DNA of 64,000 nucleotides, taken from contig CP067346.1 of assembly GCA_021561035.1 (NCBI GenBank), positions 3,007,001-3,071,000 of the forward strand. The letters run 5' to 3'. Source of the DNA: Clostridioides sp. ES-S-0054-01 (GTDB taxonomy: Bacteria > Bacillota > Clostridia > Peptostreptococcales > Peptostreptococcaceae). The translations under genes were made by a program, and so were the position numbers. Under the pieces are notes generated by a model, which worked only from the letters and a program-made list of their open reading frames with translations, was not told the origin of the DNA and did not search any database. Shown here piece by piece: positions 1 through 64,000 of the stretch (positions are counted from its first letter, which is position 1; each line of letters opens with the position of its first letter).

Positions 1-485
1 ATTTTATCACCTATGTCAATTATTTGCTTTATGTTTTGTGGTATACTATTTCTACTCCCCGTAATAATTCCAATCTCACATTCAGACTTATCACATCCTG
101 GATAATATGGCATTAGATTAATGTGAATTAATCCTAGTTTTCTAATTATCTTGGCAGTTTCATCTGCTGACTCTTTATAAGCATCTATAACCATAACTTC
201 AGAATCATTTTCTATACTTATTATCTGATTTATATTTTCAATATTTATTGTGCGATGTATTATTACAATAGGTATATTTTTATCGATATTATTATGTATA
301 TACTCTTTTATATCATTGTCTGAACATACTACAAGCTCGTACTTTGACAGTTCAATATTTATTCTATTTACATAGACCAAGTTATCTATATTACAAAATT
401 CTCCAAATATATTTTCTAATTGTTTTGATATATCTATATTTATTTTGTCATCAGTTGACACAAATAAAATATTATGTTTTTTCAT
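1..485 (-). CDS. Probable N-terminus of a transcriptional regulator (partial)
   Basis: The reading frame opens at an ATG preceded by AGGAGGTGGTGCT and runs off the left edge after 161 codons. The visible part is an alpha/beta-looking sensory domain beginning MKKHNILFVSTDDK, with alternating hydrophobic strands such as LVVCSD, IPIVIIHR and EVMVID. The last visible segment (ECEIGIITGS) is reminiscent of the N-terminal PrpR-like sensor region of sigma-54-dependent activators, and another such activator lies at 6.8 kb. The AAA+ and DNA-binding parts are outside the window, so the assignment is inference. Confidence 0.4.
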   Translation of the reverse strand, partial: MKKHNILFVSTDDKINIDISKQLENIFGEFCNIDNLVYVNRINIELSKYELVVCSDNDIKEYIHNNIDKNIPIVIIHRTINIENINQIISIENDSEVMVIDAYKESADETAKIIRKLGLIHINLMPYYPGCDKSECEIGIITGSRNSIPQNIKQIIDIGDK

Positions 486-829
486 AGCACCACCTCCTGT
501 TTAGTGAATATAGAAAGTAATAATTTGGTCTATTGTAGCACTTTTTAAAAAAGTTTTAAATCTTAAAAATCACATTTTGTATTATTTACTATTATTTTCT
601 AAAGTATATATTTTTATTTTCACTTATAGATTTGTTAATTTTCTTACAAAATAATTTTTCACAAATAACTTACATAATATGTATATTTAAGAACATATAA
701 TAATAGGGTCTCAGAACTTAGTATCAAGTTCTAAAACCCTATTTATCTAAATTATGCAAGATAGTATAAAATTTAACCTAAACCATTTAACATAATCTTA
801 CTCTTTTTTTAAGTGATAATAAAATATTT
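486..829. other. Intergenic gap, mostly featureless
   Basis: This gap between the two minus-strand genes holds one clear inverted repeat (702-743, listed separately) and otherwise AT-rich sequence with no supported gene. It presumably contains the promoter of the edge gene, but no confident -35/-10 pair was picked. Confidence 0.5.
702..743 (-). terminator. Stem-loop downstream of hydrolase gene
   Basis: AATAGGGT (702-709) pairs with ACCCTATT (736-743), with an inner AGAACTT/AAGTTCT stem. It lies about 90 bases after the hydrolase stop. The following T-tract on the minus strand is weak (ATTATTATAT), so terminator is likely but not certain. Confidence 0.6.
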
Positions 830-1639
830 TTATTCCTCTAAAAACTGTAAAAATTCTTGATTAAATAGTTTAAGTTCATCATAAAATATAGCATGACCAC
901 TATACTCAAAAGTATATAAAGTTGAATCTTCTATTTTTTCATTCATAAAAACTGCAAATTCATATGGGCATACTCGGTCTAGTTTACCATGAAATATACC
1001 AGTAGGCACTCTTACACATTTTAAATCATTAAATAATTCTTCATCTCTTAAAGATACAGCTGTTCCAATTGTGCCAATACCAGATGCACTAAAACCAATG
1101 TCGTTGAACCACCTTCTAAAACTTTTTGATGGATTTGATGCAAATACCTTTTCGCCAAAATTGGTCACCATCTCTGGTCTATCAGTACATGCTTGAGCTA
1201 TTAAATTATTAACATCCTCACGTGTCATACCGTATGGAAACTCTGGAGGCCTCTGTACAAATGATGGTGCCGCTGCTGCAAGCAATGCTAATTTTGATAC
1301 CTCATATCCATGAAACAAGCTCATATATCTAAGTACAATCGCTCCACCCATTGAGAATCCAACAAGGGTGAAATCTTTTAATCCAATGGCCTGTACCACC
1401 TTATAAATATCATCCGCCATTTGGCTGTAGGTATATCCTCCTGCTGTTGCATCAGATTTACCAAATCCTCTTAAATCAATTGAAACTGTTCTATATCCAA
1501 GTTTTGGAAGTATATTGGTTTGATATTCAAATATCTTATGTCCTAACGGCCAACCATGTATAAAAAGTACTGTTTTTTTAGCACTCGGATTTAAATCATA
1601 AACTGCTATATTTATATCATTTACATACACATAATACAT
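830..1639 (-). CDS. Alpha/beta hydrolase
   Basis: A 269-residue alpha/beta-hydrolase-fold enzyme. HGWP near residue 28 forms the oxyanion-hole region, GFSMGG holds the nucleophile Ser at about residue 96, LDRVCP carries the likely acid Asp, and SGHAIFYDE the catalytic His near the end. The family includes esterases, haloperoxidase-like enzymes and C-C hydrolases; substrate cannot be inferred. There is no signal peptide, so it is cytoplasmic. A longer frame begins at a TTG at 1660, but a GGGAG sits 11 bases before the ATG at 1639, which is therefore chosen. It stands alone between terminator-like hairpins and the next gene. Confidence 0.85.
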   Translation of the reverse strand: MYYVYVNDINIAVYDLNPSAKKTVLFIHGWPLGHKIFEYQTNILPKLGYRTVSIDLRGFGKSDATAGGYTYSQMADDIYKVVQAIGLKDFTLVGFSMGGAIVLRYMSLFHGYEVSKLALLAAAAPSFVQRPPEFPYGMTREDVNNLIAQACTDRPEMVTNFGEKVFASNPSKSFRRWFNDIGFSASGIGTIGTAVSLRDEELFNDLKCVRVPTGIFHGKLDRVCPYEFAVFMNEKIEDSTLYTFEYSGHAIFYDELKLFNQEFLQFLEE

Positions 1640-1722
1640 ATCAATAGCAACTCCCTTCAAGAAAATGTATGATATCCATTTTATATATATGAATAAAATA
1701 ATTAATAACTAAGCTTTCGAGT

Positions 1723-2256
1723 TTATTCACAATACTTTTCTATTGCTTTTTTAAACAAACCTACATGAACTTTTTCGTCTAAAATTATTCTATTTAATAT
1801 AGCTTTTATATAAGGGTCTTCTATAATGCTTATATCTCTATAATAATTATCAATAGCTACATATTCTAAATGTAAATCTGATTTTAATCTGTCGCAAATG
1901 GAGTCTCCATAATATACAAAACTTCCATTCCAATATGCACCACATGAACTTGTAGAACCTCTGTATACAGGATTTCCACCCAATAATCTTATAGTCTTTG
2001 CCAATATCTCCATATGTAACATCTCCGTTATAGATATATTTACCCACATTTCATTAAGTTCTTTATAATTTTTCTCTGAATCAAAATCATGATATAAGTA
2101 CTGTGTTACACTTGTAAATTCACTAGCTCTACCAGAATAATCATCCATCAATAGTTCTGCATAGTACTTATTTGGTCCTAAGACTTTTATTTCTGGGTAT
2201 GGTTCATCACTTGAATATCCCTTTCTCTTGTGCATATCGTAATGTACATCACTCAT
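1723..2256 (-). CDS. Ferritin-like (Mn-catalase/CotJC-type) protein
   Basis: A 177-residue four-helix di-metal protein. Metal-ligand-like motifs occur in each helix: a Glu-containing SEFTSVTQYLYH, ITEMLHMEIL (ExxH type), LEYVAIDNYY and LDEKVHVG (ExxH). This pattern belongs to the ferritin-like superfamily that includes manganese catalases and the spore-coat CotJC proteins. It is shorter than classical Mn-catalase (about 270-300 residues) and lacks its long C-terminal tail. The start follows AAAGGAGG. Role in oxidant defence or the spore coat is inference. Confidence 0.7.
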   Translation of the reverse strand: MSDVHYDMHKRKGYSSDEPYPEIKVLGPNKYYAELLMDDYSGRASEFTSVTQYLYHDFDSEKNYKELNEMWVNISITEMLHMEILAKTIRLLGGNPVYRGSTSSCGAYWNGSFVYYGDSICDRLKSDLHLEYVAIDNYYRDISIIEDPYIKAILNRIILDEKVHVGLFKKAIEKYCE

Positions 2257-2330
2257 AATATATCCTCCTTTAAATCTAACATATGATATTAATTATATGC
2301 ATTGCGACTTTATTATATAACGTAAATAAT

Positions 2331-2366
2331 AAAAAGCCATGTTAATTAAAATTAACATAGCCTTTT
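2331..2366 (-). terminator. Rho-independent terminator after tldE
   Basis: AAAAAGCCATGTTAATT pairs with AATTAACATAGCCTTTT around a short loop, directly after the TldE stop codon. The minus strand runs into a T-rich tract. It separates the TldD/TldE pair from the ferritin-like gene. Confidence 0.85.
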
Positions 2367-2387
2367 GCTTACAAAATTACTTTTTAA

Positions 2388-3737
2388 TTATTCATCTTTT
2401 CCAGCTACTGATAACTCTTTAATAACAACTGAAGGTGAGCCTATACTACTCATTGGAAATTCTAAATCTTCTCCCACAACTTCAATGTCTTTTAATAAAT
2501 CAAAGTAATTACCTGCAACAGTAATTTGCTCTACTGGAAATACTTTTTTACCTTCTTTAATATAAAAGCCTTTAGCTGCTAAAGAAAAGTCTCCTGTTAC
2601 TGAATTTGCGCCTGAATGAAGACCTGCAAAACTAGTAACCATCAAGCCTTCACCTATATCTTTCATAATTTCATCTAGAGATTTATCTCCTTTTTCTATA
2701 TAAAAGTTAGTTGGATGTATACCTATAGGTGATGAATATGAAGATTTTATTCCATTTCCTGTAGTCTTTACATTTGCCTTATTAGCCGTCTTTAAATTAT
2801 GAAGTAAAGTTATAAGCTTTCCATTTGAAATAATTTCTTTTTTAAATGTAGCTACTCCCTCATCGTCAAAAGGAGTAGATGCCATACCATTTTCTAAAAG
2901 CGGGTCATCAACTATTGTAACTATAGAAGATGCTATCATATCTCCTTCTCTACCTTTTAATAGAGATAATCCTTTTTGAGCTGAATCTGCATTAAATATT
3001 CCAGAAAATGTGCTAAGTAAAGATACCATAGCTTCATTAAACAATATAGTTTTATATTTACCTGATGGGATACTCTTACCACCTACTTTAGATAAAGCAT
3101 CATCAACACCAAGTTTTGCTATCTCACAAGGCTTTATTTCTTCAATAGAAGTTGCTATATTATATCCTATTCCATCATATTTTTGCCCATTGTCCTCTAT
3201 GATAGGAACTACAAACCCTATAAGCATATTGGTTGTATTGCTTAAATCAAGACCTTTAGTATTACATATACCATTACTCGATACAGAATAAGATATAGTA
3301 CACTTAGATAAATTTACTACCTTATCTGAATAAGCTTTAGTCTCTCTTTCCATTTCTAAAGCTAAATCAATCAACTTATCTGCTTCTAAATTTTCTAGCT
3401 CTTTAGAATAAGTCTTTACCTCACTATATTGCTTATCACCTTCATATATAAATTGTATATCTTCATTTTCAATGGTATTTACTCCATCTTTTACATTTTT
3501 TATCAACATATCAACAGCTTTATCATCTAAAATTTCTGTATAAGAGTAACCTATCTTTCCATTTATTTTTCCTCTAAAAGATAAACCAAAAGATTTATCA
3601 AGACTGTATTTCTCAACTTCTCCTTCGTATATATTTATACTTAAATTTTCTCCTGTATAATAATATACTTCACACTCTTCAAAGCCTTCACTTAGAGCCT
3701 TTTTAAATAATATATCCTTAAAACTTTTAAGTTCCAC
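2388..3737 (-). CDS. TldE/PmbA-like metalloprotease subunit
   Basis: A 449-residue member of the TldD/PmbA family. It lacks the HExxxH motif of its partner, as TldE proteins do, and has the family C-terminal region (GANSVTGDFSLAAKGFYI, then VAGNYFDLL). In E. coli TldD and TldE form a heterodimeric protease that processes antibiotic peptides and degrades unfolded peptides. The gene follows tldD by 11 bases on the same strand, consistent with cotranscription. Start ATG at 3737 follows GGAGGGATAATT. The natural substrate here is unknown; no adjacent modified-peptide cluster is seen. Confidence 0.88.
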   Translation of the reverse strand: MELKSFKDILFKKALSEGFEECEVYYYTGENLSINIYEGEVEKYSLDKSFGLSFRGKINGKIGYSYTEILDDKAVDMLIKNVKDGVNTIENEDIQFIYEGDKQYSEVKTYSKELENLEADKLIDLALEMERETKAYSDKVVNLSKCTISYSVSSNGICNTKGLDLSNTTNMLIGFVVPIIEDNGQKYDGIGYNIATSIEEIKPCEIAKLGVDDALSKVGGKSIPSGKYKTILFNEAMVSLLSTFSGIFNADSAQKGLSLLKGREGDMIASSIVTIVDDPLLENGMASTPFDDEGVATFKKEIISNGKLITLLHNLKTANKANVKTTGNGIKSSYSSPIGIHPTNFYIEKGDKSLDEIMKDIGEGLMVTSFAGLHSGANSVTGDFSLAAKGFYIKEGKKVFPVEQITVAGNYFDLLKDIEVVGEDLEFPMSSIGSPSVVIKELSVAGKDE

Positions 3738-3748
3738 AATTATCCCTC

Positions 3749-5131
3749 CTATCTTCCACCTACAGTAATTTCTTTCACCCTTATCATAGGTTGACCTACA
3801 TTAGTTGGTATACTTCCTGATGATGAACCACACATCCCTTGAGCTTGTTTTAAGTTGTCCCCAACCATATCTATATTCATAAGTACCTCGCTACCTTTTC
3901 CAATTAAACTAGCACCTCTAACTGGCTCTTGTATTTCTCCATTTTTTACCAAGTAACCTTCTGAAACTGCGAAATTAAACTCTCCTGTTATAGGATTTAC
4001 AGAGCCACCCCCCATTTTTTTAGCATAAAGTCCATCTGGTATTGACTTTATAATGTCTTCTGGTTTATCTTCTCCAGCAGCAATATAAGTGTTAGTCATT
4101 CTTGAAGTTGGAGCAAATTTATAGTTTTGTCTACGAGAACTTCCTGTAGGATTCATTCCCATTCGTCTACCATTAAGTTTATCTATCATATAAGACTTCA
4201 AAATTCCATTTTCAATTAGTATATTTTTTTGAGCTGGATTTCCCTCATCATCTATATTCATAGAACCCCAGTAATTTGGTATTGTACCATCATCTATAGC
4301 TGTAATCTTTGTAGAAGCAATCTGTTGACCTAATTTATCTGCAAATACGGAATTGCCCTTTGCAACTGATGTAGCTTCTAAAGAATGTCCACAAGCTTCA
4401 TGAAATATTACTCCACCAAATCCATTATCTATTGCTACCATCATATTGCCTGCTGGACAATTTTTAGCATGCAACATAGTATGTGCTACTCTAGCTGATT
4501 CTTTTGCATAGTATTCTGGGTCTATTTCTTCAAATATTTCAAACCCTTTACAACCTCCAGGTCCTTCAAATCCAGTTTGATTTTCAGTACCTTTAGATGC
4601 AATTGAACTTATTCCAAGTCTGGTTCTTATTCTTCTATCTTCAACATATATACCTTCAGTGTTTGCAATTAATATTTTTTGGTCTTTATCCAAATAACTA
4701 ACACTTACTTGAGATATATCACTACTAAATTCTTTTGCACTCTTATATGCAACCTTCATTACGTTTACTTTATCTTTATTAGCTATTGAATTTGGATAAA
4801 TTTTTATATTATGTATATTATTTATTTTAGTACTGTCATTTAATATTACACTTTTTCCATCCTCTAATCTTCCTAAAGCAACAGCAGCTTTATATGCTAC
4901 ATCCAACAAACTATTTAACGAATTATCACTTGTATAAGCATATATGCTTTTTAATCCTTTAAATATTCTTATTCCTATACCATAATTTCTCCCGCCTATT
5001 GCATTTTCTACTTTATTATCTATTAAACTAATAGAATTATTTATAGTATCTTCTTCAAAAATCTCAGCAAAGTCTCCTCCAGTAACTAGACACTTTTCTA
5101 ATACCTTTGAAGCTATATCTTTTGAAAGCAT
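3749..5131 (-). CDS. TldD-like zinc metalloprotease subunit
   Basis: A 460-residue TldD homologue. FHEACGHSLEA (about residue 235) gives the HExxxH zinc site that defines the catalytic subunit, and the glycine-rich C-terminal block (GEFNFAVSEGYLVKNG, CGSSSGSIP) is typical. It acts as a heterodimer with the downstream TldE. The start follows AAGTAGGAGGTAAATTT. A 10-bp palindrome just upstream (5184-5193) sits after a possible -10 and may regulate the pair. Confidence 0.9.
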   Translation of the reverse strand: MLSKDIASKVLEKCLVTGGDFAEIFEEDTINNSISLIDNKVENAIGGRNYGIGIRIFKGLKSIYAYTSDNSLNSLLDVAYKAAVALGRLEDGKSVILNDSTKINNIHNIKIYPNSIANKDKVNVMKVAYKSAKEFSSDISQVSVSYLDKDQKILIANTEGIYVEDRRIRTRLGISSIASKGTENQTGFEGPGGCKGFEIFEEIDPEYYAKESARVAHTMLHAKNCPAGNMMVAIDNGFGGVIFHEACGHSLEATSVAKGNSVFADKLGQQIASTKITAIDDGTIPNYWGSMNIDDEGNPAQKNILIENGILKSYMIDKLNGRRMGMNPTGSSRRQNYKFAPTSRMTNTYIAAGEDKPEDIIKSIPDGLYAKKMGGGSVNPITGEFNFAVSEGYLVKNGEIQEPVRGASLIGKGSEVLMNIDMVGDNLKQAQGMCGSSSGSIPTNVGQPMIRVKEITVGGR

Positions 5132-5183
5132 AAATTTACCTCCTACTTTAAATTTTTAATTAACTTTTATTCAATCTTTTTAC

Positions 5184-5202
5184 TTGTTAACAAACATTAT
5201 AT
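5184..5202 (-). promoter_or_regulatory. Palindrome next to tldD promoter -10
   Basis: TTGTTAACAA (5184-5193) is a perfect 10-bp palindrome. On the minus strand it follows TATAAT (5197-5202), a possible -10 hexamer, so a bound protein would overlap the transcription start. No convincing -35 was found. The half-sites resemble Rex recognition but lack the Rex spacer, so no regulator is named. Confidence 0.35.
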
Positions 5203-5375
5203 ACTATATTACTTAAAATAAAGTACTTATAAATATATTATACATATGTTTTACACTAAAAGGTTAGCACATTTTTATTTATACATACCCATATATCTAG
5301 ATAATTAAAATGTATAATATTATTTGCTATAGAAAATAATACATTCATACATAATAAATTTTAGGAGTGAAATAT

Positions 5376-6590
5376 ATGAATCAAGAATATGTAAAGGGAA
5401 AGCCTATTTTTACTAATATAAACAAAATTCCAAAACAGTTTCCATATCTTACTGATGATATTGATACTGATGTTATAATTGTTGGTGGTGGTATTACTGG
5501 ATGTATTTGTGCTTACTATTTAGCTAAAAACAATATAAAATCAGTCATTCTTGAAAAAGGAAGGATTGCACATGGAAGCACTAGTGCAACCACTTCTCTT
5601 TTGCAGTACGAATTAGATGATAATTTGATAGACTTGACAGAAGTTATGACTTTAACTGATGCTCTAAAAGCATACAACCTTTGTGTATCAGCACTTGAAG
5701 AATTAGATAAATTTATAGAACTACATGGAAATAAGTGTGATTATGCCAAAAGAGATACTCTACTTTATACTGCCAATAAACTTGAAATTAAGGCTATAAA
5801 AGAAGAATTCAATTTAAGAAAAGAAAATGGATTTGATGTTGAATATATTGATGAATCCACAAACCCTTTTAGTTTTGACTTGAAGTCAGGATTGATAGCA
5901 AAAAGCGGAGGACGAGAATTAGACCCATATAAATATAGTCACCATTTGATTGATGTAAGTTTAAAAAATGGTCTTCAAGTATATGAAAATACAGAAGTAA
6001 AAAAAGTAAACTTCTCAAATGATAAGGTAATTGCTGAAGTATCATATGGATACAAGGTTCATGGTAAAAAATTAATTGTAGCTACAGGGTACAATACAAG
6101 TTTATTTACAAAAAGAAATTTTGCAACTAAGTCAAATACTTTTAATATAGCCACAAAGCCACTTAAAAACATCACTTCTTGGAAAAACAACATTTTAATT
6201 AGAGACAACTGTGACCCATATAATTATCTAAGAACTACTAAAGACAATCGATTAATTATAGGTGGTGAAGATATAAGTTTTGATGATATAGAAAATGAAA
6301 CTTTAGCCAATGAAAAGTATGACATTTTAGAACAAAGATTGAAAAGTATGTTTAAGGATATAAAAGACATACAAGTTGAGTATAAATATTGTGGTTGTTT
6401 TGCTTCAACTTTAGATAATTTAGGTTTTATTGGACCAGATAACAAAAACAACAACCTATGGTATTGTCTAGGTTATGGAGCAAATGGTATACTCTTTGCA
6501 ATATTAGGTGGTATAATGTTAAGTGAATTATATCTTGGTAAACAAAATAAAAACATGAAATTATTTAGAGTAGATAGATTTGATAAATAG
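5376..6590 (+). CDS. FAD-dependent oxidoreductase (DAO family)
   Basis: A 404-residue flavoprotein. The Rossmann dinucleotide motif (VIIVGGGITGCICAYYLAKN) lies near residues 32-51, followed by the Glu of LEKGRI; a second FAD contact (GLGYGANGILFAI-like, here LGYGANGILF) is near the C-terminus. The DAO family oxidises amines or amino acids, such as glycine or glycerol-3-phosphate. The Rieske domain present in some longer relatives is absent. GGAG is 9 bases before the ATG at 5376, preferred to the in-frame GTG at 5367. It stands alone, with its own terminator. Substrate unknown. Confidence 0.82.
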   Translation: MNQEYVKGKPIFTNINKIPKQFPYLTDDIDTDVIIVGGGITGCICAYYLAKNNIKSVILEKGRIAHGSTSATTSLLQYELDDNLIDLTEVMTLTDALKAYNLCVSALEELDKFIELHGNKCDYAKRDTLLYTANKLEIKAIKEEFNLRKENGFDVEYIDESTNPFSFDLKSGLIAKSGGRELDPYKYSHHLIDVSLKNGLQVYENTEVKKVNFSNDKVIAEVSYGYKVHGKKLIVATGYNTSLFTKRNFATKSNTFNIATKPLKNITSWKNNILIRDNCDPYNYLRTTKDNRLIIGGEDISFDDIENETLANEKYDILEQRLKSMFKDIKDIQVEYKYCGCFASTLDNLGFIGPDNKNNNLWYCLGYGANGILFAILGGIMLSELYLGKQNKNMKLFRVDRFDK

Positions 6591-6602
6591 ATATTAGATA
6601 TT

Positions 6603-6664
6603 AAAAGACTGTAAGAAGATGAAACTTTAGAATTCTAGAAGTTAACTTTGATGCAGTCTTTTAT
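6603..6664 (+). terminator. Terminator after FAD oxidoreductase
   Basis: AAAAGACTG (6603-6611) pairs with CAGTCTTTT (6654-6662), with an inner imperfect palindrome around AGAATTCT. It begins 13 bases after the stop codon. Confidence 0.8.
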
Positions 6665-6787
6665 AATGTTCTTTTTAAAAATACTTTATTTATAATTAAA
6701 TATAAAGTAAAATATTAAAATATAACTGATAAAATTTAGTCATGAGATAATATTTAAGTTTATTTGATGAAATATGGAGGAATCATT

Positions 6788-8680
6788 ATGAAAGAAATAC
6801 TCGTTATTGCTCCCACTAAAGGAACCTATGAAAAATCAATTCACATAGTTAAAAAAAACAAATATACAAATATTGATGTTGTATTTGGCAATCTAAAAGA
6901 AGGTATACCTCTTGCTGAAAAAAGTATTAATCATGGTACTAGAGTTATCATAAGCCGAGGTGGGACTTACAATATGTTAAAAGCTACCTACAACATACCT
7001 ATAGTTGAAATTAAAGTAGATGCTTATGATATTATAAAAAGCTATAAAGAAGTAAAAAATTCCGATGAACCATTTGGAATAATTGGATTTAATAACGTCA
7101 TCTATGGCTTCGATATTATAGAAGAAATATTGAATAAAAAAATAACTATGATTGAAATTGAAAAAGAAGAAGAGATTTATGATGCTATAGAAAAATACAG
7201 AAAAAAAGGTATCAACACATATATAGGAGATACTACTGTTGCACATATTGTTAAAAGACTTAATTGTAAGGGAATATTAATTGAATCTAGAGAAGAGAAC
7301 ATACTTAGAGCCATTCAACAAGCAGAACAAATACTTGAAGCAACAAAAGATGAACAAAAAAGAAGATTACAGATAGAAGCTATGACAGATTTCGTACATG
7401 ATGGAATAATAACAGTTGATAAAAATTTTAAAATCACATTATTTAATAAGAGTGCTGAAAAAATATTTGGTATAAAAAAGGAAAATGCACTTTATCACAA
7501 TGTTATAGATGTTATTCCAAACACGGTTCTTCCACAAGTAGTTGAAACTATGGAACCTCAAATTGGTGAAATACAAAATATAGGAAGTACAAAAATTATT
7601 ACAAATAGAGTTCCAATCATAGTTGATGGTCAAATTCAAGGAGCTGTTTCTACATTTCAAGATAGTAAGGAGATAAGTTCTTTTGAACATACAATAAGAA
7701 GGAGTCTATTAAATAAAGGTCTATCTGCTAAATACACTTTTGATGATATAATCCATGCTAGTGAAAAAACAAAAAATTGTATAGAAATTGCTAAAAAATA
7801 TGCATGTTATGACACTCCAATGATTATTACTGGAGAGTCAGGTGTTGGTAAAGAACTATTTTGTCAAAGTATACACAACTATAGTAAGCGTAAAAATGCA
7901 CCTTTTGTTGCTGTAAATTGTGCTGCTATACCTCCATCTTTAATAGAGAGTGAGTTTTTTGGTTATGAGGAAGGTTCATTTACAGGTGCAAGAAAAAAAG
8001 GTAAATCAGGCGTATTTGAGTTAGCACATGAAGGTACAATCTTTCTAGATGAAATAAGTGAAATTCCTCTTGAACTTCAAGGTAGATTATTGAGAGTCTT
8101 ACAGGAAAAACAAGTTATGAGAATTGGTGGTGATAAAGTTATTCCTATAGATGTGAAAATTATCTGTGCTTCAAATAAAGACTTAAAAAATATGATGCGT
8201 GATGGTTTATTTAGACAAGACCTTTATTTTAGAATAAATATACTAACATTGCACCTTCCTTCATTAAAAGAAAGAAAAGAAGATATTATAAAATTATCAG
8301 AATTTTTTATACACAAATATTCAATCAAATACAACAAAACACCTTTAATTGTCACTCCAAATATTAAACAAGCACTTCTTGAGCGAGAATACGAAGGTAA
8401 TATAAGAGAATTGGAAGGTATGATGGAAAGGGCTGTTATTGTAGAATCATTTGATTCAATTTTATTAGAAAAATATAAAAATGAATATACAAATAATATA
8501 TCACATAAGAATAATAATGATTTTGAATGTAGTAATTTAGATTTAAAGACATTAGAAAAAAAATATATCTATAAAATTTATAATGAAAACAATAGAAATA
8601 CTACAAAAACTTGTGAAATTCTAAAAATAACTCGCTCTACTCTATGGAGAAAATTAAAAGAAATAGAAAATGATGTTTAA
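6788..8680 (+). CDS. Sigma-54-dependent transcriptional activator, PrpR_N/PAS/AAA+/Fis
   Basis: A 630-residue enhancer-binding protein. Residues 1-190 form a PrpR_N-like ligand sensor; a PAS domain follows (DGIITVDKNFKITLFNKSAEKIFG, around 205-300). The AAA+ domain has Walker A GESGVGKE, the sigma-54 contact loop GSFTGA (the usual first Ala is Ser), Walker B TIFLDEISE and arginine-finger region FRINILTLHLPSLKERKEDI. The C-terminal Fis-type helix-turn-helix is CEILKITRSTLWRKLKEIE. GGAGG precedes the ATG at 6788; a longer frame from 6764 has no ribosome site. It very probably activates the -24/-12 promoter upstream of the downstream permease gene. Confidence 0.93.
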   Translation: MKEILVIAPTKGTYEKSIHIVKKNKYTNIDVVFGNLKEGIPLAEKSINHGTRVIISRGGTYNMLKATYNIPIVEIKVDAYDIIKSYKEVKNSDEPFGIIGFNNVIYGFDIIEEILNKKITMIEIEKEEEIYDAIEKYRKKGINTYIGDTTVAHIVKRLNCKGILIESREENILRAIQQAEQILEATKDEQKRRLQIEAMTDFVHDGIITVDKNFKITLFNKSAEKIFGIKKENALYHNVIDVIPNTVLPQVVETMEPQIGEIQNIGSTKIITNRVPIIVDGQIQGAVSTFQDSKEISSFEHTIRRSLLNKGLSAKYTFDDIIHASEKTKNCIEIAKKYACYDTPMIITGESGVGKELFCQSIHNYSKRKNAPFVAVNCAAIPPSLIESEFFGYEEGSFTGARKKGKSGVFELAHEGTIFLDEISEIPLELQGRLLRVLQEKQVMRIGGDKVIPIDVKIICASNKDLKNMMRDGLFRQDLYFRINILTLHLPSLKERKEDIIKLSEFFIHKYSIKYNKTPLIVTPNIKQALLEREYEGNIRELEGMMERAVIVESFDSILLEKYKNEYTNNISHKNNNDFECSNLDLKTLEKKYIYKIYNENNRNTTKTCEILKITRSTLWRKLKEIENDV

Positions 8681-8704
8681 AAATAAAACATACTTAATAT
8701 ATCA

Positions 8705-8741
8705 AAACGTTTTATGTTTCAATTTAATACATAAGACGTTT
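8705..8741 (+). promoter_or_regulatory. Inverted repeat: activator site or terminator
   Basis: AAACGTTTTATGT (8705-8717) is repeated inverted as ACATAAGACGTTT (8729-8741), 12 of 13 positions matching. It lies 25 bases after the activator stop and about 155 bases upstream of the -24 element. The position suits a sigma-54 enhancer (UAS), while the following T-run (ATTTGTTTTT) also allows a low-GC terminator. Confidence 0.5.
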
Positions 8742-8893
8742 ATTTGTTTTTACTAAAAAATATAATTATATAATAAAAATATTATTTTTAGTGTGAAATT
8801 TTCTACAATTATACGTTTAACTCTAAGTAATCTACAGCATTTTAATCAATAATCAAAACCAATCATAATAATTTAAAATATAAAACCTATATA

Positions 8894-8910
8894 TTGGCAT
8901 AGTAATTGCT
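8894..8910 (+). promoter_or_regulatory. Sigma-54 (-24/-12) promoter
   Basis: TTGGCATAGTAATTGCT matches the sigma-54 consensus TTGGCAC-N5-TTGCW, with the diagnostic GG and GC dinucleotides separated by exactly 10 bases. It stands 40 bases before the permease start and immediately downstream of a sigma-54 activator gene. Confidence 0.88.
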
Positions 8911-8949
8911 TTTAGATACTTATATAAAAATGAAAAGGAGTGATACTAG

Positions 8950-9924
8950 ATGCACATCTTAAAATCAGTGAAAAAGATACCAGGAGGACTTATGGTATGT
9001 CCCCTGTTATTGGGAGCACTATTTAATACAGTATGTCCACAGGCTCTAGAAATTGGAGGATTCACAACATCCTTATTTAAAACTGGTGCAATGAGTATAC
9101 TTGCTCTATTTTGTCTATGTAATGGAGCTCAAATTAACATAAGGCAAGCAGGTAAACCTTTGACTAAAGGAATAGTACTTACAGCAACAAAATTTATAAT
9201 CGGTGCAGTATTAGGTATTATCGTCAGTAAATTTATAGGACCTAAAGGTATAATTGGCATTACACCTCTTGCCATAGTTGCTACCATGACCAATTCAAAT
9301 GGAGGTTTGTTTGCTGCACTTGCAGGTGAATATGGAGACTCTACAGATGTTGGAGCAATATCTATATTATCTCTAAATGACGGTCCTTTTTTCACAATGC
9401 TTGCTTTTGGCGTGACTGGACTTGCAAATGTACCTATAGTAGCACTATTTGCAGCACTCATACCAATACTACTTGGATTTATACTTGGAAATCTCGATGA
9501 AGATATACGAGAATTCCTTGCACCTGGTACAACATTATTAATTCCTTTCTTTGCTTTCCCTTTAGGAGCTGCATTAAACTTTAATCAGATTATAACTGCT
9601 GGATTACCTGGTGTTGTACTTGGCTTAGGAGTTACTCTAATAACAGGTATGGGTGGATACTTCGTAATGAAGCTTATACGTGCAGAACACCCAGCAGTAG
9701 GTGCAGCTACAGGTACAACAGCTGGAAATGCAGCTGGTACTCCTGAAGCTTTAGCGGCTATAGACCCTACTCTAGCTACAATTGTAGCCGTTTCAACAGT
9801 ACAAGTTGCTGCTGCTATCATTGTTACAGCAATATGTTGTCCAATGTTAGTTTCTTATCTCGATAAAAGGGAAAAAAAGAAAAAAGCTCTTTTTAAAACA
9901 AATAAAAATATTGAAGTAAATTAA
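8950..9924 (+). CDS. kdgT: KdgT-like 2-keto-3-deoxygluconate permease
   Basis: A 324-residue polytopic membrane protein with about ten hydrophobic segments, matching the length of the KDGT family of 2-keto-3-deoxygluconate/proton symporters. Family-like stretches include KKIPGGLMVCPLLLGALFNT at the start, TNSNGGLFAALAGEYGD in the middle and the GTTAGNAAGTPEA loop. GGAGTGATACTAG precedes the ATG. It heads a sigma-54-dependent operon with two UxaA-type dehydratase subunits 20 bases downstream. KDG is the known family substrate, but here the true ligand could be another hydroxy- or keto-acid. Confidence 0.85.
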   Translation: MHILKSVKKIPGGLMVCPLLLGALFNTVCPQALEIGGFTTSLFKTGAMSILALFCLCNGAQINIRQAGKPLTKGIVLTATKFIIGAVLGIIVSKFIGPKGIIGITPLAIVATMTNSNGGLFAALAGEYGDSTDVGAISILSLNDGPFFTMLAFGVTGLANVPIVALFAALIPILLGFILGNLDEDIREFLAPGTTLLIPFFAFPLGAALNFNQIITAGLPGVVLGLGVTLITGMGGYFVMKLIRAEHPAVGAATGTTAGNAAGTPEALAAIDPTLATIVAVSTVQVAAAIIVTAICCPMLVSYLDKREKKKKALFKTNKNIEVN

Positions 9925-9944
9925 TATTTAAGGAGGTAAAAGTA

Positions 9945-10220
9945 ATGAATGCAATTATTCATGCAAATGAAAAAGATAATTTAGTTACATGTGTTAGACC
10001 TTTGATTAAAGGTGAAAAAGTTTCAATTGATGGAAAATCTTATATAGTAAATGATGATATCCCTGTTTTTCACAAGATGGCTACAGAGGATGTAAAAAAA
10101 GGTGATGTTGTCTATAAATATGGTGAAATTATAGGAATCGCAACAGTTGACATAAAAACTGGTGACTATGTACATGTACATAATATTGAAAGTACACGTG
10201 GTCGTGGAGACAAAAAATAG
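9945..10220 (+). CDS. UxaA-type dehydratase, small (SAF) subunit
   Basis: A 91-residue protein corresponding to the N-terminal SAF domain of altronate dehydratase UxaA; the NDDIPVFHKMATEDVKKGD stretch is the core of that domain. In many bacteria the SAF and catalytic domains are fused; here they are separate genes 12 bases apart. The same split is seen in (2R)-sulfolactate sulfo-lyase (SuyA/SuyB). Strong AAGGAGG ribosome site. Function depends on the large subunit. Confidence 0.85.
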   Translation: MNAIIHANEKDNLVTCVRPLIKGEKVSIDGKSYIVNDDIPVFHKMATEDVKKGDVVYKYGEIIGIATVDIKTGDYVHVHNIESTRGRGDKK

Positions 10221-10232
10221 GAGGTAATTGAA

Positions 10233-11396
10233 ATGAAATTAATGGGTTATTTAAGAGAAAATGGGCAATTTGGTATTCGTAATCATGTTTTAGTTATTCC
10301 AACATCTGTATGTTCAAGTGAGACAGCTACAAGAATTGCAGCACTTGTTCCAGGCGCAATAGCTATCCCCCATCAACATGGATGTTGTCAAATTGGTTCT
10401 GATATAGAACTTACAGCAAAGACATTAATAGGTTTTGGAAAAAATCCTAATGTTGCTGCCGTTTTAGTAGTTGGGCTTGGATGCGATGGTATTCAAGCAA
10501 AAGACTTAGCATCTGAAATAGCTACAACAGGAAAAAAAGTAGATTATGTTGTTATACAAGAATGTGGTGGAACGTTGAAAACAGTTTCTAAAGGAGCTGA
10601 AATAATAGGTAAAATGGTTCGTGAAGTATCAAAGGAAGTAAGGGTTGAATTTGATATGAGTGAGATTACATTAGCACTTGAATGTGGTGGTTCTGACCCA
10701 ACAAGTGGAATAGCTTCAAACCCTTCAATAGGAGTTGCATCAAACCTTCTTGTAGATGAGGGAGGAAGCAGTATACTAAGCGAAACGACAGAAGTAATTG
10801 GTGCAGAACATTTATTAGCTACTCGTTTTGAAGATGAAAAAATGAAAGATAAGTTTCTTAAATTTGTAAGTGATGTAGAAAAGAGAGCAATTGCCATGGG
10901 AGAAGATTTACGTAGTGGTCAACCTACTCCAGGTAATAAAGCTGGTGGGCTTTCAACAATTGAAGAAAAATCACTTGGATGTATGTATAAAGCAGGCAAC
11001 AAACCATTCAAAGGTGCTCTTGAATATGCTGATATTATACCTCCTGATAAAAAAGGATTATATTTTATGGATACTCCAGGACAGGATATAGATTCTATAA
11101 CTGGTATGGTAGCAGGTGGTGCACAGATTGTAATCTTTTCAACTGGTAGAGGTACTCCAACAGGAAGCCCAATTTCCCCAGTTATTAAAATCACTGGAAA
11201 TAGTGATACATACAACAAAATGCCAGATAATATAGATATAAATGCAGGTAGAATTATAACAGATGGTGCTAAAATAACAGATATAGGTCAAGAAATATTC
11301 AACGAAATAGTAGAAGTTTGTAATGGCAAATATACTAAAGCTGAAAGCCTTGGTCATAGAGAATTTGGTATTTACAGAATTGCTTCTACATTCTAA
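10233..11396 (+). CDS. UxaA-type dehydratase, large catalytic subunit
   Basis: A 387-residue homologue of the catalytic domain of altronate/galactarate dehydratase. Recognisable blocks are the N-terminal GFGIRNHVLVIPT-like start (here FGIRNHVLVIP), CSSE, HQHGCCQIG, VVGLGCDG, ECGGSDPTSG, GNKAGGLSTIEEKSLG and the terminal FSTGRGTPTGSP. Conserved Cys and His residues are consistent with the iron-dependent lyase family. Activity would be sugar-acid dehydration to a 2-keto-3-deoxy acid, fitting the adjacent KdgT, although sulfolactate lyase is homologous. No KDG kinase or aldolase gene is nearby, so the rest of the pathway must lie elsewhere. Confidence 0.85.
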   Translation: MKLMGYLRENGQFGIRNHVLVIPTSVCSSETATRIAALVPGAIAIPHQHGCCQIGSDIELTAKTLIGFGKNPNVAAVLVVGLGCDGIQAKDLASEIATTGKKVDYVVIQECGGTLKTVSKGAEIIGKMVREVSKEVRVEFDMSEITLALECGGSDPTSGIASNPSIGVASNLLVDEGGSSILSETTEVIGAEHLLATRFEDEKMKDKFLKFVSDVEKRAIAMGEDLRSGQPTPGNKAGGLSTIEEKSLGCMYKAGNKPFKGALEYADIIPPDKKGLYFMDTPGQDIDSITGMVAGGAQIVIFSTGRGTPTGSPISPVIKITGNSDTYNKMPDNIDINAGRIITDGAKITDIGQEIFNEIVEVCNGKYTKAESLGHREFGIYRIASTF

Positions 11397-11490
11397 TCTA
11401 TAATAGATTATTAAGCATCTTTATATAAAGATACTATTCCCCTATAAATATATAAACTAAAAATCCTTTAACATAAAATTTAAAATATAT

Positions 11491-11509
11491 AAAAATAAAA
11501 AGGCTATCT
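11491..11509. terminator. Left half of an IS-split bidirectional terminator
   Basis: This arm (AAAAATAAAAAGG then CTATCT) is complementary to 13054-13073 (AGATAG, one bulged A, then CC and a T-rich run). The two arms would form one hairpin between the dehydratase gene and the convergent MATE gene, but 1.5 kb of insertion sequence now separates them. Confidence 0.7.
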
Positions 11510-11585
11510 CTCAATAATCAAATGTACTGAGACCCAAAAGTTGGACTTTATACAGGAATGGAATTTTCATTCCTGTTTTTTTACT

Positions 11586-12491
11586 TTATGTAACTTTAGA
11601 TTCATATTCAAGTCTATATTTAACAGGGCTACGCCAATTTAATTTTTCTTTAATTCTTTTGTTATTATAATAGTAAATATATTCTGTTATAGCTGTCTTT
11701 AATTCGTTGAAACTTTTATATGTTTTTCTATAATACATTTCTTGCTTCATTATTCCAAAGAAATTTTCCATAGGAGAATTATCAAGGCATGTACCCTTAC
11801 GAGACATACTTTGAAATATTTTATTTTTCTTAAGTGTTTTGCCATACTTATTCATTTGATATGCCCAACCTTGGTCTGAGTGAAAAGTTCTTCTATAAGG
11901 ACAATCTTTTGTAATATTGATGGTTTCATTTAAAGCATCACTTATTGATTTAAAATTAGGTCTATCTGAGATACTAAATGATAAAACTTCTCCATTAAAC
12001 ATATCTAAAAATGGATCGAGATATGCTTTTTTTATAATTAAATTTCCATTTTTATCAGTAGTATATATTTTAAATTCTGATGTATCAGTTGTTATTTTCT
12101 GATGTGGAATTGATGTTTTAAATCTTCTATTTATTTTATTATTTTTTACCTTACCAATTGTACCTTTATAGGAATTATATTTACGTAATTTACGAGAAAA
12201 TGCTATGCATTTAAGTTCTAATTTTCTCATAATACGTCTAACTTTCTTTTGATTAATAAGGATACCACTATTTTTTAATGTAGCTGTAATTCGGCGATAG
12301 CCATATCTGCCATTGTGTTCTTTAAAAATAGACATGATTTTTTCTTCAATATCTTTATCTGGATTTTCAATATCAAATCTCTTCTGGCAATACATATATG
12401 TTGATTTAGGAAATTTAGTAGCTTCAAGAAGAATGGAGAGTTTAAAGTCCTTACGAAGATCATAAATTACTTTTGCTTCGTATTGTTTTTT
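11586..12491 (-). CDS. IS150-type transposase OrfB (integrase, via frameshift)
   Basis: The catalytic part of the transposase. An ATG exists at 12395, but the frame is open upstream through KVIYDLRKDFKLSILLEATK and joins orfA at the slippery heptamer A-AAA-AAC (plus-strand 12485-12491), the usual arrangement for making OrfAB. The DDE triad is visible: TTDTSEF, FHSDQGWAY and SPMENFFGIMK. An N-terminal HTH_21-like segment (EEKIMSIFKEHNGRYGYRRI) is present. No stop or frameshift damages it. Confidence 0.9.
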   Translation of the reverse strand, partial: KKQYEAKVIYDLRKDFKLSILLEATKFPKSTYMYCQKRFDIENPDKDIEEKIMSIFKEHNGRYGYRRITATLKNSGILINQKKVRRIMRKLELKCIAFSRKLRKYNSYKGTIGKVKNNKINRRFKTSIPHQKITTDTSEFKIYTTDKNGNLIIKKAYLDPFLDMFNGEVLSFSISDRPNFKSISDALNETINITKDCPYRRTFHSDQGWAYQMNKYGKTLKKNKIFQSMSRKGTCLDNSPMENFFGIMKQEMYYRKTYKSFNELKTAITEYIYYYNNKRIKEKLNWRSPVKYRLEYESKVT

Positions 12492-12988
12492 AACCTTTCG
12501 GGAACATTCATCCCTGAAGCACGCAACTTTTTTAGAAATGCAAGCTCCGCTTTTAAAAGTTTATTTTCATATTCTAATTCTTGTTCTCTTGTTAATTTAT
12601 TTTTTTCTTTAGTGTTTTTGTTTTTATTCATTGATGGTCTTCCTTTCGTTTTAGACAAGGCATCGACACCACCATGTAAAAGTTTTTGTTTCCATATTGC
12701 TATAAGTGTACTATTGTTCATTCCAAAATGGTTAGCGACTTCTTGTGCACTAGATTTAGTTGTTATCATATAGTTTATAACATCTAGCTTGAACTGTATA
12801 GTATAAAAAGTATTTTTATTTTTTCTTTTTAGTCCATCCTCTCCTAATGTATTATACGTATTAACCCATCTTTCAACTTGAGAATGGCTAGCAACTCCAT
12901 ATTGTTTTGCTATTGAAGCATATCCTCCTTCTCTATTTAAATAGGACTTAACTACTTTTAATTTGAAATTAAAATCGTATTTAGCCAT
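12467..12988 (-). CDS. IS150-type transposase OrfA (DNA-binding)
   Basis: A 173-residue protein with two helix-turn-helix regions (LNREGGYASIAKQYGVASHSQVERW near residue 20, and TKSSAQEVANHFGMNNSTLIAIW near 80) followed by a coiled-coil/leucine-rich tail (LTREQELEYENKLLKAELAFLKKL) used for multimerisation in IS3-family OrfA. The ATG at 12988 follows GGGGTGTTTCTAT; an upstream TTG frame lacks a ribosome site. OrfA ends just past the AAAAAAC slip site, so most translation gives OrfA alone and a fraction gives OrfAB. Confidence 0.9.
   Translation of the reverse strand: MAKYDFNFKLKVVKSYLNREGGYASIAKQYGVASHSQVERWVNTYNTLGEDGLKRKNKNTFYTIQFKLDVINYMITTKSSAQEVANHFGMNNSTLIAIWKQKLLHGGVDALSKTKGRPSMNKNKNTKEKNKLTREQELEYENKLLKAELAFLKKLRASGMNVPERLKNNTKQK
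12485..12491 (-). promoter_or_regulatory. Programmed -1 frameshift site
   Basis: On the minus strand this is A AAA AAC in the orfA frame, the classical slippery heptamer. Slippage by -1 reads K-K-Q-Y-E-A-K-V and enters the open orfB frame. Confidence 0.85.
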
Positions 12989-13053
12989 ATAGAAACACCC
13001 CAATCATTAGATTTTTAGTCCAACAATTGGGGTGCAGTACAAAAATTATTTTT

Positions 13054-13073
13054 AGATAGACCTTTTTATTTTT
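13054..13073. terminator. Right half of the IS-split terminator
   Basis: Complement of 11491-11509 with one bulged A. Before the insertion it would have ended the MATE/siderophore operon from one side and the dehydratase operon from the other. Confidence 0.7.
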
Positions 13074-13079
13074 AATTCT

Positions 13080-14420
13080 TTATACTTGATTTATTTTAAA
13101 TTCCCTTTTTAAGAATAACAATACGATTATCATAGCAATAAAATCTGCAATTGGCTGTGCTAACCAGACTCCATCTAAATTAAATTGAATTGGAAGTACA
13201 ATAATTAATGGTATAAATAAAATAAATTGTCTTAAAAGAGTTAAAAACATAGAGTGTTTAACCTTACTTATACATTGAAAATACACAGGTCCTACAATAG
13301 AAATCCCCATTATAGGCAATGTAATTAGATTTATGTTTATACCTCTTACAGCTATCTCCATTAAATCTGAATCTTTATTAAATATACCTACAAATACTTC
13401 TGGAAAAACTTGTACTACCAAAAATCCAAATGACAATATGATAATTGATACTATGATAGATAGTATTAAAGTTTTCTTTGCACGCTCATATTGTTTTGCA
13501 CCATAATTGTATGATATTATAGTTTGCATACCTTGATTCAAACCAAACACAGGCATCATAAACATCAATAAAATAGATGTAAGTGCTGTCATAGCTCCAA
13601 TAGCCAAATCTCCGCCATAAACTTTTAGAGAATTATTTGTAAACATATGAGTTATACTTATAGCTACCTCCATACAAAAAGGTGTTATACCTATTGCAAG
13701 TACCTTCTTTACTATATCTTTATCCAATTTTAAGTTACATTTTTTTAGTTTTAAATTAGACTTCCCTCTTATAAAGTAATGTGTTACCCAAATGAACACC
13801 ACTATTTGACAGAGTACCGTTGCTATAGCTGCTCCTTTTATTCCTAAATCAAATACAAATATAAATATAGGGTCCAATATCAAGTTTAATACGCAACCTA
13901 CAATCATTGTTCTTGCTGCTAATTTTGGATTACCCTCTGCCCTAATTGCATTATTAAGAGAAAATGCAACTAGATTAAATATACTTCCAACCAATATGAC
14001 ACTCATATAGTCTTTTGCATAAGAGATTGAATCTTTACTTGCCCCCAAAATAAAAAGTATATCTTCTAAAAAAACTAATCCTAATATAGTTATCATTAAA
14101 GATATAATTATAGATAGTGTCAAAGCATTGCCCAATATCTTTTCTGCTTCTTCTCTATTTCTTTCACCTAATTTAATAGACAATCTTGTGCTAGCACCTA
14201 CTGATATCAGCATTCCAAAAGCTATTATTAGTGTAAATACTGGCATAGTTACACCAAGACCTGCGATAGCTATGGAGCCAATACCTTCCATAGAACCGAT
14301 AAAAGCTCTATCTACTACATTATAAAGTGAAGTTACCATCATTGCTATTATTGCAGGTATCGAATATCTAAGTAATAAAATCCATATTTTTTCATGTCTT
14401 AATGCTTCTTGATTTTCCAT
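13080..14420 (-). CDS. MATE family efflux transporter
   Basis: A 446-residue protein with twelve predicted membrane segments, the standard MATE size and topology, in two homologous halves. MATE proteins export cationic drugs or metabolites against a Na+ or H+ gradient. N-terminal YSIPAIIAMMVTSLYNVVDRAFIG is the family signature region. The gene starts 11 bases after the siderophore ABC ATPase stop, so it is very likely the last gene of the Fur-controlled operon. Substrate is unknown; export of an iron-related compound is possible but unproven. Confidence 0.9.
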   Translation of the reverse strand: MENQEALRHEKIWILLLRYSIPAIIAMMVTSLYNVVDRAFIGSMEGIGSIAIAGLGVTMPVFTLIIAFGMLISVGASTRLSIKLGERNREEAEKILGNALTLSIIISLMITILGLVFLEDILFILGASKDSISYAKDYMSVILVGSIFNLVAFSLNNAIRAEGNPKLAARTMIVGCVLNLILDPIFIFVFDLGIKGAAIATVLCQIVVFIWVTHYFIRGKSNLKLKKCNLKLDKDIVKKVLAIGITPFCMEVAISITHMFTNNSLKVYGGDLAIGAMTALTSILLMFMMPVFGLNQGMQTIISYNYGAKQYERAKKTLILSIIVSIIILSFGFLVVQVFPEVFVGIFNKDSDLMEIAVRGININLITLPIMGISIVGPVYFQCISKVKHSMFLTLLRQFILFIPLIIVLPIQFNLDGVWLAQPIADFIAMIIVLLFLKREFKINQV

Positions 14421-14431
14421 GTTGTCACCAT

Positions 14432-15214
14432 TTATACCATGTCATAAGTTATACAAATTGGTTTATTTGTTCTTGGGTCTGTTACTATTTCTGCATCAAT
14501 GTTAAATAATTCTTTTAGATTATCTTTCGTCATGACATCATATGCATCACCTTCACAAACTATTTTACCTTTCTTAATACCTATCATGTGGTCAGCAAAT
14601 CTCGCTGCATTATTAAGTTCATGTATTACCATAACAATAGTTCTTCCTTGTTTTTTATTTAATTCATCTAACAATTTTAGTATCTCTAACTGATGAGCTA
14701 AGTCTAAATATGTTGTAGGCTCATCTAGTAGTAATATATCAGTCTCCTGTGCTAAAGCCATAGCTATCCATGCCCTTTGTCTTTGTCCTCCCGATAAGTC
14801 TTCTATATTTCTATCTTTAAAATCTGAAATTCCAGTAACTTCTAAACTCCAATTTACAATATCTCTGTCCTCTTTACTAGAATTACCAAATCCACTCTTA
14901 TGAGGAAATCTTCCATAAGAAATTAACTCTGAAACAGTAAGACCACTAGGAGCTTGAGGGCTTTGTGGAAGTACAGCCATATCTTTTGCTATTTCTTTAG
15001 ATTTCTTTTTATAAATATCCTTTCCATTTATATATATACTTCCACTCTTAGGGCTAATAATTCTTCCTATAGTTTTAAGTATTGTCGATTTTCCACAACC
15101 ATTAGCCCCTATTATAGTAGTTATTTTTCCTTTTGGTATATTTAAATTTAAATTTTTTACAATATCTGTATTTCCATATGATATATTTAAATTTTTAGTA
15201 CTTATACAGTTCAT
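14432..15214 (-). CDS. fhuC: Iron-siderophore ABC transporter, ATPase
   Basis: A 260-residue ATPase of the FecE/FhuC class. Walker A is GANGCGKST, the Q-loop is LPQSPQAP, the signature is LSGGQRQRAWIAMALAQ and Walker B is ILLLDEPTTYLD with the H-loop at MVIHELNN. It powers import of ferric siderophores. It follows the second permease by 14 bases. The fhu name reflects similarity and the operon layout; the actual siderophore specificity is set by the binding protein and is not proven here. Confidence 0.88.
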   Translation of the reverse strand: MNCISTKNLNISYGNTDIVKNLNLNIPKGKITTIIGANGCGKSTILKTIGRIISPKSGSIYINGKDIYKKKSKEIAKDMAVLPQSPQAPSGLTVSELISYGRFPHKSGFGNSSKEDRDIVNWSLEVTGISDFKDRNIEDLSGGQRQRAWIAMALAQETDILLLDEPTTYLDLAHQLEILKLLDELNKKQGRTIVMVIHELNNAARFADHMIGIKKGKIVCEGDAYDVMTKDNLKELFNIDAEIVTDPRTNKPICITYDMV

Positions 15215-15228
15215 AACAACACCCTTTC

Positions 15229-16251
15229 CTAATCATTTGCCAACATTAAATAGATAAAGTATGGCACTCCTATTATAGAAACCACTATACCTACTGGTAT
15301 TTCTATAGGTGCCAGAATATTTCTAGATATAGTATCTGCTACTAAAAGTAATAAGGTCCCTATCAGTGCTGATACTGGTATTAATCTTTTATGTTTTGGT
15401 CCTATTATTTTTCTACCTATATGGGGAGCTATTAAACCTATAAATGAAATACTACCTGCTACTGCTGTCGATACACCAGATAAAATTACTGCATATATTA
15501 TAAGTCTTCTCCTTTGTTTTTCTACATCTACACCAAGACTTGTAGATACTTCATCACCCAAGTTTAAAACATCTATATACTTAGCTTTATACATAGTTAT
15601 ACTCATAAAAATCACTATAAATGGAAGTACAGCTATTACATATTTCCAGCTAGTTCCCCAAATACTTCCTGATGTCCATGCCATAACTCTATTAAATTCT
15701 TGTGTTGTAAATTTCAATTGAAATATCGTCAAAATAGAAGTAAAGGCTATGTTTACACCTATACCAATAAGTAGTAATCTTGACGAATTTATTCCACCTT
15801 TCCATGAAAGAAAATATATCAAAAATGCTCCAAGTAAAGCTCCTACAAGTGCAACAATAGGCATTGTAAACACAGTTAGATTACTCATGCCTTCATAGAC
15901 ATTACCATTCATAAGGTATATATAAACTACTACAAATAATGCAGCACCTGAATTTATTCCCAAAATCCCAGAATCAGCTAAATCATTTTTTGTAACTCCT
16001 TGAAGTATTACACCTGCTGTTGATAATGCTGAACCAACCAACAATGCTATTATTATCCTTGGTAATCTCAATTTAAATATCGCAATCTCATGATTACGCT
16101 GACCCTGACCTAAAAAAGTCTTTATAACATCCATTGGTTCTATAGAAAATGAGCCCATATTTAAACTTACTAGAAAAGTGATAAAAATAAGTACCACTAA
16201 AATTGATATAACAAGCAATGTTTTAGAATTTATTTTCATAATATTTTTCAT
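15229..16251 (-). CDS. fhuG: Iron-siderophore ABC transporter permease (FecCD family)
   Basis: A 340-residue membrane protein of the FecCD family with about ten helices. Family landmarks are LRLPRIIIALLVGSALSTAGVILQG near the N-terminus and SISFIGLIAPHIGRKI, the ATPase-coupling region, near residue 270. It is the second of two different permeases that would form a heterodimeric channel. Gene spacing to the upstream permease is 5 bases. Confidence 0.88.
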   Translation of the reverse strand: MKNIMKINSKTLLVISILVVLIFITFLVSLNMGSFSIEPMDVIKTFLGQGQRNHEIAIFKLRLPRIIIALLVGSALSTAGVILQGVTKNDLADSGILGINSGAALFVVVYIYLMNGNVYEGMSNLTVFTMPIVALVGALLGAFLIYFLSWKGGINSSRLLLIGIGVNIAFTSILTIFQLKFTTQEFNRVMAWTSGSIWGTSWKYVIAVLPFIVIFMSITMYKAKYIDVLNLGDEVSTSLGVDVEKQRRRLIIYAVILSGVSTAVAGSISFIGLIAPHIGRKIIGPKHKRLIPVSALIGTLLLLVADTISRNILAPIEIPVGIVVSIIGVPYFIYLMLAND

Positions 16252-16256
16252 AGTAC

Positions 16257-17270
16257 TTATTTCTCCCCCTTTCTAACAAGGTATATAAATATTGGCACTC
16301 CTATAAGTGCTGTTATAGAACCTACTGGTGTCTCATATGGAGGATTTATCATCCTACTTAATATATCTGTATATACAAGCAATACAGCTCCTAGGACTAG
16401 AGAGCTTGGTATTATATACTTATAATCTGAACCTACTATTCCTTTAGCTATTTGAGGAACTATAAGACCTATAAAAATAATATTACCAGACACCGAAACA
16501 GATGCCCCAGTCATTAATATTACGAGTACTATACATATGAATCTAACAGTGTTAGTTTTCTGACCTAATCCTATTGCTACTTCTTCTCCAAGGCTTAATA
16601 TAGTTATTCTTGGAGCCATAACCATGGCTAATACGAATCCAATACCTCCAGCTATAAATAATAGCTTTACACCTTCCCAATTTACTCCTACAAGACCTCC
16701 TGATATCCAGAAGCTCAATTGTTGAGATAGATTAAAATACATAGATATCGCTGATGCTAAAGAAATTAACAGTGTTCCAAGTGCTACTCCTGCAAGAGCT
16801 AATTTTACATTATTAGCTCTGCCCCTTGATTTGGAACTTATAAAATATATAAATAATCCACTTATACTTGCCCCAATAAATGCAAACATCATTACACTAA
16901 AACTTCCATGTATAAGTTGAGGAAGTTTTTTTTGAAGTACTAGTGATATCGAAATTGCAAATGTAGCTCCTTGTGTAATTCCTATAACAGATGGTTCAGC
17001 TATAGGATTTCTTGTTATGCCTTGCATTATTGCCCCGGAAATTGCTAAAAACCCTCCAACAAGTGCAGCTGCTATTGCCCTTGGAAGTCTAACATCCTTT
17101 ACTATTCTCATATTTATTCCATCTTCCATTTTTATTAAACTATCTATAACGGTTGATAGATTCATATCTTTTGCCCCAATAGTTATGGATAATACAATTC
17201 CAAACACAAGTACAACCATACTTACTAATATCAACAAATAAGTTATATTTTTTTTACTTAACTTAGTCAA
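16257..17270 (-). CDS. fhuB: Iron-siderophore ABC transporter permease (FecCD family)
   Basis: A 337-residue FecCD permease, partner of the next gene. VRLPRAIAAALVGGFLAISGAIMQG and NIIFIGLIVPQIAKG are the corresponding family signatures. Translation appears to start at TTG (17268-17270), with AGGAGG eight bases upstream; no closer ATG fits. It is separated from the binding-protein gene by 128 bases containing a hairpin whose loop resembles a Fur box. Confidence 0.87.
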   Translation of the reverse strand: MTKLSKKNITYLLILVSMVVLVFGIVLSITIGAKDMNLSTVIDSLIKMEDGINMRIVKDVRLPRAIAAALVGGFLAISGAIMQGITRNPIAEPSVIGITQGATFAISISLVLQKKLPQLIHGSFSVMMFAFIGASISGLFIYFISSKSRGRANNVKLALAGVALGTLLISLASAISMYFNLSQQLSFWISGGLVGVNWEGVKLLFIAGGIGFVLAMVMAPRITILSLGEEVAIGLGQKTNTVRFICIVLVILMTGASVSVSGNIIFIGLIVPQIAKGIVGSDYKYIIPSSLVLGAVLLVYTDILSRMINPPYETPVGSITALIGVPIFIYLVRKGEK

Positions 17271-17351
17271 TTATCCTACCTCCTTTTCCCTTTTAATCGT
17301 CAGTATAATATCATCTATTAAGTATTTTTAATTTTAAGCTTTATTAAAAAG

Positions 17352-17385
17352 AGGTGTGAAAAATGAATATCATTATCTCACACCT
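17352..17385 (-). promoter_or_regulatory. Stem-loop with Fur-box-like loop between binding protein and permease
   Basis: AGGTGTGA (17352-17359) pairs with TCACACCT (17378-17385). The loop (17359-17377) read on the minus strand is GATAATGATATTCATTTTT, matching the 19-bp Fur consensus at about 16 positions. As an RNA structure it may attenuate transcription so that binding protein exceeds permease; as DNA it may bind Fur. Confidence 0.55.
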
Positions 17386-17398
17386 ACTAAGTTAAGAA

Positions 17399-18337
17399 TT
17401 ACTTTGTTAATTCATTTTTAACTGATTCTAATAATAGCTCTTTTCCAATTGGATTGTATGATTGACTGAAAAATGGAGCTGCGTCAAGTATTGTTACATT
17501 TCCATCTTTTACTGCTCTTATTTGAGCCCAGATAGCACTATTTTCTAAATCTTTTTTATCTGATTCTGTAGCAATTACAACTATATGGTCTGCATCTATA
17601 TCTGTTAAACCTTCCATACTTACCATTGGTAGTGTTATTCCATCTTGTTTTGGCATATTCTTAGGTCTAGCTAATTTCATATCATCATTTATTAGAGTAC
17701 CTATTCCACCATCGCTAAATACCATAAATTGACCTGAACTTGCCAACACTGGTAAGTAAGTTTTTTCTCCATTCTTTTCTATAACTTCTTTACCAAGCTT
17801 TGTAGCTTTTTCATCATACTTCTGTAACCAACTATTAGCTTCTTCTTCTTTATCAAATAATTTTGAAATATCAATCAACTTACTTCTCCAGTCATTTGCA
17901 TAATCTTTCATCATGACTACAGGTGCTATTTCTTTTAATTGGTCATATATCTTCTCTTGTCTTTGACTCATTATTATTAAATCAGGATTTACTTCTAATA
18001 TAGCTTCCATATCCATAGTATCCATCATTGAGTGTCCAACTATTTTTACATCTTTAAGTTCTTCTCTTATGTAACTTGGTAATTTATCAGTTTCATATGA
18101 GTCTACATTTGCTGTTGCAACAGGTTTATTACCCGATAATAATAGTTCTTCACTACTTCCTGATATATCAACTATTTTTTTAGGATTTGATGGTATCTCA
18201 ATCTCTCCTTTAACAGATTGTACAACTCTTGTTTCTGATTTATCTTTATTCCCTGTATTCTTATCTGAACATGCTGTAACAAGTACTAGCGTAGTTATAA
18301 TAGATATAAATATTGCAAGTGATTTTATTTTTTTCAT
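17399..18337 (-). CDS. fhuD: Iron-siderophore ABC transporter, substrate-binding lipoprotein
   Basis: A 312-residue extracytoplasmic lipoprotein. The signal peptide ends in the lipobox LVTAC with Cys at about residue 23. Two lobes of the cluster-type siderophore-binding fold follow (PKKIVDISGSSEELLLSG, EAILEVNPDLIIMSQRQ). It captures ferric siderophore, probably hydroxamate or catecholate, and delivers it to the two permeases downstream. GGAG precedes the ATG by 9 bases. First gene of the operon, with a Fur box and promoter upstream. Confidence 0.88.
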   Translation of the reverse strand: MKKIKSLAIFISIITTLVLVTACSDKNTGNKDKSETRVVQSVKGEIEIPSNPKKIVDISGSSEELLLSGNKPVATANVDSYETDKLPSYIREELKDVKIVGHSMMDTMDMEAILEVNPDLIIMSQRQEKIYDQLKEIAPVVMMKDYANDWRSKLIDISKLFDKEEEANSWLQKYDEKATKLGKEVIEKNGEKTYLPVLASSGQFMVFSDGGIGTLINDDMKLARPKNMPKQDGITLPMVSMEGLTDIDADHIVVIATESDKKDLENSAIWAQIRAVKDGNVTILDAAPFFSQSYNPIGKELLLESVKNELTK

Positions 18338-18370
18338 GATTATTTCTCCTACTTGTTTATTATGCTTATA

Positions 18371-18387
18371 TGATATTGATTATCATA
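18371..18387 (-). promoter_or_regulatory. Fur box
   Basis: TGATATTGATTATCATA closely matches the core of the Fur consensus GATAATGATTATCATTATC. It sits just downstream of the -10 hexamer at 18399-18404, where Fur-Fe(II) would block transcription start. Confidence 0.85.
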
Positions 18388-18398
18388 AGCACATATTT

Positions 18399-18426
18399 AT
18401 TATAGCATTTTTCTATTTTTAGTCAA
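18399..18426 (-). promoter_or_regulatory. Sigma-A promoter of the siderophore operon
   Basis: On the minus strand TTGACT (18421-18426), 16-base spacer, TATAAT (18399-18404). The operon start lies about 60 bases downstream and the Fur box overlaps the expected start site. Confidence 0.75.
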
Positions 18427-18691
18427 TATTATTTTGTAAAAGGATAAAAATTCCTAATTAATCTTAATTATATATACTACAGATAAGGTTTTCTTGTATT
18501 AAACAATAGATTGATACTTAAACTTTCATATATATAGAATGAATTTTCAATTAAACGAATATGGATGATTAGCTTATTGTTGAAAAAATTGAAGATGTAG
18601 TTGTTGATACTAGTATACCTTACAATTATGAGAAACCTAAATTTTAAAACATCAATAAAATGATAATAGATTACTAAATACTATTTCAATA
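18427..18691. other. Intergenic region with a possible gene remnant
   Basis: No intact gene is supported. The plus strand around 18572-18647 reads LIVEKIEDVVVDTSIPYNYE then KPKF and a stop, with a stop just before it and no start or ribosome site. It may be a decayed 3' end of a lost gene, or chance. Confidence 0.25.
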
Positions 18692-18741
18692 AAAAAGAGT
18701 ATCTAAAATAATTATAAAAATTATTTTTAGATACTCTTTTT
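18692..18741 (-). terminator. Terminator of the cel/chb operon
   Basis: AAAAAGAGTATCTAAAATAATT pairs along nearly its full length with the sequence at 18720-18741, giving a long stem with a T-run on the minus strand, 16 bases after the PTS IIA stop. Confidence 0.9.
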
Positions 18742-18756
18742 GATAGCAATTTTAAA

Positions 18757-19074
18757 CTACTTATTTTCCAATCTTTCATATACATCTATAAATTCTTCTG
18801 CTAGCTGTTGAAAATTCATAGCTGTCATTAAATGGTCTTGTGCATGAATTAGTATAACACTTATCTCAGTTTTATTACCACTGGCTTCATTTTGTATCAA
18901 TTCTGTTTGGAACTTATGAGCTTTGTGAATTGATTCTTTTGATTTTTCAATGCATTCTCTAGCTTTATCTATACTCCCGCTCTTTGCTTCTTTTATAGCT
19001 TCAAATGCTAGCCCTTTTGCATCACCTGCAAATCCAATTATTCCAAAAGATATTTCTATCATTTTTTCATCCAT
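18757..19074 (-). CDS. PTS lactose/cellobiose-type IIA component
   Basis: A 105-residue three-helix IIA protein. The phosphorylated His lies in the motif ILIHAQDHLMTAM (about residues 72-84). It accepts phosphate from HPr and passes it to the IIB protein encoded at the start of the operon. It is last in the operon, 12 bases after the deacetylase gene, and preceded by TAGGAGG. Confidence 0.92.
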   Translation of the reverse strand: MDEKMIEISFGIIGFAGDAKGLAFEAIKEAKSGSIDKARECIEKSKESIHKAHKFQTELIQNEASGNKTEISVILIHAQDHLMTAMNFQQLAEEFIDVYERLENK

Positions 19075-19086
19075 TTATTCTACCTC

Positions 19087-19818
19087 CTAAATATCTCTAT
19101 AGCTTGATATGACTAATCCATTCTTTTCTAAAAATTCTTTGACTTCTTTAGATGTAAGTATCTTGTGCTCCTTCGTTCTATCAATAGCATAGGATGTAGA
19201 ATTCAAAATATAATCATCTAAAAAAGCTGGGTGAGACATAATATCCACTACATCATACTTCATTATTTCGTCTATATTTTTTATAAAATATTCTTCACTT
19301 ACATTTTCCTTATAAAAACTATCTATTAAAGGAACTATTTTAGAATACTCTAAATTATATTCAAATCCGCCTCTTATTGGAAGACTATACTTATTCACAA
19401 TCTTCTCTATTACTGGCTTTAAACTTGCTAAAGTATGAATATGATGGTGACTGTCTAAATGAGATATATCTATTCCAAGCCCTTCTACTCTATCTATTTG
19501 AGCACAAAGTTCTCTATAAATCTCATCACAATCCATTTTTTTAATAACTTCGTCTGTAATCCTTCTAATAAAAAAGCCATCTTTGTCAACAATAGTTTTT
19601 AAGTTAGATAATAATGGTCTACCACAACTTAAAGTCATATGAACTCCACAATTTAAAGTTTTATTTTCTTTAAGTAACTTAACTCCATGTTCTACCCCGG
19701 GCATGTTTGCCATCATAGAAGTAGACCTAACTATTCCATTATTATGAGCTGACATTATCCCATAATTCACAGCTTCGCAATATCCAAAGTCATCTGCATT
19801 TATTATAATCTTAGTCAT
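19087..19818 (-). CDS. chbG: ChbG/YdjC-type carbohydrate deacetylase
   Basis: A 243-residue metal-dependent deacetylase. NADDFGYC at residues 7-14 provides the metal Asp pair, HLDSHHHIH (about residue 119) supplies histidines, and MSHPAFLDD closes the active site. In enteric bacteria ChbG removes an acetyl group from diacetylchitobiose-6-phosphate so that ChbF can hydrolyse it. Its place beside a GH4 hydrolase and a lactose/cellobiose-type PTS argues for chitooligosaccharide use. Confidence 0.87.
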   Translation of the reverse strand: MTKIIINADDFGYCEAVNYGIMSAHNNGIVRSTSMMANMPGVEHGVKLLKENKTLNCGVHMTLSCGRPLLSNLKTIVDKDGFFIRRITDEVIKKMDCDEIYRELCAQIDRVEGLGIDISHLDSHHHIHTLASLKPVIEKIVNKYSLPIRGGFEYNLEYSKIVPLIDSFYKENVSEEYFIKNIDEIMKYDVVDIMSHPAFLDDYILNSTSYAIDRTKEHKILTSKEVKEFLEKNGLVISSYRDI

Positions 19819-19843
19819 ACCACAACCTACTTTCTATAGACAA

Positions 19844-21154
19844 CTATCTATTAAATCTAGGAAGATAATTTTTATGAGCTTCCAACATTGCATCTAATAT
19901 AGTTTTTGCTAAATCATCGGATGGAATCAGCGGATTTATACAAAGTGCCAAAAGAGCAGATTCATAATCACCATATACAGCTGCTTTAGCTGCCAATACT
20001 TCAAATGATTTAATTTGACTTACTAATCCATGTACAGAATCTGGTAAATATCCTATGCTTAATGGTTTTGGACCATTTTTTGTTATTACACTACTCACTT
20101 CTACAGCTTGTTCATCTTTAAAATCTCTTATAGAACCATTATTTAATGTATTAACTACTTGGATGTCTTTTTTATCATTATATATAGAGCTTATTAAATT
20201 ACAAGCAGCATCACTATAGTAAGCTCCTCCTCTTTTTTCAAGTTGAGGTGGTTTTATATCTAGTTTTTCATCCTTATATAATTCAAATAATTGTTCTTCT
20301 AATTCTTTAACCACTTGACCTCTAGCTTTTCCCTCTTTAAACTCTCTCAACTCATCTTCAAGCATTTCCTTAGTTTTATAGTAATATCTATGATATGGAC
20401 AAGGTATTGCACCTAAAGCTTTTATAAATTCTGCATTAAAATCAATTGCCTTTATATTTTGCATACTTATATCTGCTTTGACAAATTTGTCTATTGCTTC
20501 TTTTGTAACATCTTCTCCATCCAAAGATACATTTAGACCATAAACCATGTGATTAAGACCTGCAAAATCCATACTTATTCTGTCACTTTCTACGTTAAAT
20601 AGTTTAGCAATATCATTTTTCAAATGAATTGGTACATTGCATAGACCTATATATCTTTTAAAATTAGTATATTTGAATACAGCTTCTGTTATTATCCCTG
20701 TTGGATTTGTAAAATTCACCATCCATGCATTTGGACATAATTCTTCCACATCTTTTATTATATCAAATATAACTGGTATTGTGCGAAGAGCTTTAAATAA
20801 GCCTCCAGCACCATTAGTTTCCTGACCCATAACTCCATAAGATAAAGGAATAGTTTCATCTTTAATTCTCGCATCTAAAAGACCTACTCTAAGTTGTGTT
20901 GTCACAAAATCTGCATCTTTTAGAGCTTCTCTTCTATCCAAAGTAAGATTTATTTTCATGTCTATTCCAGCTTTTTTTACCATTCTTTTAGCTAGATTTC
21001 CAACTATCTCTAGTTTTTCTTTTCCATCCTCTATATCTACAAGCCACAATTCCTTTACAGGTAACTCTTCATATCTTTTTATAAAACCTTCTACAAGTTC
21101 AGGAGTATAACTTGAACCTCCTCCTATTGTAACTATTTTTAGTCCATTTTTCAT
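19844..21154 (-). CDS. celF: Family 4 glycoside hydrolase (6-phospho-beta-glucosidase)
   Basis: A 436-residue GH4 enzyme. It has the N-terminal NAD-binding motif TIGGGSSYTPELVEG, the NPTG stretch at about residue 148, the metal Cys in GLCNVPIH and the metal His in AGLNHMVYG. GH4 enzymes hydrolyse phosphorylated disaccharides by an NAD+- and Mn2+-dependent oxidation-elimination route. The product taken up by the adjacent PTS, cellobiose-6P or deacetylated chitobiose-6P, is the likely substrate. Operon gene between the IIC and chbG-like genes. Confidence 0.9.
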   Translation of the reverse strand: MKNGLKIVTIGGGSSYTPELVEGFIKRYEELPVKELWLVDIEDGKEKLEIVGNLAKRMVKKAGIDMKINLTLDRREALKDADFVTTQLRVGLLDARIKDETIPLSYGVMGQETNGAGGLFKALRTIPVIFDIIKDVEELCPNAWMVNFTNPTGIITEAVFKYTNFKRYIGLCNVPIHLKNDIAKLFNVESDRISMDFAGLNHMVYGLNVSLDGEDVTKEAIDKFVKADISMQNIKAIDFNAEFIKALGAIPCPYHRYYYKTKEMLEDELREFKEGKARGQVVKELEEQLFELYKDEKLDIKPPQLEKRGGAYYSDAACNLISSIYNDKKDIQVVNTLNNGSIRDFKDEQAVEVSSVITKNGPKPLSIGYLPDSVHGLVSQIKSFEVLAAKAAVYGDYESALLALCINPLIPSDDLAKTILDAMLEAHKNYLPRFNR

Positions 21155-21229
21155 CTCATTATACCATCCTTACCTATAATTTAGTATATACTGCGAAACC
21201 CCATATATTTATCAACCAGATAAAACTAC

Positions 21230-22543
21230 CTAGTTGTTAATTTTCAACTTCTTAGCTTCCATTTTTTCAGATGCTATGACAAATGGAATATATATTAATA
21301 TTGATAATATTAAATTAAATAGTGCTAAAGCTCCACCAGTCCAATCACCTGTAGCCATTGCTCCACCTAATATAGGAGGCGTTACCCAAGGTATTTTAGG
21401 TAAAATTACTGGTGCTACTAACCCAAAATCTATTGCTAAATATGATATAGCACTACATATTACTGGTGCAAGTACAAATGGAATCATAAATATAGGATTT
21501 AAAACTATTGGAAGTCCAAATATCAATGGTTCCCCTATGTTGAATATTGCTGGTGGTCCACCTAATACTATCATTTCTTTACGTCTTCTTCCTGCTATTA
21601 TTAAAGCTATAACCAATCCTAATACCATTCCAGAACCACCTAAATATACGAATGCATCAAAGAATGAGCCTGCAAGTACATGGTATCCTTCTGTTGCTCC
21701 TGCTTGAGCCAAGGCAGCATTTTCTCCACCTAATTTCATAAGTATAGTTTCTGTAAAAGGAAGTGCTATATTTGCACCATGAAGACCAACAGTCCAAAGT
21801 ATATGAATTATAAATGCAATAAGCATTGTAGAACCTAGACTATCAGCTACATTTGATAATGGTGCTCCTAAATAAGTATTTAAAATATCTGTTAAGAAAC
21901 TTCCATTTGAAAGCATCTTTATAAATATTCCTATTACAGTAAATATCATTATAGTTAACATTCCTGGTATTAACTTTGCAAATGACCTTGAAACTGCTGG
22001 TGGAACTCCATCTGGCATTTTTATAGTTAATTTCTTTACTTTAGATAACCTTACAAATATCTCAGTTGATAATAATCCTATTAATATAGAAGAAAATAAG
22101 GCTGCTGTACCCAAGTAAGTTTGTTGTATCATTCCCCATCCTTCAACTGCTGTAGTTCCACCCTCAGGAACTATTTTACCGATTTGTGGAGCCATTATAA
22201 AAAAGATAGATAATGCTATAAGACCAGCTTGTAACCCATCACTTTCATAAGATTTTGCTAGGAAATAGGCAACACCTATTACTAAGAATACTGCCATAGT
22301 ACCTATTGCTCCCCACCAAAGGTCGCTTCCAAATGTAGTCCAATTTTCTCCAAATATACTTGCCATCAAATTTTTGTATGCTTCTAATGGTAAGTTATTT
22401 ATCAATGTTCCTAATGCACCTACCATAGTTATAGGTATCATTGCTATAAATGCATCTCTTACTGCTACTAAGTGCCTTTGAGCTCCTATCTTAGCAGCTA
22501 CAGGCACTATATATTTATCCATAAATGACATGAATTTTTCCAT
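21230..22543 (-). CDS. celB: PTS lactose/cellobiose-type IIC component
   Basis: A 437-residue membrane channel of the lactose-cellobiose PTS family with about ten hydrophobic segments. The sugar-site loop IFNIGEPLIFGLPIVLNP (about residue 330) is a family hallmark. It starts 21 bases after the IIB stop with a GGAGGATG ribosome site. The 75-base gap to the hydrolase gene has no obvious terminator. Confidence 0.92.
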   Translation of the reverse strand: MEKFMSFMDKYIVPVAAKIGAQRHLVAVRDAFIAMIPITMVGALGTLINNLPLEAYKNLMASIFGENWTTFGSDLWWGAIGTMAVFLVIGVAYFLAKSYESDGLQAGLIALSIFFIMAPQIGKIVPEGGTTAVEGWGMIQQTYLGTAALFSSILIGLLSTEIFVRLSKVKKLTIKMPDGVPPAVSRSFAKLIPGMLTIMIFTVIGIFIKMLSNGSFLTDILNTYLGAPLSNVADSLGSTMLIAFIIHILWTVGLHGANIALPFTETILMKLGGENAALAQAGATEGYHVLAGSFFDAFVYLGGSGMVLGLVIALIIAGRRRKEMIVLGGPPAIFNIGEPLIFGLPIVLNPIFMIPFVLAPVICSAISYLAIDFGLVAPVILPKIPWVTPPILGGAMATGDWTGGALALFNLILSILIYIPFVIASEKMEAKKLKINN

Positions 22544-22564
22544 TTTACATCCTCCAGTACAACT

Positions 22565-22876
22565 TTATTTTGAACTATTTAGCTCTACAGCTCTATCTAA
22601 CACAGCTTTTCCATTACATCTTCCATAATCCATCATATTTATAACTTCAACTGGAATATTGTGTGGTTTTGCCATTTCAGTTGCTTTTCCCAATACATAT
22701 CTAACTTGAGGTCCTAAAAGTAAGACATCACAATTTTCTATTTCATTTTTTAAATTCACTTCTGATATAGCCCATATTTTTGCTTCTATATCGTTTTCCT
22801 TTGCTGCCTCCTCCATTTTTGTGACCAATAAACTAGTTGACATTCCTGCTGAACAAGCTAACATTATTTTTATCAT
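22565..22876 (-). CDS. celA: PTS lactose/cellobiose-type IIB component
   Basis: A 103-residue IIB domain. The phosphorylated Cys is in IMLACSAGMSTSLL (Cys at about residue 8). It is the first gene of the five-gene operon IIB-IIC-GH4-deacetylase-IIA, and is preceded by GGAGGGG. Its promoter lies in the 200 bases upstream and is covered by two identical 16-bp palindromes. Confidence 0.92.
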   Translation of the reverse strand: MIKIMLACSAGMSTSLLVTKMEEAAKENDIEAKIWAISEVNLKNEIENCDVLLLGPQVRYVLGKATEMAKPHNIPVEVINMMDYGRCNGKAVLDRAVELNSSK

Positions 22877-22992
22877 TTTTTCCCCTCCAAATTAGATTCA
22901 TTAAATATTTTTTAAGTCATAATTTCTTTAAACTATACATTTAAAGTATGCTTTTCTATTAATTATTATATCAATGTATATATCTTATTTTT

Positions 22993-23008
22993 AAATGTAT
23001 ATACATTT
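22993..23008. promoter_or_regulatory. GntR operator 1 of cel/chb operon
   Basis: Perfect 16-bp palindrome AAATGTATATACATTT located just downstream of the predicted transcription start. Identical to the site at 23032-23047. Confidence 0.85.
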
Positions 23009-23021
23009 AATTCTTGATATT

Positions 23022-23050
23022 ATTATATATCAAATGTATATACATTTCAA
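23022..23050 (-). promoter_or_regulatory. Sigma-A promoter of cel/chb operon
   Basis: On the minus strand TTGAAA (23045-23050), 17-base spacer, TATAAT (23022-23027). The second palindromic operator fills the spacer and overlaps the -35. Confidence 0.85.
23032..23047. promoter_or_regulatory. GntR operator 2 of cel/chb operon
   Basis: Second copy of AAATGTATATACATTT, 39 bases from the first centre to centre, inside the promoter spacer. Binding would exclude RNA polymerase. Confidence 0.85.
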
Positions 23051-23076
23051 GAAAACTTTTTCATTTTATTTAAATT

Positions 23077-23781
23077 TTATTCGACAACAGCACTCAAAGT
23101 TAGGGTATATCCATGATGATATGTGTGTGAGTATTCAAAAATCTCACTATTTTGTAACTTACATATTTGATTTATATACAAAAGAGGCTCTGGCTCTTCT
23201 AATTTTAGATTATCCATACATTCTTCATTTGATATTACAGCTTGGACCTCTCTCTCTGACACAGCTATCTTGTATCCACACACTTCTTCAACAAAATTAT
23301 AAAGAGAATTTTCACAATGTGTCTTATTTAAATTTGGAAATAACTTAACTGGCATATAAGTAATCATATATGAAACTCTTGCATCATTTGCTAATCTTAC
23401 TCTTTTGATTTCCCATACGTTTTCTTCTAAACTTATATTTAATTTACTTGATAATTCTTCATCTGCTTGAACTATTTCAAGAGATACCAATATATTAGAT
23501 ACTTTATATCCTTTGCTTTCCATCTCTTTAGTAAACCCACTTACAGATGATATATTATCGTATATATTATTTGCAAGAACTATACTCCCTACTCCTCTTT
23601 GTCTAGTTATATATCCTTCTTTAACTAGATTATTAAGTGCAGACCTTACTGTCATTCTCGTTACATTAAACTTTTCACTCAACTGTTTTTCAGAAGGTAT
23701 TAAATCCCCTTCTTTCAAACTATCTGAATTTATCAAATCTCTAACATGATTTTCTATAACTTTATAAATTGGCTCTTTCAT
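23077..23781 (-). CDS. GntR-family (HutC/UTRA) regulator of the cel/chb operon
   Basis: A 234-residue regulator. Residues 1-70 form a winged helix of the GntR class (LIPSEKQLSEKFNVTRMTVRSALNNL, then GYITRQRGVGSIV); the rest is a UTRA ligand domain. Such proteins typically repress PTS operons until the phospho-sugar binds. It lies directly upstream of the PTS operon on the same strand. A variant of the operon's palindrome occurs 64 bases before its own start, suggesting autoregulation. ATG follows GAGGAGTGAATTAA. Confidence 0.9.
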   Translation of the reverse strand: MKEPIYKVIENHVRDLINSDSLKEGDLIPSEKQLSEKFNVTRMTVRSALNNLVKEGYITRQRGVGSIVLANNIYDNISSVSGFTKEMESKGYKVSNILVSLEIVQADEELSSKLNISLEENVWEIKRVRLANDARVSYMITYMPVKLFPNLNKTHCENSLYNFVEEVCGYKIAVSEREVQAVISNEECMDNLKLEEPEPLLYINQICKLQNSEIFEYSHTYHHGYTLTLSAVVE

Positions 23782-23844
23782 TTAATTCACTCCTCATTAA
23801 TTAAATCTTTTACATAATAAGATAATTTTATATACAAATAATGA

Positions 23845-23860
23845 AAATGTCTATACATTT
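23845..23860. promoter_or_regulatory. Operator upstream of the GntR gene
   Basis: AAATGTCTATACATTT differs at one position from the two perfect palindromes in the PTS promoter. On the minus strand it overlaps a possible -35 TAGACA that is 17 bases from TAAAAT. Confidence 0.7.
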
Positions 23861-24282
23861 AAGATAAATTAAATTTTATTCAGTCATCTTATTATAGTTT
23901 TCCAAGTCTAAGTATAGATATAAATATGAAATTTATTGATGAAATCCATTATAAATCTAGAAATGAAGGTAGGATAATATTAATATATACTACAAATTCA
24001 ATGGAGAATTACAACATATTGTTAAGGTAAATGACTAAATCTAAGTCTATTTTTCCTTAATATGATTCTCTACATAGGTCATTATATTTAGCAGCTATGT
24101 ATACCCTAAAAAAATAAATCAAAATATTAGAAATTAGAATCAAGTTTTAGCTCACTTAACTATTTATTTTGAGGAAAGAAATTTAATTCTAAATTAATAA
24201 AAAAAAAATAAATATTTCAAAAAATCAAGAAATTTTCTTAATAGATGTGATAATTTCTCCATATATGAAAAAATATGAAAAT
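23861..24282. other. AT-rich intergenic region, no gene supported
   Basis: This is the junction between the cel/chb locus and the trehalose module. A 34-codon plus-strand frame (MKFIDEIHYKSRNEGR and onward) has no ribosome site and is not called. The stretch may be a remnant or simply spacer flanking an inserted block. Confidence 0.3.
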
Positions 24283-24311
24283 AAGGCTATGATTTTTACA
24301 ATCACAGCCTT
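24283..24311 (-). terminator. Terminator after the phosphotrehalase gene
   Basis: AAGGCTATGATT (24283-24294) pairs with AATCACAGCCTT (24300-24311) with one G-T pair. The minus strand continues into ATTTTCATATTTTTTC. Confidence 0.8.
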
Positions 24312-24387
24312 ACTAATAAATATTAAATTATCACTTCAAAACTAAAATTTATTTAAAGAGTACACATAAATATTTTCTGATTTTAGA

Positions 24388-26046
24388 TTATTTTTCATTT
24401 TTAAATAAAGCTATACATTCATACGGTCTCAAAGTAATTGTTGAAGTAACTTTTCTATCCTGATAATTAGATATTATACACTCATATTTTTCAAGCTTCT
24501 CATTATCTAAAATAACATCAATTTCTTTATCATAAAAATTATTTAATACCACTAAAGATTCCTTTTCATAACATCTCTTATATGCAAATATAGAATCATT
24601 ATCTTCTAATAATGGCTTAAAATCCCCATATGCTACTACATCATACTTTTTCCTTAATTCTATTAACTTCTTATAATAGTAAAGAATAGAATCTTTATCT
24701 TTTAAACTATTCTCTACATTTATATCTTTATAATTGTTTATAACTTCTATCCATGGTTTTGATTCACTAAAACCTGCATTCTTACTACCATTCCATTGCA
24801 TAGGTGTTCTTGAATTATCACGAGACCTTTCCTGTAATATCTTGTATATCTCTCCATCTTTCATTCCTTGAGATTTTAATATCTCAAAATAATTTAAACT
24901 CTCAACATCTACATATTGTTTTACATCAGTAAAGTATGCGTTAGTCATACCTATTTCTTCACCTTGATATACATATGGTGTTCCTCTTAAGAAATGAATT
25001 ATAGTGGCTAACATTTTAGCGGACTCTTTATAATACTTTTTATCATCTCCAAATCTAGATATTATACGTGGTTGGTCATGGTTACACCAAAATACAGCAT
25101 TCCATCCATTACCTTTTTCCATTCCTATCTGCCACTCATTAAGTAGTTTTTTTAATTTAACAAAATCACAATCTTGCAACATCCATTTATTTTGATTTTT
25201 ATAATCGACTTTTAAATGGTGAAAATTAAAACACATAGACAATTCTTTCTCATCTGGATTTGAATATTTTATACAGTTTTCTACAGTCGTAGAAGACATC
25301 TCACCTACAGTCAACATATCATGTTCTAATACTCCACTTTCTTCACACATTTCTTTTAGGTATTGATGTACTTTTCTACCATCTGTATAAAAACATCTAC
25401 CATCACCTTGTAAATCATCTTCATATTTCTCTGGTTTAGATATTAAATTTACTACATCAAATCTGAATCCTTTTATTCCTTTATCTATCCAAAACTTTAA
25501 TATATTTTTTAATTCTTTTCTTACATTAGGATTTTCCCAGTTTAAGTCTGCTTGAGTTTTATCAAATAAATGTAAATAATATTGATTAAATTTCTCTACA
25601 AATTCCCAAGCATTGCCTCCAAATTTTGATTTCCAATTTGTTGGAGCACTTTTATCTTCTTTAGGATTTTTAAATATATAAAAATCTTTATAGTATTCAT
25701 CTCCTTTAAGTGCTTTTTTGAACCACTCATGCTCTGTAGATGTATGATTAAATACCATATCAAACATGATACCTATATTTCTTTTCTTAGCTTCTTTTAT
25801 TAAATTTTCCAAATCATCCATAGTTCCATATATAGGGTCTATATTATAATAGTCAGCTACATCATACCCATTATCATTTTGTGGTGATACAAAAAATGGA
25901 GTAATCCATACATAATCAACACCTAAAAATTCCAAGTAATCTAATTTTTCTGTTATTCCATTTAAATCTCCTAAACCATTATTTGTTGTGTCATTAAATG
26001 ATTTTAAATATATTTGATACACTACACTCTTTTTAAAATCTAACAT
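24388..26046 (-). CDS. treA2: Trehalose-6-phosphate hydrolase (GH13)
   Basis: A 552-residue GH13 enzyme of the oligo-1,6-glucosidase/phosphotrehalase group. Conserved blocks are YDVADY, MFDMVFNHTS, the nucleophile Asp in GFRFDVVNL, the acid Glu in TVGEM and WCNHDQPR. Adjacency to a trehalose-type PTS and a TreR-like regulator makes phosphotrehalase (trehalose-6P to glucose plus glucose-6P) the best call. It is 66 bases downstream of the PTS gene. GGAGATAAT precedes the ATG. The treA2 name follows the accessory C. difficile trehalose cluster and is inference from layout. Confidence 0.86.
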   Translation of the reverse strand: MLDFKKSVVYQIYLKSFNDTTNNGLGDLNGITEKLDYLEFLGVDYVWITPFFVSPQNDNGYDVADYYNIDPIYGTMDDLENLIKEAKKRNIGIMFDMVFNHTSTEHEWFKKALKGDEYYKDFYIFKNPKEDKSAPTNWKSKFGGNAWEFVEKFNQYYLHLFDKTQADLNWENPNVRKELKNILKFWIDKGIKGFRFDVVNLISKPEKYEDDLQGDGRCFYTDGRKVHQYLKEMCEESGVLEHDMLTVGEMSSTTVENCIKYSNPDEKELSMCFNFHHLKVDYKNQNKWMLQDCDFVKLKKLLNEWQIGMEKGNGWNAVFWCNHDQPRIISRFGDDKKYYKESAKMLATIIHFLRGTPYVYQGEEIGMTNAYFTDVKQYVDVESLNYFEILKSQGMKDGEIYKILQERSRDNSRTPMQWNGSKNAGFSESKPWIEVINNYKDINVENSLKDKDSILYYYKKLIELRKKYDVVAYGDFKPLLEDNDSIFAYKRCYEKESLVVLNNFYDKEIDVILDNEKLEKYECIISNYQDRKVTSTITLRPYECIALFKNEK

Positions 26047-26079
26047 ATTATCTCCTATCTAGCCAATGCATATTAACAT

Positions 26080-26100
26080 CCCTTGATATAAAACCAAGGG
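26080..26100 (-). other. Small intercistronic hairpin between PTS and phosphotrehalase genes
   Basis: CCCTTG and CAAGGG flank a 9-base loop. There is no T-run, so it is more likely an mRNA processing or stability element than a terminator. Confidence 0.4.
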
Positions 26101-26112
26101 AATTGTATGTAT

Positions 26113-27546
26113 TTATACGTTGTCATTTGCATTAAATTTACCACTCTTATAAAATAAGTACGTTAATCCTATTGTTATTACAAATGTTATTGCCATTCCT
26201 GTGAAATATACACCCCAATATTCAGGCATTACTGAAAGGAATGAGAATACTCCTCCAACTCCAACAGCTGTAGCTTTAACATTGTGATATGATATAAATG
26301 CTCCTCCTATTGCACTTGCTACCATAACTGCTATAAATGGATACCTAAATCTTAAGTTTATACCGTATATAGCTGGTTCTGTTATTCCTAGCCATGCTGA
26401 TATAGTAGACGTAATAGATACACCTCTTAGGTTCTTATTATTTTTTAGTATGAAAAACATTGCTAACGTAGCAGCTCCTTGAGATAATGTAACAGTCTCT
26501 GATATTGGCCACAATGTTACGTATCCTAAAGTTCCTGCCATTTGTAGGTTTACTCCTAAGAATAAATGATGCATTCCTGTTATTACTAATGGTGGTGAAA
26601 TAAATGAATATAACGCTCCTGCTAAAACTGGTGCCACTTCAAATAAATACACTACTCCACTAGTTATCATATTTGCACCTGTCATAGTTATAGGACCTAT
26701 AACTACAAAGGTTAACATACCTGTAATTAATAAAGCTATCGGTGAAACTAATACTAATTGAACTGCATCTGGAACAGTCTTTTTTAAGAATAATTCAAGT
26801 TTAGCTAAAATGTATGTAGCTATTAAAACGGGTACTACTTGACCTTGGTATCCAACTTGAGCAACCTTCATACCAAATATATCCCATGTTGGTGCTGCTG
26901 ATGGATTTGCCGCAAAATCATATGCAGACATCAAAGCTGGATGAACTAATACAAGACCTAAAACTACGCCTAATAAAGGATTTCCTCCAAACTTCTTAGC
27001 AGCTGACCAACCTATTAATGCTGGTAAAAATGTAAAAGATGTATTTGCTATTAAGTTTATAATACCTGAAATTCCAGCGATACCTGTATTTGCCTCTATA
27101 ACAGACTGCTCATAAAAAATCCCTGGATTAGCTATCATGTTGTTAACGCCCATAAGTAACCCTGATGCAACTATTGCTGGTAATATAGGAATGAATATAT
27201 CAGCAAGAACTCTTATAAACTTTTGTAATTTATTTGACTTTTCATTGACTTGTTGTTTTATTTCTTCTTTGGATACCTCTTCTGCTCCTGTTTGATCTAT
27301 TAAATCTTTATATACTTTATCTACTCCAACTCCTATTACTATTTGAAACTGTCCACCTGCATTGAAGCACCCTTTTACTATATCAATGCCTTCTAGTTTA
27401 TTAATATTTGCCTTGCTAGTATCTTTTAGTATTAAACGTAATCTTGTTACACAGTGTGTTGCACTTTGTATATTTTCTTTTCCCCCAACATACTCAATAA
27501 TTTGAGAAATACTTTCTTTTGAATTCAATGCCTTATTCTTCCTCAT
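26113..27546 (-). CDS. ptsT: Trehalose-type PTS IIBC component
   Basis: A 477-residue fusion. The N-terminal IIB domain (about residues 8-90) carries the phospho-Cys in ATHCVTRLRLIL; the IIC domain has about ten membrane segments with GMHHLFLGVNLQ and GITEPAIYGINLR typical of the glucose/sucrose/trehalose family. There is no IIA domain, so a separate glucose-type IIA must serve it. AGGA lies 9 bases before the ATG at 27546; the in-frame GTG at 27552 is too close to it. Divergent from the TreX-like gene, sharing a regulatory region. Confidence 0.88.
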   Translation of the reverse strand: MRKNKALNSKESISQIIEYVGGKENIQSATHCVTRLRLILKDTSKANINKLEGIDIVKGCFNAGGQFQIVIGVGVDKVYKDLIDQTGAEEVSKEEIKQQVNEKSNKLQKFIRVLADIFIPILPAIVASGLLMGVNNMIANPGIFYEQSVIEANTGIAGISGIINLIANTSFTFLPALIGWSAAKKFGGNPLLGVVLGLVLVHPALMSAYDFAANPSAAPTWDIFGMKVAQVGYQGQVVPVLIATYILAKLELFLKKTVPDAVQLVLVSPIALLITGMLTFVVIGPITMTGANMITSGVVYLFEVAPVLAGALYSFISPPLVITGMHHLFLGVNLQMAGTLGYVTLWPISETVTLSQGAATLAMFFILKNNKNLRGVSITSTISAWLGITEPAIYGINLRFRYPFIAVMVASAIGGAFISYHNVKATAVGVGGVFSFLSVMPEYWGVYFTGMAITFVITIGLTYLFYKSGKFNANDNV

Positions 27547-27585
27547 ATCCACTTATCCTTTCTCTTTTTCATTATTAGCAACAAG

Positions 27586-27597
27586 TTGTTTAAACAA
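27586..27597. promoter_or_regulatory. TreR-like operator 1
   Basis: TTGTTTAAACAA, a perfect 12-bp palindrome in the leader of the PTS gene, 17 bases from the next copy. Confidence 0.75.
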
Positions 27598-27602
27598 GCA
27601 TC

Positions 27603-27614
27603 TTGTTTGAACAA
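27603..27614. promoter_or_regulatory. TreR-like operator 2
   Basis: TTGTTTGAACAA, one mismatch from operator 1 and just downstream of the -10 hexamer. Together the two sites also form a larger inverted repeat from 27584 to 27616. Confidence 0.75.
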
Positions 27615-27618
27615 CTTC

Positions 27619-27647
27619 ATTGTAATATTTTACGTTAACTTAGTCAA
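27619..27647 (-). promoter_or_regulatory. Sigma-A promoter of ptsT-treA2
   Basis: On the minus strand TTGACT (27642-27647), 17-base spacer, TACAAT (27619-27624). Confidence 0.8.
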
Positions 27648-27655
27648 TAGTTTTT

Positions 27656-27669
27656 TGAAAACATTTTCT
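27656..27669. promoter_or_regulatory. Possible CcpA cre site
   Basis: TGAAAACATTTTCT resembles the catabolite-responsive element (TGAAAACGTTTTCA type), placed just upstream of the ptsT -35. One central base deviates from the CG core. Confidence 0.5.
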
Positions 27670-27729
27670 TATTTATTTTTTTGATAAATTAACTCTTGAT
27701 AATTATTTCATTATTTGGTAAGTTAAATA

Positions 27730-27750
27730 TATAATCACTTGTATAAACAA
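27730..27750 (+). promoter_or_regulatory. treX -10 and TreR-like operator 3
   Basis: TATAAT (27730-27735) is followed at once by TTGTATAAACAA (27739-27750), a third variant of the module's operator, 45 bases before the treX start. The -35 is poorly conserved. Confidence 0.65.
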
Positions 27751-27795
27751 GTCAAATAAATATATAAAATAAATTATGAAAGGACTATACTACAA

Positions 27796-29535
27796 ATGAA
27801 TATAAAAGAAATTCCATTTAGTTACTTTGGATCTTATATGTCTATTTCCTATTCAGACGAACTTGGATTTACATTAAAATCATTAAGAGGAAAAGCAAAG
27901 AAAAATATGGATGTACTAAGGATTATACCTACCGTAAATAACATACCTGTAGATTATGAATTTGAGGCTAATTATTTTAGTATATTAATTAAATTCAGCA
28001 GTGGTAGTATATCTATATGTTTTGACGGAGATTCTAAAATCGTATTCTATGGTAAGGGAGAAAATGTAGGGCTTAAATTAGATACACTTCCTATATACAA
28101 TTTTGAATATAATTATCTTCTGGGGAAAAAAGGTGCAGAATATTGTGTTATAAATAGCTACAAAAATTTAACTAAGTTTTTAGTATTCTCTGTTAATGGT
28201 AAGGTTACCTTATCACAAAACATATTTATAGATGGCTGTGCTTCTACAAATAAAGCTAATAATACTTCAATAATAGATGTTAGCAGTAATAGTGATAATG
28301 AATTTATATGTGTTATAGAGGATATTCCTACTCATATGAAGATTCCAGATTACAAGGAATATAACTTTGAAACTTCATTAAATAAAACAAAAAAATTATT
28401 TGATGAATATTATCTAGCTCAACCTAAAGTAGATGAAAAGTATAAAAACTCACTTTTAAGAGCGAGTTATATAAACTGGTCTTCTTTTGTTAAGCCTCAA
28501 GGATATCTAAAGAGATATACTATACTTGCTTCAAACTCAACATTCTTAGGTGCATGGAGCTGGGACCACTGTTTTAACGCATTAGCTTTAGCTGGTGTAA
28601 ATGATAAATTAGCTTTTGACCAAATGGCAGTACTCTACGACTACCAAGATGAATATGGTCAAATTCCTGGTTCTTTAAGCGATTCTACTATTAGATGGAA
28701 TTTTACAAAGCCACCTATTCAAGGATTATTCTTTAGTAAGATGATGAAAAAAATTAACTTTACTAAAGAAACATTAGAGGAAATTTATAATTACATAGAA
28801 AAACAAGTATTGTTTTATGTAAAGTTTAAAGATTCAAATATGGATGGTATTTTTGAATATCACCATGGAAATGATTCTGGTCAGGATAACAGTACAATAT
28901 TTAAAGGAGCCATGGTTGTTGATACTCCTGATTTAACAGCCTTTATAATAAATGCTATGGACATGCTATCAAAAGTAGCTGAAAAACTAAATAAGAATAG
29001 TGAAAAAGAGTATTGGTCTAATAAAGCAGACGAACTTACAAAGTTATTCTTAAATTATTTTATAGTCGATGATTTACCTGTAGTTCGCGAAACTGTAACT
29101 GGTGAAATACTTCCTAATAATGCCTTACTTCCTCTTGTTTCTTTAGTGCTAGGAAATAGACTTCCTAAATATACTAGAGATAAAATGATAGCTTTAGTTA
29201 CTAGCGAAAGATATTTAACTAACTGGGGAATCGCAACAGAAGCTATAGATAGTGATGAATATCAAGATGATGCTTATTGGAGAGGTCCTATTTGGGCTCC
29301 TACTACACTGTTATTTGTTGAAGCTTTAGAAGAGTGTGGTGAAAATGAACTTGCAATAGATATTGCCAAAAGATATTGTGAACTAGTTGATAAAAACGGC
29401 TTTGCTGAAAATTTCAATGCTATTACAGGAGAAGGTCTTAGAGATAAATCTTTCACCTGGACAGCTAGTACTTTCATATACTTAGCTGCTAAAGTTTATA
29501 AGTATAACTCTCAAAGAATTAATAATATAAAATAG
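27796..29535 (+). CDS. treX: TreX-like (alpha/alpha)6-barrel glycosidase
   Basis: A 579-residue protein of the GH63/GH37/amylo-alpha-glucosidase-like barrel superfamily. Visible blocks are WSWDHCFNALALA (about residue 254), GQIPGSLSDSTIRWNFTKPP, DTPDLTAFI, and RGPIWAPTTLLF. The gene at this place in the accessory C. difficile trehalose cluster was described as a putative glycan debranching enzyme. No signal peptide, so it acts on imported sugar. Its 3' end lies inside a long palindrome shared with the convergent regulator gene, and both proteins end SQRINNIK. Confidence 0.78.
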   Translation: MNIKEIPFSYFGSYMSISYSDELGFTLKSLRGKAKKNMDVLRIIPTVNNIPVDYEFEANYFSILIKFSSGSISICFDGDSKIVFYGKGENVGLKLDTLPIYNFEYNYLLGKKGAEYCVINSYKNLTKFLVFSVNGKVTLSQNIFIDGCASTNKANNTSIIDVSSNSDNEFICVIEDIPTHMKIPDYKEYNFETSLNKTKKLFDEYYLAQPKVDEKYKNSLLRASYINWSSFVKPQGYLKRYTILASNSTFLGAWSWDHCFNALALAGVNDKLAFDQMAVLYDYQDEYGQIPGSLSDSTIRWNFTKPPIQGLFFSKMMKKINFTKETLEEIYNYIEKQVLFYVKFKDSNMDGIFEYHHGNDSGQDNSTIFKGAMVVDTPDLTAFIINAMDMLSKVAEKLNKNSEKEYWSNKADELTKLFLNYFIVDDLPVVRETVTGEILPNNALLPLVSLVLGNRLPKYTRDKMIALVTSERYLTNWGIATEAIDSDEYQDDAYWRGPIWAPTTLLFVEALEECGENELAIDIAKRYCELVDKNGFAENFNAITGEGLRDKSFTWTASTFIYLAAKVYKYNSQRINNIK

Positions 29536-29577
29536 AGTACAAATTGTACTCTATTTTATATTATTAATTCTTTGAGA
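29509..29577. terminator. Bidirectional terminator with 32-bp perfect arms, overlapping both gene ends
   Basis: Arms 29509-29540 and 29546-29577 are perfect inverted copies around the loop AAATT. Each arm contains the last eight codons and stop of one gene, giving treX and the regulator the same C-terminal octapeptide SQRINNIK. The flanking A/T runs make it a terminator in both directions. Confidence 0.9.
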
Positions 29578-30282
29578 TTGATGAAAAAATATAAATCCAT
29601 CAGGTATATGTCTAGACTGCGTATATTCAAACATTATACCTTGAGCATTATAAGTATTATTGCTAACAACTGCAACACAATTGTAATCTCCTAATTCTAA
29701 ATATCTTTTATCTAGTTTAGTTGCTTTTTCAACTGTCATGGTTCTTTTTGTCGTTACTATAGTTTCATTTAATTTACTTTCCATATATTCATATATAGAA
29801 TTAGATGCTATTTCTTCATTAATATCTTTTACTATATCCTTCATAAAATAATTATGATCCATAATAGATGGTTTATTTTCTAGAATTCTTACTCTTTGTA
29901 TATAATACACTTCTGTTCCAACTTCAAAGTTAGTTATTTGACTTTTTTTATCATCTATAATCATTTCCTCAAAATGAACTACTTTCGTTTTATATTCTTT
30001 ATTGTTTCTAATAGCAGACTCTTTAAATGACTCTGTCCCCCCTAACAAAAACTCTGATTGTTTATTAGCCTTATAAATTATAAATACTCCTTTTCCATGC
30101 TTACTTTGAACATATCCTTGGCTTGCTAATTCCTGTATAGCTCTTCTAATTGTATTTCTAGAACAACTATACTCTTCTATTAATGTGTATTCTGATGGTA
30201 ATAAATCTTGGTATAAATATTCTTTATTTTCTATTCTATTTTTTAAATCTATATATATATCATAATACTTGGCTCTTCCCAT
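29551..30282 (-). CDS. treR2: GntR-family (UTRA) trehalose regulator
   Basis: A 243-residue GntR/UTRA regulator. The winged helix covers about residues 1-70 (LPSEYTLIEEYSCSRNTIRRAIQEL, then GYVQSKHGKGVFI); the C-terminal UTRA domain includes YIQRVRILENKPSIMDHNYF and FEYTQSRHIPDGFIFF. TreR of Bacillus is of this type and responds to trehalose-6-phosphate. Three 12-bp palindromes between ptsT and treX are its probable operators. GGGAGG precedes the ATG. The final eight residues are identical to those of treX because of the shared palindrome. Confidence 0.88.
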   Translation of the reverse strand: MGRAKYYDIYIDLKNRIENKEYLYQDLLPSEYTLIEEYSCSRNTIRRAIQELASQGYVQSKHGKGVFIIYKANKQSEFLLGGTESFKESAIRNNKEYKTKVVHFEEMIIDDKKSQITNFEVGTEVYYIQRVRILENKPSIMDHNYFMKDIVKDINEEIASNSIYEYMESKLNETIVTTKRTMTVEKATKLDKRYLELGDYNCVAVVSNNTYNAQGIMFEYTQSRHIPDGFIFFHQSQRINNIK

Positions 30283-30617
30283 TCTAACCTCCCAATTTTA
30301 TATAATTATTTAATTGTGTCTTATTTCTAATAACTATGTATTAATATAATATATTATAAATTAAGCAAATATCAAAATAAATATAAATTTAAAACTGAAA
30401 CTAAATTTTTTTCTAAAAAACTTCAAATATAAACACTATTAAAATATTGGTTTGATACTAAACTTGATAATATTCTAAATCCAATCTTCCAGTTACACCG
30501 AAAATTTTAGAGAAAGTTTTAGTAGATGTTTCTTTATTTGATAAATATAATCGTGCAGACTCTTAAATATATAATAGCAAAAGGAAAGTTAAAACTAATA
30601 ATATTAATTAGAATTTC
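30283..30617. other. Intergenic region with possible coding remnant
   Basis: No intact gene. Plus-strand 30470-30567 reads SKSNLPVTPKILEKVLVDVS and then LFDKYNRADS before a stop, with a stop just upstream and no start. It looks protein-like but is too short to assign and could be chance. The near end holds the regulator promoter. Confidence 0.25.
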
Positions 30618-30662
30618 AAAAAGTCTATTCTGTAAATAATAAATTATAAGAATAGACTTTTT
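30618..30662 (-). terminator. Terminator of the ABC transporter operon
   Basis: AAAAAGTCTATTC (30618-30630) pairs with GAATAGACTTTTT (30650-30662), 28 bases after the permease stop, with a T-run on the minus strand. Confidence 0.88.
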
Positions 30663-30690
30663 AAATTTGTGTTTTTGTAAGATAATTTAT

Positions 30691-32409
30691 TTAATTAAGG
30701 TTTGTTCTTTTTTCTAAACGATTCTTTATAAATTCATGTATTGCTTTCACTAATATATTTGTAATTAGTATTAATACAGCTAGTGCTGCTGCCTGTGCTG
30801 TACTTCCCTTATCATCTAATTGTACAATTGATATTGCAGCTACCTTTGAACTTGCAGTATATATAAAAACCAGTGCTGATATTGTAACCATAGAGTTTAG
30901 GAAAAAATACATAAAGTTCTCTAAAACTGCTGGCAAACAAAGTGGTATAGTTACATTCTTAAGAATTGATGCACTGTTTATTCCCATTGACTTAGCTACC
31001 ATATCCAACTCTTTATCTACTTTCTTAATAGCTGTAGTAGCAGTTATAAATGCTACTGAAAAGAAATGAACTATATTACATATAATCATTATAAGTAATG
31101 TTCCATATAATCCATTAAACAAATTCTTAACGTATATTGTATCCATAAAATTAAACTCTAGTTTATTAAAAAATAGTACATAAGCTATACCTAACACTAA
31201 CCCTGGCAATGCCATAGGTAATGTACTTAGAAAATATCCAAATGATTTTAAATGTGGAGCTTTTTCTGTTTTTTCATTTAGATATGCAAATAAGAAAACA
31301 AAGCTTGTCCCTAGAATAGCTGTCAATAGTGACATTTTTATTGAATTTATAAATGGTTTAATTCCATCAATACTGTTTTTCATTGAAAAGTGTTCCAGTG
31401 TAAGTCTTAAATCATATGGCCAAACTGAGATTAGTGATGATAAGATTACAGTTAACATTACAGCTATTATACCAAATGCAATAAGTCCTACAACCCCTCC
31501 TAGAATTCCATCTCTTAACTTATTAGATTTAACTTTATATGGAATCGACTTTGAATTTATATATGAATTTTGATTTTTTTCAATTTTTTTAGTCACTATA
31601 AAAGATATTATTGCAGGTATTAAAAGTAATATTGATACAGTTGCACCCATTGGCATATTTTGTTGACCTATAATTTGCTTATATACATCTATTGATAATA
31701 CATTAAACTCTCCTCCAATTACTTTTGGAGCTCCAAAATCTGTAAAGCACAATGTAAATGATACAAATGCAGAACTTATTAAAGAATATTTTATACTAGG
31801 GATTGTTATACTTATAAACTCTCTTACCTTACTTATCCCCATAGTGTTACTAGCTTCATATAATCTATAATCAGTTGAATCTAATGATATATAAAGTATT
31901 TGAAATGATTGAGGAAATACATATATAATTTGTGCCAATATTATTCCCAATGCTCCATATATTGGAATACTTACTCCAAGTAAATTAGTTACCAACCCTT
32001 GATTTCCAAATAAATATACTAGACCTATTGCATGCATCATTGTTGGAGCAAACATAGGAAACATTGCTAATGATTTAAAAAAACCTTTGAATTTAATCTT
32101 TGTTCTCGTTAATGCATATGCATATACTAATGCAAGTGTTAATGATATTACAGTTGATATAATAGACACAAATACTGTATTTTTCAAGGAATTCAACAGA
32201 GTTTCAGAAGCCAAGTATTCTTTAAAATTTTGTAATCCAACAAAAACTCCATCCTTATCTAAAAATGCTTGTATAAATAGATAGATTATGGGCGCTAATA
32301 AAAATATTACTAAAGACATGACTAATACTGTAAGCATACATTTTTTTATATCTAAATTCATTTTTGATTTAAGACTTATACTTTTAGAACTTATAGCATT
32401 ATTATTCAT
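30691..32409 (-). CDS. ABC transporter permease, two-domain (AEP/iron type)
   Basis: A 572-residue permease made of two fused BPD-type membrane domains (each about six helices, with EAA-loop-like DYRLYEASNTMGISKVREFISITIP and DKELDMVAKSMGINSASILKNVTIP). This tandem layout is found in FbpB/AfuB iron(III) permeases and in the putative 2-aminoethylphosphonate permease family. It is the last gene of a binding protein, ATPase, permease operon, starting 4 bases after the ATPase stop. Confidence 0.85.
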   Translation of the reverse strand: MNNNAISSKSISLKSKMNLDIKKCMLTVLVMSLVIFLLAPIIYLFIQAFLDKDGVFVGLQNFKEYLASETLLNSLKNTVFVSIISTVISLTLALVYAYALTRTKIKFKGFFKSLAMFPMFAPTMMHAIGLVYLFGNQGLVTNLLGVSIPIYGALGIILAQIIYVFPQSFQILYISLDSTDYRLYEASNTMGISKVREFISITIPSIKYSLISSAFVSFTLCFTDFGAPKVIGGEFNVLSIDVYKQIIGQQNMPMGATVSILLLIPAIISFIVTKKIEKNQNSYINSKSIPYKVKSNKLRDGILGGVVGLIAFGIIAVMLTVILSSLISVWPYDLRLTLEHFSMKNSIDGIKPFINSIKMSLLTAILGTSFVFLFAYLNEKTEKAPHLKSFGYFLSTLPMALPGLVLGIAYVLFFNKLEFNFMDTIYVKNLFNGLYGTLLIMIICNIVHFFSVAFITATTAIKKVDKELDMVAKSMGINSASILKNVTIPLCLPAVLENFMYFFLNSMVTISALVFIYTASSKVAAISIVQLDDKGSTAQAAALAVLILITNILVKAIHEFIKNRLEKRTNLN

Positions 32410-32413
32410 ATAC

Positions 32414-33403
32414 TTATGCTCCTTTAACTTTTGGATACTTTAAATAGTATTTTTCATCTATATTTATCTTTACAAGGTCGCCTTCTACTAAATTTAAATT
32501 AACCCACTCTTTTATAGAAACATCACTTATTATGAAATTTTCATTTAGTTTATCTTTTATTTCCACTCTTAACAAATTACCTCTAAATTCTATATTTGAT
32601 ATTATTCCTTGATAATTTTCTTTTGTTGATTTCTCTATTTGAACATATTCTGGTCTTACGGTTAATATAGAATTCCCATTATCAAAACAGTTTGTATCTC
32701 CTATAAATTGAGCTGTAAATAGATTTTGAGGATTTTGGTATATCTCTTCTGGAGTTCCTATCTGCATTATATCTCCTCCATTTAAAATGGCAATTTTATC
32801 TGCCATTGTTATAGCTTCTTCTTGGTCGTGTGTTACCATTATTGTCGTTATATTAAGTTCTTTTTGTAATCTTTTAATATCCATTCTAAGCTTGTGTCTA
32901 ACCTTAGCATCTAATGCAGACATTGGCTCATCTAAAAGTAAAAACTTTGGTTCAAGTGCTAATGCTCTTGCTATTGCTATTCTCTGTTGTTGCCCACCTG
33001 ATAATTCTTTAGGATATTTATGAGCTTCATTAGTCAAGCCAACTATTTCAAGCACTTCCTTAACTTTATTATCTATTTTTTCTTTTAAAACTTTTCTTTC
33101 CTTAAGTGGAAAGGCTATATTGTTATATGCAGTCATATTTGGAAATAATGCATATGATTGAAATACTATTCCAAAACCTCTCTTTGATGGCTCTAAATTT
33201 GTAATATCCTTATCTTGAAGAATTATAGCTCCACTATTTACATCTTCAAGACCTGCTATTATCCTAAGTAATGTAGTTTTACCACACCCACTAGGTCCAA
33301 GTAAACATAGAAATTCCCCTTCTTCAATATCCAAACTAATATTATTTAAAATCCTTTTTTGGTCATAATTCTTAAACACATTATTTATTTTCAAGTAACT
33401 CAT
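32414..33403 (-). CDS. ABC transporter ATPase (PotA/FbpC class)
   Basis: A 329-residue ATPase. Walker A GPSGCGKTT, Q-loop VFQSYALFPNMTAYNN, signature LSGGQQQRIAIARALALEP, Walker B LLLDEPMSALD and H-loop VTHDQEEA are all intact. A C-terminal TOBE-like regulatory region (about residues 240-325) is present. It energises the two-domain permease encoded next. GGAGAGATAAGAT precedes the ATG. Confidence 0.9.
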   Translation of the reverse strand: MSYLKINNVFKNYDQKRILNNISLDIEEGEFLCLLGPSGCGKTTLLRIIAGLEDVNSGAIILQDKDITNLEPSKRGFGIVFQSYALFPNMTAYNNIAFPLKERKVLKEKIDNKVKEVLEIVGLTNEAHKYPKELSGGQQQRIAIARALALEPKFLLLDEPMSALDAKVRHKLRMDIKRLQKELNITTIMVTHDQEEAITMADKIAILNGGDIMQIGTPEEIYQNPQNLFTAQFIGDTNCFDNGNSILTVRPEYVQIEKSTKENYQGIISNIEFRGNLLRVEIKDKLNENFIISDVSIKEWVNLNLVEGDLVKINIDEKYYLKYPKVKGA

Positions 33404-33500
33404 ATCTTATCTCTCCTTATTATAGTTATATTTTTTATTTTAAATTCTATACTTTATCTTTTCTTCTAAAATTATTTTATCTGAATTATTAAGTTAAACT

Positions 33501-34550
33501 TTACTTACTTTCAGATTTTGAACCATACTTTGATTCCCAAGTTTTAAGTACTGTACTTCTGTTTTTGGCAGCAGAGTTTAAATCAACTTCTTCTATTAGC
33601 TGTTCAAATGGTTGTTTAGAATAACCTTTTGGAGCTGGATTATCTGTCTTTATAGAAGTAACTGCTACTTCATGTGCATATCTATCCATAGCCGAATCAC
33701 TCATTGCCCAGTCTAAAAATAACTTTGCTTCCTTTTTTATATTATCTTTTTTAACTAAGGCATTTGCTTCTAAATCCCAACCTGAACCTTCTTTTGGAAA
33801 TACTACTTCTATAGGTTCTCCACTGGATAATTGTTGCGTAGCTCTATATCCAAGTGTAATACCTATTGGATACTCTCCAGAACCAGCTAACTTCGCAGGT
33901 TTTGAACCTGAATGTGTATATGTAGCTATATTTTTATGTAATTTATCCATATAATTGTAAGCATCTTTTTCACCCATCATTTGAATAAGCCCTGACACTG
34001 TAAGATACCCTGTTCCAGATGATGCTGGATTTGGCATTGTTATAAGTCCTTTATATTCTGGTTTTATTAAATCTTCATAACTTTTTGGAATATCTATACC
34101 TAATTTCTCAAGTTCCTTATAATTAACTACTATAGCTGTCTCTGGGACACTCATTCCTACCCAAGATACATCATCTTCAGTATCTTTGAATTTTTTATCT
34201 ACCTTATCATAATTTTTAGGCTTATACGCTTCAAGTACTCCATCTTCTTTTAGCTCTATCATATTCATTGCTGATAATCCCCATATAACATCAGCTTGTG
34301 GATTATCTTTTTCTGCTAATAATTTTGAAGCTATTACACCATGAGAATCCATAACTATTTCTACATCTATATTAGGATGCTCTTCTCTAAATCCTTCCAT
34401 GTAGTAAGCTATTTGCTCTTCTTCTAATGCTGCATATATCGTAAGTTTATTATTTCCTTTTCCTTGAGTAGTTTGTGGTGTTGTTGATATGCAACTTGTC
34501 ATAAATGTAATCACTACAATACACAGACAAGTAAATAGAAATTCTTTCAT
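33501..34550 (-). CDS. ABC transporter substrate-binding lipoprotein (AEP-type)
   Basis: A 349-residue lipoprotein with signal peptide and lipobox FMTSC (Cys at about residue 20). The mature part (LTIYAALEEEQIAYYMEGF, ADVIWGLSAMN, TMPNPASSGTGYLTVSG, GITLGYRATQ) resembles the putative 2-aminoethylphosphonate-binding family and more distantly FbpA-like iron binders. No phosphonate-degrading gene is adjacent, so the ligand is unsettled. First gene of the operon. Confidence 0.78.
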   Translation of the reverse strand: MKEFLFTCLCIVVITFMTSCISTTPQTTQGKGNNKLTIYAALEEEQIAYYMEGFREEHPNIDVEIVMDSHGVIASKLLAEKDNPQADVIWGLSAMNMIELKEDGVLEAYKPKNYDKVDKKFKDTEDDVSWVGMSVPETAIVVNYKELEKLGIDIPKSYEDLIKPEYKGLITMPNPASSGTGYLTVSGLIQMMGEKDAYNYMDKLHKNIATYTHSGSKPAKLAGSGEYPIGITLGYRATQQLSSGEPIEVVFPKEGSGWDLEANALVKKDNIKKEAKLFLDWAMSDSAMDRYAHEVAVTSIKTDNPAPKGYSKQPFEQLIEEVDLNSAAKNRSTVLKTWESKYGSKSESK

Positions 34551-34772
34551 ATCTTCCCCCTTTTATGCTTTTATCTTTTTTTATTTGTTTTTTATTGTTT
34601 TTGCTTATGTTTATATAATACACCTAATTTGTTAATATAAAGTTAAGTGTAAATTAACAGTTCGTTAATTTTTAGAAATTTTTGTTAAATATATTATTTT
34701 TAGTTAAATACAGTCTGTTTTTAAACAATATATTAATTTTCATAATATCTATACTTTTAATTTAAACATAAA
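34551..34772. other. Intergenic region between ABC and V-ATPase operons
   Basis: AT-rich, with no gene. It must hold the promoter of the binding-protein gene but no confident hexamer pair was chosen. Confidence 0.35.
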
Positions 34773-34815
34773 AAATAAGCCTAACCTCTATAAATTAGAA
34801 CGTTAGACTTATTTT
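34773..34815 (-). terminator. Terminator of the V-ATPase operon
   Basis: AAAATAAGCCTAAC (34773-34786) pairs with GTTAGACTTATTTT (34802-34815), 13 bases beyond the ntpD stop. Confidence 0.88.
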
Positions 34816-34828
34816 TATAAGTATTTAA

Positions 34829-35497
34829 TTATACAACCAAATCATTTTTTTTCTTTTCTTCAAGTGCTTTTTTAAGCACCATATCCTTAACCTTCATAAG
34901 TCTAGTAGTACTTGCTCTCTCATTTTCTTCAAGCTTCATAGCTATATACTTGATAGTCTCAATGTAATTTGGTATCATTACATTTTCAAGAGCATTAACA
35001 CGTCTACGTGTCTTTTCTATCTCTTGAGCAAGAAGCTGTGCACTTTTTTCACTCTCTGCAAGTCTTAAAAGTGGTTCCATAGCAGCTGAGAATGCTTCCA
35101 TAGCAGAATCTAATTCACCTGATGTAAAAGCAAGACCATAAGGATAAATATCACTTTGATTGTTTTCAGTTTTAAAGTCAAACACAGGAACATCAACACT
35201 CATTATATTTCTTGTAGAAACATCTACTGAAACAGATTGCTTTGGCATCATAAGTGCTGAACCTAGATACTCCTGACTCATAACTGCTCTTGCGATTATA
35301 AAATTTTTATAAGCACCGTCAAGAGCACTTTCTGCTTCTTCACGCAATCGCTTATTTTCTCTTACAATCTCAAGAAATTGTTTCATAAGTTCATCAAGTT
35401 TATCTTTAAGAAGCTTATGACCTCTTGTAGCAGTTTTAAGGAGTTTCTTAAGTCTAGTCATTTCCATACGTGTTGGATTTATATTTAATCTAGCCAC
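34829..35497 (-). CDS. ntpD: V-type ATPase subunit D
   Basis: A 222-residue central-stalk subunit, largely two long helices, with the family N-terminus ARLNINPTRMEMTRLKKLLKTATRGHKLLKDK. Subunit D is the rotor shaft inside the A3B3 head. The start is taken as the GTG at 35497, 8 bases after GGAG; the upstream GTG at 35506 overlaps the ntpB stop and the ribosome site. Last gene of the operon. Confidence 0.92.
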   Translation of the reverse strand: MARLNINPTRMEMTRLKKLLKTATRGHKLLKDKLDELMKQFLEIVRENKRLREEAESALDGAYKNFIIARAVMSQEYLGSALMMPKQSVSVDVSTRNIMSVDVPVFDFKTENNQSDIYPYGLAFTSGELDSAMEAFSAAMEPLLRLAESEKSAQLLAQEIEKTRRRVNALENVMIPNYIETIKYIAMKLEENERASTTRLMKVKDMVLKKALEEKKKNDLVV

Positions 35498-35502
35498 AGA
35501 TA

Positions 35503-36876
35503 TCACTCCTTAGGCATATATTTTTCAAAATATTCATCACGAATACGTTTAAGTTCACTTTTTGGTAACATACTAAGAAGCTTCCATCCGATTTCTAATG
35601 TCTGCTCAATAGTTCTGTCAGTTCTAAATCCCTGTGAAACATATTCTTTCTCAAATTCATCTGCAAACTTAGCATACATTAAATCAATCTCAGAAAGTGC
35701 AGATTCACCAAGTATTGCCATAAGCTCTTTTGCATCCTTACCTCTTGAATAAGCTGCGAAAAGCTGGTTCATTGTATCTGCATGGTCTTCACGAGTCTTA
35801 CCTTTACCAATACCCTTATCTTTTAGACGAGAAAGTGATGGTAAAACATCTATAGGAGGCTGTATATCTTTTTTATAAAGCTCACGGCTAAGTATAATTT
35901 GTCCCTCTGTAATGTATCCTGTAAGGTCAGGAATTGGATGTGTCTTATCATCCTCAGGCATTGTAAGTATTGGAATCATAGTTATAGACCCTTCATGCCC
36001 TTTCATTTTACCTGCTCTTTCATACATTGTAGCGAGGTCAGTATAAAGATATCCTGGATATCCACGACGTCCTGGAACTTCTTTTTTAGCTGCTGAAACT
36101 TCACGCAATGCCTCTGCATAGTTTGTAATATCCGTTATTATAACAAGTACATGCATATCTTGCTCAAAGGCAAGGTATTCTGCTGCTGTAAGTGCCATTC
36201 TAGGTGTAGATACACGCTCTACAGCTGGGTCATTTGCAAGGTTTACAAATACTACAGAACGGTCGATTGCACCAGTTGCTTTAAAGTCACTTATAAAGAA
36301 TTCAGCATCCTCAAAAGTTATACCAACTGCAGCAAAGACAACAGCAAACTTAGAATCAGTTCCACGTACTTTTGCCTGTCTTGCAATCTGAACTGCAAGA
36401 TTTGCATGTGGCAAACCAGACCCTGAGAATATAGGAAGTTTTTGCCCTCTAACCAGTGTATTAAGCCCATCTATAGCAGAGACACCAGTTTGTATAAATT
36501 CGGCTGGATAGTCACGTGCTGCTGGATTTATTGGAGCTCCATTTATATCAAGTCTTTTATCTGGTATAATTTCTGGACCTCCATCAATAGGTTTACCCAT
36601 TCCACTAAAAACACGCCCTAGTATATCTGGTGAAACTCCAAAGTCAAGACTCTTTCCTAAAAAACGAACTTTACTTTCAGCAAGGTTTATACCTGTTGAA
36701 CTTTCAAAAAGTTGAACAAGTGCAGTATCTCCATTTACCTCTAGAACTTTACAACGACGAATCTCTCCATTTGAAAGTTCAATCTCTCCAAGTTCGTCAA
36801 ATTTTACACCTTCTACGCCGTTTATTAGCATAAGAGGACCGGCTACCTCTTGTATTGACTTATATTCCTTTATCAT
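35503..36876 (-). CDS. ntpB: V-type ATPase subunit B
   Basis: A 457-residue non-catalytic head subunit. It lacks a P-loop and has the family stretch [19 protein letters not shown] in its place, then [15 protein letters not shown] and [23 protein letters not shown]. It alternates with subunit A in the hexamer. The start ATG overlaps the ntpA stop by four bases (ATGA), indicating translational coupling. Confidence 0.95.
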
Positions 36877-38651
36877 AGTTCTTCAGCCCCCCTCTTTTTA
36901 ATAAGGTCTGCAAGCTCGTTGTCTATTTCATCTTCAATTGAATCGTAAGCTGCATCTATATTGTCTTCTTCTACATACTTAGCACGACCAATCTTTTCAA
37001 GAACTGAAAGCTTGATAATATCGTTTATAGTAACATTTTGCTTGATAGCATCTTGTGCTGACTTATAGAATTTTAATATAAGCCCCATCATTCTATATTG
37101 TTTATGAAGTGATGTGTAAGTATCAACTTCATGGAAAGAGTTTTGATGAAGGAAGTCCTCTCTTATCGAACGAGTAACTTCTAATATCAATCTATCTCCA
37201 TCTGAAAGTGAGTCAACACCAACCAATTGAACTATTTCTTGAAGTTCAGATTCAACTTGTAAAAGTTTCATAGCTTGAGCTCTTTGAGCTGAGAAATTAT
37301 CATTTACATTTTTATCTGCCCATATATCAACTTTTTCCTGATAGAGTGAATAACTTGTCAACCAGTTAATTGCTGGGAAATGACGCTTATATGCTAAAGA
37401 TGCATCAAGACCCCAGAATACTTTTACTATACGAAGTGTTGCTTGGCTGACAGGTTCTGATGTATCACCACCAGGAGGAGAAACTGCACCAATTGCTGTA
37501 AGTGTTCCTTCTCTTTCATCCATACCTAGACAATTTACCTTTCCTGCTCTCTCATAGAATTGAGCAAGACGTGAACCTAAGTATGCAGGATAACCTTCTT
37601 CACCAGGCATCTCCTCTAAACGACCACTCATCTCTCTAAGAGCTTCAGCCCATCTTGATGTAGAGTCTGCCATAAGTGCAACGCTATATCCCATATCTCT
37701 AAAATATTCAGCTATTGTAATACCAGTATATATAGAAGCCTCACGTGCAGCAACTGGCATATCTGATGTATTGGCTATAAGCACAGTTCTTTGCATAAGT
37801 GACTCGCCTGTTCTCGGGTCTTTTAATTCAGGGAATTCAAGAAGAACATCCGTCATTTCATTTCCACGCTCGCCACATCCTATATATACAACTATATCTG
37901 CATCTGCCCATTTAGCAAGCTGATGCTGTGTAACAGTTTTTCCACTTCCAAAAGGTCCCGGTATAGCTGCCACCCCACCTTTTGTAATTGGGAAAAATGT
38001 ATCTATAACTCTTTGACCTGTAACAAGAAGTGAATCTGGTGTTTTCTTTTCTCTATATGGTCTTTCTTTTCTAACTGGCCATTTTTGCATCATAGTTACA
38101 GGTATGTCATTACCTTTTTCATCTGTAATAACACAAACTGTATCTTCAACAGTAAATTCACCAGAATATATTTCTTTTATAGTACCTTTAACTCCATAAG
38201 GAACCATAATCTTACATTCCACTACAGCTGTTTCTTGAACTCCACCAATTATATCTCCTGCTACAACTTTATCACCAACAGATTTTTTAGGTTTAAATTC
38301 CCACTTAACTTCCCTATCAAGTGAAGATACTTCAACACCTTTAGTTATATTAGTACCTGAAATATCATACATTTTTTCAAGTGGACGTTGAATACCATCA
38401 TAAATAGTTGAAATAAGACCTGGTCCAAGTTCAACACTCATAGGCATTCCAAGAGAAACTACTTCTTCACCTGGTCCTAGACCAGAAGTTTCCTCATAAA
38501 CCTGTATAGAAGCTTTATCTCCATGCATTTCTATAATCTCGCCTATAAGATGTTTATCTGAAACTCTTACGACGTCAAACATATTCGCATCTCTCATGCC
38601 CTCCGCTACAACAAGCGGTCCTGACACCTTTACAATTGTGCCTGTTTTCAT
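36873..38651 (-). CDS. ntpA: V-type ATPase catalytic subunit A
   Basis: A 592-residue catalytic subunit, normal length. The P-loop is [18 protein letters not shown] (about residue 231); the catalytic Glu lies in GCGERGNEM and the arginine region in [20 protein letters not shown]. It contains the bulge (non-homologous) domain that distinguishes V-type A from F-type beta. A 116-base gap separates it from ntpG, unusually long for this operon, but no terminator is evident there. Confidence 0.96.
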
Positions 38652-38767
38652 ATTCTCTCACCTGCAATCATATACTTTATCAAAATTTAAATATTCCCTC
38701 CTATATTTTATCAATACGTATCTTTAGCACTAATAAAATTTGAGATTGTCTTTTATTCAACTTTCAT

Positions 38768-39085
38768 CTATTCTTTAAATAATATATCTGCACCTATAGC
38801 ACGTTTACTAGATTCTCTTACTTCATTCATACCTAATCCCATACTTCCTCCAATACCTGGAATAACTATAATGGCGGGAAGTTGGTAGTCTTTGTATTTT
38901 GCTATTGATTCTTTTGCAAGCAATGATGCCTGTTCTGTAATATAAATTATCGCATATTCATCTTCAACCAACTTATGTATACTTTTTTTAATTTCGTCAC
39001 TATCATAGGCTGGGAAGATATCTATTCCAAGAGCTAAAAATCCCATGATGCTATCTTTATCTCCAACTACTCCTACCTTATACAT
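38768..39085 (-). CDS. ntpG: V-type ATPase subunit F (NtpG)
   Basis: A 105-residue Rossmann-like stalk subunit (YKVGVVGDKDSIMGFLALGID at the N-terminus, LPAIIVIPG later). It binds subunit D in the rotor. The ATG at 39085 is preferred because AAGGG lies six bases upstream; the frame overlaps the end of ntpC. The position between ntpC and ntpA matches the Enterococcus hirae gene order. Confidence 0.9.
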   Translation of the reverse strand: MYKVGVVGDKDSIMGFLALGIDIFPAYDSDEIKKSIHKLVEDEYAIIYITEQASLLAKESIAKYKDYQLPAIIVIPGIGGSMGLGMNEVRESSKRAIGADILFKE

Positions 39086-40055
39086 AAGCATCCCTTAGCC
39101 TTTCTTTTATAGTATCTGCGTCTATATTATTAAGCTTACTAGTCAAAATAATTCTAATTGTCTTTATTTCTGATTCTTTAGCATATAAATATGCAATTAG
39201 TGGTTCTAATGTAAGAGGCTTAAATTTTGCTTCTCTAACATATTCCATAAGATAATCATCACAAAGTTTTTCAAAGACAGTAAAACCACTATCCATGCCA
39301 TTTTTGCAGACATCAGAGTAAGAAGTAGATTTAAAACATGATGCTGGAGTGTCTGAGGAAAAAGCTTCTAAGAACTTTTCCTTATTAAGTGAACCACCTA
39401 AAACAAACACGTTCATAAACATATCAAAATCTTTCTTCATATTTTTGACTCTTATAAAACTCTTTAGATTTGTTAAATCACAAACTTTCATAACATAATC
39501 TATTACAAATTTGTTTTGACTTTCTTTAGCAGTCTCTTTCATACTAGAAAAAGTTGCTTTATCTAGAACAATATCAACCATCTGACCATTTTGTGTCTTG
39601 CTATAAACATCAAATGCGTCTAATATAGCTGATGTCATTATCTTAGGTAAATCACTAAAACTACGATTTGCTAAAGATTCTCTAAGCTTAATAAGAGGAA
39701 TTGTACCTCCATCAATCAAATATTTTTCACCATCTACACCAGAAATTTCTTCTTTAATCAGCACTTTTAAGTTGTGATAATCATTTTTATAAAGAAATAC
39801 ATCAACAAATTTTTCTTCAGGAGCTAGACTTTTAAGAATTTCATATGTCTTTGACAATTCTTGAGTCAAAATATTCTCAAAATTATGTATATCATTATTT
39901 GATGTATCAGCATAACCTGCCTCAGCTATAATTCTTAAAGAGTCTTCAGGGCTTTTGGCTTCTGCCATTTGAATAAACATTTGTCTGTTAAGAAGCTGTT
40001 TTTCAAGCACTCTTATTCGTGCCACGGCATAGGGATAAGTTTTTTCTTCTGCCAT
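39078..40055 (-). CDS. ntpC: V-type ATPase subunit C (d-type)
   Basis: A 325-residue funnel-shaped subunit that links the central stalk to the membrane ring. Alpha-helical throughout, with family-like segments YAVARIRVLEKQLLNRQMF and YAKESEIKTIRIILTSKLN. It follows ntpE by 14 bases with AAGGAGG as ribosome site and overlaps ntpG. Confidence 0.9.
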   Translation of the reverse strand: MAEEKTYPYAVARIRVLEKQLLNRQMFIQMAEAKSPEDSLRIIAEAGYADTSNNDIHNFENILTQELSKTYEILKSLAPEEKFVDVFLYKNDYHNLKVLIKEEISGVDGEKYLIDGGTIPLIKLRESLANRSFSDLPKIMTSAILDAFDVYSKTQNGQMVDIVLDKATFSSMKETAKESQNKFVIDYVMKVCDLTNLKSFIRVKNMKKDFDMFMNVFVLGGSLNKEKFLEAFSSDTPASCFKSTSYSDVCKNGMDSGFTVFEKLCDDYLMEYVREAKFKPLTLEPLIAYLYAKESEIKTIRIILTSKLNNIDADTIKERLRDAYV

Positions 40056-40069
40056 TTTTTAACCCCTCC

Positions 40070-40633
40070 TTAATTAAACAAAATTTCTGCTGTAATTTGC
40101 TCAATATATTCATGTTCTACTGCAATTATGGCTTCAAATGAATAATTGTACTCAATGTCACCTTTTTTAACTATGAAACCTCCAGTAATATCTCTAGTTT
40201 CATTAGACACCTTAATACCTTTTTTTGATAACACATCTTTCAATGTTTTCTTGTCTTTTTTTGATAATACTATCTCTGAATCATCTGTGCAATTTGATTT
40301 TTCAATCATATTTAGTATAATCTCTTCATATTCATTATCTTTAAGATTTAAAAGTTTGTTTTTAGCTTCTAAAATTACTTCTTCTAAAATCTCTTGTTTT
40401 TTTGATAATATTTGTTTTTTAGCCTCCATATAAGCTCCTGATATTTCCTTAGAAGCCGCTTTTTCTGCTTCTGCTTCTGCAAGCTTTGTATAGGAAGCCA
40501 TTTCCTTTTCAGCTTTTTCATTAGCTGAATTTATTTTTGAATCTGCCTCACTTTTAGCTTTATCCAATATTTCTTGTGCTTCTTGTTTGGCATCAGCTAT
40601 AATTCTGTCAATCATTTTTTGTTCATTACCCAT
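40070..40633 (-). CDS. ntpE: V-type ATPase subunit E
   Basis: A 187-residue peripheral-stalk subunit. The first 100 residues form a long charged helix rich in Ala, Lys and Glu (IIADAKQEAQEILDKAKSEA), the second part a globular head-binding domain. It dimerises with the NtpF coiled coil to make the stator. Confidence 0.9.
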   Translation of the reverse strand: MGNEQKMIDRIIADAKQEAQEILDKAKSEADSKINSANEKAEKEMASYTKLAEAEAEKAASKEISGAYMEAKKQILSKKQEILEEVILEAKNKLLNLKDNEYEEIILNMIEKSNCTDDSEIVLSKKDKKTLKDVLSKKGIKVSNETRDITGGFIVKKGDIEYNYSFEAIIAVEHEYIEQITAEILFN

Positions 40634-40684
40634 AGGAGTGCTTCCTCCTTTTCATTTTTTTTACTTATGAATTATAATCTATAA

Positions 40685-43104
<2,420 letters not shown>

Positions 43105-43105
43105 A

Positions 43106-43417
43106 TTATCTCACTACCTTTCCAATAACCGCTTCAATCGCCTTGATTTTTCTTTCTTTAGCAGTTTTTTCAATTTTCAGACATTCACTTCTGGCATCAG
43201 CTAAGATTTTATCAACCTCTGCTCTACTGTCGGTGACTGCCTTCTCAACAAGAGTTTCTTCCATAAGCTTTGCTTGTTTTTTTACATCAGCAAATATGCT
43301 TTCACATTTGTTTACAGCATCAGCTCTGATAGACTCTGCATCAGTAACAGCTTTTACTTTGATACTGTCTGCTGTCTGCTCTGCCTCAACAATGCTTTTT
43401 ATTATTTCAAAAGCCAT
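43106..43417 (-). CDS. ntpF: V-type ATPase peripheral-stalk subunit G/H (NtpF)
   Basis: A 103-residue coiled-coil protein (IIKSIVEAEQTADSIKVKA and similar heptads throughout), the stator partner of subunit E. The ATG at 43417 lies 8 bases after GAGG and replaces the upstream GTG at 43426. First gene of the operon, about 240 bases downstream of its promoter. Confidence 0.87.
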   Translation of the reverse strand: MAFEIIKSIVEAEQTADSIKVKAVTDAESIRADAVNKCESIFADVKKQAKLMEETLVEKAVTDSRAEVDKILADARSECLKIEKTAKERKIKAIEAVIGKVVR

Positions 43418-43657
43418 CCAAATCACCTCTCTTACCTTTTTACTATGTATATAACCAATTAGATTTTTTATTCTAATTAGATTACTACCTCATTGTTAAA
43501 GTATAAACAGCATTTTTATATAATAATTAATATTTTTCAACGTTTATTTCTTAATAAAACATATTTTAGAATAGTACTTTCCTAGATTTACATCCTTTTT
43601 CGACTTACTTTTAGACTATGACATGAGTATGATTTTTAAATACCATTATTTTCAATA

Positions 43658-43687
43658 ATTATAATTTAAAGCGATATAGTTTGTCAA
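43658..43687 (-). promoter_or_regulatory. Sigma-A promoter of the V-ATPase operon
   Basis: On the minus strand TTGACA (43682-43687), 18-base spacer, TATAAT (43658-43663). The leader to ntpF is about 240 bases. Confidence 0.8.
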
Positions 43688-43718
43688 TAGCGTTATTTTG
43701 TTTTAAAATTAACGCTAT
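43687..43718. promoter_or_regulatory. Inverted repeat abutting the ntp -35
   Basis: ATAGCGTTA (43687-43695) and TAACGCTAT (43710-43718) are perfect inverted copies with a 14-base spacer, touching the -35. GTC and GAC extend it loosely. A candidate regulator site for an unknown protein. Confidence 0.55.
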
Positions 43719-43913
43719 GTCGACATTTTAAATTTTTACTTTAATTTTTTTTTAATTTTAATTTTATTTATTACATATAAAAGTTTTTTATATTCTTTTT
43801 CAACCTCAAAACCTTGAAACTTATTGTCTTTTTTGAATTTTTAGAAATATGTCACACTATTTTATCTAACTTTTATAAATCATCAATCTGTATCGATTTT
43901 TGTCACCTTATTT

Positions 43914-44066
43914 TTAATCTAATTTTTTTATATAATAACCTCTAGATGTAACAGCCTTACAATATGAACCCATAACATAACGTTGTTCTATTGGTTTTAT
44001 AAGTTCTTTTCTAAACTTATCATCATTCTTAGCTTTTTCTAAAATCTTAGTTAATTTTTCATTCAT
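43914..44066 (-). CDS. Small leader-like peptide, 50 residues, unknown function
   Basis: An ATG preceded by GAGGAGAAATATATA opens a 50-codon frame: MNEKLTKILEKAKNDDKFRK at the start, GSYCKAVTSRGYYIKKLD at the end. The amphipathic N-terminal helix resembles NHLP/Nif11-type RiPP leaders, which end near a DP motif (here KP). Only one Cys and no modification enzyme is nearby, so this resemblance may be superficial. It lies between the ntp promoter and the L,D-transpeptidase terminator, on the same strand as both. Confidence 0.5.
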   Translation of the reverse strand: MNEKLTKILEKAKNDDKFRKELIKPIEQRYVMGSYCKAVTSRGYYIKKLD

Positions 44067-44104
44067 TATATATTTCTCCTCTTAAATAATCTTTATATAA
44101 AAAG

Positions 44105-44136
44105 GAAGCCATCCTATAATAAACTAAGATGACTTC
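44105..44136 (-). terminator. Terminator after L,D-transpeptidase
   Basis: GAAGCCATC (44105-44113) pairs with GATGACTTC (44128-44136) with one G-T pair; the minus strand continues CTTTTTAT. Confidence 0.85.
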
Positions 44137-44159
44137 ACTTAACGGTTGCAGTAGATTTA

Positions 44160-45569
44160 CTAGTATAAAATAACTGGTGTACCTGGTTCTATGTTTTCAT
44201 ATATCTTCTTTGCTTTAGAAAAAGGTGTATTTACACATCCATGCGAACCTGAAGACCTATATATACCTCCACCAAAAGAATTTCTCCAAGTAGCATCATG
44301 AATTCCTATATTTCCATTAAATGGAAGCCAATAACTTACAGGTGAGCTGTAACCTTGACCAGTTAATGAAACATTTCTAGCTTTATAATTAAGAGGGTAT
44401 ATACCTGATGGCGTAGCAAATCCTCTAGCTAAATCACCTGTTACAACGTCTGTTGATACAAGCATTTCTCCATTTTTAAAGAACCACATATGTTGGTTAG
44501 AAAGACTAATCTCTACATATGTATTTCCAATATCATCTCTATTACGAGATACAGCTTTTTGTATGTAAATAGGTTCTCTTGTAACATTTTTACCAGCTTT
44601 TACAATATCAACCAATGCTTTAGCTTCTTTATTTTTGTCTATCAACCAACCATAAATTCCACCTGAAATTGTAATATCTCTACCTGTCGCAGTTTTAAAT
44701 GGTCTTGAATCTCCAAAAGTACTGTATTTTTTACTTAGCCCTCTTACATATTCAACTATTGCATCATTGTCAAAGCTTATCTCATAATTCTTTTCTGAGT
44801 CTACTTTTAACCATTTATTAATGTAAACACCATCTAAAGTTTCCTTACGGTCACTAAAATCATATGTAACAACTACACCTACATACTTATCTAGTGTCTT
44901 TATAGCTTCTTTTAACTTTTCTGAATCCTTTGTATTGTTTGGTGCTTCATACACTTTACTTTCATCTAAAGAAATAGAAGTATTACCAGAATTAATTGAG
45001 TTTTGTACTAACTTATAAAAATCATCTTTTTTCACTTTGTTTCCAAGTACCTCTGGTACTATTACATAAGCATTTTTAATGCTATCATACTTAGGATAAG
45101 CACTCTTAGGTTCTACGATATTTTTACTATCAAAGCAAGATAGAGCATTAAATCTTTTTTCTAGTAAATCTTTATTATATGAAAGAGTTATCATATTATT
45201 ATACTCTTTAGACTTAAAGATTCCACCAATCCATCCAAAAGCACTCTGACTATCTTTTATCTTTTGGACTTTATCATCTGGTATAAACTTTAAATCTATA
45301 TCTTCTGCTTTTATTTGTTCTTTTTTATTGTTTCTTTCCTCTAAATTTAAAGTATAGGAACTAGTACTAGATACTAACAAATCATTTACTTGCTCAACTG
45401 TTTTTCCTGAGACCTTTACGCCATTAATAGTCGTTCCAAAGTAAAAATGATTTCTAAAAAAGATTGCCATTCCTATATAAGCTACAACCAAAACACCTAC
45501 TACTATAGCTATCTTAACTTTCAGATTTTTTTGTCCACTTTCTTGTTTTACCTCTTTTCCATCAATCAT
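44160..45569 (-). CDS. L,D-transpeptidase with PG-binding domains
   Basis: A 469-residue membrane-anchored enzyme. Residues about 20-42 form a signal anchor (KIAIVVGVLVVAYIGMAIFF). Two repeats of a putative peptidoglycan-binding domain precede the C-terminal YkuD domain (about 345-469), whose active site is the Cys in GSHGCVNTPF with the His of NGNIGIHDATWRN. L,D-transpeptidases make 3-3 cross-links, which dominate C. difficile peptidoglycan. It resembles Ldt-Cd2, but that exact identity is recalled, not searched. Monocistronic. Confidence 0.9.
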   Translation of the reverse strand: MIDGKEVKQESGQKNLKVKIAIVVGVLVVAYIGMAIFFRNHFYFGTTINGVKVSGKTVEQVNDLLVSSTSSYTLNLEERNNKKEQIKAEDIDLKFIPDDKVQKIKDSQSAFGWIGGIFKSKEYNNMITLSYNKDLLEKRFNALSCFDSKNIVEPKSAYPKYDSIKNAYVIVPEVLGNKVKKDDFYKLVQNSINSGNTSISLDESKVYEAPNNTKDSEKLKEAIKTLDKYVGVVVTYDFSDRKETLDGVYINKWLKVDSEKNYEISFDNDAIVEYVRGLSKKYSTFGDSRPFKTATGRDITISGGIYGWLIDKNKEAKALVDIVKAGKNVTREPIYIQKAVSRNRDDIGNTYVEISLSNQHMWFFKNGEMLVSTDVVTGDLARGFATPSGIYPLNYKARNVSLTGQGYSSPVSYWLPFNGNIGIHDATWRNSFGGGIYRSSGSHGCVNTPFSKAKKIYENIEPGTPVILY

Positions 45570-45857
45570 AATTAAATCCTTCCTTACATTATAATTACCT
45601 ACGTACTTTATTTGTTTTTAAACAAAACCATGTATGCCTTCTTATTTCATATACCCAAATTACTGTATTATTATTTATATTTTTAAATATATAGTTATTT
45701 TCATAAAACTATTTTGTCTTTTAGACAAAATAATTATTGTAAATCACTCCTTTCAAAATCCCTTAAATACAATCTCTACTATATTAATATATTACCATAC
45801 TTTTAATAATCGTGGGTGTATCTATCTATTTTTGTAACACTAAACTATTCTTTTCAA
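45570..45857. promoter_or_regulatory. Upstream region of L,D-transpeptidase with small palindromes
   Basis: Contains ATTTTGTC-N5-GACAAAAT (45711-45731) and a TTTGTTT/AAACAAA palindrome near 45610-45625. Both lie in the leader or promoter zone of the transpeptidase gene; no regulator can be named and no further gene is seen. Confidence 0.35.
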
Positions 45858-45890
45858 AAAAAGAAACTAATTTTTCGTTAGTTTCTTTAT
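45858..45890 (-). terminator. Terminator after B3/B4 gene
   Basis: AAAGAAACTAA pairs with TTAGTTTCTTT around TTTTTCG, about 60 bases beyond the stop. Confidence 0.85.
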
Positions 45891-45946
45891 ATTAACTTAT
45901 TTTTTAATATTGTATCTTAGCTTAACATAACGTTGTTATATACATT

Positions 45947-46609
45947 CTATTTAATTATTTTAGTTTCTATATCTTTTCCACCTGCATATTCTCTAAGCAA
46001 TTCCTTAGCATATTCAAAATATTCTTCAATATCAGACTCTTGACTAAAAGAAAACATACAAATTAATATTTCATTTGCATCTTCTGTTATCATTGCTCTC
46101 TCAGAATCACTAGTTGGGCTCCCAAATTTACCCACTGAATCAGACAATATAGGAAGATTTTCTATATTTATTAATTCTTTCCCAATACCCTTATACTGCT
46201 CTCCTTCATCTCCTACAGTAAAACATACTGGTGAATGTAATTTACTTACATTATATGTACCTACTGGATATAATGATTTTATTGATATTAGATTATTTAT
46301 TTCTACTATATTATTTATTGTGTAAAGACCCTTACCTTGAATAACTCTTCTAACCAATGCTTCTGAAGATGTTCTATATCTACTTGGATTTTTGCCAAGT
46401 TCTTTATAAGCATTTCTTGCATCTTTGATTTTATCTAGTTTTGTAATATCTTCAACTTTTAAACTTTGATTTAGAATATCACAAAACTCATTTATCTCAT
46501 CAATTAATTTTTCTGAGCTTTTATTTACTGCTACTTTTGCTTGAATACAACCCAACTTAGCATTAGGCCATCTTTCCTTAAGTTTTTCATCAATACTTAC
46601 ATCTATCAT
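45947..46609 (-). CDS. B3/B4 tRNA-binding domain protein
   Basis: A 220-residue stand-alone B3/B4 domain, the fold found in the phenylalanyl-tRNA synthetase beta subunit. Typical segments are DARNAYKELGKNPSRYRTSSEALVRRV and VEINNLISIKSLYPVGTYN. Free-standing versions are thought to edit or trap misacylated tRNA or to bind amino acids, but function is not established. GGGAG lies 10 bases before the ATG at 46609; the upstream GTG at 46630 is disfavoured. Confidence 0.82.
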   Translation of the reverse strand: MIDVSIDEKLKERWPNAKLGCIQAKVAVNKSSEKLIDEINEFCDILNQSLKVEDITKLDKIKDARNAYKELGKNPSRYRTSSEALVRRVIQGKGLYTINNIVEINNLISIKSLYPVGTYNVSKLHSPVCFTVGDEGEQYKGIGKELINIENLPILSDSVGKFGSPTSDSERAMITEDANEILICMFSFSQESDIEEYFEYAKELLREYAGGKDIETKIIK

Positions 46610-46888
46610 ACTTAAACAACTCCCATACACTAAATTTTATTAAAGTTTTTATCATCTATACATTATAGTACTATTATTTTGTTAATAACATGTTTATTAG
46701 GAAAATAATTTATTTTTAATATAATTTTTGTAAAATACAATTATTTTTAATTTATACATAGACAATACATAGCTAAAATTCAAAAAACACTAATTATTTA
46801 GCGTAAAACATTCTTTAATTATTATAATAACACTATCTAATTGACTTTTAAATTAAAGAATAAAAACTATTCCTTTTTCCAATTAAAA
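46610..46888. other. Intergenic region, B3/B4 upstream
   Basis: AT-rich sequence, no gene, holding the B3/B4 gene promoter. No distinctive motif recognised. Confidence 0.35.
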
Positions 46889-46927
46889 AAACCTTATACA
46901 TAAAATTAATTTTTATGCATAAGGTTT
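46889..46927 (-). terminator. Terminator after adhE
   Basis: AAACCTTATACATAAAA (46889-46905) pairs with TTTTATGCATAAGGTTT (46911-46927) with one mismatch, and minus-strand TTTTTTT follows. Confidence 0.9.
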
Positions 46928-46953
46928 CTTAATTTATTCATTTTATAGTAAAT

Positions 46954-49608
46954 TTATCTTCCATAATATGAATTCAAATACATGTCTTTTATTTCATTCA
47001 TAAGAGGATATCTTGGATTTGCTCCTGTACATTGGTCATCAAATGCCTGAATTACCATTTCATCTATTGAGTCCATAAACTTAGATTCTTCAACACCAAA
47101 GTCTTTTATAGTTTTAGGAATACCCACTTTTTGTTTTAAATCTTCAATAGCTACCAATAAACTTTGGAACTTCTCTTCATCATAGTTTCCTTTTAACCCT
47201 AAGAATGAAGCTATTTCAGCATATCTCTTTAATGCTTCTGGATATTTATATTGAGAGAATGCTCCCATTTTCTTTGGTGCATCTGAAGAATTAAATTTCA
47301 TAACCTCTGTTATCAAAAGAGCATTTGCAACACCATGTGGTACATGGTGGAAAGCACCTAATTTATGAGCCATAGAATGACAAACACCCAAAAATGCATT
47401 TGCAAAAGCCATACCTGCCATTGTAGAAGCATTTGCCATTTTTTCTCTAGCTTCTGGGTCTTTTGCTCCATTGTCATATGCACGTGGAAGATACTCAAAT
47501 ATACTCTTAATAGCTTGTAGTGCTATACCATTTGTATAATCAGTTGCAAGCATAGATACATATGCTTCTAATGCATGAGTTAAAGCATCTATACCAGAAG
47601 CAGAAGTTAAGCTTTTTGGCATATTCATCATCATATCAGAATCAACTATGGCCATATTTGGCATCAGTTCATAATCAGCTAATGGATATTTTACACCTGT
47701 ATCTTGGTCAGTTATAACAGCAAATGGTGTTACTTCTGAACCAGTACCCGCTGATGTTGGTATTGCTACAAAATTAGCTTTTTCACCCATTTTAGGGAAT
47801 GTATACACCCTTTTTCTTATATCCATAAATCTCATAGCTAAGTCTTGGAAATCTACATCTGGATGCTCATACAATGTCCACATTATCTTTCCTGCATCCA
47901 TTGCACTTCCTCCACCTATAGATATTATTACATCTGGATTAAATTCTCTCATAGCTTTAGCACCTATCTTGGCACATTCCAAAGTTGGGTCTGGCTCTAC
48001 TTCAAAGAATGTAGTATGTTTAATATTCATTTCATCTAATAAGTCAGTAACTGCTTTAGTATACCCATTATTGTAAAGAAATGTATCTGTTACAATAAAA
48101 GCTCTCTTTTTATTCATTACATCCTTAAGTTCTTTTAATGCTACTCCTAAACAACCCTTTTTGAAATAAACTTTTTCTGGTGCTCTAAACCAAAGCATAT
48201 TTTCTCTCCTCTCAGCTACTGTCTTAATATTAAGTAAATGCTTAACTCCTACATTTTCAGATACTGAATTTCCACCCCAAGACCCACATCCTAAAGTAAG
48301 AGAAGGAGCTAGTTTAAAATTATATAAATCACCTATACCGCCTTGAGAAGAAGGAGTATTAATTAAAATTCTGCAAGTTTTCATAGCTGAAGTAAATTTA
48401 GCAAGTTTTTCTCTTTGATTTACATCATCAATATATAATGAAGATGTATGCCCAAATCCCCCATCTTCAACTAACTTTTCTGCTTTTCTAACTGCATCAT
48501 CAAAATCATTTGCTCTGTACATTGCAAGTACTGGTGAAAGTTTCTCGTGAGCAAAAGCCTCTTCTAATTCAACTGATTCTACTTCACCTATTAAAACTTT
48601 AGCATCTACTGGAACTTCAAAGCCTGCAAGTTTTGCTATTGTACAAGCTGTTTGTCCAACTATTTTAGAATTTAATCCTCCATTTACTAAAATTATATTT
48701 CTTATTTTTTCTGTTTCATCTTTATCTAATAAATAAGCTCCACGCTCTTTAAATTCTTTTTTAACTTCATTATATACATTTTCTAATACTATAACTGATT
48801 GTTCAGAAGCACATATCATACCATTATCAAAAGTCTTAGATACAAGAATTGAGTTTACAGCAGTTTTTATATCTGCACTATCATCAATTATTGCTGGCGT
48901 ATTACCTGCACCAACTCCAATAGCTGGTTTTCCAGATGAATATGCTGATTTAACCATTCCAGGTCCCCCTGTAGCAAGAGTTAAATCCACTTCTTTCATA
49001 ACAGTTGTAGTTAATTCTAAAGATGGCTCATCTATCCATCCTATTATACCTTCAGGAGCTCCAGCTAAAACAGCAGCCTCAAGAACTACTTTTGCAGCTT
49101 CTATAGTAGAATTCTTTGCTCTTGGATGTGGAGAGAAAATTATTCCATTTCTAGTTTTAAGTGCCAAGAGTGCTTTAAATATAGCAGTAGAAGTTGGATT
49201 AGTTGTAGGTACAACAGCTGCAATAACACCTATTGGTTCAGCAATTTTAGTCATACCAAATGCCTCGTCTTTCTCTATTACACCACAAGTTTTAGTTTCT
49301 TTATATGCATTATATATATACTCTGAAGCATAATGATTCTTTATGACTTTATCTTCAGCAATTCCCATACCAGTTTCTTTTTGTGCCATTATAGCTAGAG
49401 GAACTCTTTGCTTGTTAGCTGCTAAAGATGCTGCTAAAAAAATCTTATCTACTTGCTCTTGAGTATATGTGGCAAATATTTTTTGTGCCTCTCTAATTTT
49501 TGCTAATTTTTTAACTAAAGTTTCAACATTATTTACAACATCTACACTAATTGACATAACTTCATCTCCCTTTATATTCTCTATTATATCCTGTTCTTTA
49601 TTGTCCAT
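46954..49608 (-). CDS. adhE: Bifunctional aldehyde-alcohol dehydrogenase
   Basis: An 884-residue fusion of an acetylating aldehyde dehydrogenase (residues about 20-450; catalytic Cys in DNGMICASEQS) and an iron-dependent alcohol dehydrogenase (about 470-884; NAD motif GGGSAMDAGK and metal region GVCHSMAHKLGAFHHVPHG). It converts acetyl-CoA to ethanol with two NADH in fermentation; family members form spirosomes. The ATG at 49608 is fixed by AGGAGGTTGCTAAA. A Rex box overlaps its promoter. Confidence 0.96.
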   Translation of the reverse strand: MDNKEQDIIENIKGDEVMSISVDVVNNVETLVKKLAKIREAQKIFATYTQEQVDKIFLAASLAANKQRVPLAIMAQKETGMGIAEDKVIKNHYASEYIYNAYKETKTCGVIEKDEAFGMTKIAEPIGVIAAVVPTTNPTSTAIFKALLALKTRNGIIFSPHPRAKNSTIEAAKVVLEAAVLAGAPEGIIGWIDEPSLELTTTVMKEVDLTLATGGPGMVKSAYSSGKPAIGVGAGNTPAIIDDSADIKTAVNSILVSKTFDNGMICASEQSVIVLENVYNEVKKEFKERGAYLLDKDETEKIRNIILVNGGLNSKIVGQTACTIAKLAGFEVPVDAKVLIGEVESVELEEAFAHEKLSPVLAMYRANDFDDAVRKAEKLVEDGGFGHTSSLYIDDVNQREKLAKFTSAMKTCRILINTPSSQGGIGDLYNFKLAPSLTLGCGSWGGNSVSENVGVKHLLNIKTVAERRENMLWFRAPEKVYFKKGCLGVALKELKDVMNKKRAFIVTDTFLYNNGYTKAVTDLLDEMNIKHTTFFEVEPDPTLECAKIGAKAMREFNPDVIISIGGGSAMDAGKIMWTLYEHPDVDFQDLAMRFMDIRKRVYTFPKMGEKANFVAIPTSAGTGSEVTPFAVITDQDTGVKYPLADYELMPNMAIVDSDMMMNMPKSLTSASGIDALTHALEAYVSMLATDYTNGIALQAIKSIFEYLPRAYDNGAKDPEAREKMANASTMAGMAFANAFLGVCHSMAHKLGAFHHVPHGVANALLITEVMKFNSSDAPKKMGAFSQYKYPEALKRYAEIASFLGLKGNYDEEKFQSLLVAIEDLKQKVGIPKTIKDFGVEESKFMDSIDEMVIQAFDDQCTGANPRYPLMNEIKDMYLNSYYGR

Positions 49609-49644
49609 TTTAGCAACCTCCTAGAATAGTATTTTCATTTATCA

Positions 49645-49661
49645 CGTTAATTTATTAACAG
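49645..49661. promoter_or_regulatory. Rex (redox repressor) binding site
   Basis: On the minus strand CTGTTAATAAATTAACG matches the clostridial Rex consensus TTGTTAAN4TTAACAA apart from the outer bases. It follows the adhE -10 directly, so NADH release from Rex would control adhE. Confidence 0.8.
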
Positions 49662-49688
49662 TATAACATCTTATTTTCCTATTTTCAA
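49660..49688 (-). promoter_or_regulatory. Sigma-A promoter of adhE
   Basis: TTGAAA (49683-49688), 17-base spacer, TATACT (49660-49665) on the minus strand. Confidence 0.85.
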
Positions 49689-50004
49689 GTTATTTTTTTA
49701 ACATTTTATTTTTATTTAATATAAACTTGCTTATCTCGCCAATACCCTACTTTATGAATCTTTACTTTCATTGTATATTACTTTATTTTTTATGCAGATT
49801 ATAGAAAAATTAATCTCAAAACTTAATGATAACGTTATTATTTTAACATAAATATTTTGCATTTTTCTTATAAATAAAAATATATACTGATAATTTTTTT
49901 AATATAGTATAATTAAACATATGCATTCACAATTCTTATATAATACGAAATAATATATAGCTAATACAGTATAAATAAACTTAAAGTTCATAGGAAAAAT
50001 CCGT
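49689..50004. other. Intergenic region upstream of adhE and the small membrane protein
   Basis: Divergent promoter zone of about 315 bases. Apart from the adhE promoter no confident element or gene was found. Confidence 0.35.
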
Positions 50005-50193
50005 ATGAAAAAATCAAAAGTAATCAGTATTTTATATTTAATTATAAGTACAATTTCAGCTATTGGAGGTATTGCAGTAGTAACTTATTATGTAGATAAT
50101 TTATTTATTAGAGGAATATCAGTATTTATCTTGAGTATGTCTGCTTGTTTTGTATCAAGTACAGTGAACTTAATACTTAAAGAAGCAAAGTAA
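50005..50193 (+). CDS. Small two-helix membrane protein
   Basis: A 62-residue protein: basic start MKKSK, hydrophobic segment at about residues 6-27, second segment at about 34-56, ending KEAK. A weak AGGA lies about 13 bases before the ATG. The size and topology suit a small membrane protein of unknown function. A strong terminator follows, supporting a real transcription unit. Confidence 0.6.
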   Translation: MKKSKVISILYLIISTISAIGGIAVVTYYVDNLFIRGISVFILSMSACFVSSTVNLILKEAK

Positions 50194-50249
50194 TATAAAT
50201 TCCAATTTATAAATTAGATTAAGTAAATAATTTTGATATATTATAGATT

Positions 50250-50279
50250 AAAGTCCAGCAAATAATATTGCTGGACTTT
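50250..50279. terminator. Bidirectional terminator
   Basis: AAAGTCCAGCAA (50250-50261) pairs perfectly with TTGCTGGACTTT (50268-50279), between convergent genes. Confidence 0.92.
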
Positions 50280-50312
50280 GTTAATATTACATACATATAT
50301 CACATTACTAAT

Positions 50313-50903
50313 CTATTGATGTGGGCTATTTATAACAGGTTGTAATTGCTTATTTTCTAGAGCAAGTTCTATAGTTGGAACTATTAATTCAGTATGTGCA
50401 ATCATAGAATTAGGCTTTGCTTTACAGTTATCTTGACCAAAAGGTACAAAATATATATTTTTAGAATTAAGAAGAATACCAATATTTTTGAAATTAAAAC
50501 TTAAAGCATCATTCGTTGATATTGATATTACCAGTGGTTTATCATTACGAAGATGACCTTTTGCTGCCATTAATACTGGTGAATCTGTAATCCCATTTGC
50601 TAATTTTGCAGCAGTATTTCCAGTACAAGGAGCTATTATTATAATATCAGCAATTCCTTTAGGTCCAAATGGCTCTGCCTCTTCAATCGTAACTATCGGC
50701 TTATTTCCTGTAAGTTCATACGCTTTTTTCATAAACTCTTCAGAATTTCCAAATCTACAATCGATATTTTGTGATACATCTGAAAATATAGTGTGCACAT
50801 TTGCCCCTTCTTTAACTAAATTCTCTAACTCTATAAATATTTTATCATAAGTGCAAAACGAACCAGTAAATCCTACTCCAATTGTAAGTCCTTTAAGTCT
50901 CAT
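50313..50903 (-). CDS. dpaB: Dipicolinate synthase subunit B
   Basis: A 196-residue flavoprotein-like subunit (LTIGVGFTGSFCTYDKI, then DIIIIAPCTGNTAAKLANGI and SISTNDALSFNFKNI), also called SpoVFB. With subunit A it makes dipicolinic acid for the spore core from a lysine-pathway intermediate. The ATG is 2 bases after the dpaA stop, so the pair is cotranscribed. Confidence 0.93.
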   Translation of the reverse strand: MRLKGLTIGVGFTGSFCTYDKIFIELENLVKEGANVHTIFSDVSQNIDCRFGNSEEFMKKAYELTGNKPIVTIEEAEPFGPKGIADIIIIAPCTGNTAAKLANGITDSPVLMAAKGHLRNDKPLVISISTNDALSFNFKNIGILLNSKNIYFVPFGQDNCKAKPNSMIAHTELIVPTIELALENKQLQPVINSPHQ

Positions 50904-50905
50904 TT

Positions 50906-51781
50906 CTAATCCCTTCTTTCATTTATAATATTTTCTATAGCGTTAACAAGAATTTCACCAGATGTTTTTGGTGAGTATTTACCAGGAAGCCCAGGACAAA
51001 TAGTCGCATTAATACCTATATCTTTCGTAACAGAATAATCCACCCCACCAGGAGAAGAAGCTATATCGATAATCACTACTTCTTGTGATACTTTTTCCAG
51101 TCTTTCTTTTGTTAAAATACATTCTGGTATGGTATTAAAAATATAATCAAACTGTAAAAGTTTCTCATCAAGTTTATTCAAAGAAATACTAGAGTATCCA
51201 AATGCATTAGCCGTACTTCTTGCACCATTATTTCTTGCACCAACACATACTTTTGCATCTAAAGAGTATAATTTTTTGGCAAGTATCTGTGCACACCTTC
51301 CAAAACCTAATACTAAGCAATTACTTTGATGTATATTTATTATACTTCTTTTAATAGCTTCTGCTATAGCTCCTTCAGCTGTAGCAACTGCATTTAAAAT
51401 AGCAACATCATTCATTTTCATAAAATCATAAATCTGAATAGAGTGTTGCTCGCAAAATTTACAAACCTTAGTTGGTATGTTTCCTCCAAATAATATTTGA
51501 TTAGGAGATAAATTAATTAGCAAGTTATCAATAGTAGCATCCAGACAACCACCAGTATTTTCAATGTTAACTTGATTCTTTGTAAATGGAATTGGACATA
51601 AAATAATGGAACTTTTGGATAGTGCTTCAGCTAGTGAAGTTGCTTTTCCAACGATTCCATTTACAATTTCATTTGATATTCCATAAGTAACTACAGAATA
51701 TCCTTTATTAATTAGTTTTTTTACCATGTACACTTGTCGCAGGTCTCCCCCGATAACAGTTATATCGTATTGATTTGACAT
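50906..51781 (-). CDS. dpaA: Dipicolinate synthase subunit A
   Basis: A 291-residue NAD(P)-binding subunit (SpoVFA). N-terminal YDITVIGGDLRQVYM and the second Rossmann motif CLVLGFGRCAQILAKKL are visible, as is PGLPGKYSPKTSGEI near the end. The ATG at 51781 follows AAAGGAGGCTTACAAT; an upstream GTG or TTG start is not needed. A sigma-K-like promoter lies just upstream, consistent with mother-cell expression during sporulation. Confidence 0.94.
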   Translation of the reverse strand: MSNQYDITVIGGDLRQVYMVKKLINKGYSVVTYGISNEIVNGIVGKATSLAEALSKSSIILCPIPFTKNQVNIENTGGCLDATIDNLLINLSPNQILFGGNIPTKVCKFCEQHSIQIYDFMKMNDVAILNAVATAEGAIAEAIKRSIINIHQSNCLVLGFGRCAQILAKKLYSLDAKVCVGARNNGARSTANAFGYSSISLNKLDEKLLQFDYIFNTIPECILTKERLEKVSQEVVIIDIASSPGGVDYSVTKDIGINATICPGLPGKYSPKTSGEILVNAIENIINERRD

Positions 51782-51803
51782 ATTGTAAGCCTCCTTTACT
51801 ATA

Positions 51804-51832
51804 TACAATATGTTTTTATCAATACATTGGTT
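51804..51832 (-). promoter_or_regulatory. Sigma-K-like promoter of dpaAB
   Basis: On the minus strand AACC (51829-51832), 16-base spacer, CATATTGTA (51804-51812), matching the sigma-K consensus mACm-N16-CATAnnnTA. It lies 23 bases before the dpaA ATG. Confidence 0.75.
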
Positions 51833-51856
51833 CACTAAAATTACTAAATATTATAC

Positions 51857-53248
51857 TTATAACATTTTTAATAATGCTAATCTATCTATTTTTTCAGAAG
51901 AGGTATATGGAAATGAGCTTAAAAAGATAACTTTTCTTGGTATTTCATTTTTTATTAAGTTCTCTCTCATTTTAGTTAATAAATCTTTCTTTGTAATTTT
52001 ATCTATAATTGTTACAAATAATGCAATTTGACTCCCTCTTATGGAGTCTGAATATGGCAATACAACTGCGTTCTCAATTTGAGGAATTTTTTTCACTTCA
52101 TTTTCAACCTTAGTAGAGCTAACTTTAAATCCTCCAATATTTACAATATCATCATTTCTTCCTTCAAATATTAAGTATCCATCATCATCAAAATATCCAA
52201 TATCATTGACAGAATAAGGCTTGGTTGCATTATATACTGCATATTCTGTATTCACAAAAATTTTGCCTTCTCTAATATATACATCTATTTCCGGAAATGG
52301 TCTACCTACACTTAGAGGTTTTTCAATTAGTTCATCATAGCATAAATATGTAATATAGTTTAATTCACTTGCTCCATAGTATAAAACAACTTCAGAATTT
52401 GGCATATATTTTTTTAGATTTTTTGCAGTGTCTTCAAACAATAGTTGAGAACCTGTAAAAATACTTACAACTTTAAGTATTGGTTCTTTTAAGTGTTTAA
52501 CCAAGAGTTGAAGCTTTGTAGGTATAAGGTATATGTTGGTTATATTGTATTGTGTTATTGTCTTTATCCATAACTTACAGTTAAGACCTGAACTTATTAC
52601 AACACTAGCACCTTCATATAATACTGATATTATAGAATTTAGATTTCCTGTAAAGCTAAGTGTTCCATTAATAAACAAGATTGATTCCTCAGAAATGTTA
52701 AAAACACCATTTTGTACAGGAAAAAATCCAGCCCAACTCTCATACGTTCTATACAACGCTTTTGGAACACCTGTAGAACCCGAAGATAAAACTCCCATAC
52801 AAATACTTTTATCTAAATAATTTGTAGGATTCTTATATTGATATATATATACATTGAATTTAGGATTAAAAATAGAAAAATTAACTTCCTTTACTCCTTC
52901 ATTATCATTATTATCATATAAATCAACAATGTCCATATATTCATCAGATATAATAATTGAAATATTATTTTTTAATAAAATATCATTTAACACTTTTTTA
53001 GAAAGATTATAATGACAAATAATAGGAACATTTTTTGAATAATTAATAGCAAAAAAACTAACCAACTGAAACATTATATTTTTAGAATATATTAAAATAG
53101 GGATATTTTCACCTGTCAAAATTTGTTTTCCTAACTCCTCACTATCATTTAATATATTTTCATAAGTATGTTTTTCTCCATCTACAATTAAAAAATTTTT
53201 ATTTTTATGTATATCTCTCTTTATTCTTAGAAGTTCATAGTAGTTCAT
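51857..53248 (-). CDS. AMP-dependent acyl-CoA ligase
   Basis: A 463-residue adenylate-forming enzyme. The P-loop-like A3 motif is GVLSSGSTGVPKALY (about residue 151), A5 is YYGASELNY and A7-A8 is DIGYFDDDGYLIFEGRNDDIVNIGG. A Lys near the C-terminus is expected at the A10 position. It is slightly short for the family. Order BioY, thiolase, ligase resembles the B. subtilis yhfU-yhfS-yhfT cluster, in which the genes are linked to biotin. It may activate a pimelate-like acyl group, but that is inference. Confidence 0.85.
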   Translation of the reverse strand: MNYYELLRIKRDIHKNKNFLIVDGEKHTYENILNDSEELGKQILTGENIPILIYSKNIMFQLVSFFAINYSKNVPIICHYNLSKKVLNDILLKNNISIIISDEYMDIVDLYDNNDNEGVKEVNFSIFNPKFNVYIYQYKNPTNYLDKSICMGVLSSGSTGVPKALYRTYESWAGFFPVQNGVFNISEESILFINGTLSFTGNLNSIISVLYEGASVVISSGLNCKLWIKTITQYNITNIYLIPTKLQLLVKHLKEPILKVVSIFTGSQLLFEDTAKNLKKYMPNSEVVLYYGASELNYITYLCYDELIEKPLSVGRPFPEIDVYIREGKIFVNTEYAVYNATKPYSVNDIGYFDDDGYLIFEGRNDDIVNIGGFKVSSTKVENEVKKIPQIENAVVLPYSDSIRGSQIALFVTIIDKITKKDLLTKMRENLIKNEIPRKVIFLSSFPYTSSEKIDRLALLKML

Positions 53249-53251
53249 AAT

Positions 53252-54388
53252 CTACACCCTCTCAATCAATAAAGCTGAACCTAAACCACCAGCTGCAGCT
53301 ATAGAACAAATTCCATATCTACCCTTAGTCTTTTCTAATGCTTTTAAAAGATGCAATGCAATAATTGCACCTGAAGCACCATATGGATGTCCATACGCTA
53401 AAGCTCCACCAAATATATTATATCTATTGATTAATTCTGGATACTTTCTTTGAAATAGCACATCTATAACTGCAAATGCTTCATTAAATTCAACAGCAGA
53501 TATATCTAAATAATTAAGGTTTTCTATCTTTAAAATTTTATCCATTGCTTTTATCGCTGATGTTGGACTTAAATTTGCATCTGTTCCTATTGTACATGTA
53601 TTGATAACTTTTGCTTTAGACTCCTTTTTTGTACGTTCTAGATACTTTTTAGAACATAGTATAATAAATGAAGCTCCATCATTAATAAGACATGAATTTG
53701 CTGCATTTGTAATAGTTTCTTTTCCTAAAATCGATGGTATCCTATCCAATAACCTTTGATTCATCTTATCACGTATACCTTCGTCATAAATACTATTATT
53801 TACAGGAGATATAATATCCTCAAGTATTTTCTCTTCTCTTGCTTCTTTTGCTCTTTTATGACTTTTTTTTACCCAAAAATCCAATTCTGTTTTCTCAATT
53901 TGATATAACTTCGCTACTCTTTCTGCTCCTTCTAGCATACTATTTTGGCTATTATCATCAGGAGAAAACTGAGCAACTGTATAATTTGGATTATTTATAC
54001 TATATCGTTTATCATTCTTATGATATGTGCGCATTGGTTGTAGAGAGCTACTTTCAAAGCCTCCTGCAATAATTAAATCACACTGCCCAGATTTAATCTT
54101 TGAAAATGCTATGTCTATACTCATCATAGCAGAAGCACATTGCATGTCCACAGTAAAAGCAGGTACTTCATTTGACACTCCTGCTGTTAAAGTCATTAAT
54201 CTAGCTATATTACCCCCTGTCCCAACTGCATTTCCACATATAATCTCATCAATTCTGTCAATTTCATACTTTTCAATTAGATGTTTTAACACACTCGCTC
54301 CTAGTAATTCAGGTTGAACAAATTGAAAAATTCCATTTTTTAGACCTATATGACTTCTAAGTCCTCCTAATATAAAAACCTCATCCAT
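53252..54388 (-). CDS. Thiolase (acetyl-CoA acetyltransferase family)
   Basis: A 378-residue thiolase. Catalytic Cys lies in DMQCASAMMSID (about residue 88), the His in GGALAYGHPYGASGA and the second Cys in GICSIAAAGGLGSA, with the NEAFAV motif between. The enzyme condenses or cleaves acyl-CoA. In the BioY operon it stands between the transporter and ligase; the ligase begins 4 bases after its stop. Confidence 0.9.
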   Translation of the reverse strand: MDEVFILGGLRSHIGLKNGIFQFVQPELLGASVLKHLIEKYEIDRIDEIICGNAVGTGGNIARLMTLTAGVSNEVPAFTVDMQCASAMMSIDIAFSKIKSGQCDLIIAGGFESSSLQPMRTYHKNDKRYSINNPNYTVAQFSPDDNSQNSMLEGAERVAKLYQIEKTELDFWVKKSHKRAKEAREEKILEDIISPVNNSIYDEGIRDKMNQRLLDRIPSILGKETITNAANSCLINDGASFIILCSKKYLERTKKESKAKVINTCTIGTDANLSPTSAIKAMDKILKIENLNYLDISAVEFNEAFAVIDVLFQRKYPELINRYNIFGGALAYGHPYGASGAIIALHLLKALEKTKGRYGICSIAAAGGLGSALLIERV

Positions 54389-54407
54389 ATATTACATCCT
54401 TCCTTTA

Positions 54408-54953
54408 TCATAGATTTCTTCTTAGTACATTATTCAGTTTAGTACCTAAAAAAGATGCAATAACTGATTTTATTGTATCTCCAATTAAAAATGGAATTAC
54501 AGCTGCAAAAAGTGCTGCTTCTACTGTCATTTGATTAAAATAACACATAAATACTGTTCCCATAAAATATATAATAGGCATGCCAATAAAAATTGTTATT
54601 AGTATATATCTTTTAATATCATTATTTCGTCCTTTTAATAAACTAATAATTAGTACTGCAAACAAAAATCCAAAATAAAAACCACCTGTTGGGCTTAACA
54701 ATTTTCCAATCCCAGATGTACCTCCACCAAATACTGGTATTCCAATTAAACCTATCATTATATACACACCAACTGTACTAAATGCTTGTCTTGGTGTTAA
54801 AATCAAAGCTATTAAATTTATCATTATTGTCTGTGCTGTTACTCCCGCTGGAGTAAATGGTAATGGTATATATATGTAAGATGATATACACAATAATGCT
54901 ACACATATTGACATTTTAGTTAAATCTTGAATATTTACTTTAGTTCTTTTCAT
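54408..54953 (-). CDS. bioY: Biotin ECF transporter S component
   Basis: A 181-residue membrane protein with about six helices. BioY landmarks are LPFTPAGVTAQTIMINLIALILTPRQAF and IGLIGIPVFGGGTSGIGKLLSPTGGFYFGF. It binds biotin and pairs with the shared ECF energising module encoded elsewhere. The ATG at 54953 follows AAGGGA by nine bases; the upstream ATG at 54971 overlaps that site. First gene of a BirA-type controlled operon. Confidence 0.92.
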   Translation of the reverse strand: MKRTKVNIQDLTKMSICVALLCISSYIYIPLPFTPAGVTAQTIMINLIALILTPRQAFSTVGVYIMIGLIGIPVFGGGTSGIGKLLSPTGGFYFGFLFAVLIISLLKGRNNDIKRYILITIFIGMPIIYFMGTVFMCYFNQMTVEAALFAAVIPFLIGDTIKSVIASFLGTKLNNVLRRNL

Positions 54954-55031
54954 TTTTATAATTCCCTTCATACACCTTATTCAATTTAGTTTATATGTAC
55001 ATATACAAAGTCTCTATTAAAGCTTTGTTTT

Positions 55032-55060
55032 AGTATAAAATAAAGATGTTTTTTTGTCAA
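55032..55060 (-). promoter_or_regulatory. Sigma-A promoter of bioY operon
   Basis: TTGACA (55055-55060), 17-base spacer, TATACT (55032-55037) on the minus strand, near consensus. Confidence 0.88.
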
Positions 55061-55085
55061 CCTATGTAATTATATAAGTTTACAT
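55054..55085. promoter_or_regulatory. BirA-like biotin operator
   Basis: TTGTCAAC (55054-55061), 16 bases, GTTTACAT (55078-55085): each half is one mismatch from the Firmicute BirA site TTGTAAAC-N15/16-GTTTACAA. It overlaps the -35. Confidence 0.72.
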
Positions 55086-55247
55086 TTAATTTGTAAGTAA
55101 ACTCTATATTGTAGCTCTATATTTTAATGGTTATTTATAAAACTTTGCTTAAAAACAGCTATATTTAGTCTATACTTGTAAATTATAATATGATATATTT
55201 TTATATGATATTTTATTTTATATAAAAAACAATAAGGAAGTGATGAT

Positions 55248-56027
55248 ATGAAGGTCAATGAAAATAATTTAAATAATATAGATGAAGAGTTAGATGAACT
55301 TAGTAAGAAAGTTTATTTAGAATCACCAGATTTTTGGATAAGCATTTCTGACAAAATAATAGATAAAGTATTTGATGAAATGTTATTATTTTTTGCAGTT
55401 AAATATAACTATTTCAATATATTATCCTTTGCTATTGAAAACAATTATATAGATTTAAACATGCCATCAAAAAATAAAGAATACCCTAATATAATGAGCC
55501 ATTTTTTAGATACGGCAAAACAGAATGAAGATAAAAAAATTTATAATTATCTTCTAAGCTTAAATAAAGATAACACTCTAGATGAAAGTTCTACTTCAGA
55601 TGACTTGAATTACAATACTAGTGGTGATACTTTTGAAAAAAAAGATGTATATATTCCAAAGTACTTGTGTCCAAGCTGTAATTCTAATATATTTGATACA
55701 GGTTATAAAGTATCAAATGACATAACTTATAAATTTTCTTCTCAAGAATCTGAACCTATTGAAATATCTAATGAAGTTTCCTCTATCAGATGTTGTAATT
55801 GTGATAGATTCTTAGAAGGTATTACACCTGACAAATTATATAACCTATGTAAAATTCAAAATTGTAATAATTGTGGCTCTAATTTAACTAAAGTAGGAAT
55901 CATTGCAAAGAAAAAAATGGACTTTGATGAGAATAGTGAAGAATTTAAACATGTCTCAACATCTTACTGTTGTGGAAATTGTGACACTGAAATAAATTTA
56001 TCTCAAAAAGAACATTTTAAGATTTAA
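55248..56027 (+). CDS. Cys-rich putative zinc-ribbon protein, unknown function
   Basis: A 259-residue protein not matched to a known family. The first 115 residues are helical and acidic without Cys. The C-terminal part has four Cys clusters: LCPSCNSN (about 142), RCCNCDRF (about 185), CNNCGSN (about 206) and CCGNCDTE (near 246), fitting two zinc ribbons. No signal peptide or membrane segment. AAGGAAGTGATAT precedes the ATG. It is alone in its strand between the BioY promoter and a terminator. Confidence 0.75.
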   Translation: MKVNENNLNNIDEELDELSKKVYLESPDFWISISDKIIDKVFDEMLLFFAVKYNYFNILSFAIENNYIDLNMPSKNKEYPNIMSHFLDTAKQNEDKKIYNYLLSLNKDNTLDESSTSDDLNYNTSGDTFEKKDVYIPKYLCPSCNSNIFDTGYKVSNDITYKFSSQESEPIEISNEVSSIRCCNCDRFLEGITPDKLYNLCKIQNCNNCGSNLTKVGIIAKKKMDFDENSEEFKHVSTSYCCGNCDTEINLSQKEHFKI

Positions 56028-56115
56028 AAATTCATTTTTAGTGTAACGTTATAAAGTATTTAAATAGAATTATAAATAAATTTTTCGAATATATGAATAG
56101 ACTTCTTTTATATCT

Positions 56116-56165
56116 AAAAATTGCTATACAACTTGATAATAACGAGCACGTTATATAGCAATTTT
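56116..56165. terminator. Bidirectional terminator
   Basis: AAAAATTGCTATA (56116-56128) pairs with TATAGCAATTTTT (56153-56165), between convergent genes. Confidence 0.9.
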
Positions 56166-56183
56166 TTATTAATATTTAATTTA

Positions 56184-57701
56184 TTAATTTTTAAACAATC
56201 CATTAAAGTAACTTTTAATTTTATTTGCTGATTTTTCTAACACTTCTAAAATATAATCTAATCCAAAAAACGCACTTAATATTAAAATAGGTAGATAACA
56301 CAATAAATATCTAGACCTAGTCTCCCAGATGATTAAAAACAAAAATACTCCAAATATGCATATGTTAAGGGAACTTGTAAATTCTTTTGGATATTTATAA
56401 AATCTTATGCTTGATACGACAATCATAATTAAAATAAGTATATGTGAAAACTGACTTACACTCACAAATACACCATTCTTTTTTCCTACAACATGTTCAT
56501 AAAAAATACTCCCTTTAAATACAGCTTCTCTACTAAGCTTGCTCAAAGAATAGTATGTTCCATCACCCCATGTAAAAGATATTTTATTCTTTAAAAATCT
56601 AAGATATCCTTCCACTCCATAACTTTTTAATCTTTGTTTTATAATTTTAATATTAGCTTTCTTAGTGCCTTCTTTTCCGTTTAAAGAACGTTGCTTTAAT
56701 GAAAATTGAACATCTTCATGAGAAAAACTCCCATACGGTTTTTCTAGTCCCATCATCATCCAATGTGTGTATGGTAATCCAGCTTCTTTATATGTCACAG
56801 GTATAAAGTAAGTTACCATATATTGAAAAAACATCGTCCCTATTATAAAAGGAATTATTATTAGTGATATACACTTTATTGAAGGTTTAATTTTATTTAA
56901 AAAAAACAAATATATCACTATGGCTATTAAAGATATTATAACATTTGTTTTCAATGCAGTCCCTATACATGCTAATATGCCAATATAAATTAAATATCTA
57001 AACCTTACCTTACTTTTACTATTTATATAGTTATATAAGAATAAAAACATTGTAATTGGAAAAAACATTGTAATTGTATCAGTATATACAATTTGCGAAT
57101 AAGCATAAAAAGGAGTTATCAACAAGGCAAATACACTAAATAGTGTTTCTTTACATATCCCAAACACTTTCTTTATAAACTTAGATAATATTAGTATTGA
57201 TATATTTATCATAAATATGTTTAGTAAAGTTCCAAAAGTATAAAAAGTATGTATATTATCTGTATACATACCTATAAATTTATACATACATGATAATAAT
57301 AATGTTATTGCGATATTATTGGGATATGATACATAAAAATATTCTCCTAATGGCTTATTATATAGAGCAAGTTCTATTGCAGATTGATTTACACTTCTAA
57401 AATCCCAAGTAGGATTAACATGAAGAAAGACAGCAAAAATAATCTGTAAAACTAAAATCCCTATAAAACAATTTCTTCTTATTTTTTTTAATTTTTTATC
57501 TTCTAAATTATTAAAAAATTTATTTAAAGTATATAATAAAAATAATAATACTAATATTCCAATAATAATTATAAATGGATTCATGTTATAAAATAAATTT
57601 ACATTATCAAACAATATAATTTTTATTATACATATGAAACTAAAAATAAATATTGATGTAAATAAAAATAATAGTATTTCCTTAAAGTTTAATTTACTCA
57701 T
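56184..57701 (-). CDS. Polytopic membrane glycosyltransferase-like protein
   Basis: A 505-residue membrane protein with about eleven to thirteen hydrophobic segments and an outer-loop acidic start (HVNPTWDFRSVNQSAIELAL) typical of lipid-sugar-using GT-C enzymes such as ArnT/PMT relatives. A large extracellular loop lies at residues about 295-390. Its donor would be a polyprenyl-linked sugar made by the adjacent GT2 enzyme. GGAG lies 5 bases before the second ATG, which is used. Substrate unknown. Confidence 0.7.
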   Translation of the reverse strand: MSKLNFKEILLFLFTSIFIFSFICIIKIILFDNVNLFYNMNPFIIIIGILVLLFLLYTLNKFFNNLEDKKLKKIRRNCFIGILVLQIIFAVFLHVNPTWDFRSVNQSAIELALYNKPLGEYFYVSYPNNIAITLLLSCMYKFIGMYTDNIHTFYTFGTLLNIFMINISILILSKFIKKVFGICKETLFSVFALLITPFYAYSQIVYTDTITMFFPITMFLFLYNYINSKSKVRFRYLIYIGILACIGTALKTNVIISLIAIVIYLFFLNKIKPSIKCISLIIIPFIIGTMFFQYMVTYFIPVTYKEAGLPYTHWMMMGLEKPYGSFSHEDVQFSLKQRSLNGKEGTKKANIKIIKQRLKSYGVEGYLRFLKNKISFTWGDGTYYSLSKLSREAVFKGSIFYEHVVGKKNGVFVSVSQFSHILILIMIVVSSIRFYKYPKEFTSSLNICIFGVFLFLIIWETRSRYLLCYLPILILSAFFGLDYILEVLEKSANKIKSYFNGLFKN

Positions 57702-57728
57702 CATATCTCCTTAATATCTTCGGCAAAA

Positions 57729-58676
57729 CTATTTGTTATTTATAAATTTATCTATTATAAATCTTGGTCTATTCTTAGTTTCCATATATATTTTACCAAT
57801 GTATTCTCCAACTAAACCTATACAAAACACTTGAAATCCTCCAATAGCCCATATTGAAAATACAATAATTATCCACATATCAACATGTTTTTTTAGGAAA
57901 TACTGCACAAGTAAATACACTAATATTATTAAACTAGCTAAAAAAATCAAAATACCAGTTGACATTATCATTCTTAATGGCTTTATACTAAAAGAAGTTA
58001 TACCTTCAAATGCAAATGACAACATCTTTTTTATCGTATATTTTGACTCACCAGCAAGTCTTTCTTTTCTTTCATAAAAAACAAAGCTGGATTTATATCC
58101 TATAAGAGGAATTATTCCTCTTAAGAATAAATTTACCTCTCTAAATTGTGAAAGTGATTCTATAGTACGTTTGCTTAAAAGCCTATAATCCGCATGATTA
58201 TACACTATATTTGAACCTAATAAACTCATTAATTTATAAAACAATTTAGCCGAATTCCTCTTAAATAAAGTATCCTTTTTTCTGCTTTTACGCACTCCAT
58301 ATATAATATCACAACCATCATAAAATTTTTGTATAAATTCATCTAATATATCTATATCATCTTGCAAATCTGCATCTATAGAAATTGTAGCATCACAAAA
58401 TTCTTTTGTTTGCAGTAAACCCGCTAATATAGCATTCTGATGACCCCTGTTACAAGAAAGTTTAATACCACAAAAAACAGATTTATTTTTACTTAATTCT
58501 TCTATAATACACCATGTATTATCTTTACTCCCATCATCTATAAATACAATCTTACTTTTTTCACTAATTATCTTATCATTTATTAATGAATTGATTTTGA
58601 TTTCTAGTCTATTTGATGTTTCTTTTAAAACATCTTCCTCATTATAGCAAGGTATTATAAAATATATAATTTTCAA
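57729..58676 (-). CDS. GT2 polyprenyl-phosphate glycosyltransferase (GtrB/DPM-like)
   Basis: A 315-residue GT2 enzyme. The nucleotide-sugar domain has IIPCYNEEDVL, FIDDGSKDNTW and the DXD-type SIDADLQDD; a C-terminal pair of membrane helices follows (LIILVYLLVQYFL and IVFSIWAIGGFQVFCIGLVGEYIG). Such enzymes load a sugar on undecaprenyl phosphate for export. The most plausible start is a TTG at 58676 ten bases after GGGG; an ATG at 58685 is too close to it. 27 bases upstream of the GT-C gene. Confidence 0.85.
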   Translation of the reverse strand: MKIIYFIIPCYNEEDVLKETSNRLEIKINSLINDKIISEKSKIVFIDDGSKDNTWCIIEELSKNKSVFCGIKLSCNRGHQNAILAGLLQTKEFCDATISIDADLQDDIDILDEFIQKFYDGCDIIYGVRKSRKKDTLFKRNSAKLFYKLMSLLGSNIVYNHADYRLLSKRTIESLSQFREVNLFLRGIIPLIGYKSSFVFYERKERLAGESKYTIKKMLSFAFEGITSFSIKPLRMIMSTGILIFLASLIILVYLLVQYFLKKHVDMWIIIVFSIWAIGGFQVFCIGLVGEYIGKIYMETKNRPRFIIDKFINNK

Positions 58677-58746
58677 GCTAATCATACCCCTTTACAAGTT
58701 GATAAAATGACCTAATTTATTAAAGGATACCCTATATTTGAATAGT

Positions 58747-60546
58747 TTACTGAATTTCTTTATCAATATTGCTTTCTATGATATAATTTATCCTTACACC
58801 AATACCCATAAGAATATAGAATATAGGTGAAATAAATACAACACTATCATTAAAAAATCCAGAAATCAGGAAACCAATAATCCCCATCAATATTGCACAT
58901 CCAATTATATGATAAAAATCATTATTTCTAGATTTTGTATATATTTTAAAGCTTTTTCCTATGTATAAAGTTGTTATCCCTAAAAATGCAAACAACGATA
59001 TAATACCTGTACCTTGGGCAATCTGAATATACATATTGTGTGGCTTGTCCACAATCATGTTAGTAGTATCGTATGCTTTATACAAACCTACATAATCATA
59101 TTGTGGAAATACTGCTACAAATGTATCTGGCCCATATCCAAATAAAGGTTTTTCTAAAATAATAGGTAAAGCTCTTGACCATATGTATATTCTTGATGTA
59201 AGAAGCTCTTCTTTTCCATCTCCCCACCAATATTTTACTTCTTTAGGTTCAATTATTCTACCACCATGAGTTATATATTTAAATACATCATTTTCAGTTG
59301 TTAATCTTATATGTATATCTTCATCTACATCGACTTTTATTATATTTTTACCACTTTCTTTTAATCGTACAAACTCAATAATTGTATCTTTATACTCATT
59401 TTCTAGAAATTCCCATGACTTTAACTGATTATCAAATTTAAGACTTAGCAGATTATTATTCTCATCTCTAAAAAATAACTGCTGATTGTTTGATTCTATA
59501 TTTAAAACCTTACCTTTGAAATTTATTTCTGCTAAATTGTCTTTAAGTTTTATATCTTCAAGTTTCGATTTTTCTTTTCCAACATTTACTTCATAGATAA
59601 ATTCATTTAAGGCACTGCTTGTCTTAGTATAGATTAATCCTTTGGATAAAAAGTCAAAAACTCCTAAAACTACAATCAAACAAGAAAGCACTAAAAAGCC
59701 TTTTTTATATTCTTCCATTATTTTTTTTCTTAATATTAGAATTAAAATTAAAAATGTAGCCACTACTGAAATGAATCCAGCAGCTGAATCTGATGCCACC
59801 AGTACAAATAAATTTAATATTGATATAGGTATAAATATTTTTCTATATTTTTTTGATAAAATTGATATTGTTATCATTATTGGAAGTATAAGCGCAAAGT
59901 AACTGCCTAAATAGTTTGAATTACTCAATGTTGAATACACCTTAGCATTATCAGCATTTGAAAATACTATTTTGCCAGCTAAATATTGATGTTCTTTAGG
60001 TATTAAACTTTTCTGTATATTGAAATTTTGAAATATATCATGATTGTAATATTGAAATACAGCTATTATTGATATCACTAGTGAAGATGTAATCAATACT
60101 ATAAATATACTTTTTATTTTATCTTTATTATCAAACATATTAATACTCATAAATAATAGTAATAAGTACACAATTAATGCTATCATGCCTTCGTATCTAA
60201 AAACAAACCCATTAATCGCCATATCTTTATACTCTGATAATATAACTGAAATTATTATACAAATTATATAAATTAAAATAAATTTATATATTGGTATGTC
60301 TTTTACAAGTTTTTGTTTTTTAATAAATAACATTAATATAGACATTATTGTCATAATAATAGTGAATATAAACTTATAGTATGCAAAAAGATCTATTTCA
60401 GCATTTTTTCCATTCCAATTTAAGAATATATTTTCACTTAAAATATCAATTTTCCCATATGAAATCAATGGCATTATCCCTAATATCAATAATAATGGTA
60501 TTACATCTATAATTTTGGTTATATATTTATCTTTATTCAATTTCAT
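58747..60546 (-). CDS. O-antigen ligase/polymerase-like membrane protein
   Basis: A 599-residue protein with about ten to twelve membrane segments and the Wzy_C signature (PLFGYGPDTFVAVFP, then VDKPHNMYIQIAQGTG), typical of enzymes that join lipid-linked glycans. Between helices, residues about 290-440 form a long hydrophilic, beta-rich insertion, larger than usual. GTGAGGG directly abuts the ATG, and a TTG two codons on would space better, so the exact start is unsure. First gene of the glycan group. Confidence 0.8.
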   Translation of the reverse strand: MKLNKDKYITKIIDVIPLLLILGIMPLISYGKIDILSENIFLNWNGKNAEIDLFAYYKFIFTIIMTIMSILMLFIKKQKLVKDIPIYKFILIYIICIIISVILSEYKDMAINGFVFRYEGMIALIVYLLLLFMSINMFDNKDKIKSIFIVLITSSLVISIIAVFQYYNHDIFQNFNIQKSLIPKEHQYLAGKIVFSNADNAKVYSTLSNSNYLGSYFALILPIMITISILSKKYRKIFIPISILNLFVLVASDSAAGFISVVATFLILILILRKKIMEEYKKGFLVLSCLIVVLGVFDFLSKGLIYTKTSSALNEFIYEVNVGKEKSKLEDIKLKDNLAEINFKGKVLNIESNNQQLFFRDENNNLLSLKFDNQLKSWEFLENEYKDTIIEFVRLKESGKNIIKVDVDEDIHIRLTTENDVFKYITHGGRIIEPKEVKYWWGDGKEELLTSRIYIWSRALPIILEKPLFGYGPDTFVAVFPQYDYVGLYKAYDTTNMIVDKPHNMYIQIAQGTGIISLFAFLGITTLYIGKSFKIYTKSRNNDFYHIIGCAILMGIIGFLISGFFNDSVVFISPIFYILMGIGVRINYIIESNIDKEIQ

Positions 60547-60559
60547 CCCTCACATAAAT

Positions 60560-60607
60560 AAGTGCTATCTAATATAAAAATTTACTTTCTATTTTAAGAT
60601 AGCACTT
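60560..60607 (-). terminator. Stem-loop after surface protein gene
   Basis: AAGTGCTATCT (60560-60570) pairs with AGATAGCACTT (60597-60607). The trailing T-run is poor, so some read-through into the glycan genes is possible. Confidence 0.7.
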
Positions 60608-60619
60608 TTAATTCAAATT

Positions 60620-63600
60620 TTATTTTTTAATCTTGCTAACTTGTTGATTTTTGAAATTATCTGTAGCCGTTTTTAATTCTATACTAGCATTGTTTAACTC
60701 TTCCTGAGTTATGTTCTCTTTTTTCAATATTGAATCTATTTTATCTATTACCTTTTCATATGTTTCTTTAGATTCAGGAGTAGCATTTACATTGTCTGGA
60801 CCCAGTACATTTAGGATATATCTAGCATAATTTACTTGGCTTTCTAATTGTTCTTTAGATACTTTTAATACTAAAGGAATGTCTAGTATCTCATCACTTT
60901 TATTTCCATAAATATCGGATACTCTCACCTTAAATTTCTCTTTTCCTGCATTAGGTGTAGTTACAGTTATATACAAGATAGGAGTTGAATTATAATTACT
61001 ATTCTTAACTAAAGAATCTTCTGGCACCTCTGATTCGTTTATTAAATTCATATTTAAATTATAACCTTGGGGAGGAGTGCTCCTGGATACTATTCCAGAA
61101 CTTCCTATACGAAAATAAGCTTTGTCATCTATAGTTATGGTATTAATACCAAATTTACCAGAATTCTTAATTGCAATTCCTGATACACCATTAATTTTAA
61201 TTTGCTCAATTTCAGGCTTATCAATAACACCACCATCACCTATTTTAGTTTTTTCAACTATGACATTTCCCCCTTGTTCTACTTTTATCCTTCCATTAAC
61301 TTCTAAATTTTTAATTGTTAATGTTTTTCCTGACGCTATAATTAAAGTCTGCCCTTCTTTAATATTCAATTCATCATATGATTTAACATTTATATCTTCC
61401 GATATAAGTAAAGTATTATGTAACTTTAATTTATTATTTAATTCTTGTTCATTTATAGCTTTTTCAGGAACTACTAAACTCTTAAAATCATTTATTGCAA
61501 CATCAAGTTTCTCTATTTCTTGATTTATTTTACTTTGAGGAATATTATTTTCCTTATTATCTACCATTTTTTGAGCTTCATTAATTTTATTTTTATAGAC
61601 ACTCTTTGATCCTTGTGGATACTGACCAGTTTCAGTACCTTCTTCAGATTTGTCATGTAAAAGATTACATTCCTTTATCTTATCTATTAACTTACTCTTA
61701 TCAGCATTTATAGTTGGACCTTTTTCTAAAACAATCCCATTAAGTATATAATCAGCATAAGAACCACAAATTACAGTTACATTACAATTTTCAATAATTT
61801 CTTTAGAAGTAATTTTAACTTTTGTAACTAAATCAGTATTCTCAATTTCTTTAACTTCAATCCCGTCAGGACCATGGTATCCACTTGATGTTGAATATAC
61901 TCCATTTTCATCTTTTTCAAGAAATTTCCATCTATCTACAATAATGCTATCAATAGATGTATTAGCAACATTCTTTATTTCTATTGCAGAATTATTATCA
62001 ACAGTATCAAGTTTAAGTTTAGGCTCATATAATACACCAAATTTGCTTAATTTAACATTATCCTCTTTACTAACTTTTCCTTCCCCAGTTATTTTACCAT
62101 TAAGATTCAAATTTATATCATCTATTCCAAGTATCATATCTTTTGGTATTATCAAATTTGTACCTTCTCCAATAGTTAAATCTTTTGTAACATTGATACT
62201 ATTTTTTAAAGTTACTTCTCGAGTCCCAATGGATAATGCATTTTCTAGTTCTTCCATAGTTGATACTGACGCTTTATCAGGACCTATCTTAAATATAATT
62301 TCATCTTTAAAATCTTTACCTGATAAATCTTTTATATCCACATTTTCAAACCTTATAAAATAGGTTCCAAAATCTTCTATAGCTTTATCTTTAATCCTAA
62401 AATAATACTTAGTGCCATGATGATAGCTACTTCCTATAAGGTCTTTTTGCAACACAAGCTTTTCATTTTCTTTTTTATAAACTTTAAAGTTACCAAATAG
62501 ATGCCATACATCTGACTCTTGATTAGTGCCTTTTTTATATAATTTAACAATTCTAGGGAATTTTGCTTCTACATATATATTATCTTTATTATAATAATTA
62601 TATTTTGCTGCTATACTTGATACTTCACTTTTAGGAGCTTCTACAATACTTAAACATATCTCTCTAGACAAATCTTTATAATTTGGTGCACTAATATTAA
62701 GAGTATATTTTAAATTTTCAACTAAAGGTTTACTCAATACCAAAGTATACGAATTTCCACTTATAATTGAATCAACATTACCATCGTATCCATTTCCTGT
62801 AATACTAAACTTAATAGAATCTATATTTGGCATTTCTAATTTTATTTTTTCTGAGTTTACGATTTGGATAGAATTAATTTTTATTTCACGTTGCCCTGTA
62901 TCATCAGGAGCTGTCCCGTCTATAGTTGGCTTATGACTTCCATCCACAGTATCAATAGTACCATTATTTTGTATCTTAACATTTTCAGCATTAGAAGTTA
63001 CTTTATTAATCTTACCATCATTTTTTATTTGTAAATTCTTAACTGCATTAATAATTTCAATATTCTCTATCTTTCCTTGACTTTTGTTTACAATTCTAGA
63101 ACCATTATTATCTTTTACTATCAAAGATTTTATAGTTCCACTATTATTAAAAGTGCTATATTTTATATCTTCAATAACCACCTTATCTATTGTTCCATTA
63201 TTATTTACATCGCCATTAGGTATATCTATAGTAACAGTACAATTATATGTACCTTTCATATTTATAGTTATACTTTTTGTTGTAGACATTATAAAATCTG
63301 ATGTTATACTTGAAGAGGCATTAAAGTTTATAGTATCATTATTTTTACTATTTGTAATAGCATTTTTCAATTCTGAAATATTTTTTGCCTCAATAGTTCT
63401 ATTTTGTTCCTTACTATTATTGCTAGAACTTCCATTACTATCTTTTTGATATTTCTTCAATTCAGAAATAACAGAACTATTTACTATACCTCCAACTTGA
63501 GTTATACTATCAAATTTTTTACCTTTTAATATATCTTTTTGTTTAGAATTCAACTTATCACCAGATATTACAATTGGAGATGAGTTTTTGTTAGCCAGTA

Positions 63601-64000
63601 CTCCTACCACTAGTGCATCTATTAAGTCTTCTTGATTTCTCATGCCGTTTCTAGCCACATATACATTTTTTAAATTTTTTGCTGGATAGAATTTTTCTAT
63701 AATCTTGGCATTAGTTTCATCTCTGTCTTGACCACCTATTCTTTCTGAATTAGGCAGACTATTTTTTGTATTTTCAGATATCACATTTGTATTTCCTATA
63801 ACATATGTTTTCCTTATATCTTTACTTTTTATAAAATTATTAGCTTTTTTAGTTCCTTTTGTTAAATCATCAGCTAACAATATAGGCATATTTTTTTCTG
63901 CTGCTATAGCAGCTATACTCACTGCATCAGGAAGTCCATTGTATCCACTTACAACAGCAATCTCAGATATATTTTTCTTTTTATCCATTTTATTTGCTAT
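60620..64000 (-). CDS. CWB2 cell-wall surface protein (partial, 5' end outside window)
   Basis: The frame stays open to the right edge (residues before the first Met read IANK), so the N-terminus with signal peptide is missing; 1126 codons are visible. Two CWB2 modules come first (IAVVSGYNGLPDAVSIAAIA, and VYVARNGMRNQEDLIDALVVG), which bind the wall polymer PSII. Next comes a beta-helix-like region with repeated NNGTI/NSGTI units, then Ig-like segments and two helical FIVAR-like modules (near 61450-61700 and 60640-60860). It is a secreted surface protein of the C. difficile Cwp type; function of the variable part is unknown. Confidence 0.9.
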   Translation of the reverse strand: MANKMDKKKNISEIAVVSGYNGLPDAVSIAAIAAEKNMPILLADDLTKGTKKANNFIKSKDIRKTYVIGNTNVISENTKNSLPNSERIGGQDRDETNAKIIEKFYPAKNLKNVYVARNGMRNQEDLIDALVVGVLANKNSSPIVISGDKLNSKQKDILKGKKFDSITQVGGIVNSSVISELKKYQKDSNGSSSNNSKEQNRTIEAKNISELKNAITNSKNNDTINFNASSSITSDFIMSTTKSITINMKGTYNCTVTIDIPNGDVNNNGTIDKVVIEDIKYSTFNNSGTIKSLIVKDNNGSRIVNKSQGKIENIEIINAVKNLQIKNDGKINKVTSNAENVKIQNNGTIDTVDGSHKPTIDGTAPDDTGQREIKINSIQIVNSEKIKLEMPNIDSIKFSITGNGYDGNVDSIISGNSYTLVLSKPLVENLKYTLNISAPNYKDLSREICLSIVEAPKSEVSSIAAKYNYYNKDNIYVEAKFPRIVKLYKKGTNQESDVWHLFGNFKVYKKENEKLVLQKDLIGSSYHHGTKYYFRIKDKAIEDFGTYFIRFENVDIKDLSGKDFKDEIIFKIGPDKASVSTMEELENALSIGTREVTLKNSINVTKDLTIGEGTNLIIPKDMILGIDDINLNLNGKITGEGKVSKEDNVKLSKFGVLYEPKLKLDTVDNNSAIEIKNVANTSIDSIIVDRWKFLEKDENGVYSTSSGYHGPDGIEVKEIENTDLVTKVKITSKEIIENCNVTVICGSYADYILNGIVLEKGPTINADKSKLIDKIKECNLLHDKSEEGTETGQYPQGSKSVYKNKINEAQKMVDNKENNIPQSKINQEIEKLDVAINDFKSLVVPEKAINEQELNNKLKLHNTLLISEDINVKSYDELNIKEGQTLIIASGKTLTIKNLEVNGRIKVEQGGNVIVEKTKIGDGGVIDKPEIEQIKINGVSGIAIKNSGKFGINTITIDDKAYFRIGSSGIVSRSTPPQGYNLNMNLINESEVPEDSLVKNSNYNSTPILYITVTTPNAGKEKFKVRVSDIYGNKSDEILDIPLVLKVSKEQLESQVNYARYILNVLGPDNVNATPESKETYEKVIDKIDSILKKENITQEELNNASIELKTATDNFKNQQVSKIKK

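What the first reader, a model, noticed from the sequence alone, without database searches (positions are those of the whole stretch)
24388..30282. Four-gene accessory trehalose module (treA2-ptsT / treX-treR2)
Seen: GH13 phosphotrehalase, trehalose-type PTS IIBC, a barrel glycosidase and a GntR/UTRA regulator in one block. Known: a four-gene insertion of this composition (ptsT, treA2, treX, treR2) was described in C. difficile RT078 and some other lineages and linked to growth on low trehalose. Inference: this isolate carries that block between a chitobiose PTS locus and an ABC transporter operon.
Basis: partly seen in the sequence, partly recalled or inferred. Interest (0 to 1): 0.75.

Follow-up and report, generated by a model that had tools for sequence, protein, structure and literature searches.

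The report
Trehalose gene module, unusual TreX enzyme
A four-gene sugar-uptake module known from some C. difficile lineages sits here in an environmental relative of C. difficile, in place of other genes, and its least understood enzyme looks like a glucosidase retuned for sugars imported by a phosphotransferase transporter.

Summary
The block is real and correctly located: treA2, ptsT, treX, treR2 at 24388-30282. It matches the published RT078 'secondary trehalose cluster' in gene content and in divergence from resident TreA/TreR. But the genome is most likely not C. difficile: its length, 3,925,358 bp, equals the chromosome of Clostridioides sp. ES-S-0054-01, cryptic clade C-IV, reported trehalose-positive. 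There is no empty site: 7 of 7 other Clostridioides genomes hold MATE and GGDEF genes there, and the window keeps 3' scraps of both; an IS256-type remnant borders the block. TreX is a GH63/MGH1-type glucosidase with both catalytic acids. PTS-linked TreX proteins (8 of 75 loci plus the window) form one clade (100/100) whose pocket positions differ from the other 67; 29 of those 67 lie near ABC permeases. Best reading: a TreR2-controlled trehalose-6-phosphate module; TreX as a second, non-homologous phospho-alpha-glucosidase is plausible but unproven. New member of a known kind; the TreX reading is the new part.

The parts
23876..23926 (-). 3' scrap of the MATE transporter gene that fills this site in the other species
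   Evidence: flank alignments of 7 of 7 comparators run to 23926; stop-codon register checked against L127
23929..24382 (+). degraded IS256/Mutator-type transposase remnant at the left edge of the block (internal gap, stop codons)
   Evidence: ~80% identical repeats elsewhere in the genome and genus; translation resembles a Mutator transposase; the two ORF pieces of the L143 copy hit PF00872, 165.5 and 30.3 bits
24270..24330 (-). hairpin downstream of treA2, terminator-like, inside the IS-derived end
   Evidence: -19.9 kcal/mol, z -5.5
24388..26046 (-). treA2, alpha,alpha-phosphotrehalase (GH13)
   Evidence: TIGR02403 864.9 bits over cut-off 799.05; best solved chain 5brq, GH13, 731.7 bits
26113..27552 (-). 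ptsT, trehalose-type PTS EIIBC; no EIIA domain among the Pfam hits
   Evidence: PF02378 and PF00367; TIGR01992 best, NF008236 over cut-off
27585..27598 (.). TreR-type operator 1, on the ptsT side
   Evidence: GTTGTTTAAACAAG
27602..27615 (.). TreR-type operator 2
   Evidence: CTTGTTTGAACAAC; the same core lies in the C. tertium treA2-treX gap, L008:9732
27738..27751 (.). TreR-type operator 3, on the treX side
   Evidence: CTTGTATAAACAAG; the same core lies in C. tertium L008:9958
27796..29535 (+). treX, GH63/MGH1-like (alpha/alpha)6 glycosidase of the PTS-linked subfamily
   Evidence: PF22422; D364 and E538 align with the catalytic Asp182 and Glu419 of MhGgH; model pLDDT 93.7; GH63 structures are the top fold matches
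29509..29577 (.). perfect 34-bp inverted repeat, 1-nt centre, overlapping both gene ends; probable two-way terminator; gives TreX and TreR2 the same last 8 residues
   Evidence: z -12.4 and -12.8 on the two strands; only repeat with a perfect stem of 24 bp or more and a loop of at most 12 in 489,002 bases scanned
29551..30282 (-). treR2, GntR/UTRA trehalose repressor type
   Evidence: PF00392 and PF07702; TIGR02404 203.1 bits
30521..30566 (+). 3' scrap of the GGDEF gene that fills this site in the other species
   Evidence: compared by eye with G001 and G003; flank alignments of 6 of 7 comparators begin at 30521-30531 and that of G004 at 30657

Best explanation
A self-contained trehalose uptake and cleavage module. 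PtsT imports trehalose as trehalose-6-phosphate (EIIA supplied in trans); TreA2 splits it to glucose and glucose-6-phosphate; TreR2 acts on three operators in the divergent ptsT/treX control region in response to trehalose-6-phosphate, most likely as a repressor; TreX, read in the opposite direction from the same region, is an inverting GH63-type alpha-glucosidase of a PTS-linked subfamily and most likely acts on trehalose-6-phosphate or another alpha-glucoside imported by PtsT. The module came in late: it displaced a MATE-to-GGDEF stretch that its relatives keep. Shown by computation: genes, families, operator-like sites, replacement scars, catalytic residues, subfamily signature. Inferred: substrates, transport, mode of the regulator, TreX's substrate.
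For: Family scores. Operator-like sites, with similar sites in C. tertium, L010, L011 and L012. treX beside ptsT in 7 of 7 relatives of 46% identity or more (L008-L014), with treA2 in L008, L012 and L014. PMC8942030 gives ES-S-0054-01 as trehalose-positive in API 20A. [quoted passage not shown] Scars and IS remnant; no close MATE or GGDEF copy found elsewhere in the genome. TreX catalytic pair and fold.
Against: PtsT and TreR2 fall slightly below two curated trehalose cut-offs. M120 treR2 itself was repressed on trehalose, CD305 genes were induced without growth, and R20291 TreR bound its DNA more strongly with trehalose-6-phosphate, which the authors read as activator-like; so the repressor mode is unsure. 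No operator of this pattern was found in the stretches scanned for L009, L013 and L014. No base-composition signal of foreign origin: block 29.0% GC, window 29.2%. In L009, L011 and L013 ptsT-treX stands without treA within 10 kb, while those genomes keep treA beside a PtsT-like PTS elsewhere, so the pair may serve another sugar. The genome also has treA and treR, so the trehalose-positive phenotype does not prove that the block is responsible. Absence from other Clostridioides could partly reflect loss.
Confidence: 0.78

Rival explanations
1. The ptsT-treX pair serves a different alpha-glucoside (for example kojibiose, a glucosylglycerate or a trehalose derivative), with TreX cleaving its phosphorylated form; treA2 joined it in a few lineages.
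For: ptsT-treX occurs without treA nearby in L009, L010, L011 and L013, while those genomes carry phosphotrehalase elsewhere, in three of the four (L147, L148, L149) directly beside a PtsT-like PTS of 50-52% identity. treX-linked PtsT proteins form their own group, 94/92. Nearest solved relatives of TreX act on glucosylglycerate, mannosylglycerate and Glc-alpha-Gal (titles).
Against: treA2 is in the block here and in L008, L012 and L014; the operators are of TreR type; TreR2 is closest to the trehalose repressor model; M120 treX is induced on trehalose.
Confidence: 0.3
2. TreX is an ordinary cytosolic trehalase for unphosphorylated trehalose, or a glycan debranching enzyme, as the literature labels have it.
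Against: No debranching family among the Pfam or NCBIfam hits of TreX at E 0.001. YgjK and MGH1-type structures rank first, though MhGgH and GH37 rows lie within about 1 Z unit of each other, which counts as a tie. A PTS delivers phosphorylated sugar (general knowledge), and the pocket positions differ from all 67 other relatives examined, none of which had a glucose- or lactose-type PTS EIIC detected within 5 kb.
Confidence: 0.25
3. The block is a decaying relic: redundant beside treR-treA and bordered by a dead insertion sequence.
For: IS remnant with stops; other trehalose-type loci in this genome are rearranged.
Against: All four ORFs are intact, operators are present, TreX catalytic residues conserved, and the strain is reported trehalose-positive.
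Confidence: 0.05

Closest known systems
C. difficile RT078 (M120) secondary trehalose cluster treA2-ptsT-treX-treR2; PMC10569727 (abstract, passages, Methods part 1 and section 20 read), PMC7167513 (passages and section 13 read), PMC9170149 and PMC11915817 (passages read)
   Same: same four genes; TreA2/TreR2 equally diverged from TreA/TreR; treX intact, as implied for M120
   Different: clade C-IV chromosome; treX not truncated as reported for RT023 CD305; replaces a MATE-GGDEF stretch; own treR and treA lie about 8.7 kb apart. M120 letters, treX length and site were not available for comparison.
Clostridium tertium DSM 2485 locus (L008)
   Same: all four genes, 65-77% protein identity, two of the same operator cores
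   Different: order treA2-treX-treR2-ptsT, with a ROK-family gene next to treA2
GH63 / MGH1-type glucosidases: E. coli YgjK, MhGgH, Thermus MgH
   Same: fold, catalytic Asp/Glu, and most aligned -1 subsite residues
   Different: TreX positions aligned with the +1 residues His78 and (by extension) Tyr36 are G292 and F250; TreX lies next to a PTS; K305 stands for Gln115
Bacillus TreP-TreA-TreR systems
   Same: PTS, phosphotrehalase and GntR/UTRA repressor; operator core like the recalled B. subtilis TreR site
   Different: adds treX; PtsT falls outside the TreA-linked PTS group of the tree

Membership tests
RT078-type secondary trehalose cluster | treA2, ptsT, treX and treR2 together in one block | tested here: met
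RT078-type secondary trehalose cluster | TreR2 ~45% and TreA2 ~52% identical to the primary TreR and TreA | tested here: met
   44.9% and 53.1% against the genome's own TreR and TreA; published values are against R20291
RT078-type secondary trehalose cluster | direct sequence identity to M120 and the same insertion site | not testable with these tools
   M120 is not held by name; the one comparator read as C. difficile, G001, lacks the block
RT078-type secondary trehalose cluster | supports growth on low trehalose | not testable with these tools
   only a qualitative API 20A positive is published for this strain
alpha,alpha-phosphotrehalase (TIGR02403) | score over the curated cut-off | tested here: met
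   864.9 over 799.05
PTS trehalose EIIBC (TIGR01992) | score over the curated cut-off | tested here: not met
   570.9 under 591.95; the related NF008236 is passed, 414.3 over 409
trehalose repressor TreR (TIGR02404) | score over the curated cut-off | tested here: not met
   203.1 under 211.95; best model all the same
trehalose repressor TreR | TTGTNNNNACAA-type operators at the target promoters | tested here: met
   three in the ptsT-treX gap; binding itself not tested
GH63/MGH1-like glycosidase | catalytic Asp/Glu pair and (alpha/alpha)6 fold | tested here: met
   D364 and E538 invariant in 30 of 30 aligned proteins, aligned to Asp182/Glu419; folds
glucosylglycerate hydrolase (NF047898) | score over the curated cut-off | tested here: not met
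   68.4 under 550
GH37 trehalase (PF01204) | score over the gathering cut-off | tested here: met
   31.6 over 21 for residues 333-533, far weaker than PF22422
PTS-linked phospho-alpha-glucosidase | activity on a phosphorylated alpha-glucoside | not testable with these tools
   inferred from context and signature

The most novel reading that the evidence does not exclude
TreX belongs to a PTS-dedicated branch of the GH63/MGH1 glucosidases: an ancestor kin to ABC-associated alpha-glucosidases moved next to PTS transporters once and had its +1 sugar pocket rebuilt (D to G at 292, M to F at 250, mostly V/L/I to R or H at 300, W to Q or Y at 363) to take a 6-phosphorylated sugar, making it a second, structurally unrelated trehalose-6-phosphate hydrolase or a hydrolase of a kindred PTS sugar. 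This would give the RT078-type cluster a function for its unexplained gene and would fit the suggestion in PMC11915817 that RT023 fails to grow on trehalose because its treX is truncated.
Probability: 0.4. Interest if true: 0.65.

Novelty: new member of a known kind. Interest (0 to 1): 0.5.

Why it matters
The four-gene cluster was discussed as a trait of epidemic C. difficile lineages. Its presence in an environmental cryptic species, with relatives in C. tertium and Bacillus, fits a wandering environmental trehalose trait better than a clinical adaptation. A concrete enzymatic hypothesis for TreX (fold, catalytic residues, pocket signature) makes the least understood gene of the cluster directly testable.

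Tried and rejected
Plasmid and phage carriage: no near DNA match of the block in 72,556 plasmid or 50,697 phage records (records of this genome may be left out there). Plasmid TreX homologues: 68 records, all under 60% identity, none of the 20 listed above 34%. Rfam: nothing over a gathering score in 17000-38000. PADLOC: no hit for TreX or TreR2. cre sites: no exact match in the window to the recalled consensus used. TreX survey: 1 of 71 family genomes at E 1e-20; 3 of 398 phylum genomes at E 1e-120, of which the two besides the own genome lack the PTS signature.

Idea that treX-PTS genomes lack phosphotrehalase, making TreX its replacement: rejected, since the genomes of all eight loci L008-L015 have a TIGR02403 match over cut-off (in L008, L012 and L014 that includes the locus's own treA2).

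Counter-observations: L020 has an EIIC-like PF13303 protein beside treX but the non-PTS signature; my first PTS screen missed it. 37 of the 67 non-signature proteins had neither an ABC permease nor a PTS EIIC detected within 5 kb, some on short contigs. Of the 80 loci, 75 gave a usable treX ORF; 5 were dropped. The PTS-linked set is one clade, so the signature is one evolutionary event, not nine, and the positions were picked from the same alignment that they describe. L015 departs at 300 (H), 363 (Y) and 493 (G). In one search L014 PtsT and the outgroup rows were cut to at most 480 residues, three outgroup branches were long, and the split ptsT3 of G007 was left out. The AlphaFold model is weak at 358-363 (pLDDT under 50), next to signature position 363.

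That RT078 lacks the F3 flagellar region is recalled. No published C-IV identity value was seen. The organism of PDB 7l7b (C. difficile) is recalled, so reading G001 as C. difficile rests partly on recall: its RpoC shows no mismatch to 7l7b along the match line printed (to residue 1000; the chain's letters are printed to about 957), G000's shows eight; the two RpoC differ at 9 of 1161 residues.

Full report
Observation. The four ORFs are present at the stated coordinates and intact. Pfam and NCBIfam place them as GH13 phosphotrehalase, glucose-family PTS EIIBC nearest to the trehalose models, an MGH1-like/GH63-like glycosidase, and a GntR/UTRA regulator nearest to TreR. Two trehalose-specific cut-offs are narrowly missed (PtsT on TIGR01992, TreR2 on TIGR02404); neither protein is closer to a sucrose or maltose model.

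Whose genome. The window lies at 3,007,001-3,071,000 of a single 3,925,358-bp contig. Table 2 of PMC8942030 (sections 23 and 24 and passages read) lists Clostridioides sp. ES-S-0054-01, clade C-IV in Table 3, chromosome CP067346, at 3,925,358 bp, and ES-S-0010-02, clade C-III, at 4,259,110 bp, the length of contig C1 of comparator G007. G001 behaves as C. difficile: its RpoC shows no mismatch to PDB 7l7b along the match line printed (to residue 1000), against eight for the window genome (organism of 7l7b recalled). Sampled fragment identity between the two genomes is 94.8% (198 of 380 fragments), below the 95.9-96.2% published for clade 5 (passages). So this is a near relative from a survey of environmental samples, not an RT078 isolate. 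The same paper records ES-S-0054-01 and the other C-IV isolate tested as trehalose-positive, and 1 of 3 C-III isolates as positive, ES-S-0010-02 being negative. In G007 the trehalose-type PTS gene at the third locus, the only one that I examined there, is split into two ORFs. That agreement rests on two strains.

Distribution and site. treX occurs in 1 of 8 Clostridioides genomes and 1 of 71 genomes of the family (E 1e-20). In 7 of 7 other Clostridioides genomes the same gap, between the regulator gene beside the chitobiose-type PTS and the ABC transporter operon, holds a MATE gene and a GGDEF gene, plus in 5 of 7 a homocysteine S-methyltransferase/MTHFR fusion (Pfam run on one copy of each, the others judged by length and start). 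The window retains 51 bp of the MATE 3' end (23876-23926) and 46 bp of the GGDEF 3' end (30521-30566). The genome has no other match to the GGDEF protein at E 1e-20 and only distant MATE relatives, best 30% identity. The block therefore replaced this stretch; no empty site was found. The ~400-bp repeat next to treA2 is a degraded IS256/Mutator-type remnant, a possible trace of how the block arrived. GC content gives no signal of foreign origin (29.0% against 29.2%).

Regulation. Three TTGTNNNNACAA palindromes lie between ptsT and treX. A sample of this genome has 0.057 such sites per kb, 28 in 489,002 bases, these three included. Two of the three cores recur exactly in the C. tertium treA2-treX gap, and similar sites precede ptsT-treX in L010, L011 and L012, but none was found in the stretches scanned for L009, L013 and L014. 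treX and ptsT-treA2 are thus likely controlled together. Published work reports trehalose-6-phosphate as the TreR effector in R20291, where it increased DNA binding, which the authors read as a possible activator function; and trehalose induction of treA2, ptsT and treX in M120 and CD305 and of treR2 in CD305, while M120 treR2 was repressed and CD305 did not grow (PMC10569727). Repression by TreR2 is therefore the usual family expectation, not shown.

PTS-linked subfamily. Of 80 loci from genome contigs, 75 gave a usable treX ORF. In 8 of 75 a glucose- or lactose-type PTS EIIC lies within 5 kb, and these eight plus the window carry N247, F250, G252, G292, R/H300, Q337, Q/Y363 and A/G493. None of the other 67 has this set: all 67 have K247, M250, D292, W363 and G493. 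Of the 67, 29 lie within 5 kb of an ABC permease matched by a profile from five loci (one permease of each confirmed as PF00528), 1 beside a PF13303 EIIC-like protein, 37 near neither. A tree of 46 of these 76 proteins puts the nine in one group with 100/100 support, so one shift suffices. Position 292 aligns with His78, and 250 falls by one-residue extension of the alignment on Tyr36, both substrate-binding residues of MhGgH that touch the +1 side. The pattern, -1 site largely kept and +1 site changed with an acidic residue lost and a basic one gained (though Lys247 is also lost), is what a switch to a substrate phosphorylated on the leaving sugar could look like. That is inference. Against a simple 'second phosphotrehalase': ptsT-treX pairs without nearby treA occur in genomes that keep treA elsewhere, so the native substrate may be another alpha-glucoside.

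Other trehalose loci. The primary treR and treA, adjacent in G001, are separated here by about 8.7 kb holding an aminotransferase, a lactose/cellobiose-type PTS, an M42 peptidase, a PRD/EIIA protein and an IS605-type OrfB. At a third locus (G000 864-873 kb) ptsT3 and its GntR gene remain but the phosphotrehalase gene present in G003, G004, G005 and G007 is missing. By the positions, the block is the only place in this genome where a PtsT-like PTS and a phosphotrehalase-like GH13 gene lie within a few kb of each other.

Verdict. The block is a known kind of module in a species where I found no published report of it (searches; the Eyre 2019 survey is not held, and may cover it). The new parts are the replacement history, the host, and a specific, testable reading of TreX.

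Noticed in passing
window 29509-29577: Perfect 34-bp inverted repeat covering the ends of the convergent treX and treR2 genes, so both proteins end in SQRINNIK; not seen in the C. tertium or L010 junction printed. Looks like a recent inverted duplication or a two-way terminator.
   Followed up: partly
L125 (G000:C1:3220000-3236000): Primary treR and treA are separated by about 8.7 kb carrying PTS, peptidase, PRD and IS605 OrfB genes, whereas they are adjacent in G001; the sequence just upstream of treA is shared with G001.
   Followed up: partly
L126 (G000:C1:864000-873000), compared with L134-L137: Third trehalose-type locus: four other species have treA3 next to ptsT3 and just ahead of a sulfatase and a radical-SAM/SPASM gene. 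Here treA3 is missing, the two flanking alignments overlapping by a few bases, and the sulfatase follows the operator-like site directly. The sulfatase neighbours hint at a sulfated sugar substrate.
   Followed up: partly
   Followed up: no
L020:8778-9866: PF13303 EIIC-like membrane protein directly upstream of a treX relative that has the non-PTS signature; a counter-example or a different transporter type.
   Followed up: no
L008:7000-7935: ROK-family (glucokinase-like) gene beside treA2 in the C. tertium four-gene locus, which could use the free glucose released from trehalose-6-phosphate.
   Followed up: partly
G000:C1:3221757-3222029: PTS-like stretch with one in-frame stop near treR, a possible PTS remnant.
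   Followed up: no
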